DNA of 57,840 bases, taken from the NCBI GenBank assembly GCA_016785955.1, contig JAEUWH010000088.1, positions 1 through 57,840 on the forward strand. Direction: 5' to 3'. The position numbers were made by a program, and so were the translations under genes. How positions within the stretch are numbered: the first letter of the stretch is position 1; every line of letters begins with the position of its first letter. Source of the stretch: Pseudobdellovibrionaceae bacterium (GTDB taxonomy: Bacteria > Bdellovibrionota > Bdellovibrionia > Bdellovibrionales > Bdellovibrionaceae). Below are positions 1 through 57,840 of the stretch, one piece after another. The notes beneath the pieces are model-generated. The model searched no databases and had not been told where the DNA came from. It worked only from the letters and a program-made list of their open reading frames with translations.

Positions 1-131
1 CTTCAAATCCTCCAGGATCTTCAAATCCTCCAGGATCTTCAAATCCTCCAGGATCTTCAAATCCTCCAGGATCTTCAAATCCTCCAGGATCTTCAAATCC
101 TCCAGGATCTTCAAATCCTCCAGGATCTTCA
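1..131 (+). repeat. 18-bp perfect tandem repeat, at least 7 copies, in frame
   Basis: The unit CTTCAAATCCTCCAGGAT recurs every 18 bases from the window edge (TCA codons at 3, 21, 39, 57, 75, 93, 111, 129). It encodes SNPPGS in the frame of the flanking gene. Copies are identical at the DNA level, so the array is recent or homogenised. Because 18 is a multiple of three, copy-number change would alter linker length without breaking the frame. Confidence 0.97.
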
Positions 132-824
132 AATCCCTGGGCCGCGCTAAACGTTTTTGGTTCTATCAAAAATATAAGTAACAAAGCTAAAGACCTGCTA
201 TTGACAGCAAGTCTTGGTCGCAATGACGGAATCTTTTTAACTTTAAACAAAGAGTATGCATACGATTGGAAAATATATTCAACATTGAATCCACAACACT
301 GTTTCGGCAGAAACTATCAGCTGCCTCTTCCAAACGACGTTGAGGCCATTGCGAGTGGCGACAATTTTAATTATGCTTTCCAGCCCTTCTTGGACACCAG
401 TGCCCCTGACGATGTTTTTTATTGTTATATGTTCACAGGTCGAGGCATCGTTGAAACGTCTGCCTGGGGATATAAACTGAACACTAAAACTACATATACA
501 ATGACAGCCTCAAGAGATAAAGAGGATGGAATACTGATTGAGATGGAGCCTCCCATTACAAGTGAACTCTCTGAATTGTTTGCCACTCCGGATATTCCTC
601 CTAATGTAGCAAGTGATAAAAACAATTGCCCTGCTACTGAAACAATTTTCTCGCCTCCCGCAGATATGCGCTATGTAAGAGTCTTAGATCATAATTTTAG
701 TGGCAAGCAACATTTGGACACAAAGGCTAGCTTTGAAATTGATCTCTGCTATTTTTTAGTTTCAAAAAAAACAAATAAAGTTATGGCCACCGCAACAGGC
801 TACAGAATACTTAAACCCGAGTAA
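1..824 (+). CDS. C-terminal part of an unrecognised protein with SNPPGS repeats
   Basis: The gene enters from the left edge; the reading frame starts at base 3 and stays open to a TAA at 822-824. The first ~43 codons read as seven perfect SNPPGS hexapeptides plus a partial eighth (SNP). About 225 residues of non-repetitive sequence follow, with several cysteines and no family I recognise. A TTG at 201 could be mistaken for the start, but the frame is open and repetitive upstream of it, so it is internal. The Ser/Asn/Pro/Gly linker suggests a secreted or surface protein with a flexible spacer before a globular C-terminal domain; that is inference, because the N-terminus lies outside the window. 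Confidence 0.75.
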   Translation, partial: SNPPGSSNPPGSSNPPGSSNPPGSSNPPGSSNPPGSSNPPGSSNPWAALNVFGSIKNISNKAKDLLLTASLGRNDGIFLTLNKEYAYDWKIYSTLNPQHCFGRNYQLPLPNDVEAIASGDNFNYAFQPFLDTSAPDDVFYCYMFTGRGIVETSAWGYKLNTKTTYTMTASRDKEDGILIEMEPPITSELSELFATPDIPPNVASDKNNCPATETIFSPPADMRYVRVLDHNFSGKQHLDTKASFEIDLCYFLVSKKTNKVMATATGYRILKPE

Positions 825-932
825 GCGACAAAGATTTGTAGAAATACACTCGCTAAAACTAAAAAATCAGAAGCACAGTTTTATTCGCGGCGGTATTGAA
901 AAACAACTTAAGTCGCGATACATAGTTGCAGT

Positions 933-1265
933 ATGCGCGAACTAAAAATTATAGACACTGTCGAAGGAACTGGAGTCGCCGTCGTTAAAGGCGCCCTCGT
1001 AATTTGCCACTATACAGGATTATTAGAAGATGAAACCGAATTTGATTCATCTTACAAACATGGACGCCCATTTCAATTTGTGGTTGGTGCCAAGCGTGTC
1101 ATCCAAGGATGGGATATTGGCCTCATGGGTATGAAAGAAGGCGGAAAACGAACTTTGCATGTCCCCGCTCATCTTGGATACGGCGAGCGCGAAAAGGGGC
1201 TCATCAAACCTCACTCTAATTTGATTTTTCATATAGAGCTAATTGAAGTCAGACCTCGGGACTAA
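933..1265 (+). CDS. FKBP-type peptidyl-prolyl cis-trans isomerase
   Basis: A 110-residue, single-domain FKBP12-like protein with no signal peptide, so probably cytoplasmic. The family's active-site pattern is visible: HYTG near residue 27, EFDSS with the Phe-Asp pair near 37-38, RVIQGWD with the pocket Trp near 60, LGYG near 90 and a final FHIEL strand. It catalyses cis-trans isomerisation of prolyl peptide bonds during folding. No Shine-Dalgarno is apparent before the ATG. A weak TTGAAA (896-901) lies upstream, with a GATACAT-like box about 10 bases before the start, which would fit a very short leader. It appears to be a single gene. Confidence 0.93.
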   Translation: MRELKIIDTVEGTGVAVVKGALVICHYTGLLEDETEFDSSYKHGRPFQFVVGAKRVIQGWDIGLMGMKEGGKRTLHVPAHLGYGEREKGLIKPHSNLIFHIELIEVRPRD

Positions 1266-1275
1266 CACGAAGTTC

Positions 1276-1325
1276 CCAACTCATCGTTGCACACGACGAT
1301 TTAAAGAATTTAACTTATGAGTTGG
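1276..1325. other. 9-bp inverted repeat in a convergent gap
   Basis: CCAACTCAT (1276-1284) is mirrored by ATGAGTTGG (1317-1325), between the stop of the FKBP gene and the stop of the convergent PAD-like gene. There is a 32-base spacer and no clear T-tract, so a terminator role is only a guess. Confidence 0.35.
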
Positions 1326-1384
1326 CCTAATTTAGAAAAAACTTTATGCGTACTCTCATCTGCCTACTACATAGTATTCACACG

Positions 1385-2767
1385 TTATTGTGGGGGCTGG
1401 CACGCCCAGCGCACTTCATTCGTGGCGCAATGCAGATTACCACCAAAAGAATCATAGGATTGAGTATCCGTAGGTACCGCTTTGATACTGATTGCCTCTA
1501 GCTGCTCAGCTATTTTAAACTCTAGTGCTTGTGACAAAACACTACCCGTCTCTATACTCATTCGAGGCTTTGAATAGAAATAGACAGTCCCTGCACTTAA
1601 GCCATTGATCGGATTGAACGAGACCAATTGTTTATTCCATCGCAAAAGCTCACCAGCAGATGCCGGCAACTTGACTACTTTTGGTGTACACGCTGACGAA
1701 TTGCCGCGCGCCTTCTTAATCCATGCGATCAATGTGCGATTCATCATTTCTATATCGTCTTCTTGTGCTGTAAAAAGATCGTAGAACGACGGGTGTAATG
1801 AAACCGATGCCTTTTTTAAAAACGTAAGCAACAGTTTAGGTGATGCCTGCAAAATCGTAAACGAACACTCAGACGCTGAGGGTGCATCGTTCGGTACAAC
1901 ATTAAATATTTCATCGATATGACCAAAATGTGCCGGTAAATTTAACTCAAGAACTGTTTGAAATTGATTAAAATAATTCAGTATGCCTCTGGACGCCCCA
2001 TCCGAGTTAGAACGACCCACCACCAATAGATCGAAAGGCAATGGCAGGAAATTTCCGCCCATTGAATAAGTTTCTGATGTCGTATTATTTTCCTTCTCAC
2101 TCCAAATCGCATCAAACTCAGCGCGTAGTTCAGCTGGGGTACCATACGCATCTAGAGTTTTCTCGGCCTTATGAACTAACGATTGAAAATCTGTTTTCGA
2201 TATATAGGAATGTTGCGAAGGTGAAAACTGACATACTTTCGAAATGTACTTAAACAGTGTTGTGTTCGAAGAATCCAATTGTGAATTTATATAGGGCATA
2301 TGAATAAACGTCGGCACTCCAGATTCAGAACCGAACACACCCAAATCTCTAGCAAACGTTGGCGCATCACTGCTGCTGATTTTATTCTTACGTTTTGCCG
2401 GAATAAGGTTTACGTTACCTCCTAATGCCATCACTTGATCAACAAACTGTTCTGTCATCCCCCCATCGTCAACAACAAGATTGATTTTCACATCGGGAGT
2501 TTCCCTCACGATCGACTTTACACTATTTAGACATCCATCCCTGTAGGCTCGACATCCGATAAAAACACCTGCTAGCGGCAATGAACTGGGCATAAGTTTA
2601 ATTCCCGATGAATTCCCTCCACACGAAGGCAGCTGGAACCGTTCCAAATCTTTTTTTGAGACACAATCAATAGATCTATTCAGCCAACACGAGAATCCAT
2701 CAGGTTCACACTCAATTCCATACAGTGCCAGTTTTTGCGCCAAAGGTGTCGCATTTTTAGCATGCAA
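1385..2767 (-). CDS. Protein-arginine deiminase (PAD) homologue
   Basis: A 460-residue protein whose C-terminal ~380 residues carry the signatures of the PAD catalytic domain (PF03068, peptidyl-arginine to citrulline). Visible candidates for the catalytic tetrad are Asp141 in FARDLGVF (cf. WMQDEME of human PAD4), His283 and Asp285 in FGHIDEIFNVVP (cf. GHVDEF), and Cys447 in GGNLHCATN (cf. VHCGTNVRR). FTILQASPKLLL also matches the PAD segment LLLASPRS. The paired Arg that bind substrate in PAD4 (after the first Asp motif) are not obvious here. The N-terminal ~60 residues are Cys-rich (C20, C27, C35, C49), suggesting an exported, disulfide-bearing protein, yet no signal peptide is seen. The start used is a TTG; the frame is open only 16 codons further up without an ATG, so the true N-terminus is uncertain. 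It lies 151 bp downstream of eno and is probably transcribed separately. Confidence 0.83.
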   Translation of the reverse strand: MHAKNATPLAQKLALYGIECEPDGFSCWLNRSIDCVSKKDLERFQLPSCGGNSSGIKLMPSSLPLAGVFIGCRAYRDGCLNSVKSIVRETPDVKINLVVDDGGMTEQFVDQVMALGGNVNLIPAKRKNKISSSDAPTFARDLGVFGSESGVPTFIHMPYINSQLDSSNTTLFKYISKVCQFSPSQHSYISKTDFQSLVHKAEKTLDAYGTPAELRAEFDAIWSEKENNTTSETYSMGGNFLPLPFDLLVVGRSNSDGASRGILNYFNQFQTVLELNLPAHFGHIDEIFNVVPNDAPSASECSFTILQASPKLLLTFLKKASVSLHPSFYDLFTAQEDDIEMMNRTLIAWIKKARGNSSACTPKVVKLPASAGELLRWNKQLVSFNPINGLSAGTVYFYSKPRMSIETGSVLSQALEFKIAEQLEAISIKAVPTDTQSYDSFGGNLHCATNEVRWACQPPQ

Positions 2768-2918
2768 ATGTATGCAGGTAACCCCATCTTCTTTTTTGTT
2801 CTTACCAACCTCTATCTAGGTCGATTTAGTCAGAAGCATCCAGTGACCTTTTCTATCGTCCGATAATTGAGAAGGAGTGCTCGGCCAAAGATAGTTCACC
2901 CCTTATTACCGTTTTGGA

Positions 2919-4202
<1,284 letters not shown>

Positions 4203-5180
4203 TTAATTTTTCTTTTGTACTTTTCTTAAGGCTTCCATACTTTCTAGTATGGTGACGGGATACTGGGACTTTACGTGATCCCAGTCAATTCTACGCATGA
4301 TTTCTTTGATGCCAGAATTCATTTTTATTTGTCCAGTTAACATCGTAATCAATTGCTGTGCTCGCACCATGTAATCGTGCAAACGGGCCAAGTTTTGACT
4401 GATTTGATTCAAATCCAAATCATTGTTAACGATAATTTTTAATTGAATATCTTCAATCTCGGTCGAAAGGCCCGAGTGGTTCGAATTTTTACTGAGTTCC
4501 TTCTGAGCATTCAGCAACTGTAAATTCTTTTGCATAAGCTCACGATTTTTTTCTTCTAGATTTTTTTGATTGGTCTGAAGCTCTTCAATGATATTTTGCA
4601 AAAACAACGGGCTTAAATGAGAGGATGCTTTTTCGTCTTTAACCAACGATTCGCTTTCGTTTGGCCAGTTTATCTTGACGTGAATGTGCTGCCATGAACA
4701 TTGCCCTAGTGATTTACCCGTGTATAAAGGCAATGCTTCAAACGCGGACATTAAATATTTTGCCACCAATGGGTACTGCTCGGCCATCAAAGGCAAATCA
4801 AATGCAATCGAATGCTGCAAGCGTATTAAATTTTCTACCGGCGGCTCGGGCGAAATAAAGTAAGAAATAAATCGGTCCGGCTGCGTGAACACTTCACGAG
4901 GATGAGAAATCATTTTCAAAACGCTGTCCAAAACACCCCAGGCATGAAGATTGGGTGTCTGATGACCCACATCCTGTACCAAATCGTGAACACGATCCTT
5001 AATCGGCTGATTGACGATTTTCGATATCAAAAACTCGAGATCAGGCGCCGATATCCAGGCCGAAGGATCCTGCAATAATTCGATAGGAAAATCGGCGGAA
5101 TCGTACACGAACGACAAATCCTCGTGTTTACTTTCAAGGTATTTAATAAATGCATTTGAAATTTTACAGCTAAATAACAC
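4203..5180 (-). CDS. Unknown protein: N-terminal sensor-like domain plus coiled coil
   Basis: A 325-residue soluble protein. Residues ~5-170 look like a compact alpha/beta domain with FVYDSADFPIELLQDPSAWI, a layout I associate loosely with N-terminal sensor regions of some delta-proteobacterial histidine kinases or with V4R/haem-NO-binding-like folds; this is a weak impression. Residues ~185-235 form a Glu/Gln/Asn/Lys-rich coiled coil (QTNQKNLEEKNRELMQKN). The C-terminal ~80 residues are helical and hydrophilic, reminiscent of a dimerisation segment, but no H-box or ATPase domain is present. It sits between cpaF and eno (gaps 72 and 12 bp). No function is assigned. Confidence 0.7.
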   Translation of the reverse strand: MLFSCKISNAFIKYLESKHEDLSFVYDSADFPIELLQDPSAWISAPDLEFLISKIVNQPIKDRVHDLVQDVGHQTPNLHAWGVLDSVLKMISHPREVFTQPDRFISYFISPEPPVENLIRLQHSIAFDLPLMAEQYPLVAKYLMSAFEALPLYTGKSLGQCSWQHIHVKINWPNESESLVKDEKASSHLSPLFLQNIIEELQTNQKNLEEKNRELMQKNLQLLNAQKELSKNSNHSGLSTEIEDIQLKIIVNNDLDLNQISQNLARLHDYMVRAQQLITMLTGQIKMNSGIKEIMRRIDWDHVKSQYPVTILESMEALRKVQKKN

Positions 5181-5252
5181 ACGGGTATTTAATCTGCGCC
5201 AGGGGGCTAAGTCTATAGGATTTCTTCAAGAGGCAGAATCTTAACGCAAGAC

Positions 5253-6362
5253 TTAGGATGCTTGTTTTGAGGGCACAAATAGCTCTTTATCAAACAGCAA
5301 ATTGTTATCGATAATTTCACCATAAAATGACGGCTTATTCTGAGTCGGTTCAAGAACACCCTCAAGCTTTTCACCTTTTTTAACGAGTCGCGGAATTTTG
5401 AATATTGGCGTCACATTGTACGAACCATCTGGCAGAAAACCAAGCACTTGGCTGATCTCGGTCACACGACGAGAACCATCGGCCAGGCGATTGACCTGAA
5501 TGATGATATCCACAGCCGAGGCGACCTGCGAGCGCAATGCTTTCTCGCTAATTTGAGCATCTCCGCTCTGCGCCAGCGCCTCGAGGCGAATAATTGCATC
5601 ATCCGGCGAGTTCGCATGCACAGTTCCCATGCAACCTTTATGACCAGTATTCATTGCATTTATCAATTCAATTGCCTCGCTGGCTCGCACCTCGCCCACG
5701 ATGATACGATCGGGTCGCAATCGCAAAGATGATTTTAACAAGTCTTTCATCGAAACTTCACCCTTACCCTGAGCGTCGGCCTGGCGAGTTTCAAAAAATA
5801 CGACATGCTCATAGGTGATTTTCAATTCATTAGAGTCTTCAATACAAATGATTCGTTGTCCGGGAGGAATATGTCCACACAACAACGTCAGCAATGTTGT
5901 TTTCCCAGAGCCGGTTCCCCCGCTGACAATAATATTTTTTCCCAGACGCATACAAATCGCTAAAAACAAGGCCCCTTTGGGTGATAACGCCAATTTGACG
6001 TAGTCGTTCCACGAGATTTTTGCTTGAGTGAATTTTCGAATGCTCACAATCGTGCCTTTTAAAGAGCACGGTTTGATAACAGCCGCAATACGCGAACCAT
6101 TTTTTAAACGAGCATCTAACCGCGGGTTTTCTTCATTGATGCGACGACCAACACTTTGAGCAATAGAATTGACGGCCGCAAGCAAGACATCGTCATCCTG
6201 AAAACGCGCCGGCACCCTTTCCAGCTTTCCCTTTTTCTCGACAAAGATTTCATCCGGCCCGTTAATTAAAATTTCCGATACTTGCGGATCTTCCATAAAC
6301 GGCCATATGACAGCCATATTTTGTTTAATTGCATCATCGAAAACACTACTGATGGTGGTCAC
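5253..6362 (-). CDS. cpaF: CpaF/TadA-type secretion ATPase
   Basis: A 369-residue member of the type II/IV secretion-system ATPases (PF00437), CpaF subgroup, which power Flp/Tad pili. The N-terminal domain has SEILINGPDEIFVEKKGKLE; Walker A is GGTGSGKTT (residues 148-156); the Asp box and Walker B region is RLRPDRIIVGEVRASEA; the His box is GTVHANSPDDAIIRLEAL. It lacks the N-terminal extension of ~450-residue CpaF proteins and has a ~55-residue polar tail. The gene starts 9 bases after the cupredoxin-like gene. No other tad/cpa genes (rcpA, tadB, tadC, flp) are nearby, so it is an orphan that either serves a pilus encoded elsewhere or has another role. Confidence 0.93.
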   Translation of the reverse strand: MTTISSVFDDAIKQNMAVIWPFMEDPQVSEILINGPDEIFVEKKGKLERVPARFQDDDVLLAAVNSIAQSVGRRINEENPRLDARLKNGSRIAAVIKPCSLKGTIVSIRKFTQAKISWNDYVKLALSPKGALFLAICMRLGKNIIVSGGTGSGKTTLLTLLCGHIPPGQRIICIEDSNELKITYEHVVFFETRQADAQGKGEVSMKDLLKSSLRLRPDRIIVGEVRASEAIELINAMNTGHKGCMGTVHANSPDDAIIRLEALAQSGDAQISEKALRSQVASAVDIIIQVNRLADGSRRVTEISQVLGFLPDGSYNVTPIFKIPRLVKKGEKLEGVLEPTQNKPSFYGEIIDNNLLFDKELFVPSKQAS

Positions 6363-6371
6363 AAAACATCC

Positions 6372-6869
6372 TTATTTTGAACTGGTGGCTAATCCCCGTT
6401 CCGAGTTAATAATAACCACTTTTCCTTTAAGCTCTGTTTCTGGACAGTGAAAACTGAAAATTCCATCCTGTTTTGGCTGCACCTGAAAAACTTTTGGTTT
6501 ACCAAACACGGTGTTATGATTTTCAGAAAACGCGTCAAACTTGAAACTGACATTTTTATTTTTTTCGTCCACGTTCACAACATGAAATCTGTACACCTGA
6601 TTTTTTCTCAACGTGATTGTTTCTGGTACAAAACCTTTTTCCGTATTCAAAATAACGATGTCCTGAATGGCCCCCGATGGTTCAAACAAAGATTCAAACA
6701 CACTGGGTTCCGTATTTTGTAATTTGCTGGATTGATCAACATCCTTCACCTCGGTGAATTCCAACTGTCGTCGAGACATGTCAATCTCCCAAGCTTTAAT
6801 ATGCATGGTGCTAAAAAAAACTAAAGCACTAGTGCAAAGCCGAACGATCCTGATACTCGCAGAACTCAC
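6372..6869 (-). CDS. Secreted cupredoxin-like domain protein
   Basis: About 165 residues. The N-terminus (IRIVRLCTSALVFFSTMHIKA) is an export signal. The C-terminal ~90 residues read as a cupredoxin-type beta sandwich (PF13473-like): DIVILNTEKGFVPETITLRK, then VYRFHVVNVDEKNKNVSFKF, and at the end FSFHCPETELKGKVVI with the Cys expected at the copper loop. A full Cu-ligand set (His-Cys-His-Met) is not evident; His and Cys are present in FSFHCPE. I chose the GTG at 6867-6869 because GGAGG (6876-6880) sits 6 bases upstream; the TTG two codons earlier abuts that GGAGG and cannot use it. The gene overlaps the 92-residue upstream gene by ~41 bases. Function is probably electron transfer or envelope binding; this is tentative. 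Confidence 0.75.
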   Translation of the reverse strand: MSSASIRIVRLCTSALVFFSTMHIKAWEIDMSRRQLEFTEVKDVDQSSKLQNTEPSVFESLFEPSGAIQDIVILNTEKGFVPETITLRKNQVYRFHVVNVDEKNKNVSFKFDAFSENHNTVFGKPKVFQVQPKQDGIFSFHCPETELKGKVVIINSERGLATSSK

Positions 6870-7107
6870 GAGCAACCTCCATAGCTAAGTACTGTAACGT
6901 CTTGGTATTCATTTTTCCCATCTCTTGCAGCAAAATCGAAAAATCATCCGAGCAAGAGTTCACTTTTCTAAAGCTGTCATAGACTTCATCCATATGATTT
7001 CCAAGTTCGCTATTCATTTTTTGCCAGTCTGCTTGCAAAGCCGGATCAATAGCGCCCAGTGTATAAAGTGCATCGAAAACGTTTTGTAGATTTCCTTGTA
7101 AAAACAT
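6829..7107 (-). CDS. Small hypothetical cytoplasmic protein
   Basis: A 92-residue acidic, helical protein (QNVFDALYTLGAIDPALQAD; EMGKMNTKTLQYLAMEVARE). There is no signal peptide or membrane segment. It starts at an ATG preceded by AAAGGAG about 14 bases up and a G-run closer in. It is the first gene of the run leading to cpaF and overlaps the cupredoxin-like gene, so translational coupling is likely. I do not recognise the family. Confidence 0.65.
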   Translation of the reverse strand: MFLQGNLQNVFDALYTLGAIDPALQADWQKMNSELGNHMDEVYDSFRKVNSCSDDFSILLQEMGKMNTKTLQYLAMEVAREFCEYQDRSALH

Positions 7108-7273
7108 ATGTACCCCCGAACTCCTTTCAAAGGATTTGTGATTTTTAGAAATTGCCGCCTGAATCCTTCAGTCCCAATTTCCACTTGATGACTCATCGGA
7201 CGTTCCAAAAAAAACTTGAGTCAAAATGAGACTGAATTTTTACGTCAGTCGATGGTCCAGGCCGAAGCCCCAC

Positions 7274-7918
7274 CTAGGGTGCAGATTCGCTTGCATTTGA
7301 CTCGGTCGCCGCCGGTTTTTCTTCTGTAGAAGACGGCGGAGGAGGCGGGTTCTTTAATTTTTCTTCAAAATCTGTTAGCACTTTTTTAGCAATCTCGCTG
7401 GGTGAAACGCTTTCTTGCATCAGTCTAAGCGTTCGGTCTTTTTGTGCATCTTTGGTAAGCTCAACGTTCCGATCCGCAATTTTTTTAATCAGCTTATATT
7501 CAAAACTGTCTTTTTTAATTAGCGGCTTGAATTCCGAAATTACATTTTCTAAAAAAATAGCGTACGTCACCTGAACTTCTTTTTTAAAATTTTTTGTATT
7601 GGTTAATGCGTTCAACGCTTCCGCAACCAGCTCATCAAATACTTTCTCGGTCTCATCTTCCTGCTCCATCACCGTACGCAGAGGTGCGGAAATTTTTTCA
7701 ATCATATCGTCCGCATTAGGACGGCTGAATATCGCCTGAATACCTTCTTTGATTGGTACAATCTTGCCCGAGTAGGCGGCTTTGGATTCCTGCAACTTGT
7801 TTTTTACAAGCGCATTCATTTGATCCAAATCTTTGAGGGTCAGTTGGTTGTATGTATACAAAAGTCCAGCTTGAACCTGGCTTGCTAATATTATGGTTAC
7901 AAATAAAAATCTAATCAT
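7274..7918 (-). CDS. Secreted hypothetical protein with Pro-rich tail
   Basis: About 214 residues. From ATG 7918 it begins with a clear signal peptide (MIRFLFVTIILASQVQA). A TTG four codons earlier is possible, but the ATG gives the canonical short n-region. The mature part is a Lys/Glu-rich helical domain (LTKDAQKDRTLRLMQES). The last ~35 residues are a low-complexity NPPPPPSSTEEKP-type tail, typical of flexible periplasmic or outer-membrane tethers. It has no recognised domain. It is upstream of, but 167 bp away from, the 92-residue gene on the same strand. Confidence 0.72.
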   Translation of the reverse strand: MIRFLFVTIILASQVQAGLLYTYNQLTLKDLDQMNALVKNKLQESKAAYSGKIVPIKEGIQAIFSRPNADDMIEKISAPLRTVMEQEDETEKVFDELVAEALNALTNTKNFKKEVQVTYAIFLENVISEFKPLIKKDSFEYKLIKKIADRNVELTKDAQKDRTLRLMQESVSPSEIAKKVLTDFEEKLKNPPPPPSSTEEKPAATESNASESAP

Positions 7919-8086
7919 CTGGCTACCCAAGTTTAGTGTTATAAATTTTTATCGGTAAAACTTAGTAAAAATTAAGTGTAAAATAAGCACACTACTGTTA
8001 CAGAAAATACTCGTTAGACTCTATGAAATGACAGAAAAAGTGCCATATTAGAACCGGATTGTATGGTAAACTGATCTTCAAGGACC

Positions 8087-8115
8087 TTGGACTGGCTTAA
8101 TTTTGTCGCGATGAT
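8087..8115 (+). promoter_or_regulatory. Candidate sigma-70 promoter for the DsbA-like gene
   Basis: TTGGAC at 8087-8092 and GATGAT at 8110-8115 are separated by 17 bases, upstream of the thiol-oxidoreductase lipoprotein gene. It was identified by eye only. Confidence 0.35.
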
Positions 8116-8195
8116 TCAACCCTTTTTGTTTCCTAATTAATCTGAAAAATGCAAAACTAATTTGAATGAAAAGTTCATTTAAATTGGAGGAAAAT

Positions 8196-8984
8196 TTGAA
8201 AATTAACTTAAATAAAACAATGAAACTTGTTTTGCTTGGCAGCGCGTTCGCACTTGTTCAATGTGCTCCCTCGGCTAAACAACTTAAAGAGGCCGTAGAA
8301 AAAGATCCGTCGATCGTGTTTGTCGCGATTGAAAAAGATCCCGAGAAATTTATTGAAGTCGTAAACAAAGCGGCGCAAGAAGCGCAGAAAAAGCAGCAAG
8401 AGAAAATGGCGGACGACGAGAAAAAACAAAGGGAAACAGAGTACGCCAATCCTCTTAAGCCTGAAATCGATGAATCCCGCGTGATTTTCGGCAAAAAAGA
8501 TGCTCCAGTCACTATCGTTGAATATTCAGATTTCGAGTGCCCATACTGCTCTCGCGGTTATCAAGTCATCAAACAAGTCAAAGCAGAATACGGCGACAAG
8601 GTCCGCGTTCTTTTCAAACATCTTCCTTTGGATTTCCACCCAATGGCAGAACCAGCGGCTCGTTACTATGAAGCCATTGCAATGCAAGATCATGGCAAAG
8701 CTGAAAAATTTCATGACAAAGTTTTTGAAAACCAAGGTGAGTTGAAATCTGGCAAAGAAAATTTCTTGAAAAAAGCAGCTAAAGACGTTGGTGCAAACAT
8801 GGCGACTTTAGAAAAAGATCTTAAAAACGAAAAGGTCTCTGCTCGCATCCAAAAAGATATGGAAGAGGCACAAAGTTTTGGTATTCGTGGTACTCCTGGA
8901 TTTATCGTTAACGGTATTTCACTCCGAGGCGCGCTGCCATTCAGCGAATTCAAAGAAGTTATCGACAAACATTTGAAAAAATAG
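8196..8984 (+). CDS. DsbA-like thiol-disulfide oxidoreductase lipoprotein
   Basis: About 263 residues. The TTG at 8196 is the likely start: GGAGG (8186-8190) lies 5 bases upstream, and from it the protein has a lipoprotein signal (KLVLLGSAFALVQC, lipobox LVQC with Cys23). A Lys/Glu/Gln-rich helical spacer (~60 residues) leads to a thioredoxin-fold domain (Thioredoxin_4/DsbA) with redox motif C115-P-Y-C118 in SDFECPYCSRG and the cis-Pro loop in GIRGTPGFIVNG. It is probably lipid-anchored in the envelope, where it makes or isomerises disulfides. An ATG 8 codons further in (MKLVLLG) is a less well-placed alternative. A hairpin terminator follows. Confidence 0.9.
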   Translation: MKINLNKTMKLVLLGSAFALVQCAPSAKQLKEAVEKDPSIVFVAIEKDPEKFIEVVNKAAQEAQKKQQEKMADDEKKQRETEYANPLKPEIDESRVIFGKKDAPVTIVEYSDFECPYCSRGYQVIKQVKAEYGDKVRVLFKHLPLDFHPMAEPAARYYEAIAMQDHGKAEKFHDKVFENQGELKSGKENFLKKAAKDVGANMATLEKDLKNEKVSARIQKDMEEAQSFGIRGTPGFIVNGISLRGALPFSEFKEVIDKHLKK

Positions 8985-9008
8985 TTCCCGTCGTACAGAT
9001 TTATGTTT

Positions 9009-9041
9009 AAAAACCCGCAATGAAAATTGCGGTTTTTTTTT
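9009..9041 (+). terminator. Rho-independent terminator after the DsbA-like gene
   Basis: ACCCGCAAT is followed by a short GAAA-type loop, then ATTGCGGT and a run of T (9033-9041). The stem is interrupted by a single bulged C. Confidence 0.85.
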
Positions 9042-9071
9042 ACTCAGCATCTAACTTACTCAGCATCTAAC
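9040..9071. repeat. 16-bp perfect tandem duplication
   Basis: TTACTCAGCATCTAAC occurs twice back to back, starting in the terminator T-tract and ending before the stop of the convergent outer-membrane protein gene. It is probably a simple slippage duplication. Confidence 0.9.
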
Positions 9072-9097
9072 ATCGGACAAATAACATCTGACAAATA

Positions 9098-10108
9098 TCA
9101 GTAATTGATTTGTGAAGAATACAAAACTCCAATTTCATCACGATCTACAAACGTATCCTTAAACACACGATAGAACGGGCCAACACCCCAATCGAAATTT
9201 TTTTCCGAACGACAAAAACCTAACGACCACGCCAGCTCACTTTGATTGGCTTGCTGCCAACGACTCAGTCCCGTTGAAATTCGTCCCCATGAACCAACAT
9301 ATTCGAAACCACCTTTCAGCCGATGCGTTCCAGCGAAATAGTAAGTGTCCGATATCGAATAGGTAAATCCTTTCGTGCCAAACTTAACCCCCAGATCCAA
9401 TTCCCAGTTGTGCTTCAAATCAAATCCTTGATTCAACTCTTGGCGTATCATTTGGTTTTGCATCAAGGACCAAGCCCGCGTTTTCACTTTGCCTTCATCA
9501 CTGATTAACAACTTCGGCGTTTTTAAATGAGTCCCCAGGATGAATGACTCTGACTCCATCAAAAAGCCAAACCCCACCTGTGCTGAAATAAATTCTTTTT
9601 GCGTGTCTATGAATTTTACGGGCGTGTCCATGTTAGCCGCATTCATCAATGTTTCGGCCTTACTTTGTTGATCATTATTGAATGTCAAACCCCACCCCAC
9701 ATTCCACATGGGGGAAAGCTTTAAACCAACTCCTAAATGTAACTCGATACCACGCAGCTCTTCGACACTTTCCAAAGTATCAGACTGCAATTTAATTTTT
9801 TCGACATTGTTTTTCAGCACCATTCCCCAGCCACCCCAACTTTGCCCTAAGCCGGAAGACAAAACGCGCGGTTCAATCGCAATCGGAGCCCGATCGGCTT
9901 TGTATTCCGCCTGATTCGGTCGATAAGAAAAACGATTCAACGCATTCAGTGACCCCGAAAAACTCATCCCTTGATGAAAAGAACCAAAATTTGCGGGGAA
10001 CTCGGTAATGTCCCCTGGAGAGGTAATGTCACTATAGTTAAAATAGTGCTCAGTCGCATACGAAGTGGAAACAATCAGCAAAATAAAACCCAAAGCTTTT
10101 CTTACCAT
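9098..10108 (-). CDS. Outer-membrane beta-barrel protein
   Basis: A 336-residue protein with a signal peptide (ALGFILLIVSTSYA) and a body of alternating aromatic/polar strands (VGLKLSPMWNVGWGLTF; FTYSISDTYYFAGTHRLKGG). It ends in ...SSQINY; a terminal aromatic residue is typical of BAM-inserted barrels. The overall pattern resembles the FadL/OMPP1 transporter superfamily, but no signature is decisive. The start overlaps the end of the SfsA gene by 7 bases, so the two are translationally coupled. Confidence 0.8.
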   Translation of the reverse strand: MVRKALGFILLIVSTSYATEHYFNYSDITSPGDITEFPANFGSFHQGMSFSGSLNALNRFSYRPNQAEYKADRAPIAIEPRVLSSGLGQSWGGWGMVLKNNVEKIKLQSDTLESVEELRGIELHLGVGLKLSPMWNVGWGLTFNNDQQSKAETLMNAANMDTPVKFIDTQKEFISAQVGFGFLMESESFILGTHLKTPKLLISDEGKVKTRAWSLMQNQMIRQELNQGFDLKHNWELDLGVKFGTKGFTYSISDTYYFAGTHRLKGGFEYVGSWGRISTGLSRWQQANQSELAWSLGFCRSEKNFDWGVGPFYRVFKDTFVDRDEIGVLYSSQINY

Positions 10109-10797
10109 CGGACTGGCAAAACCTTTTTAGTCAAAGTCATCCCATGTGGCGAAACCTCGCAAATAATGGGTGTCATTAGCACGCCCAGATCTTGAGCCTG
10201 TTTCAATAACGTTGCGTACTCGGGATCAATTTCTTTGGCTGACATGAAACTATCAACATCGCTTCGCTGAATAAAGAAAACAATCTCCGCGCCCTGTCCC
10301 TGCTGTTTCAAAACCATCAATTCTTTTAAATGTTTCTGGCCTCGGGTTGTTTCTGCATCTGGAAACTGGGCCGATGTCCCATTTTTTAAAGTGACATTTT
10401 TTACCTCGATAAAATGATGCTCACGACCTCGAGTCAGCCTAAAATCTAAGCGAGTTTCCGCATTGAGTTTAAATTCTGGCTTAATTTCTGAATATCCCTG
10501 CCAATGCGCTAGCCAGCCTCCGTGGAGCGCTTCATTCATCATTTTGTTGGGCGTATTCGTGTTAACACCTACAAAACCGGTCGGAGTTGTAACCACCTCC
10601 AAAGTGTACTTCAATTTACGACTAGGGTCGGAAGACTCTGTAAAATAACAATCTTGATCTGCAAACAAACACGACTTTAAACTCCCTGTGTTCGGCACAT
10701 GGGCTGTAACTAATTGATTTTCATACATAATATCTGCAAAAAATCGCTTATATCGCTTTTTAAGCTGACCTTTCTTCATCACCCGTTCAAATTTCAT
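10102..10797 (-). CDS. sfsA: SfsA family DNA-binding/nuclease-like protein
   Basis: A 231-residue protein matching SfsA (PF03749) throughout: KKRYKRFFAD, VTAHVPNTGSLKSCL, FVGVNTNTPNKMM, RLDFRL, HFIEVKNVTL, FPDAETTRGQKHLKEL and IVFFIQRSDV. The EVKN segment corresponds to the PD-(D/E)XK-like catalytic core. In E. coli SfsA was named for stimulating maltose fermentation genes and binds DNA; its cellular role is unsettled. It is divergent from lipA across a 192-bp gap and sits upstream of the barrel gene on the same transcript. Confidence 0.94.
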   Translation of the reverse strand: MKFERVMKKGQLKKRYKRFFADIMYENQLVTAHVPNTGSLKSCLFADQDCYFTESSDPSRKLKYTLEVVTTPTGFVGVNTNTPNKMMNEALHGGWLAHWQGYSEIKPEFKLNAETRLDFRLTRGREHHFIEVKNVTLKNGTSAQFPDAETTRGQKHLKELMVLKQQGQGAEIVFFIQRSDVDSFMSAKEIDPEYATLLKQAQDLGVLMTPIICEVSPHGMTLTKKVLPVRW

Positions 10798-10989
10798 AAC
10801 TCCATCCTATTGAAACCATATTTGCTCATTGCCGAAAAAAAATAGCCTTAAATCCTTACAGATGAGGACACACCCTAACAAAATTTACAAAATATTTTTC
10901 CGTCGCATTGCCGAATGAAGTGCTTTAAGCTACATAAACCATTAACTAGAGTAAATAATTAAATTTCTTAGCAAAAGTGAGATTGGATT

Positions 10990-11919
10990 ATGCGAAATCC
11001 GAAGCCGTCATGGCTCAAAGTGAAAGCTCCGAGTGGTGAGAACTACACCCGAATTAAAGACCTTCTGGGTGAACTGAAATTGGCGACTGTCTGCCAAGAA
11101 GCCAAATGCCCCAACATGGGTGAGTGCTGGAGTGGCGGGACTGCGACATTTATGTTAATGGGCGAAGTCTGCACCCGAGGATGTAAATTTTGTCACGTGA
11201 AAACAGGAAATCCCAAAGGCGCTATTGACCCATTCGAGCCCGAAAAAGTTGCGTACTCGATTTCGCAAATGAATTTGAATTATGTTGTGATCACCAGTGT
11301 CGATCGCGATGATTTAGAAGACCAAGGCTCGGCCCACTTTGCACGAACAGTCTCGACAATCAAAAAATTGCAACCCGATTTAATCGTCGAAATTTTAACT
11401 CCTGATTTCCGTGGCAATAAAGCCTTGATTGAACAGTTAGCGGACAGTCTGCCCGATGTATTTGCCCAGAATATCGAAACCGTTCGCCGTCTGACGCCAT
11501 CAGTACGTGATCCACGTGCTGGTTACGACCAAACGATGTCCGTTTTGAAAATTGTTAAAGACCATAAACCCACCATGTACACAAAATCTTCGTTGATGCT
11601 GGGCTTAGGTGAAACCGATGAAGAAATCATGGAAACGCTTCATGATCTGCGTGCGGTTCAATGTGACGTGATTACATTTGGTCAGTATTTACAACCGACC
11701 GAACGTCATTTAAAAGTTATTGACTACATCACCCCCGAGAAATTCAAGTATTGGCAAGAGGTCGCAGAAGGAATGGGCTTTCTGTACGTCGCTTCAGGCC
11801 CACTTGTTCGCAGCTCCTACCGTGCTGGCGAATTTTTCCTAGAAGGCGTGATTCGTAAACAAAAACAAAACAATAACCAAAACAATCAAAAAAATAAAAA
11901 TTTAGAAAAATCAGTTTAG
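10990..11919 (+). CDS. lipA: Lipoyl synthase
   Basis: A 309-residue radical-SAM enzyme that inserts two sulfurs into protein-bound octanoyl groups. Both Fe-S clusters are visible: the auxiliary cluster cysteines C35, C40 and C46 ([13 protein letters not shown]) and the radical-SAM C61-x3-C65-x2-C68 (CTRGCKFC). The conserved RSSYRAGE near the C-terminus supplies the Ser ligand. Odd point: the last ~20 residues are a Lys/Asn/Gln low-complexity tail absent from most LipA. It is the first gene of a block with the lipoylated E2, its E3 and lipB, so cofactor synthesis and acceptor are encoded together. Confidence 0.98.
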
Positions 11920-11920
11920 T

Positions 11921-11986
11921 TTGGAACAATTTGGTTGAAACAATTTATTGGAATAATTTAGCTTTAACAATTATTAGGAACAATTT
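11921..11986 (+). repeat. Degenerate 27-bp repeat between lipA and the E2 gene
   Basis: The motif AAYAATTW occurs five times at 11925, 11939, 11952, 11966 and 11979, spaced 14, 13, 14 and 13 bases. At a longer scale this is ~2.5 copies of a degenerate 27-bp unit starting TTGGAAYAATTT. It fills most of the 88-base gap before the E2 ribosome binding site (AAGGAG). Confidence 0.7.
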
Positions 11987-12007
11987 TAAAATTACAAGGA
12001 GAGTACG

Positions 12008-13678
12008 ATGGCATTTGACTTAAAGTTACCGGAACTAGGGGAAGGCGTAACCGAAGGTGAGTTGATCAAGTGGTTAGTCAAACCCGGTGATACGGTTAAA
12101 GCAGACCAGTCCGTAGCCGAAATCATGACGGATAAAGCCACCGTCGAAGTTCCCACCACGCGCTCCGGTGTCATTAAAGAATTGAAATTCAAAGCCGGCG
12201 AGGTCATCAAAGTCGAATCCACCATCTTAACTCTTGAAGAATCAGGCGGGGCAATAAAGAGCACGACTCCGACGGCGCCAGCTGCAAAACCGGCGGCGGC
12301 ACCCCCGACAAATGGCCACGCATTCAATCCTCCGACCACTACCGTTTCCGCCAACGGCGCCGCGGGCGGGACTTTTGAGCTAAAACTTCCTGAACTTGGT
12401 GAAGGCGTAACCGAAGGCGAATTGATCAAATGGTTAGTCAAACCTGGTGATACAGTGAAGCCAGATCAATCGATCGCCGAAATCATGACCGATAAAGCCA
12501 CCGTCGAAGTTCCCACATCAAAAGGTGGAACTGTAAAAGAATTGAAGTTCAAGGCTGGCGATGTCGTGAAGGTAGAATCTGTTTTATTAACTCTCAGTAC
12601 CGACGGCGGCAGCACGGCCGTGAAAACAGCCCCGGCCAGCCAAGCGACTACGGCGCCTCAAAAAGTACACGCTTCACAACCGGAACGATCCATGGCCGCA
12701 GCGGCTTCGACGACGGCCGCGACAAGCACAACGTTTTATCCACCCGTGATGGATTCAAAAGTGTTAGCAACGCCATCGACTCGTCGTTTAGCGCGAGAAA
12801 TGCAAATTGATATCAATGGTGTCAGCGGTACGGGTCTAGCGGGCCGAGTGACTCGTGAAGATATCTTGAAGCAACTTGATTCTGTTTCGATCAGCGCGCG
12901 CGGTCCAGCCACCTCAACGACAAATGGATCTATTTCATTCCCTAAACCGGGCTACTCTTCAAATATGGCGAACGCAGAAGAGCGCGTGGCCTTGAAAGGT
13001 ATCCGCAAAAAAATTGCCGAAAATATGCAAATGGCGAAACACATCATCCCTCACTTTACGTTGATGGATGAAGTGGACGTTACGGAACTTGTGGCCTTCC
13101 GCGAATCAATGAAAGACGTCGCGGAAAAAGCCGGAACGAAAATCACCTACTTGCCGTTGGTAATGAAAGCCCTGATTGCCACGATCCGCGAATTTCCTCA
13201 GTTCAATGCTTCGATTGATGATCAAGCGCAAGAAATCGTTTATAAGAAATATTTCAATTTGGGTTTTGCGGCCGATACACCCAATGGCTTGGTCGTTCCT
13301 GTGATCAAAGGTGCTGATCAAAAATCAGTACTGGATCTTTCGAAAGAAATTTTAGATTTGTCTAAACGAGCGCGTGACAACAAATTAAAAATTGACGAGA
13401 TGAAAGGCGCAACAATCACGATCACGAACATCGGCTCGGTTGGCGGCACGTATGCCACTCCGATCATTAACCATCCAGAAGTGGCAATTCTGGGTATGTA
13501 CAAAATCCAAGACCGTCTAGAACTGACAACTGAGGGCAAAGTCATCAGCAAAAAGTACATGAACTTCACGATCACGGCGGATCACCGTCTGATCGACGGC
13601 GCGGTCGCCGCGCGCTTCTTGAAATCATTCTTGGGACGTATTCAAAAACCAGCATTGCTCATGTTGGACATGCACTAG
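12008..13678 (+). CDS. 2-oxoacid dehydrogenase E2 (dihydrolipoyl acyltransferase), two lipoyl domains
   Basis: A 556-residue E2 component. Two nearly identical lipoyl domains lie at ~2-78 and ~124-200, with target lysines K43 and K163 in EIMTDKATVEVP. Ala/Pro/Thr-rich linkers separate them from a peripheral-subunit (E3)-binding domain at ~250-290 (ATPSTRRLAREM ... GRVTREDIL). The C-terminal acyltransferase domain ends with the catalytic DHRLIDG (H526, D530). It belongs to the pyruvate or branched-chain dehydrogenase complex; next to lpd, pyruvate is the likelier substrate. E1 is not adjacent. The two lipoyl-domain DNA segments are highly similar, implying a fairly recent duplication or gene conversion. 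Confidence 0.95.
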   Translation: MAFDLKLPELGEGVTEGELIKWLVKPGDTVKADQSVAEIMTDKATVEVPTTRSGVIKELKFKAGEVIKVESTILTLEESGGAIKSTTPTAPAAKPAAAPPTNGHAFNPPTTTVSANGAAGGTFELKLPELGEGVTEGELIKWLVKPGDTVKPDQSIAEIMTDKATVEVPTSKGGTVKELKFKAGDVVKVESVLLTLSTDGGSTAVKTAPASQATTAPQKVHASQPERSMAAAASTTAATSTTFYPPVMDSKVLATPSTRRLAREMQIDINGVSGTGLAGRVTREDILKQLDSVSISARGPATSTTNGSISFPKPGYSSNMANAEERVALKGIRKKIAENMQMAKHIIPHFTLMDEVDVTELVAFRESMKDVAEKAGTKITYLPLVMKALIATIREFPQFNASIDDQAQEIVYKKYFNLGFAADTPNGLVVPVIKGADQKSVLDLSKEILDLSKRARDNKLKIDEMKGATITITNIGSVGGTYATPIINHPEVAILGMYKIQDRLELTTEGKVISKKYMNFTITADHRLIDGAVAARFLKSFLGRIQKPALLMLDMH

Positions 13679-13696
13679 GGATAAAAGGAATTAGAT

Positions 13697-15139
13697 ATGC
13701 AAAAATTTGATGTAGTAGTAGTTGGCAGTGGTCCCGGTGGTTACGTAGCGGCAATCAAATGTGCGCAGCTAGGCTTGAACACCGCCATCATAGAAAAAGA
13801 AAAACTGGGTGGTGTGTGCTTGAACGTGGGTTGTATTCCCTCCAAAGCAATGATCACAGCCGCTCACTGGTTGGATAAGGTGGAACATGGTTTTCCAGAA
13901 ATGGGAATCGAAGTCTCGAAACCTAAAATTGATTTCAAAAAAATGGTCGCTTGGAAGCAATCAGTTTGCGACAAAATGAGCGGCGGTGTTAGCCAGTTGC
14001 TTAAAGGGAACAAAGTTACTATTTTTGCGGGAACAGCAGAGTTTGTGTCCTCTACCCAAATCGAAGTCCAATCCACCAAAGGCAAAGAAATACTCGAGAC
14101 CAAGTACATGATTTTGGCTCTGGGGTCTCGCCCGATCCAAATCCCTGGATTCGAGTTTGACGAAAAAAACATTGTCTCGTCCACCGGCGCTTTGGATTTG
14201 GACGCAATTCCAAAACGTATGGTGACGATCGGTGGTGGATACATCGGTCTAGAGATCTCGTCGTACATGAAGAAACTGGGTACCGAGGTCACCATTCTTG
14301 AAGCCGCGGATTCCCTTTTAGCAGGTGTTGCTGATCCCGATTGCTCTCAAGTGGTCGCTCGTAAATTGAAAAAATCAGGCGTTAAAGTGATTCATCAAGC
14401 AAAGGCCAAAACTCAAAAGAAAACCGGGAACGAGTACGAAATCACTTACGAGTTGAACGGTAAAATGGAAACATTAAAAGCCGATAAAATTTTAGTCACG
14501 GTCGGACGTCGCCCCAATGGCGATCAACCGTCACTTAAAAAATTGGGAATCCAAATTGACGAGCGTGGATTTGTAAAAGTCGATGCCCAACGCCGCACCA
14601 ACGTGAAAACTATTTTCGCGATCGGTGATTTGTGCGGACAACCGATGTTGGCTCATAAAGCCAGCCATGAAGGAGTCATGGTCGCCGAAATCATCAAAGG
14701 TGTCCCACGCGTGTTTGATGTAAAAACAATCCCCGCGGTTGTCTTTACAGATCCTGAAATTGCTTCGGCCGGCATGTTAGAATCCGAAGCCCTCGCGAAA
14801 GGCTATAAAAACTTGAAAGTTGCCAAGTTCCCATTCGCCGCCAACGGCCGCGCCGTTTCGATGATGGAAACGGATGGATTCGTAAAAATGATCGCCGCAG
14901 AAAATGATGTGTTACTGGGTGTTCACATTGTCGGACCCGAAGCTTCGAATCTGATTTCTGAAGCAGTCTTGGCAATTGAAATGGGCGCGCGCCTGCAAGA
15001 CCTGGCGTTGTCGATTCATCCACATCCCACTCTTGGGGAAACAATGATGGAAGCCGCAGAAGCAACATTAGGTCACGCCATCCATATCATTCAAAAACCT
15101 TTACATACACCGGCTTCGGCCCCCACGGCAGTGAAGTAG
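13697..15139 (+). CDS. lpd: Dihydrolipoyl dehydrogenase (E3)
   Basis: A 480-residue flavoprotein disulfide reductase that reoxidises the E2 dihydrolipoyl arm with NAD+. It has the FAD-binding VVVGSGPGGYVAA at the N-terminus, the redox pair C41/C46 in GGVCLNVGCIPSK, the NAD-binding TIGGGYIGLEI, the second FAD motif TIFAIGDLCG, and a catalytic H443/E448 pair in HPHPTLGE. It lies 18 bases after the E2 gene and 4 bases before the following lipoprotein gene, clearly in one operon. No lipoyl domain is fused to it. Confidence 0.98.
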   Translation: MQKFDVVVVGSGPGGYVAAIKCAQLGLNTAIIEKEKLGGVCLNVGCIPSKAMITAAHWLDKVEHGFPEMGIEVSKPKIDFKKMVAWKQSVCDKMSGGVSQLLKGNKVTIFAGTAEFVSSTQIEVQSTKGKEILETKYMILALGSRPIQIPGFEFDEKNIVSSTGALDLDAIPKRMVTIGGGYIGLEISSYMKKLGTEVTILEAADSLLAGVADPDCSQVVARKLKKSGVKVIHQAKAKTQKKTGNEYEITYELNGKMETLKADKILVTVGRRPNGDQPSLKKLGIQIDERGFVKVDAQRRTNVKTIFAIGDLCGQPMLAHKASHEGVMVAEIIKGVPRVFDVKTIPAVVFTDPEIASAGMLESEALAKGYKNLKVAKFPFAANGRAVSMMETDGFVKMIAAENDVLLGVHIVGPEASNLISEAVLAIEMGARLQDLALSIHPHPTLGETMMEAAEATLGHAIHIIQKPLHTPASAPTAVK

Positions 15140-15143
15140 GCTT

Positions 15144-15584
15144 ATGAAATATGCATTGCGATTAGCTTTGTTTATAAGCGGGACGTTTTTGCTGTCGTGT
15201 AATTCGGCCAATCATCAAAATGATCGGGAGGCTTCGACCACAACGTCATTAGTAGCTCCCGAAGTGGCCGCGACCATTGAAATTACAAAAGCGATCCTGG
15301 ACCCCTCGGGTTTGGTCGTAAATACAATTAAAGGTCATATCTACTGCGGCGAAGGGGTAACCCAGCGCCCAGCTAATCGCGCACGAATTGATTTGGTCAG
15401 TAAAGGCAAGATTCTTACCTCGACCACGTCAAACATGGATGGAACCTATCAAATGAACTATAAAGCTGGATTCAAAGAAGGCTATCAAATCACGATCACG
15501 TCATCTAAATGTGGTCAAAAAACAGAGCCGCTTCCTGCAAATTTGGTAAAACAACAAGTTAGCATCGATTTTTGGATTAAATAA
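15144..15584 (+). CDS. Small lipoprotein with Ig-like/carboxypeptidase-regulatory-like fold
   Basis: 146 residues. It has a lipoprotein signal (LALFISGTFLLSC, Cys19). The mature part ends in a beta-rich segment (KGHIYCGEGVTQRPANRARI ... TTSNMDGTYQMNYKA) resembling carboxypeptidase regulatory-like domains: an internal DGTY and a pair of cysteines. It is wedged between lpd (4-base gap) and lipB (1-base TAATG overlap). Its presence inside a lipoate operon is unexplained; it may simply share the transcript. Confidence 0.75.
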   Translation: MKYALRLALFISGTFLLSCNSANHQNDREASTTTSLVAPEVAATIEITKAILDPSGLVVNTIKGHIYCGEGVTQRPANRARIDLVSKGKILTSTTSNMDGTYQMNYKAGFKEGYQITITSSKCGQKTEPLPANLVKQQVSIDFWIK

Positions 15585-16279
15585 TGAATACGGAATCAAT
15601 CACCACCCAAAATCTAGAAATTCAAGACTGGGGAATGATTGATTATTTTGAATCCAACAAACGACAACTCGAATTAGTTGAAAAAGTTCATCACGAAAAC
15701 TTACCCGGTATTATCGTTTTTTGCACTCACCCCGAAGTCGTCACCTTAGGTCGCGCGACAGAAGCGGGCGATGTATTTTCCTGGGATGGCCCCATTGCAG
15801 AAATCAGCCGCGGCGGACGAGCCACGTATCACGGACCATCTCAACTGGTAATTTATCCCATCATCAATCTTAAGCACGAACGTTTGGCGACACAGCAGCA
15901 ACAAGACGTCGTAGGCCACCTTCGTCGCCTCGAGAACGCAATTGTCGACTGGTTGAAAACTTTGAACATCGACGCTGAAGGAAAATCTTTAGATACTAAA
16001 CATCGTAAATCCCAAGTCGATCACAATGGCAAGTCCCTAGAAGAAACTGGAGTCTGGGTCGATGGAAAAAAAGTAGCCTCGCTCGGCATCGCCGTTAAAA
16101 AATGGGTCACCTATCATGGAGCTGCCATCAATTTATTGACCGACAACACCGCTTTTCGCGGTATGCACCCGTGTGGATTTTCACGTTCGATCATGACCGA
16201 CGTACAGACTTTGCTTGGACGCCCCCCCCAATTGGACGACACAAAAAGAATATTAGCGGAAAATTTGGCTAAAATTTAG
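15584..16279 (+). CDS. lipB: Octanoyl-ACP:protein octanoyltransferase
   Basis: A 231-residue LipB that transfers octanoate from ACP to lipoyl domains, the substrate for LipA. Visible signatures are GGRATYHGPSQLV, the catalytic Lys in VASLGIAVKKWVTYHG and the nucleophile C197 in MHPCGFSRSIMTD. An extra polar segment around 140-155 (KSLDTKHRKSQVD) is longer than in E. coli LipB. Its start overlaps the stop of the lipoprotein gene, so it closes the lipA-E2-lpd-lipoprotein-lipB operon. Confidence 0.95.
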   Translation: MNTESITTQNLEIQDWGMIDYFESNKRQLELVEKVHHENLPGIIVFCTHPEVVTLGRATEAGDVFSWDGPIAEISRGGRATYHGPSQLVIYPIINLKHERLATQQQQDVVGHLRRLENAIVDWLKTLNIDAEGKSLDTKHRKSQVDHNGKSLEETGVWVDGKKVASLGIAVKKWVTYHGAAINLLTDNTAFRGMHPCGFSRSIMTDVQTLLGRPPQLDDTKRILAENLAKI

Positions 16280-16297
16280 TTGGCTAAAATCTGCGGG

Positions 16298-16429
16298 TTT
16301 TCAGAGGGGAAAGTGGTTCGAGATAAAATCCTGTCTCGGGCCATCCAGGCCCTCGGGCAACCGCAGGGGAACGCGCATCCTGCGCCTGCGGAACCGGATT
16401 TTATCTCGAACCACTTTCCCCTCTGAAAA
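16298..16429. repeat. 132-nt element with perfect 34-bp inverted-repeat arms
   Basis: Arm 16298-16331 (begins TTTTCAGAGGGG, ends AAAATCC) is exactly reverse-complementary to 16396-16429 over 34 bases. The 64-base GC-rich interior holds further hairpins: GGGCC/GGCCC (16338-16342 with 16349-16353) and CCGCAGG/CCTGCGG (16361-16367 with 16385-16391). As RNA it would fold into a long stem with a branched head. No T-tract follows on either strand, so it is not a standard intrinsic terminator. It lies just after lipB. Confidence 0.95.
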
Positions 16430-16742
16430 TACTCGATTTGCAAGATGCTAGGGAGAAAAATAGCAATTGAAATAGGAATAGGCGCAGGCGGAGGAGGGGG
16501 AGAAAGAAGAGGAGATCGAAGAAGCTGCCGTGGGGGGGATCATCTCTAAGATTTTTATTCGAAAAATACGTTTTGGTGTATTTAGGCTGTGAGGACAGGA
16601 TGTCCGCGTTCTTTTTTAGAAAACTGACCTGTTTTTAGGAATGTATGAATACGGTACACTGTTTATGGTTTAGACAAAAAGATTTCCTTTATTTGCAAGG
16701 GATTGGGTTGTTTTGGGTATGCCATTTGCTCTGTATAATTAA
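16430..16742. other. Non-coding gap between the palindrome and the ADA-like gene
   Basis: I see no gene. A polypurine, G-rich tract (about 16479-16522, with GGCGGAGGAGGGGG) is followed by an AT-rich region with the promoter-like TATAAT. The G-run could favour unusual DNA or RNA structure; that is speculation. Confidence 0.5.
16734..16739 (+). promoter_or_regulatory. Consensus -10 box (TATAAT) immediately before an ORF
   Basis: A perfect TATAAT ends 4 bases before ATG 16743. Transcription starting ~7 bases downstream would begin inside or at the start codons (ATG 16743 or ATG 16752), implying a leaderless or nearly leaderless mRNA. No good -35 is seen at the usual distance. Confidence 0.5.
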
Positions 16743-17921
16743 ATGATTCGGATGCCTTTTGGGGTTTTATTTGCCCTACTCATTGGTTTATCTTCATATG
16801 GCAACAACTCTCACGAGCATTTTCGTTCGTTGTTTTTAGCCGAAAATTTTTTAGCCCTCGGTGACGATCTGTTTTCTGTTCCTGCCAATGAACAAACCTT
16901 GACGGAGGCCTTTGGACGTTACGACCAATTGCTATTGATGTTGCGAGTGAATTTTGGCATTCCTGAAAATAAAGCACACGAATTGGTATCTGAAGCGGAT
17001 TTTGCGAAAATGACATTGCACGAACTGTGTACACGCGTTCCTGGTGATGCCTCGGCCAATTTCAAAAAACTGGTGACGATGTCCATCCCGAACAAAGATG
17101 TATCGAACTTTGAAATGCGACAAATTTATGTTCTGCAAGAAGACATTCGCACCATTTGGTTAAAGAACCTGTCGAAAGACCAACTCGCCAAAGTTTACCG
17201 AAACTACTTTGAGACGGATCCTGCTGAAAACTGGAAAGAAATTCACATTTCCTTGTCGGCTCCTTACCTCACCGGGGAACATCGCTGGCGCTATGAACTT
17301 TTTCTTGAAATTGCACAGAGAAAATATCAGGCTAAAATCAAAAGTTTTCTGAGCATTCATCGAGACAAAATTGGCCAAACACCTGTTATTGCTTCCGAGC
17401 TGACGGCGATCGATGGGATTGATTTAACGGCCAGTATGTTTGAAGACAACAAGGCTAAAGAATCTAGTAAACTGAACACCTCCAAAAACGCGGCACTAGA
17501 GCATATTTTTGATTGGGCCAGCCAGAACGGTAAAGAAATTCGCATCCATGCCTTCGAAGGAGCCAATACAGGTCCCTTTTACGATATGCTGGAAACAGTT
17601 CTGAGCAGCTATCGCCGTCCCGTTAAAATCCGCATCGGTCACATTGGCTATTTAACAAAAGAATGGCTCGAGCGGATGAAAAAAAATTCTTTTTTGAATG
17701 TTACTTTTGATGTGAATGCTGCCTCTAACTATTGGCTTCAATCACGTAAAACTGCGGATTTGATTGAAATCATTAAGATGATTCACCACTATGGGTATTC
17801 GACCCATTTAGGAAGCGATGGGCGTGGCATACTGCCAAAGTCTTCGTATTTGGATCAAGTCAGAACTTTGAGAACGCACGGATTTAAATACATGTGCCAT
17901 AAATTCTATCTGCCAAAATAG
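16743..17921 (+). CDS. Secreted adenosine-deaminase-like (amidohydrolase-fold) protein
   Basis: 392 residues with a signal peptide (PFGVLFALLIGLSSYG). The C-terminal third follows the adenosine/AMP deaminase pattern: IRIHAFEGAN (His269; cf. HAGE), KIRIGHIGYL (His300; cf. RIGHG), a strand then NAASNY (cf. PTSN), and HLGSDGRGIL (Asp359; cf. the TDDP Asp). A possible N-terminal metal motif is H24-E-H26, just after the signal peptide. The central region is poorly conserved to my eye, and the canonical catalytic Glu sits in HAFE. If active, it would deaminate a purine nucleoside or related substrate in the periplasm or outside the cell, plausible for a scavenger of released nucleic acids. ATG 16752 is an equally good start. 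Confidence 0.65.
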   Translation: MIRMPFGVLFALLIGLSSYGNNSHEHFRSLFLAENFLALGDDLFSVPANEQTLTEAFGRYDQLLLMLRVNFGIPENKAHELVSEADFAKMTLHELCTRVPGDASANFKKLVTMSIPNKDVSNFEMRQIYVLQEDIRTIWLKNLSKDQLAKVYRNYFETDPAENWKEIHISLSAPYLTGEHRWRYELFLEIAQRKYQAKIKSFLSIHRDKIGQTPVIASELTAIDGIDLTASMFEDNKAKESSKLNTSKNAALEHIFDWASQNGKEIRIHAFEGANTGPFYDMLETVLSSYRRPVKIRIGHIGYLTKEWLERMKKNSFLNVTFDVNAASNYWLQSRKTADLIEIIKMIHHYGYSTHLGSDGRGILPKSSYLDQVRTLRTHGFKYMCHKFYLPK

Positions 17922-17923
17922 AT

Positions 17924-19129
17924 TTATTTCCCCGTATATCTCCAAAATTTAGGCAGAAAAAATGCCGTTAAAATTACGGCCGCGAAACAAATCAAACCAC
18001 CCGACCACAAGCTTAAGCTGACACTGTATTTCGAGGCCACCCAACCGGCCCGAGCATTCCCCAATAACGGTCCCGACATATAAGAAATCATTTCAATCCC
18101 GGACAGACGCCCACGCATTTCGTTGGGCACCGTGTGGTTCCAAATAACCTGGCGATAAAGACCACTCAACATATCAGCCGCCCCTGCCAACGCCAGAAAC
18201 AGGAAACATGACCACAATGAATTCGTAAAACCCACCACACAAATAAAAAACGCCCACATCACGGCGGATATCACCACCATCCGTCCATGCACTTTAATTT
18301 TCGCAGTCCAACCGCTGAACACCGTCATGACTAAGGCACCCACCGCCATGGAGGAAAATAAAATGCCCGCGGACTTGGCGCCACCGAAACTCTCAGAAAG
18401 TGCGGGGAACAACGCCACCGGAAAAGCAAAAACCATGGCTACGATATCGATCACGTACGTGCCGATCAGCTCGGGCTTAGAAACCGCAAAACGCAAACCC
18501 TGCTTAACTTGCTCAATTCCATCCACGTCACTTTTTTCCGGTGTCTCGTTAAAACGAATTTTAAATAGAAAATACAATGCGATCATAAACGTAATCACAT
18601 CAAAAAAATAGGCCGCTGAAATACCAAATTGAGCGATGACTAAACCCGCCAGCGATGGGCCCGCAATCGCGCTCACCGAGTAGCGAAAACTGCCCAGCAC
18701 TCCAATCGACGCATAATCTTCGGCACTGACAATTTTTTGCGTCATGGCCTCCATCGCCGGACGATGAAAACCCAAAACCCCTTGCAGGATGGCCACTAAA
18801 ATAAAAATTAAAAGGATAGATGGAGACTCTTGTAACGAATTCAAGGCCAACCCCAGAACCGTCAAACACATGATGACTTCAGAATACAAAATTAAACGTC
18901 GTCGATTCAAACGATCCGCAATGGCTCCACCAATGATCCCGAACACAAGCACCGGAATCAACTGCACGATACCTAAAGCTCCCACGTACCAATTATCTTT
19001 GGTCAAATGGTACACTTGATACGGAACCGCTACGTAACTGATCATACTGCCAAAAAAAGAAACGAACTGACCTAAAAATAAATTTCTAAAGTCAGGATAT
19101 TTTTTCAAAGGGGTCAAGTTAATCAGCAT
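17924..19129 (-). CDS. MFS transporter (EntS/MFS_3-like)
   Basis: A 401-residue integral membrane protein with ~12 predicted helices. The MFS signature between helices 2 and 3 is GGAIADRLNRRRLI, and helix 1 has FLGQFVSFFGSMISYVAVP. The pattern RNLFLGQ ... VPYQVY places it in the MFS_3 group (enterobactin exporter EntS-like), usually drug or siderophore exporters. It is convergent with the ADA-like gene (2-base gap between stops). The substrate cannot be told from sequence. Confidence 0.9.
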   Translation of the reverse strand: MLINLTPLKKYPDFRNLFLGQFVSFFGSMISYVAVPYQVYHLTKDNWYVGALGIVQLIPVLVFGIIGGAIADRLNRRRLILYSEVIMCLTVLGLALNSLQESPSILLIFILVAILQGVLGFHRPAMEAMTQKIVSAEDYASIGVLGSFRYSVSAIAGPSLAGLVIAQFGISAAYFFDVITFMIALYFLFKIRFNETPEKSDVDGIEQVKQGLRFAVSKPELIGTYVIDIVAMVFAFPVALFPALSESFGGAKSAGILFSSMAVGALVMTVFSGWTAKIKVHGRMVVISAVMWAFFICVVGFTNSLWSCFLFLALAGAADMLSGLYRQVIWNHTVPNEMRGRLSGIEMISYMSGPLLGNARAGWVASKYSVSLSLWSGGLICFAAVILTAFFLPKFWRYTGK

Positions 19130-19200
19130 ATATTTTCACGGCGTTGTTACGCCCTACTCGGCTTATTTTAGGTGGGACTTCTTTTTAAGAAATACTTCAT

Positions 19201-19614
19201 TTAAGCGATACTTGAGGCGACCATGACAATGGCCTCGCCTTTCACGCACAGCTCACCCTTCTTTTTAGCAAGTGTTTCGACTGTGGCGATGCCTTTTTCT
19301 TTTCGCATCGCCGTGACGTGAAATTCTAATTCTAATGTATCGTTAATAAAAACAGGTGATAAAAACTTTAAAGTTTGGCTCAGGTATATGCCACCTTCGC
19401 CCATATTTTCATTCAATGCTCGAGAAAACAAAGCGCCCACGATCATACCGTGAGCGATTCTTTGCTTAAAACGAGTTTTTTTTGCGTACTCATCATCCAA
19501 ATGGATAGGATTAAAATCACCACACATATCAGCAAACTTACGAACCATTTGGTCAGTTACTTGAATAGATAAATTGAATTTAAAACCCTTATCAAAATTA
19601 ATATTATGAGCCAT
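19201..19614 (-). CDS. MaoC-like (R)-specific enoyl-CoA hydratase
   Basis: A 137-residue single hot-dog protein of the MaoC/PhaJ type. The hydratase motif is intact: DFNPIHLDDEYAKKTRF with the catalytic Asp and His, then RIAHGMIVGALFS. It hydrates trans-2-enoyl-CoA to (R)-3-hydroxyacyl-CoA. It lies downstream of PIN-PhoH with a 19-base gap. No PHA synthase is nearby, so a role in fatty-acid metabolism rather than polymer storage is equally possible. Confidence 0.88.
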   Translation of the reverse strand: MAHNINFDKGFKFNLSIQVTDQMVRKFADMCGDFNPIHLDDEYAKKTRFKQRIAHGMIVGALFSRALNENMGEGGIYLSQTLKFLSPVFINDTLELEFHVTAMRKEKGIATVETLAKKKGELCVKGEAIVMVASSIA

Positions 19615-19633
19615 CTAAAGTCCCGTCGTTGTA

Positions 19634-20983
19634 TTAGAGAATATTTGCTGCCAATTCTGCTAATTCCGATCTTTCCCCTTTGGTCAACGTCACGTGGGAT
19701 GCAATTGTATGCCCCTTAAAACGCTCGGCCGCGTAGGTCAGACCGCTATTGGCTGAATCGACGTAGGGATTATCGATTTGGTAGACATCTCCAGTCAAGA
19801 CAACTTTTGTTCCGCGCCCTGCCCTAGTCACAATTGTTTTAATCTCGTGTGGAGTCAGATTCTGTGCCTCATCGACAATCAAGTATTGCTTAGGAATACT
19901 TCGCCCGCGTATATAGGTCAATGGCTCGATGTTCAACATCCCTTGATTGATCAATTCTTGCGCACGTCCGGCGGCCTTCTTATCAGCGCCCATTAAAAAC
20001 TCGACGTTATCAAAAATAGGCTGCATCCAAGGATTTAGCTTCTGCTCGATATCACCTGGCAAGTAACCGATGTCTCGGCCCATCGGGAAAATTGGTCGTG
20101 AAACAAGCAAACGCTGAAAACGTCCCTCATCCAATGTCTTATGCAAACCCGCAGCAATTGCCAACAATGTTTTACCCGTTCCAGCTTTACCCACCAACGA
20201 TACAAATAAAATTTCGTCATTTAGCAAGCAGTCCAATGCAAACGCCTGTTCAACGTTACGCGCATGAATCCCCCAAATACTGTCAGACGGAGTCAACAGG
20301 GGCACGATTGCGTTTTCGGCCACTGAAAAACGCCCAACCGCTGAATGGTTTGGGTTAGCAGGGTTTTTTATAATTACATATTGATTGGCGATCAATTTAT
20401 GTTCGGGCAGCTTGATTTTTTTCTCACGATAGAACTGATCGATTTGCTCGGTTGAAAAATCAATTTCTAGATAGCCTTCGTATAAATCAGCGATATCGGC
20501 ATTTGTCGGTTCGTAGTCTTTGGCCGTAATACCGTACACGTCGGCCTTGATACGAAGATTAATATCTTTCGTTATAAGTTCAACTTTGTGACGAGGATGC
20601 TGCTTTTGTAAACCCAACGCCGTCATCAAAATTCGATTATCTGCCTTTTGTTGATCCAGTTCTGTGTTCAGACCCGAGGCCATCAAGTCGATGCTAATAT
20701 ATACAAACGTTTCGCCGTGACCTTCGATCTGCACGCCTTGAGCGAGAGATCCTTTAGCACGAAGAACATCGATAAAACGACTGAACTGACGCGCATTTCG
20801 ACCATTTTCACCTTGGTCTCTTTTAAAGCGATCGATTTCTTCGATCACGGACATAGGGATGTGAATATCTGCCTCACCAAACTTGGTAAGTGCTTGAGAG
20901 TCAAATAGGATGACGTTGGTATCAACTACAATTTTCTTTTTTTCTTTTTTCGGATTTGAATTGCCATTATTATTTTTGCTCAA
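19634..20983 (-). CDS. PhoH family ATPase with N-terminal PIN domain (PhoH2-like)
   Basis: 449 residues. A PIN RNase domain occupies ~15-150, with VVDTNVILFDSQAL and acidic residues in VIEEIDRFKRD. A PhoH P-loop ATPase domain occupies ~235-449, with Walker A GKAGTGKTLL, ARPIFPMGRDIGYLPG-like PhoH motif (here SRPIFPMG) and Walker B YLIVDEAQNLTPHE. PhoH2 proteins couple RNA unwinding with cleavage. It starts with a Lys/Asn-rich tail (MSKNNNGNSNPKKEKKK). It is likely co-transcribed with the MaoC-like gene. Confidence 0.94.
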   Translation of the reverse strand: MSKNNNGNSNPKKEKKKIVVDTNVILFDSQALTKFGEADIHIPMSVIEEIDRFKRDQGENGRNARQFSRFIDVLRAKGSLAQGVQIEGHGETFVYISIDLMASGLNTELDQQKADNRILMTALGLQKQHPRHKVELITKDINLRIKADVYGITAKDYEPTNADIADLYEGYLEIDFSTEQIDQFYREKKIKLPEHKLIANQYVIIKNPANPNHSAVGRFSVAENAIVPLLTPSDSIWGIHARNVEQAFALDCLLNDEILFVSLVGKAGTGKTLLAIAAGLHKTLDEGRFQRLLVSRPIFPMGRDIGYLPGDIEQKLNPWMQPIFDNVEFLMGADKKAAGRAQELINQGMLNIEPLTYIRGRSIPKQYLIVDEAQNLTPHEIKTIVTRAGRGTKVVLTGDVYQIDNPYVDSANSGLTYAAERFKGHTIASHVTLTKGERSELAELAANIL

Positions 20984-21048
20984 AGTGTGTATCCCCTCTT
21001 AGAAGATGATCCTTCTTACTTATAGGATCCATCCAAGAGGAGTTACGA

Positions 21049-21555
21049 TCAAGATATATTTGAGACTTGAATATCACCGTCGTCAGTTTTTAAACTGGCA
21101 CTGACAGTTTCAATGAATTTCACAAAATGATGTAACGCAACGTCATTCAGCGTTCCCTTCATGAAGTGAGTACCGTGGCGGACAACGCCTTCACTGGGAA
21201 CAAATCGAGAGTTTTGAACTTTGACGATAAAGCCAAAATAAGTTTTATAGTTTAAGTAGACTCGCATTGCGACTTCTTCATTTTCTTTGAAAATAGGCTT
21301 TTCAGTATCAATATCAAATGCAATCCCATTATCTGAAATGTCGTACACGGAAACTTTCAATAAGCCTTGATCGGGTAAAATCACAAATGCACCAATGAAT
21401 TCCGTCAAAATCGTTCTTTTAACTTGGCGTCGTTCACTGTTAATCATTTCCTTTCGGACTTCCGTGATATCTAGAACAGGAGCTTTGGTTCGGGCCGAAA
21501 CAGACGCGCGTTTCGTTGATTTAATACGGTTAACGATGTCAATAACTTTTCCCAT
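21049..21555 (-). CDS. PilZ-type domain protein
   Basis: A 168-residue soluble protein. The PilZ c-di-GMP-binding pattern is partly visible: ERRQVKRT (Arg-rich arm, around residue 42) followed ~30 residues later by YDISDNGIAFD (D/N-x-S-x-x-G). The C-terminal part is the usual beta barrel plus helix. The arm reads RRQVKR rather than strict RxxxR, so binding is likely but not certain. It is separated by 65 bases from the PIN-PhoH start and divergent from the TonB-like gene. Confidence 0.8.
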   Translation of the reverse strand: MGKVIDIVNRIKSTKRASVSARTKAPVLDITEVRKEMINSERRQVKRTILTEFIGAFVILPDQGLLKVSVYDISDNGIAFDIDTEKPIFKENEEVAMRVYLNYKTYFGFIVKVQNSRFVPSEGVVRHGTHFMKGTLNDVALHHFVKFIETVSASLKTDDGDIQVSNIS

Positions 21556-21685
21556 GAAATACCCCCATAATAGATCTCATTTTCGCTATAAAATCTTCAT
21601 TTATTGTATCATTCATCGTCATTTTTGTATCAAACTTGAGCCATTTTAGTAGAAAATGGGTCCAATTTGTTTTAGATTGAGACGA

Positions 21686-22597
21686 ATGAGAGCGGACCGA
21701 TACCTGCCCCTAGCCTTAGCTCTGAGCCTGATTGTCCACTTAACGACGGTGGGTATTGTCTGGTTTATACCAGATCGTTTTCTGCATTACTTCAATCCCC
21801 CTCCAGTCAGTCAAATTCAAGTTGAAAAACCATCACTCATTGAAGTCATACTAAAAGACAAAGAACCTACGAAACAAATCGTTCGTCAAGCGGATGCTCC
21901 TGAAAATCTGGTTGATGAAACCAAAACCTACGACCCGACTCGATTTCTTTCCGAAAAAAGACAGCGCGTGCTTTTAGAAACTCAAGCCCGTGAGGTGGGT
22001 AAAACCCAAAATCGCACCGCTAAAATCCCTCGGTATCAACAACAACTTCTGGAAAAAAAAATTCAACAAGAATTACGTTCAATCGCAGATGCAGATGGCG
22101 ATTTTGCTGTGAATACCAACCACAACGACAATCAATATCGACCGGTCGAAATCTTCCCACGAGAACAATACATGCGATCTACGGTGGGTGAATCACTTCC
22201 AAATGATGTTTCTGTCGGCGACTTTACCGCATTAAACACGGACCAATACCAATTCTACACATTCTATGCACGCGTCGAAGACTTAGTGCGCTTTCGTTGG
22301 GAGACACGTATTCGTAATGCCATCGATGACTTTGATCGTCGAAAAATCATCAAAGGTCTCTCGCAAAAAACCTGGATAACTCAAATTGAATTCCTGATCG
22401 ATCCCCAAGGTCATTTAAAAAAAGCCATCCTACTTAAAGAATCTGGCATCCCCCAATTTGATTTATCTTCAGTCAGAGCGTTTGAAGACGCAAAAGTTTT
22501 TCCTAATCCTCCCAAGGAAATGATCCAAAGCGATGGCTATATTCACCTCCGCTATTCATTTCATGTCTATTTTAATCCTAGTTATATAGCACGATAG
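21686..22597 (+). CDS. TonB-like inner-membrane/periplasmic protein
   Basis: About 303 residues from ATG 21686. There is one N-terminal transmembrane segment (LALALSLIVHLTTVGIVWFI), a Pro/charged periplasmic linker and a C-terminal domain with WITQIEFLIDPQGHLKKAIL ... FDLSSVRAFEDAKVFPNPP, the TonB C-terminal pattern (PF03544). It may act as an energy transducer or as a stand-alone TonB-like adaptor; no ExbB/ExbD is adjacent. An upstream ATG at 21656 would add 10 residues (MGPICFRLRR), but the shorter form gives the normal short n-region. Confidence 0.82.
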   Translation: MRADRYLPLALALSLIVHLTTVGIVWFIPDRFLHYFNPPPVSQIQVEKPSLIEVILKDKEPTKQIVRQADAPENLVDETKTYDPTRFLSEKRQRVLLETQAREVGKTQNRTAKIPRYQQQLLEKKIQQELRSIADADGDFAVNTNHNDNQYRPVEIFPREQYMRSTVGESLPNDVSVGDFTALNTDQYQFYTFYARVEDLVRFRWETRIRNAIDDFDRRKIIKGLSQKTWITQIEFLIDPQGHLKKAILLKESGIPQFDLSSVRAFEDAKVFPNPPKEMIQSDGYIHLRYSFHVYFNPSYIAR

Positions 22598-22647
22598 TTG
22601 TCCTAGACCTCTTCGCCCATGCTCCGCCCGCACTGCGGCCAACGTCT

Positions 22648-22671
22648 GACTTTGATCACTGGATCAGAGTC
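22648..22671 (+). other. Hairpin between the TonB-like and barrel genes
   Basis: GACTTTGATC (22648-22657) pairs with GATCAGAGTC (22662-22671), a 10-bp stem with one G-U wobble and an ACTG loop. A CGGGGTTTTT run occurs ~20 bases downstream. It could be an attenuator or terminator with offset T-tract, or an mRNA stability element. Confidence 0.45.
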
Positions 22672-22736
22672 CTAGTTCTGCCTAGACTACCGGGGTTTTT
22701 AAAGACGCTTTCTAAAAAAAATCTTAAACTGGCAAT

Positions 22737-23309
22737 ATGCGTATTCTATTGATTACTCTTTTTCTGAGCCTAAAAAGTTTCGCTTTCTTGACCGAGCTTT
22801 CTGTGTCTTATGCCGCCAAGAAAACATATTTCAACGATCTCAACTACAACACGACAGAGTCGACAACGGGTTCGGTATCTTTCTACTTTATGGAAAAGTT
22901 AGCAGTGGAACTGAGCTACACCGACGCTTCTGTTTTGCGCGAAGAGACCGTGTTTGCAGGCAGCGGTTTTCAGCAACAAACAACCCTGCAAAAAATTACC
23001 GTGATGGGATCCGATTTGATTGTCATGCTTGCCGACCGCAAATCAGTCCTTCAACCTTATATAAAAGGTGGCGCGGCCCAAATACAAAAAAGTCTTTCCA
23101 CTCGTAACTCTGGCGTCATCGTATATGAAGCTCCTTCGATCAATTCGCTGTCGCCCAGCTACGGAGCCGGCCTTAAAATTTCAGTTACCGAAGCATTTGG
23201 CGTTAAGCTCAGTTATGATGCCTGGAGAACCGAATCACGCGATGCCAATGGCAACAAATCTACCGTCGAAGATAATTCAATTCGTGCGGGCATCACATGG
23301 ATACTTTAG
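22737..23309 (+). CDS. Small outer-membrane beta-barrel protein
   Basis: A 190-residue protein with a signal peptide (MRILLITLFLSLKSFA) and ~8 amphipathic strands (ELSVSYAAKKTYF; GSVSFYFMEKLAVELSYT; YIKGGAAQIQ; YGAGLKISVTEAFGVKLSYD; IRAGITWIL). This is an OmpW/opacity-type layout. The downstream aminopeptidase gene starts inside its last codons (13-base overlap), so the two are expressed together. Confidence 0.82.
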   Translation: MRILLITLFLSLKSFAFLTELSVSYAAKKTYFNDLNYNTTESTTGSVSFYFMEKLAVELSYTDASVLREETVFAGSGFQQQTTLQKITVMGSDLIVMLADRKSVLQPYIKGGAAQIQKSLSTRNSGVIVYEAPSINSLSPSYGAGLKISVTEAFGVKLSYDAWRTESRDANGNKSTVEDNSIRAGITWIL

Positions 23310-24367
23310 CTCCACTTAAAGTTATTGCGATCGCAACAGTTTGCCTTGTCACCAGCGCATGTCAGATTGGTTATCTAGCTAAGAGTGCGTACAATCAAAT
23401 AAGTCTATTGAGTCAACGTATACCCATCGAAGACGCTTTGGCTGATCCAAATCTGGATCCAAAAGAAAAACAAAAGTTAGAATTGTCACAAGAGGTCCGT
23501 CAGTTTGCAGAAAACAAACTGAAGTTGAATGTAAAAAAAAATTACTCGACATATGTAAAACTGGATCGCCCTTATGTCAGCTATGTTGTTAGCGCATCAC
23601 CAAAATGGAAGCTAGAGACTTATCTGTGGAACTTTCCTATCGTCGGAAAAATGCCGTATAAAGGCTATTTTTCAGAAGCCGATGCCAAGGACGAAGCCGA
23701 ATCAATGAAGGCTGAAAACTATGATACTTATGTTCGTGGTGTTTCAGCCTATTCAACGCTGGGATGGTTCAAAGATCCTTTGCTTTCTAGCATGCTTCGC
23801 TACAAAGACTATGATCTTGTGAATACAATTATTCACGAATCTGTACACGCCACACTTTTTATTAAAGGCGAGGCGGACTTCAACGAGCGCCTAGCTACAT
23901 TCCTGGGCAACAAAGGTATGGAGATTTTTTATCATCACAAAGAGGGAGACAGTTCGTCTACATTGCTTCAAGCGCGTAACGAGAATACAGACGAAAAATT
24001 TTTTTCCGCATTTATTACCAATGAGATTAAAGAAATGGAGACCTGGTATTTGAATCAGGCCGAGCAAAACGAAGAAAACCGTCAAGCTCGTCTGCAAGAA
24101 ATCAAAACCCGTTTCAAAAACCAGATTAAATCGAAATTACTTACAGAAAGCTACAGGCGATTTGATACAATCGATTTAAATAACGCCAGGTTGATTGTCT
24201 ACAAGACATACTTGCAAGACATGAGCGACTTCGACGAGTTATATTCACTGACCGGAAATGATTTTGAGCATTTTATGACCGCCGTTAAAAAATTGGAAAA
24301 ACATGGCAAACCGTCTCAGGGACTTAAAGATATAATCGCAGAATTAAAAAAGGCAGCAACTCAGTGA
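23297..24367 (+). CDS. Lipoprotein zinc aminopeptidase (PF10023-like)
   Basis: 356 residues. It has a lipobox VTSAC (Cys22). Body motifs are those of the putative aminopeptidase family PF10023: CQIGYLAKSAYNQISLL right after the lipid Cys, AYSTLGWFKDPLLSSML, and a gluzincin site H180-E-S-V-H184 followed by DFNERLATFLG, whose Glu is the third zinc ligand. It is probably anchored in the envelope and trims peptides there. The C-terminal ~120 residues are helical and charged. The next gene starts GTG overlapping its TGA (GTGA), so it forms one translational unit with the transglutaminase-like protein. Confidence 0.9.
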   Translation: MDTLAPLKVIAIATVCLVTSACQIGYLAKSAYNQISLLSQRIPIEDALADPNLDPKEKQKLELSQEVRQFAENKLKLNVKKNYSTYVKLDRPYVSYVVSASPKWKLETYLWNFPIVGKMPYKGYFSEADAKDEAESMKAENYDTYVRGVSAYSTLGWFKDPLLSSMLRYKDYDLVNTIIHESVHATLFIKGEADFNERLATFLGNKGMEIFYHHKEGDSSSTLLQARNENTDEKFFSAFITNEIKEMETWYLNQAEQNEENRQARLQEIKTRFKNQIKSKLLTESYRRFDTIDLNNARLIVYKTYLQDMSDFDELYSLTGNDFEHFMTAVKKLEKHGKPSQGLKDIIAELKKAATQ

Positions 24368-26229
24368 AAAATATAATCACTTTACTTATTTTAGTGTCAC
24401 CGCTTGTTTGGGGCCGACTACAAAAACCGGAAGAAGCTAGTCACCGATTCCTCAAAGTAAATCAATACTACAAAGTAGACAAAACGGGCCAGTATAAAAG
24501 CATCATCGAATTCGACGTGGAAATTTTAAACGAGACCGGCCGTCGAGAATATGGTTTCTACAAGTTCACCTATCCACCCTACTTATCACGTATTACAGAA
24601 ATCGAAGCCAGTACAAAAACCAAAGACAATATATACGAAGTTGAAAAGAAATTTATTGAAGATAAACCTGTCGCTTCGAACAAGGACGGTTTCGACAATG
24701 ACAACCAAGTTTCGATTGCTTTTCCCAATGTACAGGTGGGTTCGATTTTATCTCTTCGTGTATCAATGCAAACCCATACGTTATCTTTAGAAAATTTTTT
24801 TGGAACCATTGAGTATTTTGGTTGGCGAGAAAATTCTTTTCAACAAAACCTATATGTCGAAAGTGAAAAAGAACTTTTTTTTCACATAGTGGATCCACTA
24901 GATTCTTTAGATATGGAGACAAAAAAAGAAAATGGAAAATACTATCTAAATGTCAGTCAGAAAAAGCCAATTTTCATCAATCCCGTTGAGGAAAAGGAAT
25001 CATACCTTACACGTCGCCTCGTTCCTCATGTCGAAGTTTCTACAGAAAAAAACTGGTCTAAACAAATGATGAAACCCATGATCGACAACTACGAAAGTGT
25101 TCTCAGTTCCCCTTTACCAACACTATTAGAAAACATCTATGGTAAAGCCCTCGCGATAAAATCGGATACCGATCGTATTGAATATATCATCGAGCAATTG
25201 CAAACACATATTCGATACTTAGGTGACTGGAGAAGCGTAAAAGGAGCCATGATTCCCAGGGCCCTCGCCGAAGTCGCACGAAGTGGTTATGGAGACTGTA
25301 AAGATTACTCAGCTTCATTGACCGCTATTCTTAGAAAACTAGGATACACCAGTCACGTAGCATGGGTATATCGTGGTGACTCAATTCCCTTCGAAAACCC
25401 GAAACTGCCTAGCCTGCGGGTTCACAATCACGCGATCACATATTTGGAAGTTAAAGGCAAATCCATGTGGTTAGATGCTACAAATAATATGGTTTATATT
25501 GCCGAAACACTGCCCGACATTGCAGGTCGGACAGCCCTAATATTAGATTCAGAACAGCCTCGTGAGGCTGAAATCCCATCATTGGATTACAAAAAAAATA
25601 AATCCTTGATTCAGGTCGACTATTCGAACATCAAAGGTAACTACATCCATGTCAAAACCAAATTAAAACTTTCTGGAATTTCCGCTACCGAATGGACTGG
25701 CGACGAATTACGATCTTCCAAAGAGGCCCTTCAATTTCGTCTACTGGAATGGACTTCAAGTAACGTTAAAACAGTCAGAGATGCTGTTTTTGAGCCTTTT
25801 TCGCTGATTTCAAGAATTAGTCGTGATCTTGAGTTCAACTACGAATTCAAAGAGATCAATCCCCTCTATGAATCTAATGACGGACTGGGTTTCCTTCTTT
25901 GGGAAAACCAGGCGCTTTCACAGATTGCCGAACGCGTGGAAAAACGTTTTTCTGATCTTGGATTGAACTACCCACGTACATCAGAATATAGAATCTCTTT
26001 TAAAAATGCATCCAGCCAAAATGTGTCGAAGCTTAATTGCAGCTTTAAATCAGATTGGGTTGTATTTGACCGAAAAGTCAGCCAGAAATCTAAAAGCATT
26101 CTTATCCATGACACTATTTCCGTCTTAAAAAATCGAGTGCCTCAGGAGGCATTTAATACCCCTCAAATGACTCGTCTACTGAACGATATTCGCAAATGTG
26201 TTATTCACAAGCTGATCGTGCTGAACTAA
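24364..26229 (+). CDS. Secreted DUF3857/transglutaminase-like protein
   Basis: 621 residues with signal peptide (IITLLILVSPLVWG). Residues ~50-230 are a beta-rich DUF3857-type domain. A transglutaminase-like core follows, with C312 in GYGDCKDYSA, His in VHNHAITYLE and Asp in MWLDATNN, so the Cys-His-Asp triad is intact. The C-terminal ~180 residues are a second beta domain. Family members are thiol proteases or amidases, or structural proteins, in the periplasm. The GTG start overlaps the stop of the aminopeptidase gene. The pairing suggests joint peptide or peptidoglycan processing; this is inference. Confidence 0.88.
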   Translation: MKNIITLLILVSPLVWGRLQKPEEASHRFLKVNQYYKVDKTGQYKSIIEFDVEILNETGRREYGFYKFTYPPYLSRITEIEASTKTKDNIYEVEKKFIEDKPVASNKDGFDNDNQVSIAFPNVQVGSILSLRVSMQTHTLSLENFFGTIEYFGWRENSFQQNLYVESEKELFFHIVDPLDSLDMETKKENGKYYLNVSQKKPIFINPVEEKESYLTRRLVPHVEVSTEKNWSKQMMKPMIDNYESVLSSPLPTLLENIYGKALAIKSDTDRIEYIIEQLQTHIRYLGDWRSVKGAMIPRALAEVARSGYGDCKDYSASLTAILRKLGYTSHVAWVYRGDSIPFENPKLPSLRVHNHAITYLEVKGKSMWLDATNNMVYIAETLPDIAGRTALILDSEQPREAEIPSLDYKKNKSLIQVDYSNIKGNYIHVKTKLKLSGISATEWTGDELRSSKEALQFRLLEWTSSNVKTVRDAVFEPFSLISRISRDLEFNYEFKEINPLYESNDGLGFLLWENQALSQIAERVEKRFSDLGLNYPRTSEYRISFKNASSQNVSKLNCSFKSDWVVFDRKVSQKSKSILIHDTISVLKNRVPQEAFNTPQMTRLLNDIRKCVIHKLIVLN

Positions 26230-26310
26230 CTCTCCTAGGCGAGCTTGTAAATATTTCTTCACTGACAATAGATAGTTCATTTATAGAAAATATCGCGCTA
26301 TAGATGGCCC

Positions 26311-26598
26311 ATGAAAATCATTTTATTTATCATGTCTGTCGCTTTGATTTTTGCTTTAGGCATCACTGAGGCCTTGGCACAAACTAACCCTGCCGTTTTC
26401 ACGGACACTGTCGTCAAAATTAAAGAAGACGACGATGGCAAATTGATTGTCTTAAAAAATACGACTCAAGTTTTATATTTAAAATATACGACAACTAATT
26501 TCGATTCTGTTCTTTCAACCTTGAATAATAGCTTAACTTTTAGCTCCACGGTTAAAATCTCTACCGACGGCAAACTGAACGTTCTGAAAGCGGAATAA
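26311..26598 (+). CDS. Small secreted hypothetical protein
   Basis: 95 residues with a signal peptide (LFIMSVALIFALGITEALA). The mature ~70 residues are Thr/Lys/Asp-rich and contain a loose internal repeat: VKIKEDDDGKLIVLKNT near the start and VKISTDGKLNVLKAE at the end, suggesting two similar beta hairpins. No family is recognised. It lies between the transglutaminase-like and L,D-transpeptidase genes on the same strand. Confidence 0.7.
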   Translation: MKIILFIMSVALIFALGITEALAQTNPAVFTDTVVKIKEDDDGKLIVLKNTTQVLYLKYTTTNFDSVLSTLNNSLTFSSTVKISTDGKLNVLKAE

Positions 26599-26626
26599 AC
26601 CACATCATCATCAGCCGGGGGGCTTA

Positions 26627-28201
26627 ATGAAAAGAATCTGGGTTCTTTTTAGTATAACTATCAGCTTATCTACTCACGCGCAGACTGTGGAAGACCTGCG
26701 AACTTATTTTCAAACCTCGATCGCTGCACAAAACTTCCTTAAAACGGTGTACCAAAACCGTGGTTTTGAGCCTATTTTCAGTAGAAATGGACAGTGGCTA
26801 CTAAGTAGTTCGGACTTAGTTCAAATTGAAAAGTCAATACGTACACAGGGTCTTAGCTCTGGCGACTATTCGCTGAAGCACATCCAAGAAATGCTCAAAA
26901 ATAGTGGTGATTTAAAAAGTGAAATTTTTATTGCCGATAATATTTTTAAATCGATCGTCCATACCGTCACTGGTCGCGTCGACCCACGAACTGTCGCCAG
27001 CGATATCAAGTATGTCCCCAAGCCGTTTACCCAAACAACGATTTTTTCCACTATCAAGGCCAATGAAATTGCTGGACTTTATGACAAAGTCGCTCCTAAA
27101 AATAAAATATATATCGGTTTGCAAAATGCGCTGTCCCGCCTTGCAGAACTAGAAGCAAAAAATCTATGGGTGAACATCACACCCGTGGCCGTATCTGCCG
27201 GAAGTTCACATCCCACTGTGACAGAAATCAAACAAAAATTGAAACTTATCGGTTATACATTTCAAAATGAAGAATCAATATTTGATGCCGAATTTGGCGC
27301 AACCTTAGACAAAATTGCGCAGGAGCTTTCTGTCCCAGCGGAAAAAAACCTGACCACCACCTCGAAAGTTTGGCGCGTGATCAACGCAGACATTCGAAGT
27401 CGTGTCCGTGAAACAGAACTGCAAATGGAGAAAGTACGCTGGCTACCTGATGAACTGGAATCGCGTCACGCTATCGCCAATATTGGCAACCAAATGTTCT
27501 ACGTTCAAGATTTAGAACTCAACCCACAACAATTAGTTTTTAATTTCAAAGCTATCAATGGCTCGATATCTCGTAAGACCCCAACCATGAAAGATAAAGT
27601 CCAATCGGTCATTCTTAATCCAACTTGGACCGTAACCATGAACATCTTTTTTAATGACAAGCTACCTTTAATAAAAAAAGATCCCTCTTATTTGAAGCGG
27701 AATGGTTTTCGAGTCGTCAGCTTAAAAACAGATCAAGAAATTGATCCGTCGACCATCAATTGGAAAAACGTCACTCGGCAGAATATTGATTTTCAAGTCG
27801 TTCAAAAACCCAGCTACAATAACGCTTTAGGCATCGTGAAGTTCCCGATGACCAATCAGTATTCTATATATCTTCATGACACTGGTGATCGTCACCTGTT
27901 TAAAAATAATTATCGTCTACTAAGCTCGGGATGTGTACGCTTAGAGAAACCTTTGGATCTGGCCGAATACCTGCTGGCAAATACCACATGGAATCGATCA
28001 CGAATCGATTCCACCGTCGCCAAACCAGGGCAAAGTATTGAATCACCGACTGGTATCCGATTGGCAAAACCTTTAACGATATACATAGTGAATCTAACAG
28101 TAAATCAAGATGATCAACGAATTCAATTTTTCGATGATTACTATGGGCACAATAGCCAATTATATAAAAAATTATTGGCTCTTGGCTTTTTAAAAAACTA
28201 A
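26627..28201 (+). CDS. L,D-transpeptidase (YkuD/YcbB-like)
   Basis: 524 residues with a signal peptide (RIWVLFSITISLSTHA). A YcbB-like N-terminal scaffold is followed by a peptidoglycan-binding-like segment (PTVTEIKQKLKLIGY) and the YkuD catalytic domain with IYLHDTGDRHLF and the nucleophile C436 in SSGCVRLEKPLDLAEYLL. It makes 3-3 cross-links or exchanges D-amino acids in peptidoglycan. In Bdellovibrio, L,D-transpeptidases are known to modify the prey wall, so a predatory role is possible. GGGGGGCTTA-type ribosome binding sequence precedes the ATG. Confidence 0.95.
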   Translation: MKRIWVLFSITISLSTHAQTVEDLRTYFQTSIAAQNFLKTVYQNRGFEPIFSRNGQWLLSSSDLVQIEKSIRTQGLSSGDYSLKHIQEMLKNSGDLKSEIFIADNIFKSIVHTVTGRVDPRTVASDIKYVPKPFTQTTIFSTIKANEIAGLYDKVAPKNKIYIGLQNALSRLAELEAKNLWVNITPVAVSAGSSHPTVTEIKQKLKLIGYTFQNEESIFDAEFGATLDKIAQELSVPAEKNLTTTSKVWRVINADIRSRVRETELQMEKVRWLPDELESRHAIANIGNQMFYVQDLELNPQQLVFNFKAINGSISRKTPTMKDKVQSVILNPTWTVTMNIFFNDKLPLIKKDPSYLKRNGFRVVSLKTDQEIDPSTINWKNVTRQNIDFQVVQKPSYNNALGIVKFPMTNQYSIYLHDTGDRHLFKNNYRLLSSGCVRLEKPLDLAEYLLANTTWNRSRIDSTVAKPGQSIESPTGIRLAKPLTIYIVNLTVNQDDQRIQFFDDYYGHNSQLYKKLLALGFLKN

Positions 28202-28207
28202 TTTTCT

Positions 28208-28678
28208 CTATTTTTCTTCAATTACTTTAGGTGGGGGCAAATCTTTTACAGATTTCCTCTCGTTTTGAGTCCAAATGTTTTTAATTTTGTCGGTCACATC
28301 ACGTTTTACATCCAGATACAGAGATACTTTTTTAAGACCGATCGTTTTTTTTAAACGATCAAGCTCTTCCAATGTAACGGCCAGTTGCTTTTTATGAGCC
28401 TCTCGGATTTTTTGAAATGTATTCCGACGACCGTCATCGGTAACTTCTTCTTTTAATTTTTTATACAAAGATTCGATTTCATTGTTTAAATTTAATTTCT
28501 TCTTATTTGTTTCACGGATAATTTCAGAAACGGCAACTTCTTCTTTCTGATTTAATTTTAATTCGTCCGACACCTTCCAAATAAAAAGATCTTCAAACTT
28601 TTTTAATTGCGGGTCGGCATCCGCCCACAAAAGAGTTGAAAAAAGAAGAGTTAAAAAAAAATTTATTAATAATGTCAT
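28208..28678 (-). CDS. Periplasmic Spy/CnrX-like helical protein
   Basis: 156 residues: signal peptide (INFFLTLLFSTLLWA), then an all-helical, Lys/Glu-rich domain (LKLNQKEEVAVSEIIRETNKK; FQKIREAHKKQLAVTLEELD) of the length and heptad pattern seen in Spy/CpxP/ZraP and CnrX-type metal or stress sensors (LTxxQ-like). It sits directly downstream of an ECF sigma factor and a membrane protein on the same strand, which strengthens the sensor reading. No metal-binding His/Met cluster is apparent. Confidence 0.65.
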   Translation of the reverse strand: MTLLINFFLTLLFSTLLWADADPQLKKFEDLFIWKVSDELKLNQKEEVAVSEIIRETNKKKLNLNNEIESLYKKLKEEVTDDGRRNTFQKIREAHKKQLAVTLEELDRLKKTIGLKKVSLYLDVKRDVTDKIKNIWTQNERKSVKDLPPPKVIEEK

Positions 28679-28745
28679 AAAGCAGTAAACCCCGATCTTG
28701 TTCGAGGCCTACTACATTTTATTTTGTTAGCTTATTAGAAACAAT

Positions 28746-29222
28746 CTACAAAGATTCGATTAATTCTTTGGTCAAGTCTATTTTCGAATACAACTTGTTA
28801 TTAAGGACGTCATTCGAGCTGTATACGGACAATACCGTATTGTCCAATACATCTGGAGATTCTTTAATTAGACCGATCAACTGGTCTTCATTCTTAAATT
28901 TGGCAACGGCATGATTTTCACTTATCTGCGAATTTATACTCTTGATATTTCTCACTCCAATAACTGCAACTAATGCACACATTGTGACAAGGTACAATCC
29001 ATTACGCCAATGTCTTTTCAGCAAGTCTTTGGGTGACAATGCTGGCGACGGAGACGGAGGAGGTTTAATTTCCCGGTCTTCCACCTGCGCCATTATTCTA
29101 TCATGCAAACGCTGGTAATAGTCTTCGGCCTCAGGGATCTGCGGTTCTGGCTCTGTAATATCCAATCGTCGCAATGTTTTTTCCGTTATCCTCAGGTCCG
29201 TCGGTAAGCTTCTAGGATTCAT
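28746..29222 (-). CDS. Putative single-pass anti-sigma factor
   Basis: About 158 residues from ATG 29222, chosen because GGAGG lies ~10 bases upstream and it follows the sigma-factor stop (TAA-C-ATG). It has a cytoplasmic ~75-residue N-terminal part (LRITEKTLRRLDI, a Pro-rich PPPSPSPALSP linker), one transmembrane helix (LYLVTMCALVAVIGV) and a short periplasmic tail. The zinc anti-sigma motif HxxxCxxC is absent, so the assignment rests on topology and on being translationally coupled to the sigma gene. Confidence 0.65.
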   Translation of the reverse strand: MNPRSLPTDLRITEKTLRRLDITEPEPQIPEAEDYYQRLHDRIMAQVEDREIKPPPSPSPALSPKDLLKRHWRNGLYLVTMCALVAVIGVRNIKSINSQISENHAVAKFKNEDQLIGLIKESPDVLDNTVLSVYSSNDVLNNKLYSKIDLTKELIESL

Positions 29223-29223
29223 G

Positions 29224-29838
29224 TTATTCAACCTCCACGTAATTAGCCACCTCAGAGAAAAAACCGCCAAAGGATTCTGACATATTTAAGTCTGAGCGTT
29301 TTTCAAAACTGTCTTTTAGCTTAATCAATGCGTGCCTGTAATTCGCTTTCGCCGTATCGTATGGGCATTCCATAATATCTGCTATCTCCTTGAAGCTTAG
29401 ATCTTCGTATACACGCAAGATCAAAGCGGTTCGTTGTTTAGTTGGTAACTTATCGATTTCTTCTTGAATTTCTTGTGACAGAGCCGAATGCACCAGCGAT
29501 GTTTCTGCCACAGCTCCCACCGCCAGCTGAATGGAGTCTATATCTGTCGTCAATCGCTTGCGTTCACGCAATTTGTTTTTCGCCGTATTAACAGCGATTT
29601 GAAAAAGCCAGCTTTTGAAAGTCGAGCGACCTTCAAAGGCATTCAACTTTTCATAGGCTTTAATAAAACTTTCTTGAACCACATCCTCAGCCATATCCAA
29701 ATCCCTTACAAATCGCAGCGACATACGCAAAAGCGATTTCTGGTGCCTTTTTACTATCTCAGAGAAGGCTTTCCTGTTTCCTATCTTAATCTCTTGAACA
29801 AGATCGCTGTCCGTTAAGATCGTTAATTCCTTGCCCAT
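29224..29838 (-). CDS. ECF-type RNA polymerase sigma factor
   Basis: A 204-residue sigma-70 family ECF factor. Region 2 (~28-95) has LRFVRDLDMAEDVVQESFIKAYEKL and FKSWLFQIAVNTAKNKLRE. Region 4 (~125-180) has LPTKQRTALILRVYEDLSFKEIADIM and DTAKANYRHALIKLK. A ~20-residue C-terminal extension ends NYVEVE. It directs transcription of an envelope or stress regulon, presumably controlled by the membrane protein encoded next. A GGAAC element upstream suggests autoregulation. Confidence 0.95.
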   Translation of the reverse strand: MGKELTILTDSDLVQEIKIGNRKAFSEIVKRHQKSLLRMSLRFVRDLDMAEDVVQESFIKAYEKLNAFEGRSTFKSWLFQIAVNTAKNKLRERKRLTTDIDSIQLAVGAVAETSLVHSALSQEIQEEIDKLPTKQRTALILRVYEDLSFKEIADIMECPYDTAKANYRHALIKLKDSFEKRSDLNMSESFGGFFSEVANYVEVE

Positions 29839-29885
29839 TGCTTAGACCCTCGACTTGGTAATTAGGTTAATTTTTTCTATTTTTT

Positions 29886-29913
29886 TATTTTAAGTGCCTA
29901 GAAACTTTGTTCC
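29886..29913 (-). promoter_or_regulatory. Candidate ECF-type promoter upstream of the sigma gene
   Basis: On the minus strand GGAAC (29913-29909), the core of many ECF -35 elements, is followed after 17 bases by AAAATA. The position (~70 bases before the sigma ATG) fits an autoregulatory promoter. The -10 match is weak. Confidence 0.35.
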
Positions 29914-30285
29914 ACGCCCCCAGCAGACGTCTGTATCTAATCACTTGAGACTCGGAAAATAGGCTCCCTCTAAACCGCATCCCTGCTTAGTTACTAAGCA
30001 ACGAAAAGGCCAACAAAAAAAGGTCAAATTGGCTCTAAACTATAAGAAAAATTTTGTCTAAACGAACGACAGCATTTACCAAAGGCAATATATGAGCTTT
30101 AATTAAAATATTATAAATATTTATTATATCAATTCAGGGTCAATGCTAATTCCGAAAACTTTTTTGACAGAGCCAAAATGCTCTCAGGCAGCAAAGCACA
30201 ATCACTTGGCAAGAACAGTGAGAAGAACACTCACAGCGGTAAGTAAAAACACGTGGGTGCCGCCAAAGGTGTGCTTCGGCAGTTC
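29914..30285. other. Intergenic region without a supported gene
   Basis: The stretch between the ECF promoter region and the stop of the FHA-GGDEF gene holds no reading frame I would call. Only short hairpins are visible (GTGAG/CTCAC at 30218-30234; TGCCG/CGGCA near 30258-30280), neither with a T-tract. Confidence 0.5.
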
Positions 30286-31203
30286 TTATCCGATGGTAAC
30301 TTTATTCCGGCCAGTCTGTTTGGACGTGTACAACGCCTTGTCCACTCGATCAAAGATAAACTGCCATTGCGTATCGTTCGCTTGCTTAGAGGTCACACCA
30401 ACAGAGACAGTAACTGGAATCACTTTGCCTTCGAATTTAAACTCATGATTTTGCACCGTCGTACGAATACGTTCGGCAATCTCTGCGGCGACTTTGTCAG
30501 GGGTACCGCTTAGAATAAGAACAAACTCTTCCCCTCCATAACGGGCAAAGAAATCATTAGAACGAATCAATTTCGTCGAAACCACACGTGCTAGATCCTT
30601 AAGAACAAAATCTCCACACGGATGTCCATGGCTGTCATTAATTTTTTTGAAAAAATCAATATCAAAAACAATCACGCTCAACGGTTCATTCAACACTTCT
30701 GAACGTTTAATAGCCTCAGGACCCTTTTCTAACAAAGCGCCTTTTGAATACGCACCTGTTAAAGCATCTCGATTAGCTTTCTCGAACAACATCTGCGTGG
30801 TGAGCACTTCGATATTTCCCGTCTCTAGAAACTTAAAAATAACATTACCAGTTTTAACCTGATCATTGTTTTTAAGCTCACACAAAACCATCGGCGGCAA
30901 AATCTGACCATTCACAATTGTTTTGTTCGTTGATCCTAAATCAACAACATAAACTTTATCTTTTTTAATATCAATCCGTGCGTGCGACCGAGATAAACTT
31001 TTATCATCAATAAACACATTCGACTCAATTGCTCGACCAATCACAAAGGCATCCGTCAACGCCCACTGCTTACCCTGATATCCCGGAGGTCCCATCAATA
31101 CGACAAGCATCGGAGGAGCACTATCTGATCGAAGTAACTCTTTTTTTAAGGTGGTATCAGAGGCCACCATAGTTTTTTCGTTTGAGTCGTCTTTACCTGA
31201 CAT
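30286..31203 (-). CDS. FHA-GGDEF diguanylate cyclase, DgcB-like
   Basis: 305 residues. The first ~28 are polar and Ser/Thr-rich (NEKTMVASDTTLKKE). An FHA phosphothreonine-binding domain spans ~35-125: FVIGRAIESN, SLSRSHARI and DLGSTNKTIVNG. A GGDEF domain spans ~135-300, with FDIDFFKKINDSHGH, the active-site GGEEF, and an upstream RSND that fits the RxxD inhibitory I-site with correct 5-residue spacing. It makes c-di-GMP from two GTP. The architecture matches Bdellovibrio DgcB (Bd0742), needed for prey invasion, whose FHA domain binds its own phosphorylated N-terminal tail. Orthology is likely but unproven here. Confidence 0.9.
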   Translation of the reverse strand: MSGKDDSNEKTMVASDTTLKKELLRSDSAPPMLVVLMGPPGYQGKQWALTDAFVIGRAIESNVFIDDKSLSRSHARIDIKKDKVYVVDLGSTNKTIVNGQILPPMVLCELKNNDQVKTGNVIFKFLETGNIEVLTTQMLFEKANRDALTGAYSKGALLEKGPEAIKRSEVLNEPLSVIVFDIDFFKKINDSHGHPCGDFVLKDLARVVSTKLIRSNDFFARYGGEEFVLILSGTPDKVAAEIAERIRTTVQNHEFKFEGKVIPVTVSVGVTSKQANDTQWQFIFDRVDKALYTSKQTGRNKVTIG

Positions 31204-31269
31204 ACTACAAGAATACTCCTAAAAGCATATCGCTACAAATATTTTTGCCAAACTGAGACCATTCAACCT

Positions 31270-32388
31270 CTAACTAATTACAACATCTTCTTCGATACGA
31301 TAAAATCCATGCCACTCCTTTAGCCTAGCTCTAGGTCGTGACTCATCAGTCGGGTATTCAATCAAAACATATGTCAACTTCGAGACACGTCCTAACGAAG
31401 AAATGTCTAAAGAAGTAATTTCTGTCCATGTACCGACGTTAAAAAATTCTTTATCCATTTCCCATTGTCGATATTTATATCCTTGTGACTGGCCAAAAAT
31501 CACGGTGTGAATACGCTCATTTTTTAGCAAGCGACGTGCCGAAACCGACAGGTCTGGGAATAATGCACTTTGTATTACCATACGGGAAAGGGTTTTTAAC
31601 GAAAAATTTTTTCGCGGGTTTTTTTTGAAAAAAAAGTTAGAAACAATAAATTGAATCGTCGCGAAGATGGACGAAAAAAATAATTTCGTATGATTAAACA
31701 TTGTCCAAGTTACTAGTTTTTTGAAGGGTCGAATTTTATCTATGAAGGGATATTTCAGCTTAATCTTTAACACAAGCTCGATAAAAAAATGACTTCCAAT
31801 CGGAAGATTTAAAATTGGCTCCGGCAGATTTTTTTTCAAAAAAAACTTTTTCGGATCAACTCGATTGATCGCATCATACATGTGCCCATGTTCAACATGA
31901 AAGCCATCAAAGTAATGCATTATATTTTTGAATCGGATTGGCGAGCCAACAACTTGGTTCAAATAGATTTTGCAACTGGGCCACAACATGGCTTGGTCTT
32001 CATTCCCAATGATATAAGTGATTGTCTTGTTTTCCTTAATAGCAAAGGCGGCAAGGGCGTCAAAAACATTTTTATGTCCTTTAACGACTTTCTTCAAAAG
32101 CTCCAACGAGACAGACTCCGTAAGAACCGCCAGAAAATGTCCCTTATAGTCGACTTGAAGAAAATTTATAAAATCTCCGTTAATGATAAGCTCGACTTCG
32201 TAGTCTTTATAAATACCACTAGAGTAATAGTTTATATACTCGACAAACTTTTCGTTAAAATAGAATTCTTCCAACGGATTCATGCCACCATTTTCTAGAA
32301 AGCGGCCTTTGCCTAAATGCAAATTACTGATGACCAGTTTAATTTTTTTAGGCGATTCTTTTTTTTCTTCAACATCTTCAGTGGTCAT
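31270..32388 (-). CDS. Calcineurin-like phosphoesterase fold with altered active site
   Basis: About 372 residues from ATG 32388 (a TTG two codons earlier is possible). The metallophosphoesterase framework is readable: VISNLHLGKG (normally SDLHLG), IINGDFINF (GDxxD position), YIIGNEDQAM (normally GNHD), HVEHGHMYD, and VIFGQSQGY (normally GHTH). Several metal ligands are replaced (D to N, H to E, H to Q), so catalysis is doubtful or the chemistry has changed; the protein may bind rather than cleave. It lies between a coiled-coil gene and the DgcB-like cyclase in one minus-strand run (15- and 66-base gaps), pointing to a shared regulatory task. Confidence 0.78.
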   Translation of the reverse strand: MTTEDVEEKKESPKKIKLVISNLHLGKGRFLENGGMNPLEEFYFNEKFVEYINYYSSGIYKDYEVELIINGDFINFLQVDYKGHFLAVLTESVSLELLKKVVKGHKNVFDALAAFAIKENKTITYIIGNEDQAMLWPSCKIYLNQVVGSPIRFKNIMHYFDGFHVEHGHMYDAINRVDPKKFFLKKNLPEPILNLPIGSHFFIELVLKIKLKYPFIDKIRPFKKLVTWTMFNHTKLFFSSIFATIQFIVSNFFFKKNPRKNFSLKTLSRMVIQSALFPDLSVSARRLLKNERIHTVIFGQSQGYKYRQWEMDKEFFNVGTWTEITSLDISSLGRVSKLTYVLIEYPTDESRPRARLKEWHGFYRIEEDVVIS

Positions 32389-32403
32389 ACTCAATTTTCA
32401 AAA

Positions 32404-33903
32404 TTAATTTGCTTTTTTTGTTGGAACAGTCGAATCGGCTTTATCCTCGATATGCGAAAGCGCAATTCGTAACGCTCTTACGGTCATCTTAATCTGACTT
32501 TGGTTATTTTCTATACTTTTATTTAATTCTTGGACTTTTTCTCGGTAATTGTCGATCTCGGCTTTGGCTTGATCATTTTTTCGTTGAAGCTCTAGCAATA
32601 ACTCGTCTTTCGACTTAACAACGGCTTGTTTTTCCGCTTTGATCAACTCCAAACGATTTTCCAGTTCACGCTCGCGAATGCGGATTTTCTTAAAATCAGT
32701 TTTGATTCTAAGTTCAAGCTCCTCGACTTTGAGCTTCAATTTTTGATTTTCACTTTCTTTATAAGAAATATTACCTTTCGCCAAAGCAATCTCATTTTTG
32801 AAATCAATCTTATTTTCGCTCGCTTCTTTTTCCATTTCAGATATACGCACGGTGTATTCTTCTGCTTTAGACCGCAATATTTCCGATGCCGTTAGAATCT
32901 CGTCATTCTCTTGGCGAAGTCTTTCAATTTCCTTTTCCAGATCAAGAATGCGGTTCTGAGCCATTCTTAAATTCTCTGCTTGAGCTAAACTAGCATCAAT
33001 AGACACCTGACTGGGGTTTCCACCCTTGGCCGGCTTCTGCGTTACAAGCATAATCCTTTCGTCATTACCCAAATCAGGATCCTGATTAAAGTTAGTCGAT
33101 GACCTAGGAGATAAATCAAACGCTTGCTCTGCAGCCTGCCCTTTCATTTTATTCTGCTTCTGCGCAAACTGTGTAACCGCAATGGTGCGATCAGAATCAG
33201 TGGCTGAAGGAGCAGCGGGCAATTGCCCCAAGATTTGGGGAATATCCATACCCTCAAGGGCTGAGATAGGCACCGTAGCGTCATTAAACTCTGGTTTTTC
33301 TAATCTGATTTCTCGAAGCACCTCGGTCGCTTGATTCCCCCCTTGAAGGGAACGATTCTCCTTAACCTCATATTTGCCACTAACCTCATATTCTGGTTTG
33401 TTTTTTTTACTACTGCCGCCAGAGTCCGAAGCGGTGTTCACAACTCCTGATTTGTGAACTGGAGACAGCTGAGCATTAACTTGATCTAAAAAGTCATTCG
33501 ATGCTTCAGGCCCCTGATACGTGATTATGGACCTTCTACCATCTTTTTCTAATTGCTTGAATTCTTCAGACTCGTTAAGTTCACCAAAGCTGACTTGTTT
33601 GTTTGCCATTTTTTCTGCTTGTTCCCAGAAATCATCAGAAGCAACAGATTCACTGTCACCGCCATTTAAAGCCAACATAGATGCCGGTTTCTCGGGTTCA
33701 AAACCAGGCATCAGAAAATCACTTGGAATTTCTAAGTCATCTCTCTTTTTATTTTTTGTTTTTTTATTTCCGTCGTCATAGACCGTAGGCTCTATTTCTA
33801 GTTTTTCATCTGAATCCGAATCAAATTGATCAACGTCTTCAAGCAATGAGCTTAGAAGATCATCCGCAGCCGTATTTTTTTTATTCGAATTTTTCTTTAA
33901 CAT
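32404..33903 (-). CDS. Large acidic coiled-coil protein
   Basis: 499 residues and no signal or membrane segment. Residues 1-300 are disordered, acidic and Ser/Asp-rich (DDLLSSLLEDVDQFDSDSDE), with repeated TVxx-type stretches. Residues ~310-480 are a long coiled coil (ILDLEKEIERLRQENDEIL; RIRERELENRLELIKAEKQ). The Thr-containing acidic motifs (ATEVLREIR, DATVPISAL, DRTIAVTQF) could be FHA targets if phosphorylated, which is notable because an FHA protein is encoded two genes downstream. Function is unknown, probably a scaffold. Confidence 0.75.
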   Translation of the reverse strand: MLKKNSNKKNTAADDLLSSLLEDVDQFDSDSDEKLEIEPTVYDDGNKKTKNKKRDDLEIPSDFLMPGFEPEKPASMLALNGGDSESVASDDFWEQAEKMANKQVSFGELNESEEFKQLEKDGRRSIITYQGPEASNDFLDQVNAQLSPVHKSGVVNTASDSGGSSKKNKPEYEVSGKYEVKENRSLQGGNQATEVLREIRLEKPEFNDATVPISALEGMDIPQILGQLPAAPSATDSDRTIAVTQFAQKQNKMKGQAAEQAFDLSPRSSTNFNQDPDLGNDERIMLVTQKPAKGGNPSQVSIDASLAQAENLRMAQNRILDLEKEIERLRQENDEILTASEILRSKAEEYTVRISEMEKEASENKIDFKNEIALAKGNISYKESENQKLKLKVEELELRIKTDFKKIRIRERELENRLELIKAEKQAVVKSKDELLLELQRKNDQAKAEIDNYREKVQELNKSIENNQSQIKMTVRALRIALSHIEDKADSTVPTKKAN

Positions 33904-34085
33904 TCAACTATTTATCGGTCATTTCCCAAAGGACTTAAAAGATCTATGCAAAACTGCAAAAAAAATTTTCACTTCATTTAAAATGTCTAAAACATCGACA
34001 TTTTTTTAGAGTCATAACGAATTTAACCCGGGAACAAAACCTGCACTTGACTTAAGAGTTCAGACTACGACTAAAGGCGGAATCT

Positions 34086-36878
34086 ATGCGAAATATGTTT
34101 ACGGCACTACTCACTCTACTTTTGACCATCTCGTTCACTTTGAATTCCTACGCCGACCGCGGACGAGACTCGACTGCGGCCAATAGACTTGGAATTTTCG
34201 ACTATGTGGCTCCGAACCCGGTCGAGATTGGTTACGGCCATCAATTTTTCGTAGGCACACCACCAAAATCTTTTGAATCGATCGCTCCACGTGCGGTTGG
34301 TCTTAAACGCCACACGAATGATATCATCGCTCGCACCGAAAAAGATAAAACGACTTTGGGACTTGTGCCTTTTGGAGTTATCGATACAGGTGGCGACGTC
34401 ACTAATAATAAAATGCGAAGTATGATGATGTTCGATGTCGAAAATAATCAGATCAAAGGCGCCGGTAAAAACTATGTTTCAGGAAATAATTGGGCCTTCC
34501 CGCACCACATAGACCCTTGGATTTATGCCGTAGGCGCCCAAGGCATCACGTCGGATCAAGCGAATGTTCGAATCGAGGGTGCATTAGAGCAACCCTTAGC
34601 GTATCTTTTTGATTTGAATGACCGAGTAATGAAAACCCTCATGACCGCAATTTCGATCAATCCAAAACTAAAAAACAGTTTCTTTGCTAAAATAAACCAA
34701 TCTAATACAAATATCGTTGGGCTATTTCGACTTCTTAATTACCAAGTCAATGCAGAAGCTGTGACGCAGTTACTGGCCCAAAATAAAGCTCTGCGCCCAA
34801 TTCATAAACCTGAAAATATAGAGCCCGCTTTGAAACCTATTTTTAATTATGCAAAAACGGCGTGGATTATGTCACCCGATTCCGGTTTGCCAGATTTTTT
34901 TTCTCAAACAGATTTAGAGGTTCTTCACGGACTGACAGAGCTTAAACAAGAATTGATAAAAATTTTTGAAACTGCTGATGGTAAGGCGGTCATCAAATCC
35001 ATCGGCAATACTTTCGAGTATATGACGGATCACCACTTCAAAGCAGGCGCTCTACCCGAAATCGTTCAAGCTTATTCCATGGCAAAAATTTCTCAGCAGA
35101 TCGCTTATAAAAAGTTAGGCTCACAGATTTTCTCTCCTTCATTTGATTTCTATATGACAATGAGACGATTACGAGCCGCTAATCCCAATGCGTTCACTTG
35201 GGAACAAGTCATCGAAGGCTCTTTAGAAGGGTACTCTAGAATTCTCGAAACAATGCAACAGGACGGAAAGACATTGCGTGATCGTGGGCTCACAGCGACT
35301 ATTCAGAGTTTGCTAGCTTCAACACCGATGGTTAAGAAATTTATTTTCGGCAACCAACAAACTCAAGATATTGAAGGCGTGCTAAAATACATCGAAGAAA
35401 AAGGAAAACTGCCTTGGATCGAAAATGAAAGCTCGTTGCAACGAAAACTGGCGCTGCGTACAAAAATTCCAGGCATCCACCGGGACTCACAAGAAGAATA
35501 CCACGGTACTCATACAAGCTCGACACCCGAGGGTTACCTCGGCTCATTGGCACGAGCCATTCACTATCGCATAGGATTGAGCCTGATCGTTGGCAACATT
35601 GAAATACAAGATCAAGTGGTTAAGAAAAACTTGGAAGCCATGCATGCATGGATGCAAACGCCAGTGGTCGCTCGCGGGATTCATCACAAAATTACCCAAG
35701 AACTGGGCCTGCCCCTGAACGTGGATATTAGTACGACCGATGGACAGAAAAAATTAGCCGGCTTCATGACTAACCGATTTATACAATACTTAGCACTGGA
35801 CGCCTCACCTTCTCGATCGGGATTGGTTGGTCAAAATCTTCTTTGGGAAATCGTTGACGCCGTAAAGGATATGGCGGTACGAAAAATTCCATTTGGTAAC
35901 TTGTCTATCGGCGGAGAAGTCGTTCAACCCGCTGCTCATCCCACAATCGATACGCCTGATGAAAAAATTGCCTCAATAATGGATTTCCTTTTCGGTGAAT
36001 TTCAAAAACACGTGGTCGCCGAAGCGATGGCTACTCACGGGAAAAACACACTCTATTTCGTCGCGGCTGGAAACGCGAATAATATTGGTGAAGGATACGT
36101 GCGCTCTAATTTTCCGGCTGATTTACGACCGGAATGGTTAAAAAAATTCAAAGACCCGGGACAAACACTGCCTGGTGAAAATTTGAAAAACATCGTCGTT
36201 GTCGAAAGTTCGAATGGTGAAGGACGTTTATCTAACTTCAGTAATAAAGTTTTGACCGATCAAACAGAATTCATGATCAGCGGAGAAAACATTCGCGCTC
36301 AAGCCATGCAGTTTTCATTGGCAACTCCCGAGTCTGTTATTCAAGCGCGCTACCCTGAAATCTATCGACTTCAGCAAGTCATGAACAATGCTATGAACCC
36401 ACGTACAGACGCGCGCGTACGCACGGCCTTTGCCCGTCTTGGAATCGAGGCCGAACAATTTGAATTGATGAAAGATACAATCAACGAAGCTATTGAAATG
36501 GTGAAACATACGTTGAAACTTCAAAATAACGATGCCAAAGCGAATATCAGCGGTACTTCGATGGCCACCCCCAGCGTGGCCTCACTGGCCATGCTTGAAT
36601 TCAGCGAGAAACTTTTGAAATCGGGAAAATTCTATTACCAGGTATACGGAGAGCCCGGTTTTACCCCGACCGATATCATCCAAGATCTGGTTAAAAAATC
36701 GATCTTGGTTCGAATCGGAAATGACAATAACAAAACCAATTCATTAGAAAAACAACAAAGATTTTTGCCAGAGTCAGAAGAAGAAATTCGTTTACGCACT
36801 CAACTGAACAAATCACGCAGTTCGAATGTTCTTTGCCAACGTTTCTATGGAGTTACAATGGGAAAAAAAGCTAAGTAG
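34086..36878 (+). CDS. Secreted subtilisin-family (S8) serine protease with a large insertion
   Basis: 930 residues with signal peptide (FTALLTLLLTISFTLNSYA). The catalytic triad is intact: D100 in PFGVIDTGGDV, H476 in YHGTHTSS, S825 in SGTSMATPSVAS; the oxyanion Asn lies in FVAAGNANN. The Asp-to-His spacing (~375 residues) is about ten times the usual. The insertion is helical (ELKQELIKIFETADGK; AYSMAKISQQIAYKKL) and could be a lid, an inhibitor-like domain or a substrate platform. The C-terminal ~90 residues are basic. It is likely exported and may digest prey or envelope proteins. It stands alone, divergent from the coiled-coil gene. Confidence 0.93.
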   Translation: MRNMFTALLTLLLTISFTLNSYADRGRDSTAANRLGIFDYVAPNPVEIGYGHQFFVGTPPKSFESIAPRAVGLKRHTNDIIARTEKDKTTLGLVPFGVIDTGGDVTNNKMRSMMMFDVENNQIKGAGKNYVSGNNWAFPHHIDPWIYAVGAQGITSDQANVRIEGALEQPLAYLFDLNDRVMKTLMTAISINPKLKNSFFAKINQSNTNIVGLFRLLNYQVNAEAVTQLLAQNKALRPIHKPENIEPALKPIFNYAKTAWIMSPDSGLPDFFSQTDLEVLHGLTELKQELIKIFETADGKAVIKSIGNTFEYMTDHHFKAGALPEIVQAYSMAKISQQIAYKKLGSQIFSPSFDFYMTMRRLRAANPNAFTWEQVIEGSLEGYSRILETMQQDGKTLRDRGLTATIQSLLASTPMVKKFIFGNQQTQDIEGVLKYIEEKGKLPWIENESSLQRKLALRTKIPGIHRDSQEEYHGTHTSSTPEGYLGSLARAIHYRIGLSLIVGNIEIQDQVVKKNLEAMHAWMQTPVVARGIHHKITQELGLPLNVDISTTDGQKKLAGFMTNRFIQYLALDASPSRSGLVGQNLLWEIVDAVKDMAVRKIPFGNLSIGGEVVQPAAHPTIDTPDEKIASIMDFLFGEFQKHVVAEAMATHGKNTLYFVAAGNANNIGEGYVRSNFPADLRPEWLKKFKDPGQTLPGENLKNIVVVESSNGEGRLSNFSNKVLTDQTEFMISGENIRAQAMQFSLATPESVIQARYPEIYRLQQVMNNAMNPRTDARVRTAFARLGIEAEQFELMKDTINEAIEMVKHTLKLQNNDAKANISGTSMATPSVASLAMLEFSEKLLKSGKFYYQVYGEPGFTPTDIIQDLVKKSILVRIGNDNNKTNSLEKQQRFLPESEEEIRLRTQLNKSRSSNVLCQRFYGVTMGKKAK

Positions 36879-36952
36879 GCTTAATTAACATTTAAAGTTC
36901 CAAGCATACGCCCCCCTTCTATTAGGAGGCCGGGCCACCAAGTCCGAGTTTC

Positions 36953-37876
36953 TTAAAAACTCGGCTCTAGTAAGCCCACAGATTTTTTAAACTCAGAGTA
37001 CCGTGCTCTGAGTTTTTCTTTGTTCACCTCAACGATGGCTCTGACCCCGAAACTTTGGATCGTAAAGCTTGAGCACATTGTGCCTACAACACACGCTTTC
37101 TTCAAATCTTCAAAACTTGGTTTTTGATTGAACGACGTCAGGTAGCCAAAAAATCCGCCGGCAAAAGTATCACCCGCGCCTGTGGGATCAACAACATCCG
37201 GGACGGGCATCGCCGGCAACAAATAGAAACCGTCGGTTTTAGAATACAGCACAAAGCCGTATTCCCCACGTTTGATCACAACAAATTGGGGACCCATCGC
37301 ACAGATTTTCGGAGCGGCTTCAATCGCATTTTTCGCACCAGTCAATTGATCCGCTTCGCCTTCGTTAATGAGAATTACATTTACGTTTTTTAATACATTT
37401 AATAATGCTTCACGTTTTGATTGGATCCAAAAATTCATTGTGTCCATACCCACAAATTTAGGATCCTTAATTTGACTTAAAACTTGCAATTGCAATTCAG
37501 GCGCAATGTTGGCCAAGAATACAAACGGAGTATCCGTGTAAGACGCAGGCAATTTGGGATTGAAATGTTCAAAAACGTTCAGCTCCGTCTTCAATGTTTT
37601 TGCCTCGTTCATATCGCCTTCGTACTTACCTTCCCAATGAAATGTTTTTCCAGGAACAGTTTCTAAACCTGACAAATCCACTTTACGCTTGAGCAACATG
37701 TCTTTATCCGATGCCGAGTAGTCTTCACCCACCACGCCCACCACGCGCACACCACAAAACAAGCTCGCCGCTAACGAAAAATAATTAGCTGATCCACCCA
37801 ATGTTTTATCGGCTTTTCCTGAAGGTGTTTGGATAGAATCATAGGCTAAAGATCCCACAACTAGTAATTGCGACAT
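36953..37876 (-). CDS. PfkB-family carbohydrate/nucleoside kinase
   Basis: 307 residues of the ribokinase/PfkB superfamily. The N-terminal motif is TLGGSANYFSLAASL; the C-terminal signature is DPTGAGDTFAGGFFGYL with the catalytic Asp and anion hole GAGD. The adenosine-kinase-like start (VVGSLAYDSIQTPSG) leaves the substrate open (sugar or nucleoside). The ATG is preceded by AAAAGGAACCGTC. It lies downstream of rlmN with a 15-base gap. Confidence 0.9.
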   Translation of the reverse strand: MSQLLVVGSLAYDSIQTPSGKADKTLGGSANYFSLAASLFCGVRVVGVVGEDYSASDKDMLLKRKVDLSGLETVPGKTFHWEGKYEGDMNEAKTLKTELNVFEHFNPKLPASYTDTPFVFLANIAPELQLQVLSQIKDPKFVGMDTMNFWIQSKREALLNVLKNVNVILINEGEADQLTGAKNAIEAAPKICAMGPQFVVIKRGEYGFVLYSKTDGFYLLPAMPVPDVVDPTGAGDTFAGGFFGYLTSFNQKPSFEDLKKACVVGTMCSSFTIQSFGVRAIVEVNKEKLRARYSEFKKSVGLLEPSF

Positions 37877-37891
37877 GACGGTTCCTTTTGG

Positions 37892-39049
37892 TTAAGTATG
37901 AGTGTTGTTCTCTGAATTTGATCGTAAATGCAACGTGCGAGTCAACTTGGAATTCGACGTATCCATTTGCTTAGGATGACTTTCAAATTCGCTGCGCAAT
38001 TGCCCACACGCTGCAAAGATATCCCGCCCCATCGTACGACGTAATAATACGTGAACTCCCAAGCGCATCAATTCATTTTGAAACTTCAGAATTTGACTGT
38101 CAGACGGACGTTCAAAACCAGAACCAGGGTGTTCATTGAATGGAATGATGTTAATCTTGCACGGAATATGTTTCGTTAACTGATATAACTTTTGCGCATG
38201 CTCGACCTGGTCGGTGATGCCTTTAAGTAACACGTATTCAAACGTCACCATATCACCCGACTCTTTGTAATTCTCTTCGCAGGCCTTTAAAAGATCTTTT
38301 AAAGGATACTTTTTATTGATCGGCATGATTTGACTGCGACTTTCATCATCATAACCATTCAGACTGACTGCCAGACGCGTCTTATGATGCGCGATTTTCC
38401 ACATCTCTGGAACAATCCCCGATGTCGATACGGTCACACGACGACGAGAAAAATTAACTCCCCACTGAGAATTCAAAATCTCTACGGCTTTAAAAACCTC
38501 GTCCGAATTGTCCAGTGGTTCGCCCATTCCCATAAACACGATGTTCGTCAATCTTTGATCACCCGTTAAGGTGTTTTGAACTTGCAAAAACTGACCAACA
38601 ATTTGATCCGACGATAACCGCTTTTGCAGTTTTTGCTTGCCCGTGAAACAAAACTTGCAGGCCATGTTGCAACCCACTTCTGATGACACACACAACGTCA
38701 TGCGGTCTTCCGCCGGGATCACAACCGCTTCCACGGTTTTTCCATCACCAACATCAAATAAAAACTTTTGAGTTCCATCTTTGCTTTTCAAGTGGGTTTT
38801 GATTGCTGGCAATTCAAATGTCAGCATATTACCAAGTTCCGCACGGAAATCCTTAGACAAATTAGTCATCTGTTCCGCATCGGTAACTTTTTTATCGTAT
38901 ACCCATTTATAAACCTGCTGAGCACGAAATTTTTCTTTGCCAAATGACTTAAATAGCACCTCTAGGTCCGCTAACGTTAACGAGAAAAAATTACGAGGCG
39001 ACGACGAGTTAACTATTGGCGTTACTACACTTTGAGTCTCTGTTTGCAT
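37892..39049 (-). CDS. rlmN: Dual-specificity RNA methyltransferase RlmN
   Basis: A 385-residue radical-SAM enzyme methylating A2503 of 23S rRNA and A37 of some tRNAs. The radical-SAM cysteines are C127, C131 and C134 (GCNMACKFC), with MGMGEPLDN, SLNGYDDESR and the second catalytic Cys in MGRDIFAACGQL. The C-terminal ~30 residues after the catalytic region are an extension of low conservation. The gene follows the heptose kinase by 33 bases. Confidence 0.97.
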   Translation of the reverse strand: MQTETQSVVTPIVNSSSPRNFFSLTLADLEVLFKSFGKEKFRAQQVYKWVYDKKVTDAEQMTNLSKDFRAELGNMLTFELPAIKTHLKSKDGTQKFLFDVGDGKTVEAVVIPAEDRMTLCVSSEVGCNMACKFCFTGKQKLQKRLSSDQIVGQFLQVQNTLTGDQRLTNIVFMGMGEPLDNSDEVFKAVEILNSQWGVNFSRRRVTVSTSGIVPEMWKIAHHKTRLAVSLNGYDDESRSQIMPINKKYPLKDLLKACEENYKESGDMVTFEYVLLKGITDQVEHAQKLYQLTKHIPCKINIIPFNEHPGSGFERPSDSQILKFQNELMRLGVHVLLRRTMGRDIFAACGQLRSEFESHPKQMDTSNSKLTRTLHLRSNSENNTHT

Positions 39050-39082
39050 GGACAGAGATATGCCCGTTTTTCACATAAAAAG

Positions 39083-40114
39083 CTAGTGTGAAATAAATTC
39101 AACCATCTCTTTGAGATCACACGGTACGCAGCCAACTTTGCTGACCACATTACCCGCCGCTACGTTTGCTAAAAGGCAGGACTCATTCAATGAGAACCCC
39201 GCCACTTGCGAAAGTGCGATCGTGGCAATGACCGTGTCGCCCGCTCCGGTGACATCGAAAACCCGTTTCGCAAACGTGGGTACCTCAGTAATTCTTTCAC
39301 CCGAAAATATCGTCATTCCCTCTTTTCCTCGAGTGATAACGATATCTTTGGTGCTGAGTCTCTTTTGCAAAGTTTGCCCGATTTCATAAACTTTGTTTGG
39401 ATTTTCTTTCAAATCTTCAAAATTATAACCAGCAAGCACCAAGGACTCATCATAGTTCGGCTTGAACAAAGAAGCCCCTCGATAGAACGACAACGGTTGC
39501 GTGCGGTGTGGATCTACATACACAGGAATTTGCAGCCGATTGGCTTCACCTATCAATTTCTGACTGAGCTGTTCATCAAAAATACCTTTAGCATAGTCCT
39601 GAAGAATCACACCATCATACTGACTAATAGAATCACAAAACGTTTTGAACAACCGAGTGCTGACCGTCTCTGACAAATATTTCTTAAGCTCATAATCGAT
39701 TCTGACAATATGATGAGGGCCAGCCATAACCCGAGATTTACGAGTCGTCGGCCGCGTCGTATCCACTTGGATCAAGTCCCAAGGAATTTTCGCTTCTTTA
39801 AACAAAGGCTTCAGCAAATCCGCGCCAAAATCATCACCCACGACCGAAAGAATGCCCACCTGTGCTCCCAGGGCCGTAATATTTTGTGCTACATTGGCGG
39901 ACAAACCTAAACGCTTTTCTTCAGACTCGACATCCATCACAGGAACGGGCGCTTCTGGAGAAATACGTTTAACGGCCCCAATAATATACTCATCAAGTCC
40001 CACGTCTCCGACAACCAAAATTTTCTTTCCCGCCAGCAATGGAATTTTTTTTAAGATCTGACTTCGACGAATAGTATCGAACTCGATTTTTTCAACATTA
40101 AAATTTGCTTTCAA
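39083..40114 (-). CDS. hldA: D-glycero-beta-D-manno-heptose-7-phosphate kinase
   Basis: A 343-residue PfkB-type kinase matching the N-terminal half of E. coli HldE (RfaE1): VVGDVGLDEYIIGAVKRISP, SANVAQNITALGAQVGILSV, TRKSRVMAG and the anion hole DVTGAGDTVIATIAL. It makes heptose-1,7-bisphosphate for LPS inner core. The adenylyltransferase half is absent, so the pathway is split as in bacteria with separate hldA and hldC. The start is a TTG immediately after the TelA stop (TAATTG), with GAGGG 5 bases upstream, so it is translationally coupled to TelA. Confidence 0.92.
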   Translation of the reverse strand: MKANFNVEKIEFDTIRRSQILKKIPLLAGKKILVVGDVGLDEYIIGAVKRISPEAPVPVMDVESEEKRLGLSANVAQNITALGAQVGILSVVGDDFGADLLKPLFKEAKIPWDLIQVDTTRPTTRKSRVMAGPHHIVRIDYELKKYLSETVSTRLFKTFCDSISQYDGVILQDYAKGIFDEQLSQKLIGEANRLQIPVYVDPHRTQPLSFYRGASLFKPNYDESLVLAGYNFEDLKENPNKVYEIGQTLQKRLSTKDIVITRGKEGMTIFSGERITEVPTFAKRVFDVTGAGDTVIATIALSQVAGFSLNESCLLANVAAGNVVSKVGCVPCDLKEMVEFISH

Positions 40115-41317
40115 TTAACCCTCGATGGAAATAACCGGTTTAGCTTGATTGCCTTTGTCCATTTTGGCTATAGACGACTGAGCCTCGGTAGTCAATTTCT
40201 CCATCTCGATCACGGCCTGAGCCATTTGCGGCAGGGCCTTTTGACGAAATGTTGATATGTCATCCATCGCTGTTCGCAGATCCTGAAACGCGACCTTCAA
40301 CGTATCCATGTTCAAACTGGCGGACGACGCTTGTTTTTGAATTTCTACGCCCTGAGTTTTCAAGCGACTGGCCGTACCCGCGATCAAATCATTTGTGGTT
40401 TGATTCACACTGTTGATTTTACCCAGTACAATTTTCTGATTGGCCAACGCCATCGCCACCGTCGCGGCCACTTGCAATGCACTGACCGTTACGTTCAGTG
40501 AACGATTCACCCCACGCACGAGTTCTTTATTATTGCGCATGATAATTTCCGTCGCGATCACACCTTGCTGATTCACCGCCAATTGCTGTTGCAAATCGAT
40601 AATGCGTTGACGAAGGGGAAATAAAATCTCTTCGCTTAAAAACTTTTGCTGTTCACTGCCGGCTGTCACTTCACGATCCAATTTATATTGCAGTTTCGTA
40701 TCGATGGTTTGCGACAACCCAATCAATTGCGTCAGTTTGTCACTGATTTCACGCATGCTTTTTTGGTCTTCTACCAATGTGATATTGTCACGTTGAAGCT
40801 GGTCTCGGCCGCTCTCCAATGATTTGATAATCGCCGCGATGACATCTTGAGCCGATTCGAATTTAGAAAAATATTTTTTTAATGGATTGCCTAAACCAGG
40901 AATAAAACCCAACGTCCGCGACAACCATCCTTCTTCAAAACTAAACTTAGCAGGATCTAGTTCCTCGACTTTCAATTTCAAATTCACTAACGAGTTCGCA
41001 ACATCGCTGCCTTCACCAGACTTTTCGGAAAGCTTTTTCACCGGCTGCTTCAGCAGCTCGCTTTTCTTGGCCGCTTCTCGTTGCAAATCTAGCCCGAAAG
41101 TATCCACCGCGGCTTTGTTATCCTCGCGGCCTTTGTAATCTTGCGGATTCAAATTCAAAATACGATCCACAAATTGCGCCGCCTTTTGCTCGAGCTGAGC
41201 CTGACCCGCCCCCGCCTCGATGGCTTGTTTAGGATCACTGAGCGCTAAATCTTTTTTAATACTCTCTGTTGAAAATAAATCATCAATGCGTGTATTTTCT
41301 GCTGTTTTAGTTTCCAT
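40115..41317 (-). CDS. TelA-family (toxic anion resistance-like) protein
   Basis: 400 residues of the TelA/KlaA family (PF05816). Features are SRTLGFIPGLGNPLKKYFSK, the long helical arms, LSEEILFPLRQRIIDLQQQL, and MRNNKELVRGVNRSLNVTVSAL followed by VAATVAMALANQKIVL. Family members are cytoplasmic, often linked to envelope or tellurite stress and commonly encoded next to SPFH/YdjI or XpaC proteins, as here. It is adjacent to the SPFH gene (11-base gap) and to hldA (no gap). Confidence 0.92.
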   Translation of the reverse strand: METKTAENTRIDDLFSTESIKKDLALSDPKQAIEAGAGQAQLEQKAAQFVDRILNLNPQDYKGREDNKAAVDTFGLDLQREAAKKSELLKQPVKKLSEKSGEGSDVANSLVNLKLKVEELDPAKFSFEEGWLSRTLGFIPGLGNPLKKYFSKFESAQDVIAAIIKSLESGRDQLQRDNITLVEDQKSMREISDKLTQLIGLSQTIDTKLQYKLDREVTAGSEQQKFLSEEILFPLRQRIIDLQQQLAVNQQGVIATEIIMRNNKELVRGVNRSLNVTVSALQVAATVAMALANQKIVLGKINSVNQTTNDLIAGTASRLKTQGVEIQKQASSASLNMDTLKVAFQDLRTAMDDISTFRQKALPQMAQAVIEMEKLTTEAQSSIAKMDKGNQAKPVISIEG

Positions 41318-41328
41318 TTTTCAATCCT

Positions 41329-42321
41329 CTATTTAATTTGCTTCAACAATTCTGCTTTTTTAGTTTCAAACTCGGCGTCAGAAATAACACCTTTCGTTTT
41401 AAGGTCATGCAATTGATTAATTGTTTTCAAAATGCCCTCGTTCGCATCCGCGCCAGACCCGCCACCTGACTCGCTACCTTGAAACGACTTCGCCATATTC
41501 TGCCCCATCGCCAACGCCGCCGCCAACTCTATGCCCGCCGAAGTTCCTGCGCCCGTGCCACCTTTCGTAAGACTCTCGGCCGTTTGAAATTGAGTATAGT
41601 CCTTCATGTTACCCGTGATTTTCATCCCACCGATTTTATCGATCTGCGCCTGCACCTCTTCCGGCAATGAAACGCTTTGTACGAAAAAGGATTCTAGGCT
41701 GAGACCGTAATTACTAAAGTCATCCATCAACTGTGTTTTCAATGTTTGCGAAAAGCTTTCCTGGTGAGCCGCCATATCCAAAAATGAAATTTGTGATTTA
41801 CCAAAATATGTCGCCAGCGAGGTTAAAATTGTCGATTTCAATTGTCCTTCCAAATCACCCGCCGTAAACACCTCTTGATTCGCCGAAAGTTTTTGAAAAA
41901 ATACTTTTGGATTTTTCAGACGGTAGCTGAACGTGCCAAAGGCACGAATACGCACAACGCCAAAGTCTTTATCACGAACCGTGATCGGCGAGGCCGTACC
42001 CCACTTTTGATCAATCTGCTCATTCGTCGTAAAAAATATCAAGTCCGACTTAAACGGAGATTGAAATGCTTTATCCCAATTTTGCAAATTTGTTAGCACC
42101 GGAAGATTCCGAGTCGCCAGCGTATGCATTCCCGGGCCAAACAGATCCGCCACAACGCCCTCGTTCACAAATAACGCGATTTGCGTTTGGCGAACGGTCA
42201 ACTGCGCGCCATTTTGAATTTCCCGGTCTTGCATTGGGTATCGATAAGATAAAACTCCCGGCGCTTCATCCGACCATTCGATAACATCGATCAATTGTTT
42301 TTTAAAAAAATTAAATACCAT
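41329..42321 (-). CDS. SPFH-domain (virion-core/YdjI-like) protein with SHOCT tail
   Basis: About 330 residues from ATG 42321, chosen over an ATG 16 codons up because GGGAG lies 6 bases before it. The SPFH/Band-7-like body (LTVRQTQIALFVNEGVVADLF; RIRAFGTFSYRLKNPKVFF) matches the YdjI/virion-core-like group. A Gly/Ser-rich linker leads to a SHOCT-type tail (LHDLKTKGVISDAEFETKK). It probably forms membrane-associated oligomers. It is the first gene of the TelA-hldA-rlmN-PfkB run. Confidence 0.88.
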   Translation of the reverse strand: MVFNFFKKQLIDVIEWSDEAPGVLSYRYPMQDREIQNGAQLTVRQTQIALFVNEGVVADLFGPGMHTLATRNLPVLTNLQNWDKAFQSPFKSDLIFFTTNEQIDQKWGTASPITVRDKDFGVVRIRAFGTFSYRLKNPKVFFQKLSANQEVFTAGDLEGQLKSTILTSLATYFGKSQISFLDMAAHQESFSQTLKTQLMDDFSNYGLSLESFFVQSVSLPEEVQAQIDKIGGMKITGNMKDYTQFQTAESLTKGGTGAGTSAGIELAAALAMGQNMAKSFQGSESGGGSGADANEGILKTINQLHDLKTKGVISDAEFETKKAELLKQIK

Positions 42322-42434
42322 GCGGTCTCCCATCCAAAAAGATGCCCCTAAAATATATCCAGAGTTCATCCAGGTGACAATAAAGCACTTCTATAACTGA
42401 TTGCGTAGCGACACGGTCCGCGACCCACATGGCG

Positions 42435-42475
42435 ACTGTTATTGCAGTCGTTATTTTAACGGCCGCAATAACAGT
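42435..42475. promoter_or_regulatory. Hairpin in the divergent promoter region of the SPFH operon
   Basis: ACTGTTATTGC (42435-42445) is the exact reverse complement of GCAATAACAGT (42465-42475). Inside, CGTTA/TAACG forms a second stem. The whole lies about midway in the 222-bp gap between the divergent SPFH and membrane-protein genes, so it could be an operator for a dimeric repressor or a 5' UTR structure. Confidence 0.7.
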
Positions 42476-42543
42476 TGGTTAACTTGTTGCAAAACTCTGA
42501 AGAAACGATTTAATAAGAGCAAAATTTGCTCAGGAGTCTATGA

Positions 42544-43182
42544 ATGTTTTGGTTTTTTATCATCGCTGCCCTTCTTGTAGTTGCACTTGTTTTCATCAGT
42601 CGCGCTTTGATCAGAAAAAGCCAAAATTATTCCCCGACCCCCTCGCTCAATGATGTCAATAGTTCAACAAAAACGTTTAAAGCCGACCTTTTCAAATTGC
42701 AGTTTACCGAAAACGCCGAATCTTACGGCGAGAAAGTCTCGCAACAATTTGATGAACTTGAAAATAAATACAGTGCGTACTTGCAAACGCTGAATCAAAA
42801 GTTTAACCCCAGTGAAATGACGTACGATCGTTATCTGCAACCCGTACAGCAAGTACAACTCAGCCTCGTGGAAAATTTCAAAAAACTAAAAGATGTCGTC
42901 GTTTTTATCGGCCACAATGCGGCTGTCATCAAATCCCTCCATCAAAAATCCTCTGATGCGCTCTCGGTGGATGAAAAGAACAAGTTAGAAATTCAAAAAA
43001 AGTATTTGAATCATTTTGATGAATTGTTTGCCATGAACCAAAAGGCTCTCAACGAGCTGGACCAATTGAATCTTTCTTTGGGGCAGATCACGAACTCGTC
43101 ATCGGACCCCAAACAAATTGAATATCTAGTGAAAGAACTTGCCGGACTATCGGAACGGGCCAAAAAATACAATTTGCACTAG
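42544..43182 (+). CDS. Membrane-anchored coiled-coil protein
   Basis: 212 residues: one N-terminal transmembrane helix (WFFIIAALLVVALVFISRAL), then a helical cytoplasmic domain (EKVSQQFDELENKYSAYLQT; QIEYLVKELAGLSERAKKY). AGGAG sits 8 bases before the ATG. It is divergent from the SPFH-TelA run. Its topology recalls XpaC-type partners of TelA, but I see no sequence signature to prove it. Confidence 0.72.
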   Translation: MFWFFIIAALLVVALVFISRALIRKSQNYSPTPSLNDVNSSTKTFKADLFKLQFTENAESYGEKVSQQFDELENKYSAYLQTLNQKFNPSEMTYDRYLQPVQQVQLSLVENFKKLKDVVVFIGHNAAVIKSLHQKSSDALSVDEKNKLEIQKKYLNHFDELFAMNQKALNELDQLNLSLGQITNSSSDPKQIEYLVKELAGLSERAKKYNLH

Positions 43183-43200
43183 CCACATGCCGGCGAAACT

Positions 43201-44376
43201 TTAGAAGTTCATTGAAAAACGAGTCAGGAACAAACGATTTTCTTTTGGCGATGAATAGGTCCCAACGTCTTCACCATATGTAACGACATCCAAGTTAAAC
43301 CACGTGAACATAGCCGAAAGACCAGCCGTCAGGTACCCCTGACTTAAGCCCACACGATAATTTCCCTTCCACCACGTCGTCATTGTCCAATCAAATTCAA
43401 AACCGATATGTAAACCTTTACGCAAATTAAACGCCGGGTGCAGAATATTCTTAATGTCCATCGTTCCACGTCCCCCAAAGATCCACATTGCGGGATACTC
43501 CCAACGAGAACCAATATCAATCACTCGTGTCAATTTGGCCGGCTTAGACACATCCGCGTTTTTATTGATCAGTTTTAAACTGCCCATCGCGTCCGCATCG
43601 ACCACATTTTTAATGACCGCCCCAAACGTTGGTCGAGCTAACCGAAACCATGAATACAAACTGTCATCATCCGGAACATGCGGCTTATAAAGAATGCCAA
43701 TATCGGCATCGATAAAATAGCCTTCTTTTAAATCTGATGTTTTGACGAAATTAGAATCGGCCGCTAACTCGATGGCATCAACCGCCTTACTGAAATAGCC
43801 ACGATTCACCATTTTTCCCGTGATTCCCCAAGCAACCTTGGCGTTTTCCACCTCTTTCAAGGTATCCGCCCAGCCAAAGGCAAATGTCGTATCCATGTAC
43901 AAAGTTGAATTCACCGCAATCGGTTGATTGGGCGTTAACTCGACGGAAACATCCAACGGAATGAAACCGATCCCCCACCCTTGTCCCACATAAATTCCAT
44001 TAGGCCCCGTCAAACGGCCACCAAACGACTTGCCATATTGCTTTTGAATAGCATTGAAAACTGCGTTTTGTTTTTCGGTCTCGGTGCCTTTCGTATCAGA
44101 CGCACTGGAAATGTCTTTACTGAAGGTGCTGAATGTTTCCGTAGCCCCCAAATCAAAAGACAAATTTAACTCACCATTTTCACGAAAGGCCAATCCCGCC
44201 GGATTATAAAAAAGCGCCGAATAGTCATTAGCCACAGCGACAAATGCGTTACCCATCCCCAATGCCCGAGGCGATTGGTACTGCTGATGAATCCGATAAG
44301 AAACCCCGTCATAGGCCGCAAAACTGAATTGACTCCAAAACAGGAAAACCCCTACGAAAGGTATTAACTTTTTCAT
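43201..44376 (-). CDS. FadL/PorV-like outer-membrane protein
   Basis: 391 residues with a signal peptide (PFVGVFLFWSQFSFA) and the conserved N-terminal hatch motif RALGMGNAFVAVANDYSALF followed by YNPAGLA, diagnostic of the FadL/PorV/UPF0164 superfamily. It has a beta-strand body and ends in RFSMNF with the terminal Phe for outer-membrane insertion. It likely transports hydrophobic compounds or, as in PorV, binds cargo. It is encoded near, but not with, an acyl-CoA ligase (47710). Confidence 0.87.
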   Translation of the reverse strand: MKKLIPFVGVFLFWSQFSFAAYDGVSYRIHQQYQSPRALGMGNAFVAVANDYSALFYNPAGLAFRENGELNLSFDLGATETFSTFSKDISSASDTKGTETEKQNAVFNAIQKQYGKSFGGRLTGPNGIYVGQGWGIGFIPLDVSVELTPNQPIAVNSTLYMDTTFAFGWADTLKEVENAKVAWGITGKMVNRGYFSKAVDAIELAADSNFVKTSDLKEGYFIDADIGILYKPHVPDDDSLYSWFRLARPTFGAVIKNVVDADAMGSLKLINKNADVSKPAKLTRVIDIGSRWEYPAMWIFGGRGTMDIKNILHPAFNLRKGLHIGFEFDWTMTTWWKGNYRVGLSQGYLTAGLSAMFTWFNLDVVTYGEDVGTYSSPKENRLFLTRFSMNF

Positions 44377-44430
44377 TTATCCTCCATAACCACTTCACAA
44401 AAATTGTAAAAACAATTTATACTTTTTAGT

Positions 44431-44973
44431 ATGCGTCTTTTCATAATTTCTATTTTTTTGACCTTCGTCGTGCTACAAAATATTAATGCAGCTCCCCAAT
44501 CAACGCCGATTAAAAGCTCTCCTATAGAAAATAAAAAAATTCTGAACGAAGACTCTGAGGATTTTTTTCCTCCCCACACGGAACAGGATGTGAAGCTTGA
44601 GTTTGGAGGCATCGGCGGTGCCTTTGGAGACAGTGACGCCAAAGACTGGCACTATCGAATAGGGATTTTCAAAAAAAATGAATTTCTATTTGAACGCTAT
44701 CTCGTTTGGGGAGTGGCTTTGATGTCCAATCAATCAGCCGAACTGCGCCTACAATCTGACCTGACAAGTTTATTCAGACTGGATCCCATTTGGCAAAGTT
44801 TTGGAATCGGATTTAGCCAATTTGTTTGGGGTCAAGACGGACTCTCGAACTTGGTGAACATCAACCAGTCAAAGTTTACAGGCTATGTGGACCTTGGCCC
44901 CCATGCCCAATTACAAATGTACTATGGACTGAAAGGTCTAGCGTACGCGCTGTCTTTTCAATCTTGGTTTTGA
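44431..44973 (+). CDS. Secreted hypothetical protein
   Basis: 180 residues with a signal peptide (FIISIFLTFVVLQNINA), a polar Pro/Ser/Asp linker, then beta-rich sequence (WHYRIGIFKKNEFLFERYLV; GFSQFVWGQDGLSNL) ending in FQSWF. The aromatic C-terminus suggests a small outer-membrane barrel. Its last 16 bases overlap the end of the convergent coaE gene. No family is recognised. Confidence 0.7.
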   Translation: MRLFIISIFLTFVVLQNINAAPQSTPIKSSPIENKKILNEDSEDFFPPHTEQDVKLEFGGIGGAFGDSDAKDWHYRIGIFKKNEFLFERYLVWGVALMSNQSAELRLQSDLTSLFRLDPIWQSFGIGFSQFVWGQDGLSNLVNINQSKFTGYVDLGPHAQLQMYYGLKGLAYALSFQSWF

Positions 44974-45569
44974 ATCGTCTCTAGCCAGGAAAGAAATTTT
45001 TCTGTTTCTTGTTGCAGTTGATTTTTGTCTCCATCATTGTTGATCACGACATGTGCCTTGGATTCCTTTTCTTCCAAGGGCAGTTGGGCCGCCAAGCGAT
45101 TCCGGATGTCTTCATCGCTCCACTGGCTATTACGTTGCTTAATTCTTTTGATCTGCGTCTCGATACGGCAAGTGACCATCACGACAAGATCAAATGTTTT
45201 TTCCATTTTTTTCTCAAACAACAGGGGCACATCATAAAATAAAAACTTTCGATTTAAATCTCGTTGCTCTGTTTTTATTTTTTCGACCGTGATACGAATT
45301 TCTGGATGGATGATGGCTTCCAATTTTTCTAATTTTACCTTATCTGAAAACACCACATTCGCCAGCGCGGCACGATCAATATGCCCTGCGGGGTTTAATA
45401 TTACCGAACCAAACTCGGCCACGGCCCTTGAAAATCCAGATCCATCTGGCGCTAATACGGCCTTAGCTAACTCGTCCGCATCCAGCACCATCTGTTTTTG
45501 CTTACGTAAAAGCTCGGCGAACGTGGTCTTTCCCGTTCCCATCGAACCCGTTATCCCAATCCACAGCAC
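44958..45569 (-). CDS. coaE: Dephospho-CoA kinase
   Basis: 203 residues. It phosphorylates the 3'-OH of dephospho-CoA, the last step of CoA synthesis. P-loop GITGSMGTGKTTFAELL, the family VLDADELAKAVL, IHPEIRITVEK, FYDVPLLFEKKM and QIKRIKQRNSQWSDEDIRNRL are all present. Length is typical. The stop lies inside the convergent gene's 3' end. Confidence 0.96.
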   Translation of the reverse strand: MLWIGITGSMGTGKTTFAELLRKQKQMVLDADELAKAVLAPDGSGFSRAVAEFGSVILNPAGHIDRAALANVVFSDKVKLEKLEAIIHPEIRITVEKIKTEQRDLNRKFLFYDVPLLFEKKMEKTFDLVVMVTCRIETQIKRIKQRNSQWSDEDIRNRLAAQLPLEEKESKAHVVINNDGDKNQLQQETEKFLSWLETIQNQD

Positions 45570-45730
45570 ATGGTCCTCCTTTCTCAGTATGAGACATCAA
45601 AGCCTAGCCTGTCCTGTTAATCTTTTGAACAACCCTCTTTTTTTTAGACTATGGTCAAGGCCAAAAAAGACAAACTTTTCTTAAGGTAACGTTAGAAAAA
45701 CCGATATTGAAATGTAGTAGAAGGGAACTA

Positions 45731-47710
45731 ATGGCACACACTTTTGAACGCTTTGGTAAATATGTATTACTTGAGAAGCTCGCTTCCGGCGGTATGGCCG
45801 AAGTGTACTTAGCTAAAAACTCGGGTGCCAACGGCGTAAGTAAGTTTGTCGCAATCAAACGAATCCTACCGCAGTACTCTGATAACGAAGAATTTATCGA
45901 GATGTTCAAAGAAGAAGCCAAAATTGCCGTGAATCTTAATCACAGTAACGTGGTTCACATTCATGAATTCGGTATCGAACGTAATCAGTTCTACCTGGTT
46001 ATGGAATATGTTGAAGGCCGCAATCTGCGACAAATATTGAATGAACTAAAAAAGAAAGCCAATCATTTTCAAATTGACCAAGTGGTTTACATCATCAAAG
46101 AAGTCGCTGCTGGTCTGGATCACGCTCATCGTTGCCTTGACGGCACCACGGGCAAACCACTGAATATCACTCATCGTGATATGAGTCCGCAAAACGTGAT
46201 GGTCAGCTTTGAAGGCGAAATCAAAATTATCGATTTCGGTATCGCCAAAGCCGAAACTCAACTAGAGGCCACAAAGGCGGGAACGCTGAAGGGCAAATTC
46301 GGTTACATGAGTCCCGAGCAAGCCGACGGACAAAATATTGATTTACGTACCGACGTCTTTTCGTTAGGCATCGTACTTTGGGAATTATTAGCTAAAGATC
46401 GTTTGTTTTCGGGCAGCAGCGAAGCTGCTATCTTAAGAAAGATCCGCGAATCCAGCATTCCGTCTTTAAGGAAAATAGATCCTTCTATTCACCCCGAATT
46501 AGACAAAATTGTCAGCAAGGCCCTGGCGAAAGATAAAAATCTTCGTTATCAAACTGCGGCAGCATTGCACCGGGATTTAAATCGGTTTTTAAATACTCAC
46601 TATCCCGAATTTTCGCCCCAAGATTTCAGCGTTTTCATAAAACACGCCTTTGCAGATGCTTATTCGGAACAAAAAGGCAAATTAGTAGAATTTTCACATG
46701 TGCATGCCAATCAAGACGGCGTTGAAACCAACACCATCACGCGAGTGAATGAAAAATTCAGAAATCAACAGTCTGCGCATTCACACAACGACGGGCCACA
46801 AAGTAAATCACACCATAGCCCCATTTTAGTCAGTTCAGGTTTTTCCGAGAACAATGTTGAAAATTTACACTTGAATGTAAATATCAATGAAAATATTGAT
46901 GTTAAGTTGAAACAGCGTGAAAAAACAGACGAGGACTTTACAAAGGCGAAGACGTCTATCACTTCGCTTTCAAGTTCAACTCCGAAAACGCGGGCTACTC
47001 GTTATAATTTTGAAAAAACTAGGATTAAAAAAGAATCTAGCTTTTTAATGCCAGTGTTGCTGGTGGGAATTATTATTTCCGGTCTGATCGGTTATCAGTA
47101 CTATATGAAACGACCGTTGCCAGGTCTCACGGAACCTCTTTCAACTTTAGATCCCACAGAATGTCGTAAACCAAATAACGCCAAAGCATGTAGCGACAAA
47201 TGTAAATCCGGCGAACAAGCATTTTGCGTGGCAAATACTCAACCCAAACAAGACCCCAAGCCTGCAATAAAAAAATATAGTGTTCATTTTGATTCTGATC
47301 CAAAGCAAGCCGAAGTTTATCTGGATGGCACGTTTCATGGGCGAACTCCCGTTAAATTAGACGTTGTTTCTAAGGGCGACGTTCGTGTTCGCTTTAGAAA
47401 GCCAGGATATTTTGATGTAAATAGAACCGTACTTGTTAACAGCGACAATATGATGATCCGCGAAAATCTACAGGAAGAACGCTATGCACTTTTAATTATT
47501 GACGCTCTCGGTGCCGGTGGCGACTATAAAATTTCCATCAATAATGAAACTAAAGAAAATTATCAGCTGCGCAGAGAAATTCAAGTACCTGCTAACCAAA
47601 ATTTAGTTGTCGAAATAACGAACTCACTAGGCTTCAAAGCCACTGAAAAAGTTAATATCCAAGAAAATACCCGACGTACTATTGATATGGTTCTCAAGAA
47701 AGCCGAATAA
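45731..47710 (+). CDS. Transmembrane Ser/Thr protein kinase with PEGA domain
   Basis: About 660 residues from ATG 45731 (AGGGA upstream; an in-frame TTG 8 codons earlier is less likely). The kinase domain (~8-275) is complete: LASGGMAEVYLA, VAIKRI with Lys43, catalytic loop HRDMSPQN with Asp150, DFG with Asp168, and GYMSPEQADGQ. A ~150-residue His/Asn/Ser-rich linker precedes one transmembrane helix (SFLMPVLLVGIIISGLIGY), a short Cys-containing region and a PEGA domain (SDPKQAEVYLDGTFHGRTPVK). It could sense envelope state and phosphorylate cytoplasmic targets, possibly FHA partners. Its stop overlaps the next ATG. Confidence 0.94.
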   Translation: MAHTFERFGKYVLLEKLASGGMAEVYLAKNSGANGVSKFVAIKRILPQYSDNEEFIEMFKEEAKIAVNLNHSNVVHIHEFGIERNQFYLVMEYVEGRNLRQILNELKKKANHFQIDQVVYIIKEVAAGLDHAHRCLDGTTGKPLNITHRDMSPQNVMVSFEGEIKIIDFGIAKAETQLEATKAGTLKGKFGYMSPEQADGQNIDLRTDVFSLGIVLWELLAKDRLFSGSSEAAILRKIRESSIPSLRKIDPSIHPELDKIVSKALAKDKNLRYQTAAALHRDLNRFLNTHYPEFSPQDFSVFIKHAFADAYSEQKGKLVEFSHVHANQDGVETNTITRVNEKFRNQQSAHSHNDGPQSKSHHSPILVSSGFSENNVENLHLNVNINENIDVKLKQREKTDEDFTKAKTSITSLSSSTPKTRATRYNFEKTRIKKESSFLMPVLLVGIIISGLIGYQYYMKRPLPGLTEPLSTLDPTECRKPNNAKACSDKCKSGEQAFCVANTQPKQDPKPAIKKYSVHFDSDPKQAEVYLDGTFHGRTPVKLDVVSKGDVRVRFRKPGYFDVNRTVLVNSDNMMIRENLQEERYALLIIDALGAGGDYKISINNETKENYQLRREIQVPANQNLVVEITNSLGFKATEKVNIQENTRRTIDMVLKKAE

Positions 47711-49500
47711 TGCCTTCCCAACCACTTCCCTGTCATTATCAGCCACTTCCCTACATGGTTGTCGATTTCAATTCACGCTCGGCCGAAACTGCATTTTGGA
47801 CTAAATCCAAAAACCAGTGGAGCAAAATTCTTTGGGCTGAATACCAAAAAGATATCTATAAAATGTCTCGATTCCTTAGTTCGGACGAACTTTCCTTGAC
47901 AGGCAAGGTCGGTATTGTTTGCAGCACCCGATATGAATGGTCCGTCATAGACTTAGCCAGTCAGTGTGCCAAGAAAACTCTAGTACCCATTTACCCAGCC
48001 TCTACAGCTGAAGAAATGTCCTATATTCTGAACCACGCAGAAGTGGAAATCTTATTCCTTGAAAACAAAGCACAAGTCAAAGTTTGGGATAAAATATCGG
48101 CGGCCTGTCCACACGTAAAAAAAATCGTTTTGATAGACAAGTTTGATCTGATTGATTCCGTCATTCAAAGTTGGGATCAGATCTTAGATCGAACAATTAC
48201 ATCCGAAGACATCAAAAAAATTCGCACTAGAATTAATACCATTAGGCTCGATGACGAAGCCACTATTGTTTACACAAGTGGCACGACCGGAAATCCTAAA
48301 GGGGTTGTATTAACACATCAACAAATTGTCAGCGAAGTTATTGAAGCCTTCAGCTCTTGCCAAGTGAGTATACAAGACCGATCTTTAACGTTTTTGCCAT
48401 TTTCACATGTTTTTGGCCGTATCGAAAACTGGGCGCATGCCTATTTTGGTTATGAAATGGCTTTCGCCGAGAATCTAGAGAGCATCAAAAATAATTTGAT
48501 TGAAATGAACCCCACGTTCGCTTTTGCAGTGCCACGCATTTTTGAAAAGGTCTATATGACCGTTATTTCTGGAATAGAAAACAACCAATTGAAACGAACT
48601 TTTTTCGACTGGGCCCTCATGCACAAACAAGCTCAACTCGATAAGCAAGAAAAGTACGAGCAAGTTCCTATAAAAAACTGGCTATTATCTGAAATCGCAC
48701 AAAAAATGATATTGGATAAAGTCAAAAAAGCGTTTGGTAAACGTCTTCGATTTTTCATCAGTGGCGGCGCACCGCTAAATCCCGTCATCGGTGAATTCTT
48801 CTCTCGTTGCGGCGTCTTGATTTTAGAAGGCTATGGCTTGACGGAAACAACAGCAGCCATTTTCGTCAACACACCCTTTGACCATAAAGTAGGTACTGTG
48901 GGAAAGGCCATTGGTGACGTACAAATTAAATTGGCCGAAGACCACGAGATTCTAGTAAAAAGCCACAAAGTCATGGTCAAATACTATAAGGATGAAAAAG
49001 CAACCAATGCTGTTTTCGAAGACGGCTGGTTAAAAACTGGAGACATCGGTGAACTTTTGCCTTCTGGTCATCTCAGAATCACCGATCGAAAAAAAGACCT
49101 CATTAAAACTGCAAATGGAAAATATGTCGCTCCTCAAAAAATAGAAGGGCTTATAAAGTTAAATCCGTTAATCGCAAATTCCTTAATCCACGGCGATCAA
49201 AAAAAATATATTATTGCCCTTCTCAGCATAGACCATGCACAAGCCAAAAAATGGGCGCAAAATAATGGCATCGACGTCTCGGATATCAAACTCATTGTTC
49301 AAAATCCAAAATTCACCGACGAAATTCGCCAACATATGATTAAAATCAATTCAGAACTAGCCAATCATGAATCTGTTAAAAAATATCAAGTCATCGAAGA
49401 CGAATTCACGATAGAAAATGGATCCTTGACCCACTCGTTAAAAGTAAAACGCAAATTTCTAGATGCGAAATATAAGACGATTATCAACAGCCTTTACTAG
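47710..49500 (+). CDS. Long-chain fatty-acid-CoA ligase (AMP-forming)
   Basis: 596 residues of the ANL superfamily. It has P-loop-like YTSGTTGNPKGVVLTH, GYGLTETTA, GWLKTGDIGEL, the hinge RITDRKKDLIKT and a C-terminal Lys in SLTHSLKVKRKF. It is closest in style to the FAA1/FadD15 group of long-chain ligases. The reaction is fatty acid plus ATP plus CoA to acyl-CoA. ATG overlaps the kinase stop (TAATG), so the two proteins are made together, an unusual pairing that hints at regulated lipid activation. Confidence 0.95.
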   Translation: MPSQPLPCHYQPLPYMVVDFNSRSAETAFWTKSKNQWSKILWAEYQKDIYKMSRFLSSDELSLTGKVGIVCSTRYEWSVIDLASQCAKKTLVPIYPASTAEEMSYILNHAEVEILFLENKAQVKVWDKISAACPHVKKIVLIDKFDLIDSVIQSWDQILDRTITSEDIKKIRTRINTIRLDDEATIVYTSGTTGNPKGVVLTHQQIVSEVIEAFSSCQVSIQDRSLTFLPFSHVFGRIENWAHAYFGYEMAFAENLESIKNNLIEMNPTFAFAVPRIFEKVYMTVISGIENNQLKRTFFDWALMHKQAQLDKQEKYEQVPIKNWLLSEIAQKMILDKVKKAFGKRLRFFISGGAPLNPVIGEFFSRCGVLILEGYGLTETTAAIFVNTPFDHKVGTVGKAIGDVQIKLAEDHEILVKSHKVMVKYYKDEKATNAVFEDGWLKTGDIGELLPSGHLRITDRKKDLIKTANGKYVAPQKIEGLIKLNPLIANSLIHGDQKKYIIALLSIDHAQAKKWAQNNGIDVSDIKLIVQNPKFTDEIRQHMIKINSELANHESVKKYQVIEDEFTIENGSLTHSLKVKRKFLDAKYKTIINSLY

Positions 49501-49505
49501 AATTC

Positions 49506-50237
49506 TTACAGCCAAAACCGAAAACCAATCGAAGCGGTATAACCAGAAAAATTAATATTTCTATTTTCACCACTTAAATTTGTTAAAGTGTCACCCGCAG
49601 TTTTAGCACCCTGAAATGTCACAACATCTTTAGAAAATTTGATATCCTTGAAAATCAAATTTCGATAACCAATTTCGAATATAAACGCGGTCGTATCCAC
49701 AAATGCCGTCTCAAAACCAATTCCGCCACCAGTCTCGCTCGATGAACCTTTGAGTTCAACAACGTGATCTGAATGAGGCGCTATGACTTGAGAATATGTA
49801 TTGGTCATTGTCAAATTAGATGAACCATAATAGCCAAAAAGATAAAATCGATAATTTGGCTTGCGATTCAAATGAACTTCAAAACCCACCTTAGGCGCCA
49901 CTGCCGTTACATCCGAATCAATCTTGTATTGCACACTCGAGTCAGCAAGCGCTTCGACTTCACTCAGTTTTGCGGGCTTTAAGATCTCAAAAGAAAACCG
50001 CCAAGCCATGTAGGGGGTCGAATATACAAAGCCAAATTCCCCGCCAAGTCCTACCTTATATTCAGATGAATACGAATTCACACTTGCTATATTTTCATCA
50101 AATGGAGATGTCTTTATAAATGACGAACCACTTTCTAACGAAAAATAACTGGCAAATTTTTCCTCGCTCAAATTAAGAACTCGGGCTTGAGTCCAAAGCC
50201 CAGCAAAAACAATAAAACTTATAATTTTTGCTTTCAA
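49506..50237 (-). CDS. Secreted outer-membrane barrel protein
   Basis: 243 residues, signal peptide (IISFIVFAGLWTQA), with repeated amphipathic strands (YKVGLGGEFGFVY; AWRFSFEILK; RFYLFGYYGSSNLTM; GGGIGFETAF; TASIGFRFWL). This is an 8-stranded OmpA/OmpW-like layout ending in FWL. It is 21 bases downstream of the AMIN-like gene and probably co-transcribed. No specific function. Confidence 0.8.
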   Translation of the reverse strand: MKAKIISFIVFAGLWTQARVLNLSEEKFASYFSLESGSSFIKTSPFDENIASVNSYSSEYKVGLGGEFGFVYSTPYMAWRFSFEILKPAKLSEVEALADSSVQYKIDSDVTAVAPKVGFEVHLNRKPNYRFYLFGYYGSSNLTMTNTYSQVIAPHSDHVVELKGSSSETGGGIGFETAFVDTTAFIFEIGYRNLIFKDIKFSKDVVTFQGAKTAGDTLTNLSGENRNINFSGYTASIGFRFWL

Positions 50238-50258
50238 AAAAACCTCACGTCTGGAGTT

Positions 50259-50756
50259 CTAATTATAAAGATCGACGACCAATTTACTGGTTTCTTTTTC
50301 ACCTTTGACCTGCATAACTTTCATTTTACCTGGCTTCTTAAGATTCAAAACCATGGTTAAAGTTTTATCAACAGGATCAGAAACGAGTTTCCCGTTTGAT
50401 ACTAAGACTGATTTCTTCAGCGTTTTGGTTAAATCATTTTCAAAAACTCGAGACACGGGCATTTGCGAAAAATCGATCACCATCTGAGGAGGGTTTTTAA
50501 CTAACTGCACATGATAAAACCCTGGAAGTCCCTTGATTTTATGGCCTTTCAAGTCGCCAATATCAAATATGTAACGCTCCATTTTGGCATTTGGCATAGA
50601 AACAAGTTGCATTTTTAACATTGAAAAACCATTACCCGCGACGCCCCCACTGACCGCACCCTGATCGGCGATAATGCCTTTTTGAAGTTTTTGGCTCGAA
50701 GGCAAAGCCGCGTGTAGAAACAATGGCAATAGCAACACACTGAAAAGTTTAACCAT
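50259..50756 (-). CDS. Secreted AMIN-like domain protein
   Basis: 165 residues with a signal peptide (LFSVLLLPLFLHA). The mature part repeats a beta pattern with PPQMVIDFSQMP and ETSKLVVDLYN, the strand-Asp-strand signature of AMIN domains, which localise proteins to peptidoglycan or the periplasm. No amidase or secretin domain is attached. It precedes the barrel gene on the minus strand. Confidence 0.62.
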   Translation of the reverse strand: MVKLFSVLLLPLFLHAALPSSQKLQKGIIADQGAVSGGVAGNGFSMLKMQLVSMPNAKMERYIFDIGDLKGHKIKGLPGFYHVQLVKNPPQMVIDFSQMPVSRVFENDLTKTLKKSVLVSNGKLVSDPVDKTLTMVLNLKKPGKMKVMQVKGEKETSKLVVDLYN

Positions 50757-50801
50757 AAAAATACTCCTTAATATAAGGCTAGCGAGGACGTGTTCTGATT
50801 G

Positions 50802-51674
50802 TCAAACTCTATCGAGAATCGTCAATGGAAAACTATAGAACTCGCTCGTCATTTCTGAAGAGTCTGCATCAAGACAGACAAGAAATTTGGAGTTCCACAT
50901 GCAAATACCTTCTGCCTTTTTACCGTCAAGAATTTTTTTAACCGTAACCACTTGATTATTCTGATAGTTGTAGCGGCCAATAAAACTTCCTAAAACCTGT
51001 CCGTCATCATAAGCATTTAAAGTCGTTTCTACCGTAGCCAAAAAAATCATCGTGGACTCTGTTTCATAAATTCCATCGGTCCACTGCAAAGCATAGCCAT
51101 CAAAACTGCCTAACTCCACTGGAAAACGTGAAATGGCATACACTAGGTCCTTATCTGAATCGCTATTCAGAACCTGCAAAATCCACTGATCTGCGTTCTG
51201 AATCTTTATAAGTTCGTTACCCTGCGATTGATTGCCCCGATTCAGCAAATACATCTGCCCTTGGCTTTGAAAGTGTCCTTCAATATTAAGCTGGCAAGAT
51301 GAACTCAAGTTGTGCAACAAAACATCGCAACTAAAAGTCCTGGTCGACTTGATTTCTAAACGTCCTTGAAAATTCTGAATATGAAAAACACCTATTTGGT
51401 TTCGATTAGGCTTAGAGAATGAAGGCAGCGTAAAAACGAAATCTTGTCCATTTCTTTGCTGCAGAGAAATGCTTTCATGATCGAGCTTTACTTTTTTTCT
51501 CTCTAGATACTCCATATCCAAGGGGTGCCCCGAAAAATCAAACAAGTGATCTCCATCATCACCACGCACAAATAACGCATGATACTCATCGCTGACACCA
51601 ATAACTAGACCTTGGTAGTTAACTAGACCACTGAGTGATCGAATAATATTTGTAGATTTTTCCAAGGTCCACAT
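50802..51674 (-). CDS. Hypothetical beta-rich protein
   Basis: 290 residues and no signal peptide. Repeated strands with GxDG/WTDG elements (DGYALQWTDGIYETESTMIF; AEGICMWNSKFLVCLDAD) resemble beta-propeller blades, but too few to define a family. The final segment EGICMWN ... VCLDADS is the most propeller-like. It is divergent from the PilZ gene pair. Function unknown. Confidence 0.65.
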   Translation of the reverse strand: MWTLEKSTNIIRSLSGLVNYQGLVIGVSDEYHALFVRGDDGDHLFDFSGHPLDMEYLERKKVKLDHESISLQQRNGQDFVFTLPSFSKPNRNQIGVFHIQNFQGRLEIKSTRTFSCDVLLHNLSSSCQLNIEGHFQSQGQMYLLNRGNQSQGNELIKIQNADQWILQVLNSDSDKDLVYAISRFPVELGSFDGYALQWTDGIYETESTMIFLATVETTLNAYDDGQVLGSFIGRYNYQNNQVVTVKKILDGKKAEGICMWNSKFLVCLDADSSEMTSEFYSFPLTILDRV

Positions 51675-51796
51675 GTCAAAACGTCCAATATCTGTTCAAT
51701 AAAATAAAATTGAAATTCAGTTTGCATTAAAATCCAAATATTTTCACTCGAAAATTTCCAAAATTTTCCGATAAGACTAATACGAAAGGAGTTTTT

Positions 51797-52090
51797 ATGT
51801 CTCAATATGATCCAAACGAAATGCATGACTTTTTATCAATGACCCCCGAGAAGGGTTTACGACAAATCTTGGTTGATAATAAATCATTCAGTAATGACCA
51901 TTTTAGCATGCTTCTAAAAATTGTTAGAACCGGCAACAAAGAATCTTTTTGTGAGCACTACACAAAAAATGATTTTCCCAAGATCAAATTTAGCCCCAAC
52001 GAAACTAAAATTAAAGAAACATTCTGGGCTACATTAACAAGCACTCTTGGTCAAAAAGGCATTATTCAGCCGGTAAACAAAGCGGCATAA
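51797..52090 (+). CDS. Small hypothetical cytoplasmic protein
   Basis: 97 residues starting at an ATG with AAAGGAG 6 bases upstream. It is helical and soluble (NEMHDFLSMTPEKGLRQIL; ETFWATLTSTLGQKGII). It is 9 bases before the PilZ-domain gene, so it may be a partner or regulator of that protein. No family is recognised. Confidence 0.72.
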   Translation: MSQYDPNEMHDFLSMTPEKGLRQILVDNKSFSNDHFSMLLKIVRTGNKESFCEHYTKNDFPKIKFSPNETKIKETFWATLTSTLGQKGIIQPVNKAA

Positions 52091-52099
52091 TAATGAACT

Positions 52100-52801
52100 A
52101 TGGATACGTCTAATAAAGATCAGTTTAAGAAATTAACACCTCAGGAAAAAGACAAGGCCATTCAAAATCTTGTCAAACATCCTGAGGACATTATTTGCAA
52201 GTCTACGAACGATCTTTTTGTCGTAAAACCACTGGCCACTCGTCCTCCGAACAGACTCTACATCGAAGTTCTAAAAAACAATCTGCCTCTTCATACCGGG
52301 GACGAGCTTATCTGCCAATATCTGCATAACCGAGAAAGTCTTTATATTTTTCGTTGTGAATACACAAAAGAAGGCTCTACACCTTCATTGATCTTGAATA
52401 GCGATTTCTACATGATTCAACGACGAGAAAACTATCGCCTAAGGTTTCCAACAACTCTAGCATCCAAAGTATTGATAAAGAACAGAGCCAATCTGCTGAT
52501 TCCTGGAAAAGTCATCGACTTGAGTACAACCGGCACTCGTATTGCCTGCATCAAAGACGCCGAACACCTGACAATAGGTGACGAGGTGAATTTAGAAATT
52601 CAAGTCGTTGGCCATGAACCAATAAATATCAGCGCACACCTTCGCCACCGCAGCGAGGGCGTCGAAATAAGCAATGATAAAAAAATATCATGTGTCTACT
52701 GCGGTTTTCAGTTTTTCAATATGAGCCAAGAAAATGAAAAGAATCTTTCCCGAATCAATATGGAACTTTATAGAAATTTTTTTCAAAAAGTCGGCTCATA
52801 A
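52100..52801 (+). CDS. PilZ-domain protein (YcgR-like)
   Basis: 233 residues. The N-terminal ~100 residues form a beta-rich YcgR-N-like domain. The PilZ domain follows with QRRENYRLRFP (RxxxR arm near residue 112) and DLSTTGTRIA (D/N-x-S-x-x-G near 140). These are the two c-di-GMP contact motifs, and both are complete. It is likely a c-di-GMP effector, perhaps a motility brake. It is preceded by a 97-residue gene with a 9-base gap. Confidence 0.88.
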   Translation: MDTSNKDQFKKLTPQEKDKAIQNLVKHPEDIICKSTNDLFVVKPLATRPPNRLYIEVLKNNLPLHTGDELICQYLHNRESLYIFRCEYTKEGSTPSLILNSDFYMIQRRENYRLRFPTTLASKVLIKNRANLLIPGKVIDLSTTGTRIACIKDAEHLTIGDEVNLEIQVVGHEPINISAHLRHRSEGVEISNDKKISCVYCGFQFFNMSQENEKNLSRINMELYRNFFQKVGS

Positions 52802-52804
52802 ATA

Positions 52805-53503
52805 TTACGGACTTTCAGTGTCTAATCGTATCTCTTTTAGTTCGGTTTGCGGCGACTTTGTTGCGTTTTTGTCTTTTCTCAGCTTGGCCATTTCACGCTC
52901 GTCCTTTTTCTTATCATTGTAGTCGGCCGTGTATGCTTTATGATCGGCATTGAACTCATCTTGTTTTTGCTTGATATAGTCTTCAAAGTTTTTCTTCTTG
53001 TCCTTGACTTCTTCTTCGAAAGAATCCCGTAAAGACTTCTGACTTAAATTAAACTCTTTTCGCTTTAACTCAAGCTCTTCCATCATTTCCTTTTTCTCTT
53101 TGCTAGTTTTTGAACTATAGCCACGAACAGACTCTCGCTCTTTCTTTATTTTTTCCTCGAATTCTGTACGATTCTTGCGTTCTTGATTTGAAAACTCTTG
53201 GCGGCCTCGAGAAATATCTTGATTAAAGACTCGTCTTTTTTTAGAGACCATTTGACCAAAACGATTCCGTACTTCTGACGGGGTTAGACGCTTTTCGTTC
53301 ATCCACTTCAAATTCAATGCGATCTCGTCATTTTCCTGCCGTTTCTGTTCAGGTATTTCCGCCCGCAATTTATCCATTTCTTCTCGGTCTTCTTTTAACC
53401 GGTACTTATCCTGGACCAAAGCCGATGAATTCTGCTTTTCTTCTTTTGAAGAACAGCTCAACAGGAAAAATATTCCAATTAGGATAATAAAATAAGTATT
53501 CAT
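52805..53503 (-). CDS. Coiled-coil lipoprotein
   Basis: About 232 residues from ATG 53503 (the in-frame ATG 8 codons up gives a worse signal). The lipoprotein signal is YFIILIGIFFLLSCSS (lipobox LLSC). The rest is highly charged, Lys/Glu-rich helix (RAEIPEQKRQENDEIALNLK; KIKKERESVRGYSSKTSKEK). It is probably an envelope tether or spacer. It ends 4 bases from the PilZ gene stop. Confidence 0.75.
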   Translation of the reverse strand: MNTYFIILIGIFFLLSCSSKEEKQNSSALVQDKYRLKEDREEMDKLRAEIPEQKRQENDEIALNLKWMNEKRLTPSEVRNRFGQMVSKKRRVFNQDISRGRQEFSNQERKNRTEFEEKIKKERESVRGYSSKTSKEKKEMMEELELKRKEFNLSQKSLRDSFEEEVKDKKKNFEDYIKQKQDEFNADHKAYTADYNDKKKDEREMAKLRKDKNATKSPQTELKEIRLDTESP

Positions 53504-53571
53504 ATCGTCTAGTTTAGCTATTTCCAAGCGTTAAGCAATCATCTTTTATCGGGTCTTTCCGACAAGTTAAT

Positions 53572-54246
53572 ATGCTTTTAGGTCCCAGAAAATGGCTCAG
53601 CAAAAATACTCAGCGCAAGCCGCAGCAAAGTTTGCATGATAATCAATTCGAGTGGAACTATGTTTTGATCTTTGCGTGCATCTCAGCTTTTGCTTTCGCG
53701 CTATTTTCGATCCCCTTAATTTATTTTTTCTCGCGCAACTACTATTTTTTTGAATCCATCGCTTTTAACACTTACCCGACTTTAATTAGAAACCTGTATC
53801 AAGAAAAGTCCTGGCTATGGGGGTACTGTGTCGCAGGAGGAGCATCTTCTTTTGGCCTCATCCTGTATTTTGGAAAAAAATTTACTGCCAACACAATCAA
53901 ACCGATTAAAAAAATCGAAGATCATTTACAGCAGCTCATGACTGGGAACTTCAAAGATCCGATCATTTTCGATTCGAATAAAAGTGAATTGAATTCGATC
54001 AAAATTAACTACGAGTACTTTTATCGAGTCCTGCGCAGCAATACCGAACAAGAGTTAGAAATTTTATGTAGCCTGAACATCGATCAAAACAACCGCGACT
54101 CGCTCATTGCCTGGCAAAAACTTGTTCAGACAAAATGCAAGCAGCTGGGATTGAACTACCATGATATAGTGAACGCAAAAAATCAGTCCAATGTTGTTCC
54201 AATTTCTGAAAATGTTTTTGTTCCTAAAAGAAAAACTGGTTCTTAA
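53572..54246 (+). CDS. Two-helix membrane protein with HAMP-like segment, no output domain
   Basis: 224 residues: TM1 (YVLIFACISAFAFALFSIPL), a ~35-residue periplasmic loop, TM2 (GYCVAGGASSFGLILYF), then TIKPIKKIEDHLQQLMTGNF, a HAMP linker. After HAMP come only ~100 residues of helical sequence with no kinase, cyclase or MCP domain. It may act as a stand-alone signalling adaptor or membrane scaffold. Confidence 0.75.
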   Translation: MLLGPRKWLSKNTQRKPQQSLHDNQFEWNYVLIFACISAFAFALFSIPLIYFFSRNYYFFESIAFNTYPTLIRNLYQEKSWLWGYCVAGGASSFGLILYFGKKFTANTIKPIKKIEDHLQQLMTGNFKDPIIFDSNKSELNSIKINYEYFYRVLRSNTEQELEILCSLNIDQNNRDSLIAWQKLVQTKCKQLGLNYHDIVNAKNQSNVVPISENVFVPKRKTGS

Positions 54247-54323
54247 AGAATTTAGATTTTGCAATCTATGAAAAAATCGCAGGAGTTCAGTATAGAGAAT
54301 AGATCGGTTGATACAAGTTCACG

Positions 54324-54358
54324 CGTTTCAAAACTGATCAGAGCGCAGCTTTGAAACG
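54324..54358. other. 9-bp inverted repeat upstream of the glycosylase gene
   Basis: CGTTTCAAA (54324-54332) and TTTGAAACG (54350-54358) are perfect mirrors with a 17-base spacer, just before the intrinsic terminator. Confidence 0.45.
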
Positions 54359-54396
54359 TCGAACAAAAAAACTTCCATCATGTTCGAGCACTTGCG

Positions 54397-54424
54397 GCGC
54401 ATCGTTGGATGCGCTTTTCTTTTA
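54397..54424 (+). terminator. Intrinsic terminator after the HAMP-like gene
   Basis: GCGCATC-GTTG-GATGCGC is a perfect 7-bp stem followed by TTTTCTTTT. It ends transcription coming from the HAMP-like gene and isolates the glycosylase gene. Confidence 0.85.
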
Positions 54425-54450
54425 CTCGTTTTTAGTCTACGTTGAGCATC

Positions 54451-55599
54451 ATGAAGTCCGAATACAAACTAACTAAACCACGCGCTAAAGCTCTCTGGTT
54501 ATATGCTCAGGGGCTTCATGATAGTAATTATTTTGGTACCGGACCTGAGGCTACAACTAAGGCCGTTGAGCATCTGGGATATGTTCAAATCGATACCATT
54601 AATGTTATCGAACGCTGCCATCACCATATTCTGTATTCACGCATTCCCGACTATCGACAAGAGCATTTGATCCAGGCACAAAGCCAAGATAAAACTGTAT
54701 TTGAATATTGGACTCATGCCTTAGCGTATGTACCCACAAAAGATTTCCGTTTTTTTCAACCCAGAATGCAGCGAAATATAAAATCACCACACGCTTGGTA
54801 TGAAAGTGTAAAAAAAGAGGACCTGCAAAAGATTTTGAAATTGATTAAAAGAAATGGTCCTATCAGTATTCGTGATATTCAGGACGATGTCCTGGTTGAA
54901 AAAGAGCACGAGTGGGCTAGCCGCAAGCCTTCTAAGAAGGCTCTGCAATTAGCGTTTAATCAAGGGAAGCTTGTGATCAGCGAGCGCGTAGGCATGTTGA
55001 AAAAATACGAACTATTTGATCGCCATTTTAATTGGGGTAAAAAACCAAAACCAGCCAGCGAAAATGAGCTGAATGAATATATGCTTCAACGAGCCCTCAG
55101 ATCTCAAGGCCTTGTTAGTCTGGATTCTATTTGTCATTTGGAACCGTCGCGAAAACCGGCAATGAATGCTCTTATACAAAAGCATGTCGCGGCACGGACA
55201 TTAGTGCCCGTGAATCTGGAAAACGCAGGGAAAAGTCAGCATTGGTCTACACCCGAATTTTTAGAATCAGAAATTAAAATAAATGGGGAACTAGTTCATA
55301 TTTTGTCGCCCTTTGATCCGTTAATCATCCAAAGAAAACGACTAAATTTATTTTTCGACTATCAGCACTTATTCGAAGCGTACATCCCAAAAGAGAAACG
55401 AGTCTATGGCTATTTTTCTCTGCCCGTTTTGATCGATGATAAAATTGTAGCGGTGTTAGACCTTAAAACCGATCGTCTGAATAAAAAACTTTTGGTTCAA
55501 TCATGGACATGGTTGCCCAAACAAAAATCGGCGAAATTAAAGAAAATGATCGAAGCCAAGCTTCATTACTTTGAAGCTTTTCAATTACAAACAAAATAA
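54451..55599 (+). CDS. YcaQ/AlkZ-type winged-helix DNA glycosylase
   Basis: About 382 residues of the HTH_42 (DUF1006) family, comparable to E. coli YcaQ, which removes bulky alkylated bases and unhooks interstrand cross-links. The catalytic segment YVQIDTINVIERCHHHILYSR carries the Q-x-D form typical of YcaQ rather than the Q-x-Q of AlkZ. Further landmarks are EYWTHALAYVP and SPFDPLIIQRKRLNLFFDYQ. ATG 54451 is preferred over a TTG three codons up. It is a single gene after a terminator. Confidence 0.9.
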   Translation: MKSEYKLTKPRAKALWLYAQGLHDSNYFGTGPEATTKAVEHLGYVQIDTINVIERCHHHILYSRIPDYRQEHLIQAQSQDKTVFEYWTHALAYVPTKDFRFFQPRMQRNIKSPHAWYESVKKEDLQKILKLIKRNGPISIRDIQDDVLVEKEHEWASRKPSKKALQLAFNQGKLVISERVGMLKKYELFDRHFNWGKKPKPASENELNEYMLQRALRSQGLVSLDSICHLEPSRKPAMNALIQKHVAARTLVPVNLENAGKSQHWSTPEFLESEIKINGELVHILSPFDPLIIQRKRLNLFFDYQHLFEAYIPKEKRVYGYFSLPVLIDDKIVAVLDLKTDRLNKKLLVQSWTWLPKQKSAKLKKMIEAKLHYFEAFQLQTK

Positions 55600-55681
55600 T
55601 TTTAAGAGTGATTTTCCTCGATATTTACATTTAGGAAACGCGTAGTTAGGTTAACCTTTTATACAAACTCCTTGAGTTATC

Positions 55682-56506
55682 ATGAAAATTACCATAAATC
55701 TGCATGCCGTGAAGTTATCTAAGGACTACCGAGAAATTTTAAAGAACGAATATCAAAAGCGTAAAATGCGTAATGCGAACTATTCATTGCGTGCCTTTGC
55801 ACGCGATATTGGGTTAACATCGCCGCGCTTGACCGATGTTCTTAAAAATCGCCAAGGACTTTCACGCTTGACAGCAGCCACTATCGCTCAAAAATTGGGC
55901 TTCATTGGTTCCCAAGCGGAATTCTTTTGTAATGCAGTGGAGGCTTTGGACGGCCGTAGCCAAACCAGTCGCGATCTGGCTAAACGTCAAATTGAAAAAT
56001 TTGGCAATCTATTTAAACGAAAAGTGAAAGACGATCAATTTAAAATTATCTCTGATTGGTATCATTTCGCAATTTTATCTATGAGTAATATTGCTGATTT
56101 TAAAAGTTCTCCTGAATGGATAGCAAAAAAACTAGGTTTGAGTGTTCCTGTAGTTGAAAAAGCGATAGAGCGTCTTTTGAACCTTGGTTATTTGGTCGAT
56201 AAAAATGGAAAGTTATCTGAGTCAGAGAATCTAGTCGCCTGCCAAGATGAAATTCCATCCAAATATGGTCGCAGTTTTCACAAACAAATTATCATCAAGG
56301 CATTAGAATCTATCGAAACACAATCTATGCACCAGCGCGATATAACATCAATGACGTTAGCTGTTAATCCAAGTAAAATCCCGTTAGCAAAAAAGATGAT
56401 TGCTGATTTCATAAAAGAATTTGATAAAGAAATGAATGACGTTACAGATTTAGAAAAACTGTATGCTATAAGCATCCAGTTTTTCAGTTTAGAGAAGGAT
56501 AGTTAA
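55682..56506 (+). CDS. TIGR02147-family transcriptional regulator
   Basis: 274 residues. The family is typical of Bdellovibrio and Fibrobacter (DUF4423 C-terminal region). An N-terminal HTH (~36-75) reads SLRAFARDIGLTSPRLTDVL and NRQGLSRLTAATIAQKLGF. A second winged-helix-like part (~138-175) has SPEWIAKKLGLSVPVVEKAI and LLNLGYLVDKNGKL. The C-terminus has FHKQIIIKALESIE ... RDITSMTLAVNP, a strong family mark. It lies 1 base before a gene for a secreted protein, the common genomic arrangement of this family. Confidence 0.93.
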   Translation: MKITINLHAVKLSKDYREILKNEYQKRKMRNANYSLRAFARDIGLTSPRLTDVLKNRQGLSRLTAATIAQKLGFIGSQAEFFCNAVEALDGRSQTSRDLAKRQIEKFGNLFKRKVKDDQFKIISDWYHFAILSMSNIADFKSSPEWIAKKLGLSVPVVEKAIERLLNLGYLVDKNGKLSESENLVACQDEIPSKYGRSFHKQIIIKALESIETQSMHQRDITSMTLAVNPSKIPLAKKMIADFIKEFDKEMNDVTDLEKLYAISIQFFSLEKDS

Positions 56507-56507
56507 T

Positions 56508-56990
56508 ATGAATTTTATAAAATTGCTTTTGGTGTCACTTGTATCGTTCTTCACTATTGCGGCCTTTGCTTCGGATGGGAATCTTGTAGGTAATGCAGGT
56601 GATGTTTATGTTGGGGAATTCAAAGCGATTGCTAAAGATATTGTCAGTGATTTTAAAAACAGACGATTGAAATCAAAACATTTTAATCCAATAGATTTAG
56701 AGAAAATGGTCAATGAAACCTTTGTCAGCTCTGAAGAAAATTTATTCTTGTGGAACTCTGAAAATGAGACGTATGTAGAAGTTGATGCAATTAATTTTTA
56801 TCCAACACATAAATGGATAAAAATAAATCGATCTCGCTGGAGAATTATGGCCTCAGAAAGACTAAAGTATATGTTAGTCCTACATGAATACTTAGTCCTA
56901 ATGGGATTACCGGATTTAAGCTATGATTTATCCTCGTCCTTCTATTTTGATAGACCGGCGCGAGTTCAATTTTTTATTCCTTTCTTCTAA
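56508..56990 (+). CDS. Small secreted protein paired with the TIGR02147 regulator
   Basis: 160 residues with a signal peptide (FIKLLLVSLVSFFTIAAFA) and a mature part starting SDGNLVGNAGDVYVGEF, of the GNxGD type often found after TIGR02147 genes. A helical core contains LKYMLVLHEYLVLMGLPDLSYDLS (HEYL motif). It is adjacent to its regulator (1-base gap). It is probably exported under the regulator's control. Biochemical function is unknown. Confidence 0.8.
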   Translation: MNFIKLLLVSLVSFFTIAAFASDGNLVGNAGDVYVGEFKAIAKDIVSDFKNRRLKSKHFNPIDLEKMVNETFVSSEENLFLWNSENETYVEVDAINFYPTHKWIKINRSRWRIMASERLKYMLVLHEYLVLMGLPDLSYDLSSSFYFDRPARVQFFIPFF

Positions 56991-57096
56991 AAGCAATCTG
57001 TTCGCAGAAACTCACAGAGCAGTTTTGCTTCGTATTGTTTTTTCCCTCTTGAACCGAGTATTCCTATTTTGCTATTGTTTTCGAAAGGGAGGGGGG

Positions 57097-57480
57097 ATGC
57101 TAAAAGAACTATTGTTTTCGATATTGAAACGTCGTAAATCCAATCGCAAAAAAGCTACTATTACTTGTTTTATACGAAGTTTAAACAAACAAATCTCGGA
57201 TATTGCCAATGTTGATGTGTTCGAGATTTCGGAGCAAGGTCTTGCATTTAATATACGCGAACAACTATTCACCATCGATGAACGCGTAGAAGTGACAGTC
57301 ATTAATTCGGCCTCTGACAAATCGGTTCGGACTGGGACAATTAAATCGCAGCACATTTATTATAACGACAAAGCACAAAGTCTGAAATACGCGGTATACC
57401 GATTTTCCGTGTACCTTGATCAGCGACTGCCCAATGATTTTATCTCAAATCTAGAGATAGATAAAAATAGAAACATCTGA
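57097..57480 (+). CDS. PilZ-like domain protein
   Basis: 127 residues from ATG 57097, chosen because GGGAGGGGGG lies just upstream; the open frame extends earlier but without a comparable site and into the previous gene. A basic N-terminus (LKRRKSNRKKATITCFIRSL) is followed by VFEISEQGLAFN, a PilZ-type S-x-x-G motif, and a beta barrel (RVEVTVINSASDKSV; YAVYRFSVYL). The RxxxR arm is replaced by a Lys/Arg cluster. It is likely related to the PilZ proteins at 21049 and 52100. Confidence 0.7.
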   Translation: MLKELLFSILKRRKSNRKKATITCFIRSLNKQISDIANVDVFEISEQGLAFNIREQLFTIDERVEVTVINSASDKSVRTGTIKSQHIYYNDKAQSLKYAVYRFSVYLDQRLPNDFISNLEIDKNRNI

Positions 57481-57648
57481 ATTGCGGCTTTTCAAGCCCT
57501 TTGGTTGCCGTTCATATCTTTATTGAAAATTTGACGACACCAACTACTACTATTATTTGTCTATTTTTGTTCTTGGGCACGTCACCTTAAACTTAAAATC
57601 ATGCAAAAGGTGGCTACCTAACCCACAAATTTGCCTTGAAATGGATGC
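57481..57648. other. Non-coding stretch after the last PilZ-like gene
   Basis: It is AT-rich, and I see no reading frame or clear terminator. It probably holds the promoter for whatever begins near the right edge. Confidence 0.5.
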
Positions 57649-57840
57649 ATGAACTCAACTCTAGTTAAACCCACACCCCCACAGAAAGAAGAAAGAGACA
57701 CCCAAATTTTTCATCAAATCTTAAAAAGGAGTTATTTTCAATAAAAGATTTCGGGGCATTCGAGGGCCTCACTCAAAGGGAAGCTTTATTTAAACTTGAA
57801 CGAGGGCATCCATGCCCTCTGCAGGCGGGATCAGCCTTCC
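57649..57840 (+). pseudogene. Possible frame-broken gene running off the right edge
   Basis: ATG 57649 opens a frame that stops at TAA 57742-57744 after 31 codons. At the A5 run (57723-57727) the -1 frame continues without stop to the window end. Read through that shift, the two halves make one plausible ~64-residue polypeptide (IFHQILKKELFSIKDFGAFE). This could be a decayed gene, a homopolymer sequence error, a slippery A-AAA-AGG frameshift, or chance. No family is recognised. Confidence 0.3.
57802..57819. repeat. Short perfect palindrome at the right edge
   Basis: GAGGGCAT-CC-ATGCCCTC is an 8-bp stem with a CC turn. Its core resembles the head hairpin of the palindrome after lipB (GGGCCATCCAGGCCCTC at 16338-16354), differing at two positions. 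Confidence 0.7.

Follow-up and report, generated by a model that had tools for sequence, protein, structure and literature searches.

Can a protein-arginine deiminase (PAD) work once the residues that hold its catalytic calcium have gone? This question is raised by a gene within a 57,840-nucleotide stretch of DNA from a Pseudobdellovibrionaceae bacterium (contig JAEUWH010000088.1, positions 1 to 57,840, called the window here), which a first-pass annotation had read as a PAD homologue in a predator-like genome. That description of the genome is fair, as the phylum is Bdellovibrionota, and the interval proposed for the gene, 1385-2767, is borne out, with the coding strand being the minus strand (Table 1); the plus strand, read in the same frame over this interval, is crowded with stops. 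Dependence on calcium restrains animal PADs, and PAD enzymes are regarded as strictly calcium-requiring. The unusual feature of the window protein, which was missed in the first pass, is that it retains the catalytic set whilst having lost the calcium site Ca1.

Table 1. Position and basis of the features discussed in the text
Feature	Coordinates	Strand	Description	Basis
PAD-family (PF03068-type) deiminase gene	1385..2767	minus	460 codons, TTG start, stop at 1385-1387	ORF, profile, fold match
First 27 residues	2687..2767	minus	Where the sisters have a signal peptide; no hydrophobic core	Sister alignment, crude hydropathy
F138-A-R140-D141-L-G-V144	2336..2356	minus	Catalytic Asp D141 (PAD4 D350); R140 and V144 at Q349 and E353	Alignments
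G237-G-N-F-L241	2045..2059	minus	L241 at Ca1 ligand E411 of PAD4	Alignments
G282-H283-I-D285-E286	1910..1924	minus	Catalytic His and second Asp (PAD4 H471, D473)	Aligned with PAD1 GHVDE
G443-N-L-H-C447	1427..1441	minus	Nucleophile Cys (PAD4 C645)	Aligned with PAD1 GEIHC

Membership of the PAD family

Searched singly, the window protein scores 14.4 bits against PF03068 in Pfam (E 0.019; cut-off 25 bits), finds no PAD among the sequences of the PDB and has no match in NCBIfam. Its two sisters come from other Bdellovibrionota: L034 is 32% identical over its best-matching stretch (E 1e-27) and L035 36% (E 8e-26). L034 scores 30.6 bits against PF03068 by itself, above the cut-off. A scan of one genome per species with the patterns used returned solely these two, L034/L035 reappearing there as L062 (Bacteriovoracaceae) and L061 (Bdellovibrionaceae). 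A profile built from the three proteins matched human PAD1 at E=2.7e-10 and PAD3/PAD4 at 3-4e-7, pairing GHIDE with GHVDE and GNLHCAT with GEIHCGT of PAD1, and a profile of 37 relatives reached PAD4 at about 1e-30. When the window trio was compared profile to profile with Bdellovibrionota PADs of the Ca1 type, the match extended over 386 columns at E=6e-45, a likeness to PADs well past chance, which rules out a chance reading frame.

The fold tells the same story. An AF2 model computed from the three sequences has an overall pLDDT of 48.6 (36.7 from the window sequence alone) and is confident only at about residues 240-430; nonetheless, the best solved matches of this partial model are PADs, with Z scores of 17.4 for PAD2 and 16.5 for PAD4 over 212-236 residues, followed by 2ewo. 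The model is unreliable at D141, R140 and C447, and R140 is placed by alignment. With sister-group profile, family profile and fold search all upholding the homology first proposed, membership of the PAD fold is close to certain.

Two other deiminase families were considered and set aside. Membership of PF04371 (agmatine deiminase and P. gingivalis PPAD) is not supported: when the profiles are compared, no more than 24-41 columns align, around the Cys, and the window protein has no match to PF04371 at E up to 10. A free arginine deiminase (PF02274) was rejected, there being no match in the source genome. This genome does hold two more members of the superfamily: a second PAD, L001 (G000:C61), in which NHVDE replaces GHVDE and whose start resembles a signal peptide, and a PF04371-type deiminase, L119 (G000:C54), with the motifs WIRD, GHVD and HC. 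Elsewhere, the agmatine-deiminase-like L116 (G012:C6) has Ser for the catalytic Cys (GGAFHSITQ) and RLRD for WLRD, and is possibly inactive.

Catalytic residues and the Ca1 site

The catalytic set named in the first pass, D141, H283, D285 and C447, is placed exactly: alignments put these residues at PAD4 D350/H471/D473/C645, within the motifs FARD, GHIDE and GGNLHC, and the four positions rank among the most conserved columns when the window protein is aligned with 65 other Bdellovibrionota PADs. All are retained in the window protein and in both sisters. The "LLLASP-like strand" also described there corresponds to ILQASP (residues 305-310), which the sister profile pairs with the corresponding strand in human PAD1.

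The calcium site is another matter. PAD4 holds its catalytic-site calcium, Ca1, by Q349, E353 and E411, and the triple mutant Q349A/E353A/E411A is left with about 0.1% of its efficiency (PMC5445078), so that loss of these ligands matters; a comparison of PADI homologues (PMC8826395), moreover, reported Ca1 to be conserved in all of them. The three positions read R140/V144/L241 in the window protein, and R/L/M and R/F/L in its sisters; the partner of E353 shifts with the placement of a two-residue gap, and neither alignment puts an acidic residue or Gln there. The window protein and its sisters form one clade (99-100% SH-aLRT support), and the Ca1 ligands are lost throughout it.

How does this compare with the wider family? 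Amongst 69 sequences, comprising 68 Bdellovibrionota proteins and one Streptomyces PAD, the Ca1-type triad (Q349, E/Q/D at 353 and E/D at 411) is found in 56, and position 349 or 353 is basic in nine. On the best tree these nine require six changes, of which supported branches force four or more. Other parts of the Bdellovibrionota PAD family have repeatedly lost Ca1 ligands and acquired a basic residue. Position 411 is non-acidic in 7/9 of the sequences with a basic 349/353, against 4/60 of the others (Fisher p 1e-5, with kinship ignored); a kinship-aware pair test of R/K349 against residue 411, on the first 49 sequences, was not significant, with too few independent pairs.

An arginine beside the catalytic Asp is familiar from other deiminases. 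It immediately precedes this Asp in all ten PF04371-type deiminases counted (W-x-R-D in nine, R-L-R-D in one), which were not preselected for W-x-R-D, and the FARDL of the window protein closely resembles the FVRDL of a PF02274-type protein. Agmatine deiminase, PPAD and arginine deiminase are not known to need calcium. Our inference is that R140 substitutes for the calcium ion. We hold it to be somewhat likelier than even that the window protein is a PAD whose catalytic calcium has been replaced by arginine, which would render it calcium-independent, with extracytoplasmic citrullination its likely role. C447 would attack the guanidinium carbon, following the standard mechanism of the superfamily, with H283 as acid/base and with D141 and D285 holding the guanidinium. 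The side chain of R140 would stand where animal PADs have the Ca1 ion that orders their active site, and V144 and L241 would present hydrophobic residues at the former ligand positions; with such an arrangement, the enzyme should work without calcium. Its likely activity would be the conversion of peptide or protein arginine to citrulline, outside the cytoplasm. For the window copy itself, activity, calcium independence, substrate and site of action are all inferences. Extending the proposal to the lineage - that one PAD lineage of predatory bacteria swapped its catalytic calcium for an Asp-adjacent arginine and so became naturally calcium-independent, with swaps of this kind having occurred several times in the phylum - is more tentative, and we would place it a little short of an even chance. 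One observation stands against replacement of the ion: in L101 and L102, PADs on two contigs of the genome G120, Arg at 349 (with K at 353) coexists with an acidic 411. Both also carry NRGR, which resembles the substrate-binding SPRNRG segment of PAD4. They represent another rearrangement of the Ca1 site, one that retains the Arg pair.

Could these proteins simply be dead? A catalytically inactive relative, retained for a binding or structural role, has its precedent in mammalian PAD6, which is calcium-free and inactive (PMC11067741). Removal of the Ca1 ligands costs PAD4 99.9% of its efficiency (PMC5445078), and the aromatic partner W347 of PAD4 has changed too, to F138 in the window protein. 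However, PAD6 has lost the catalytic Cys, whereas the window clade retains D141, H283, D285 and C447. Of the 13 sequences sampled whose Ca1 site is broken, 12 in fact keep the catalytic residues, and the lost ligand has become Arg in all three members of the clade rather than random residues. The sole sequence to have lost catalytic residues, L042 (G242:C51; ORF 853-2373, minus), has GMVNE and GGIQSTSS where the catalytic His/Asp and Cys would stand, yet still has the Q349 and E353 equivalents; it is probably a dead PAD paralogue. We regard a dead window protein as unlikely.

We are equally doubtful that the window protein is an active deiminase of the PAD fold that acts on small guanidino compounds (free, agmatine-like or C-terminal arginine) instead of internal protein arginine. 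The substrate-binding Arg pair of PAD4 (R372/R374) had already been described as not evident, and we agree: the interval S147-K174 of the window protein contains no Arg or Lys. This absence suits a small substrate, as does a FARD motif like that of small-molecule deiminases. By profile, however, the family sides with PADs, not with PF04371, and most of it looks exported, where small-molecule arginine metabolism would be less expected.

Export, relatives and genomic setting

Sister-profile matches occur in 65/369 Bdellovibrionota genomes, and 13 of 60 relatives match PF03068 with an E value of 0.001 or below. Crude hydropathy scoring gives about 57/69 sequences a hydrophobic N-terminal segment, and several non-catalytic Cys are nearly invariant, which makes export and disulfide bonding probable for most members. 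Within this mostly exported, Cys-rich family, the window protein is divergent. Its N-terminus had been called Cys-rich and suggestive of export; the cysteines are real (C20, C27, C35 and C49), and the alignment with 65 other Bdellovibrionota PADs shows C35, C49, C301, C360 and C456 to be conserved family-wide. Export fares less evenly, being supported for the family and for both sisters, which have a signal peptide, but not for the window copy, in which crude hydropathy recognised no signal peptide, even in a three-frame look upstream. Searches of viral contigs found no relatives, and plasmids yielded none to the window protein, although four records of actinobacterial plasmids gave matches to one other member of the family. 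One other Bdellovibrionota genome carries two PAD genes in tandem, about 2 kb apart (L008 and L016, G056:C26).

Is the window copy, then, a functional gene of its genome? Its neighbours are an enolase gene on the same strand and, on the other side, a convergently oriented gene for an FKBP-type isomerase; their counterparts in congeners are 84-90% and 61-87% identical, respectively. These close matches rule out a misbinned contig; the contig is not foreign. No relative of the window protein was detectable by sequence in five congeners, and no gene of this type adjoins enolase in the five enolase regions inspected, which makes the window gene accessory. The regions around the three sister genes showed no conserved neighbours. 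The sister PAD in L062 has beside it, at 8119-9264, a protein that is predicted to be secreted and carries a HELGH motif like that of metallopeptidases, and genes for an IS21-type transposase and integrase-like proteins lie near.

The absence from congeners, at the enolase locus and beyond, would suit a recently acquired or decaying copy without function in the source genome. Pointing towards decay, too, are a codon bias weaker than that of neighbouring long genes (z 3.4 vs about 7-13), the long branch of the window protein in the family tree and the missing signal peptide, along with the TTG start. Yet the reading frame is open from end to end, and the eight Cys besides C447 that the window protein has in common with its sisters are all retained, as are the Cys nearly invariant in the family. 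Furthermore, conserved family positions are kept on a par with the sisters (18/20 and 23/30 for the window protein; 18 and 24 for the sisters), which argues against decay, and of the alternatives we consider this one the least probable.

Significance and comparison with known systems

If arginine has indeed replaced the calcium, natural changes at exactly the three ligands whose loss cripples PAD4, in a PAD with every catalytic residue kept, would show how a calcium switch can be bypassed. They would also bear on whether the superfamily, in which the other members work without calcium, gained this switch or lost it. Beyond the window copy, our results point to a sizeable family of predicted exported deiminases in predatory bacteria, on which our literature search found no paper.

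How does the window protein sit amongst known deiminases? The animal, cyanobacterial, actinobacterial and fungal PADs (PADI, PF03068) have the same fold and the same catalytic Asp/His/Asp/Cys, along with the GHxDE and G-x-x-HC motifs. Unlike these enzymes, it is without the Ca1 ligands (R140/V144/L241), the Trp of W347 and an evident peptide-binding Arg pair, and it has extra conserved Cys. Its direct relatives are the exported Bdellovibrionota PADs, with which it has the Cys pattern in common; most of these keep Q349, E/Q353, E411 and a hydrophobic N-terminus, whereas the window clade has dispensed with the ligands. The PF04371 deiminases offer a parallel in the Arg that precedes the catalytic Asp and a fold likeness at the level of the superfamily (2ewo), but form an otherwise separate family by profile comparison. 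Mammalian PAD6, finally, is a PAD fold stripped of its calcium ligands, as is the window clade; the one is inactive, its catalytic Cys lost, and the other has that Cys still in place.
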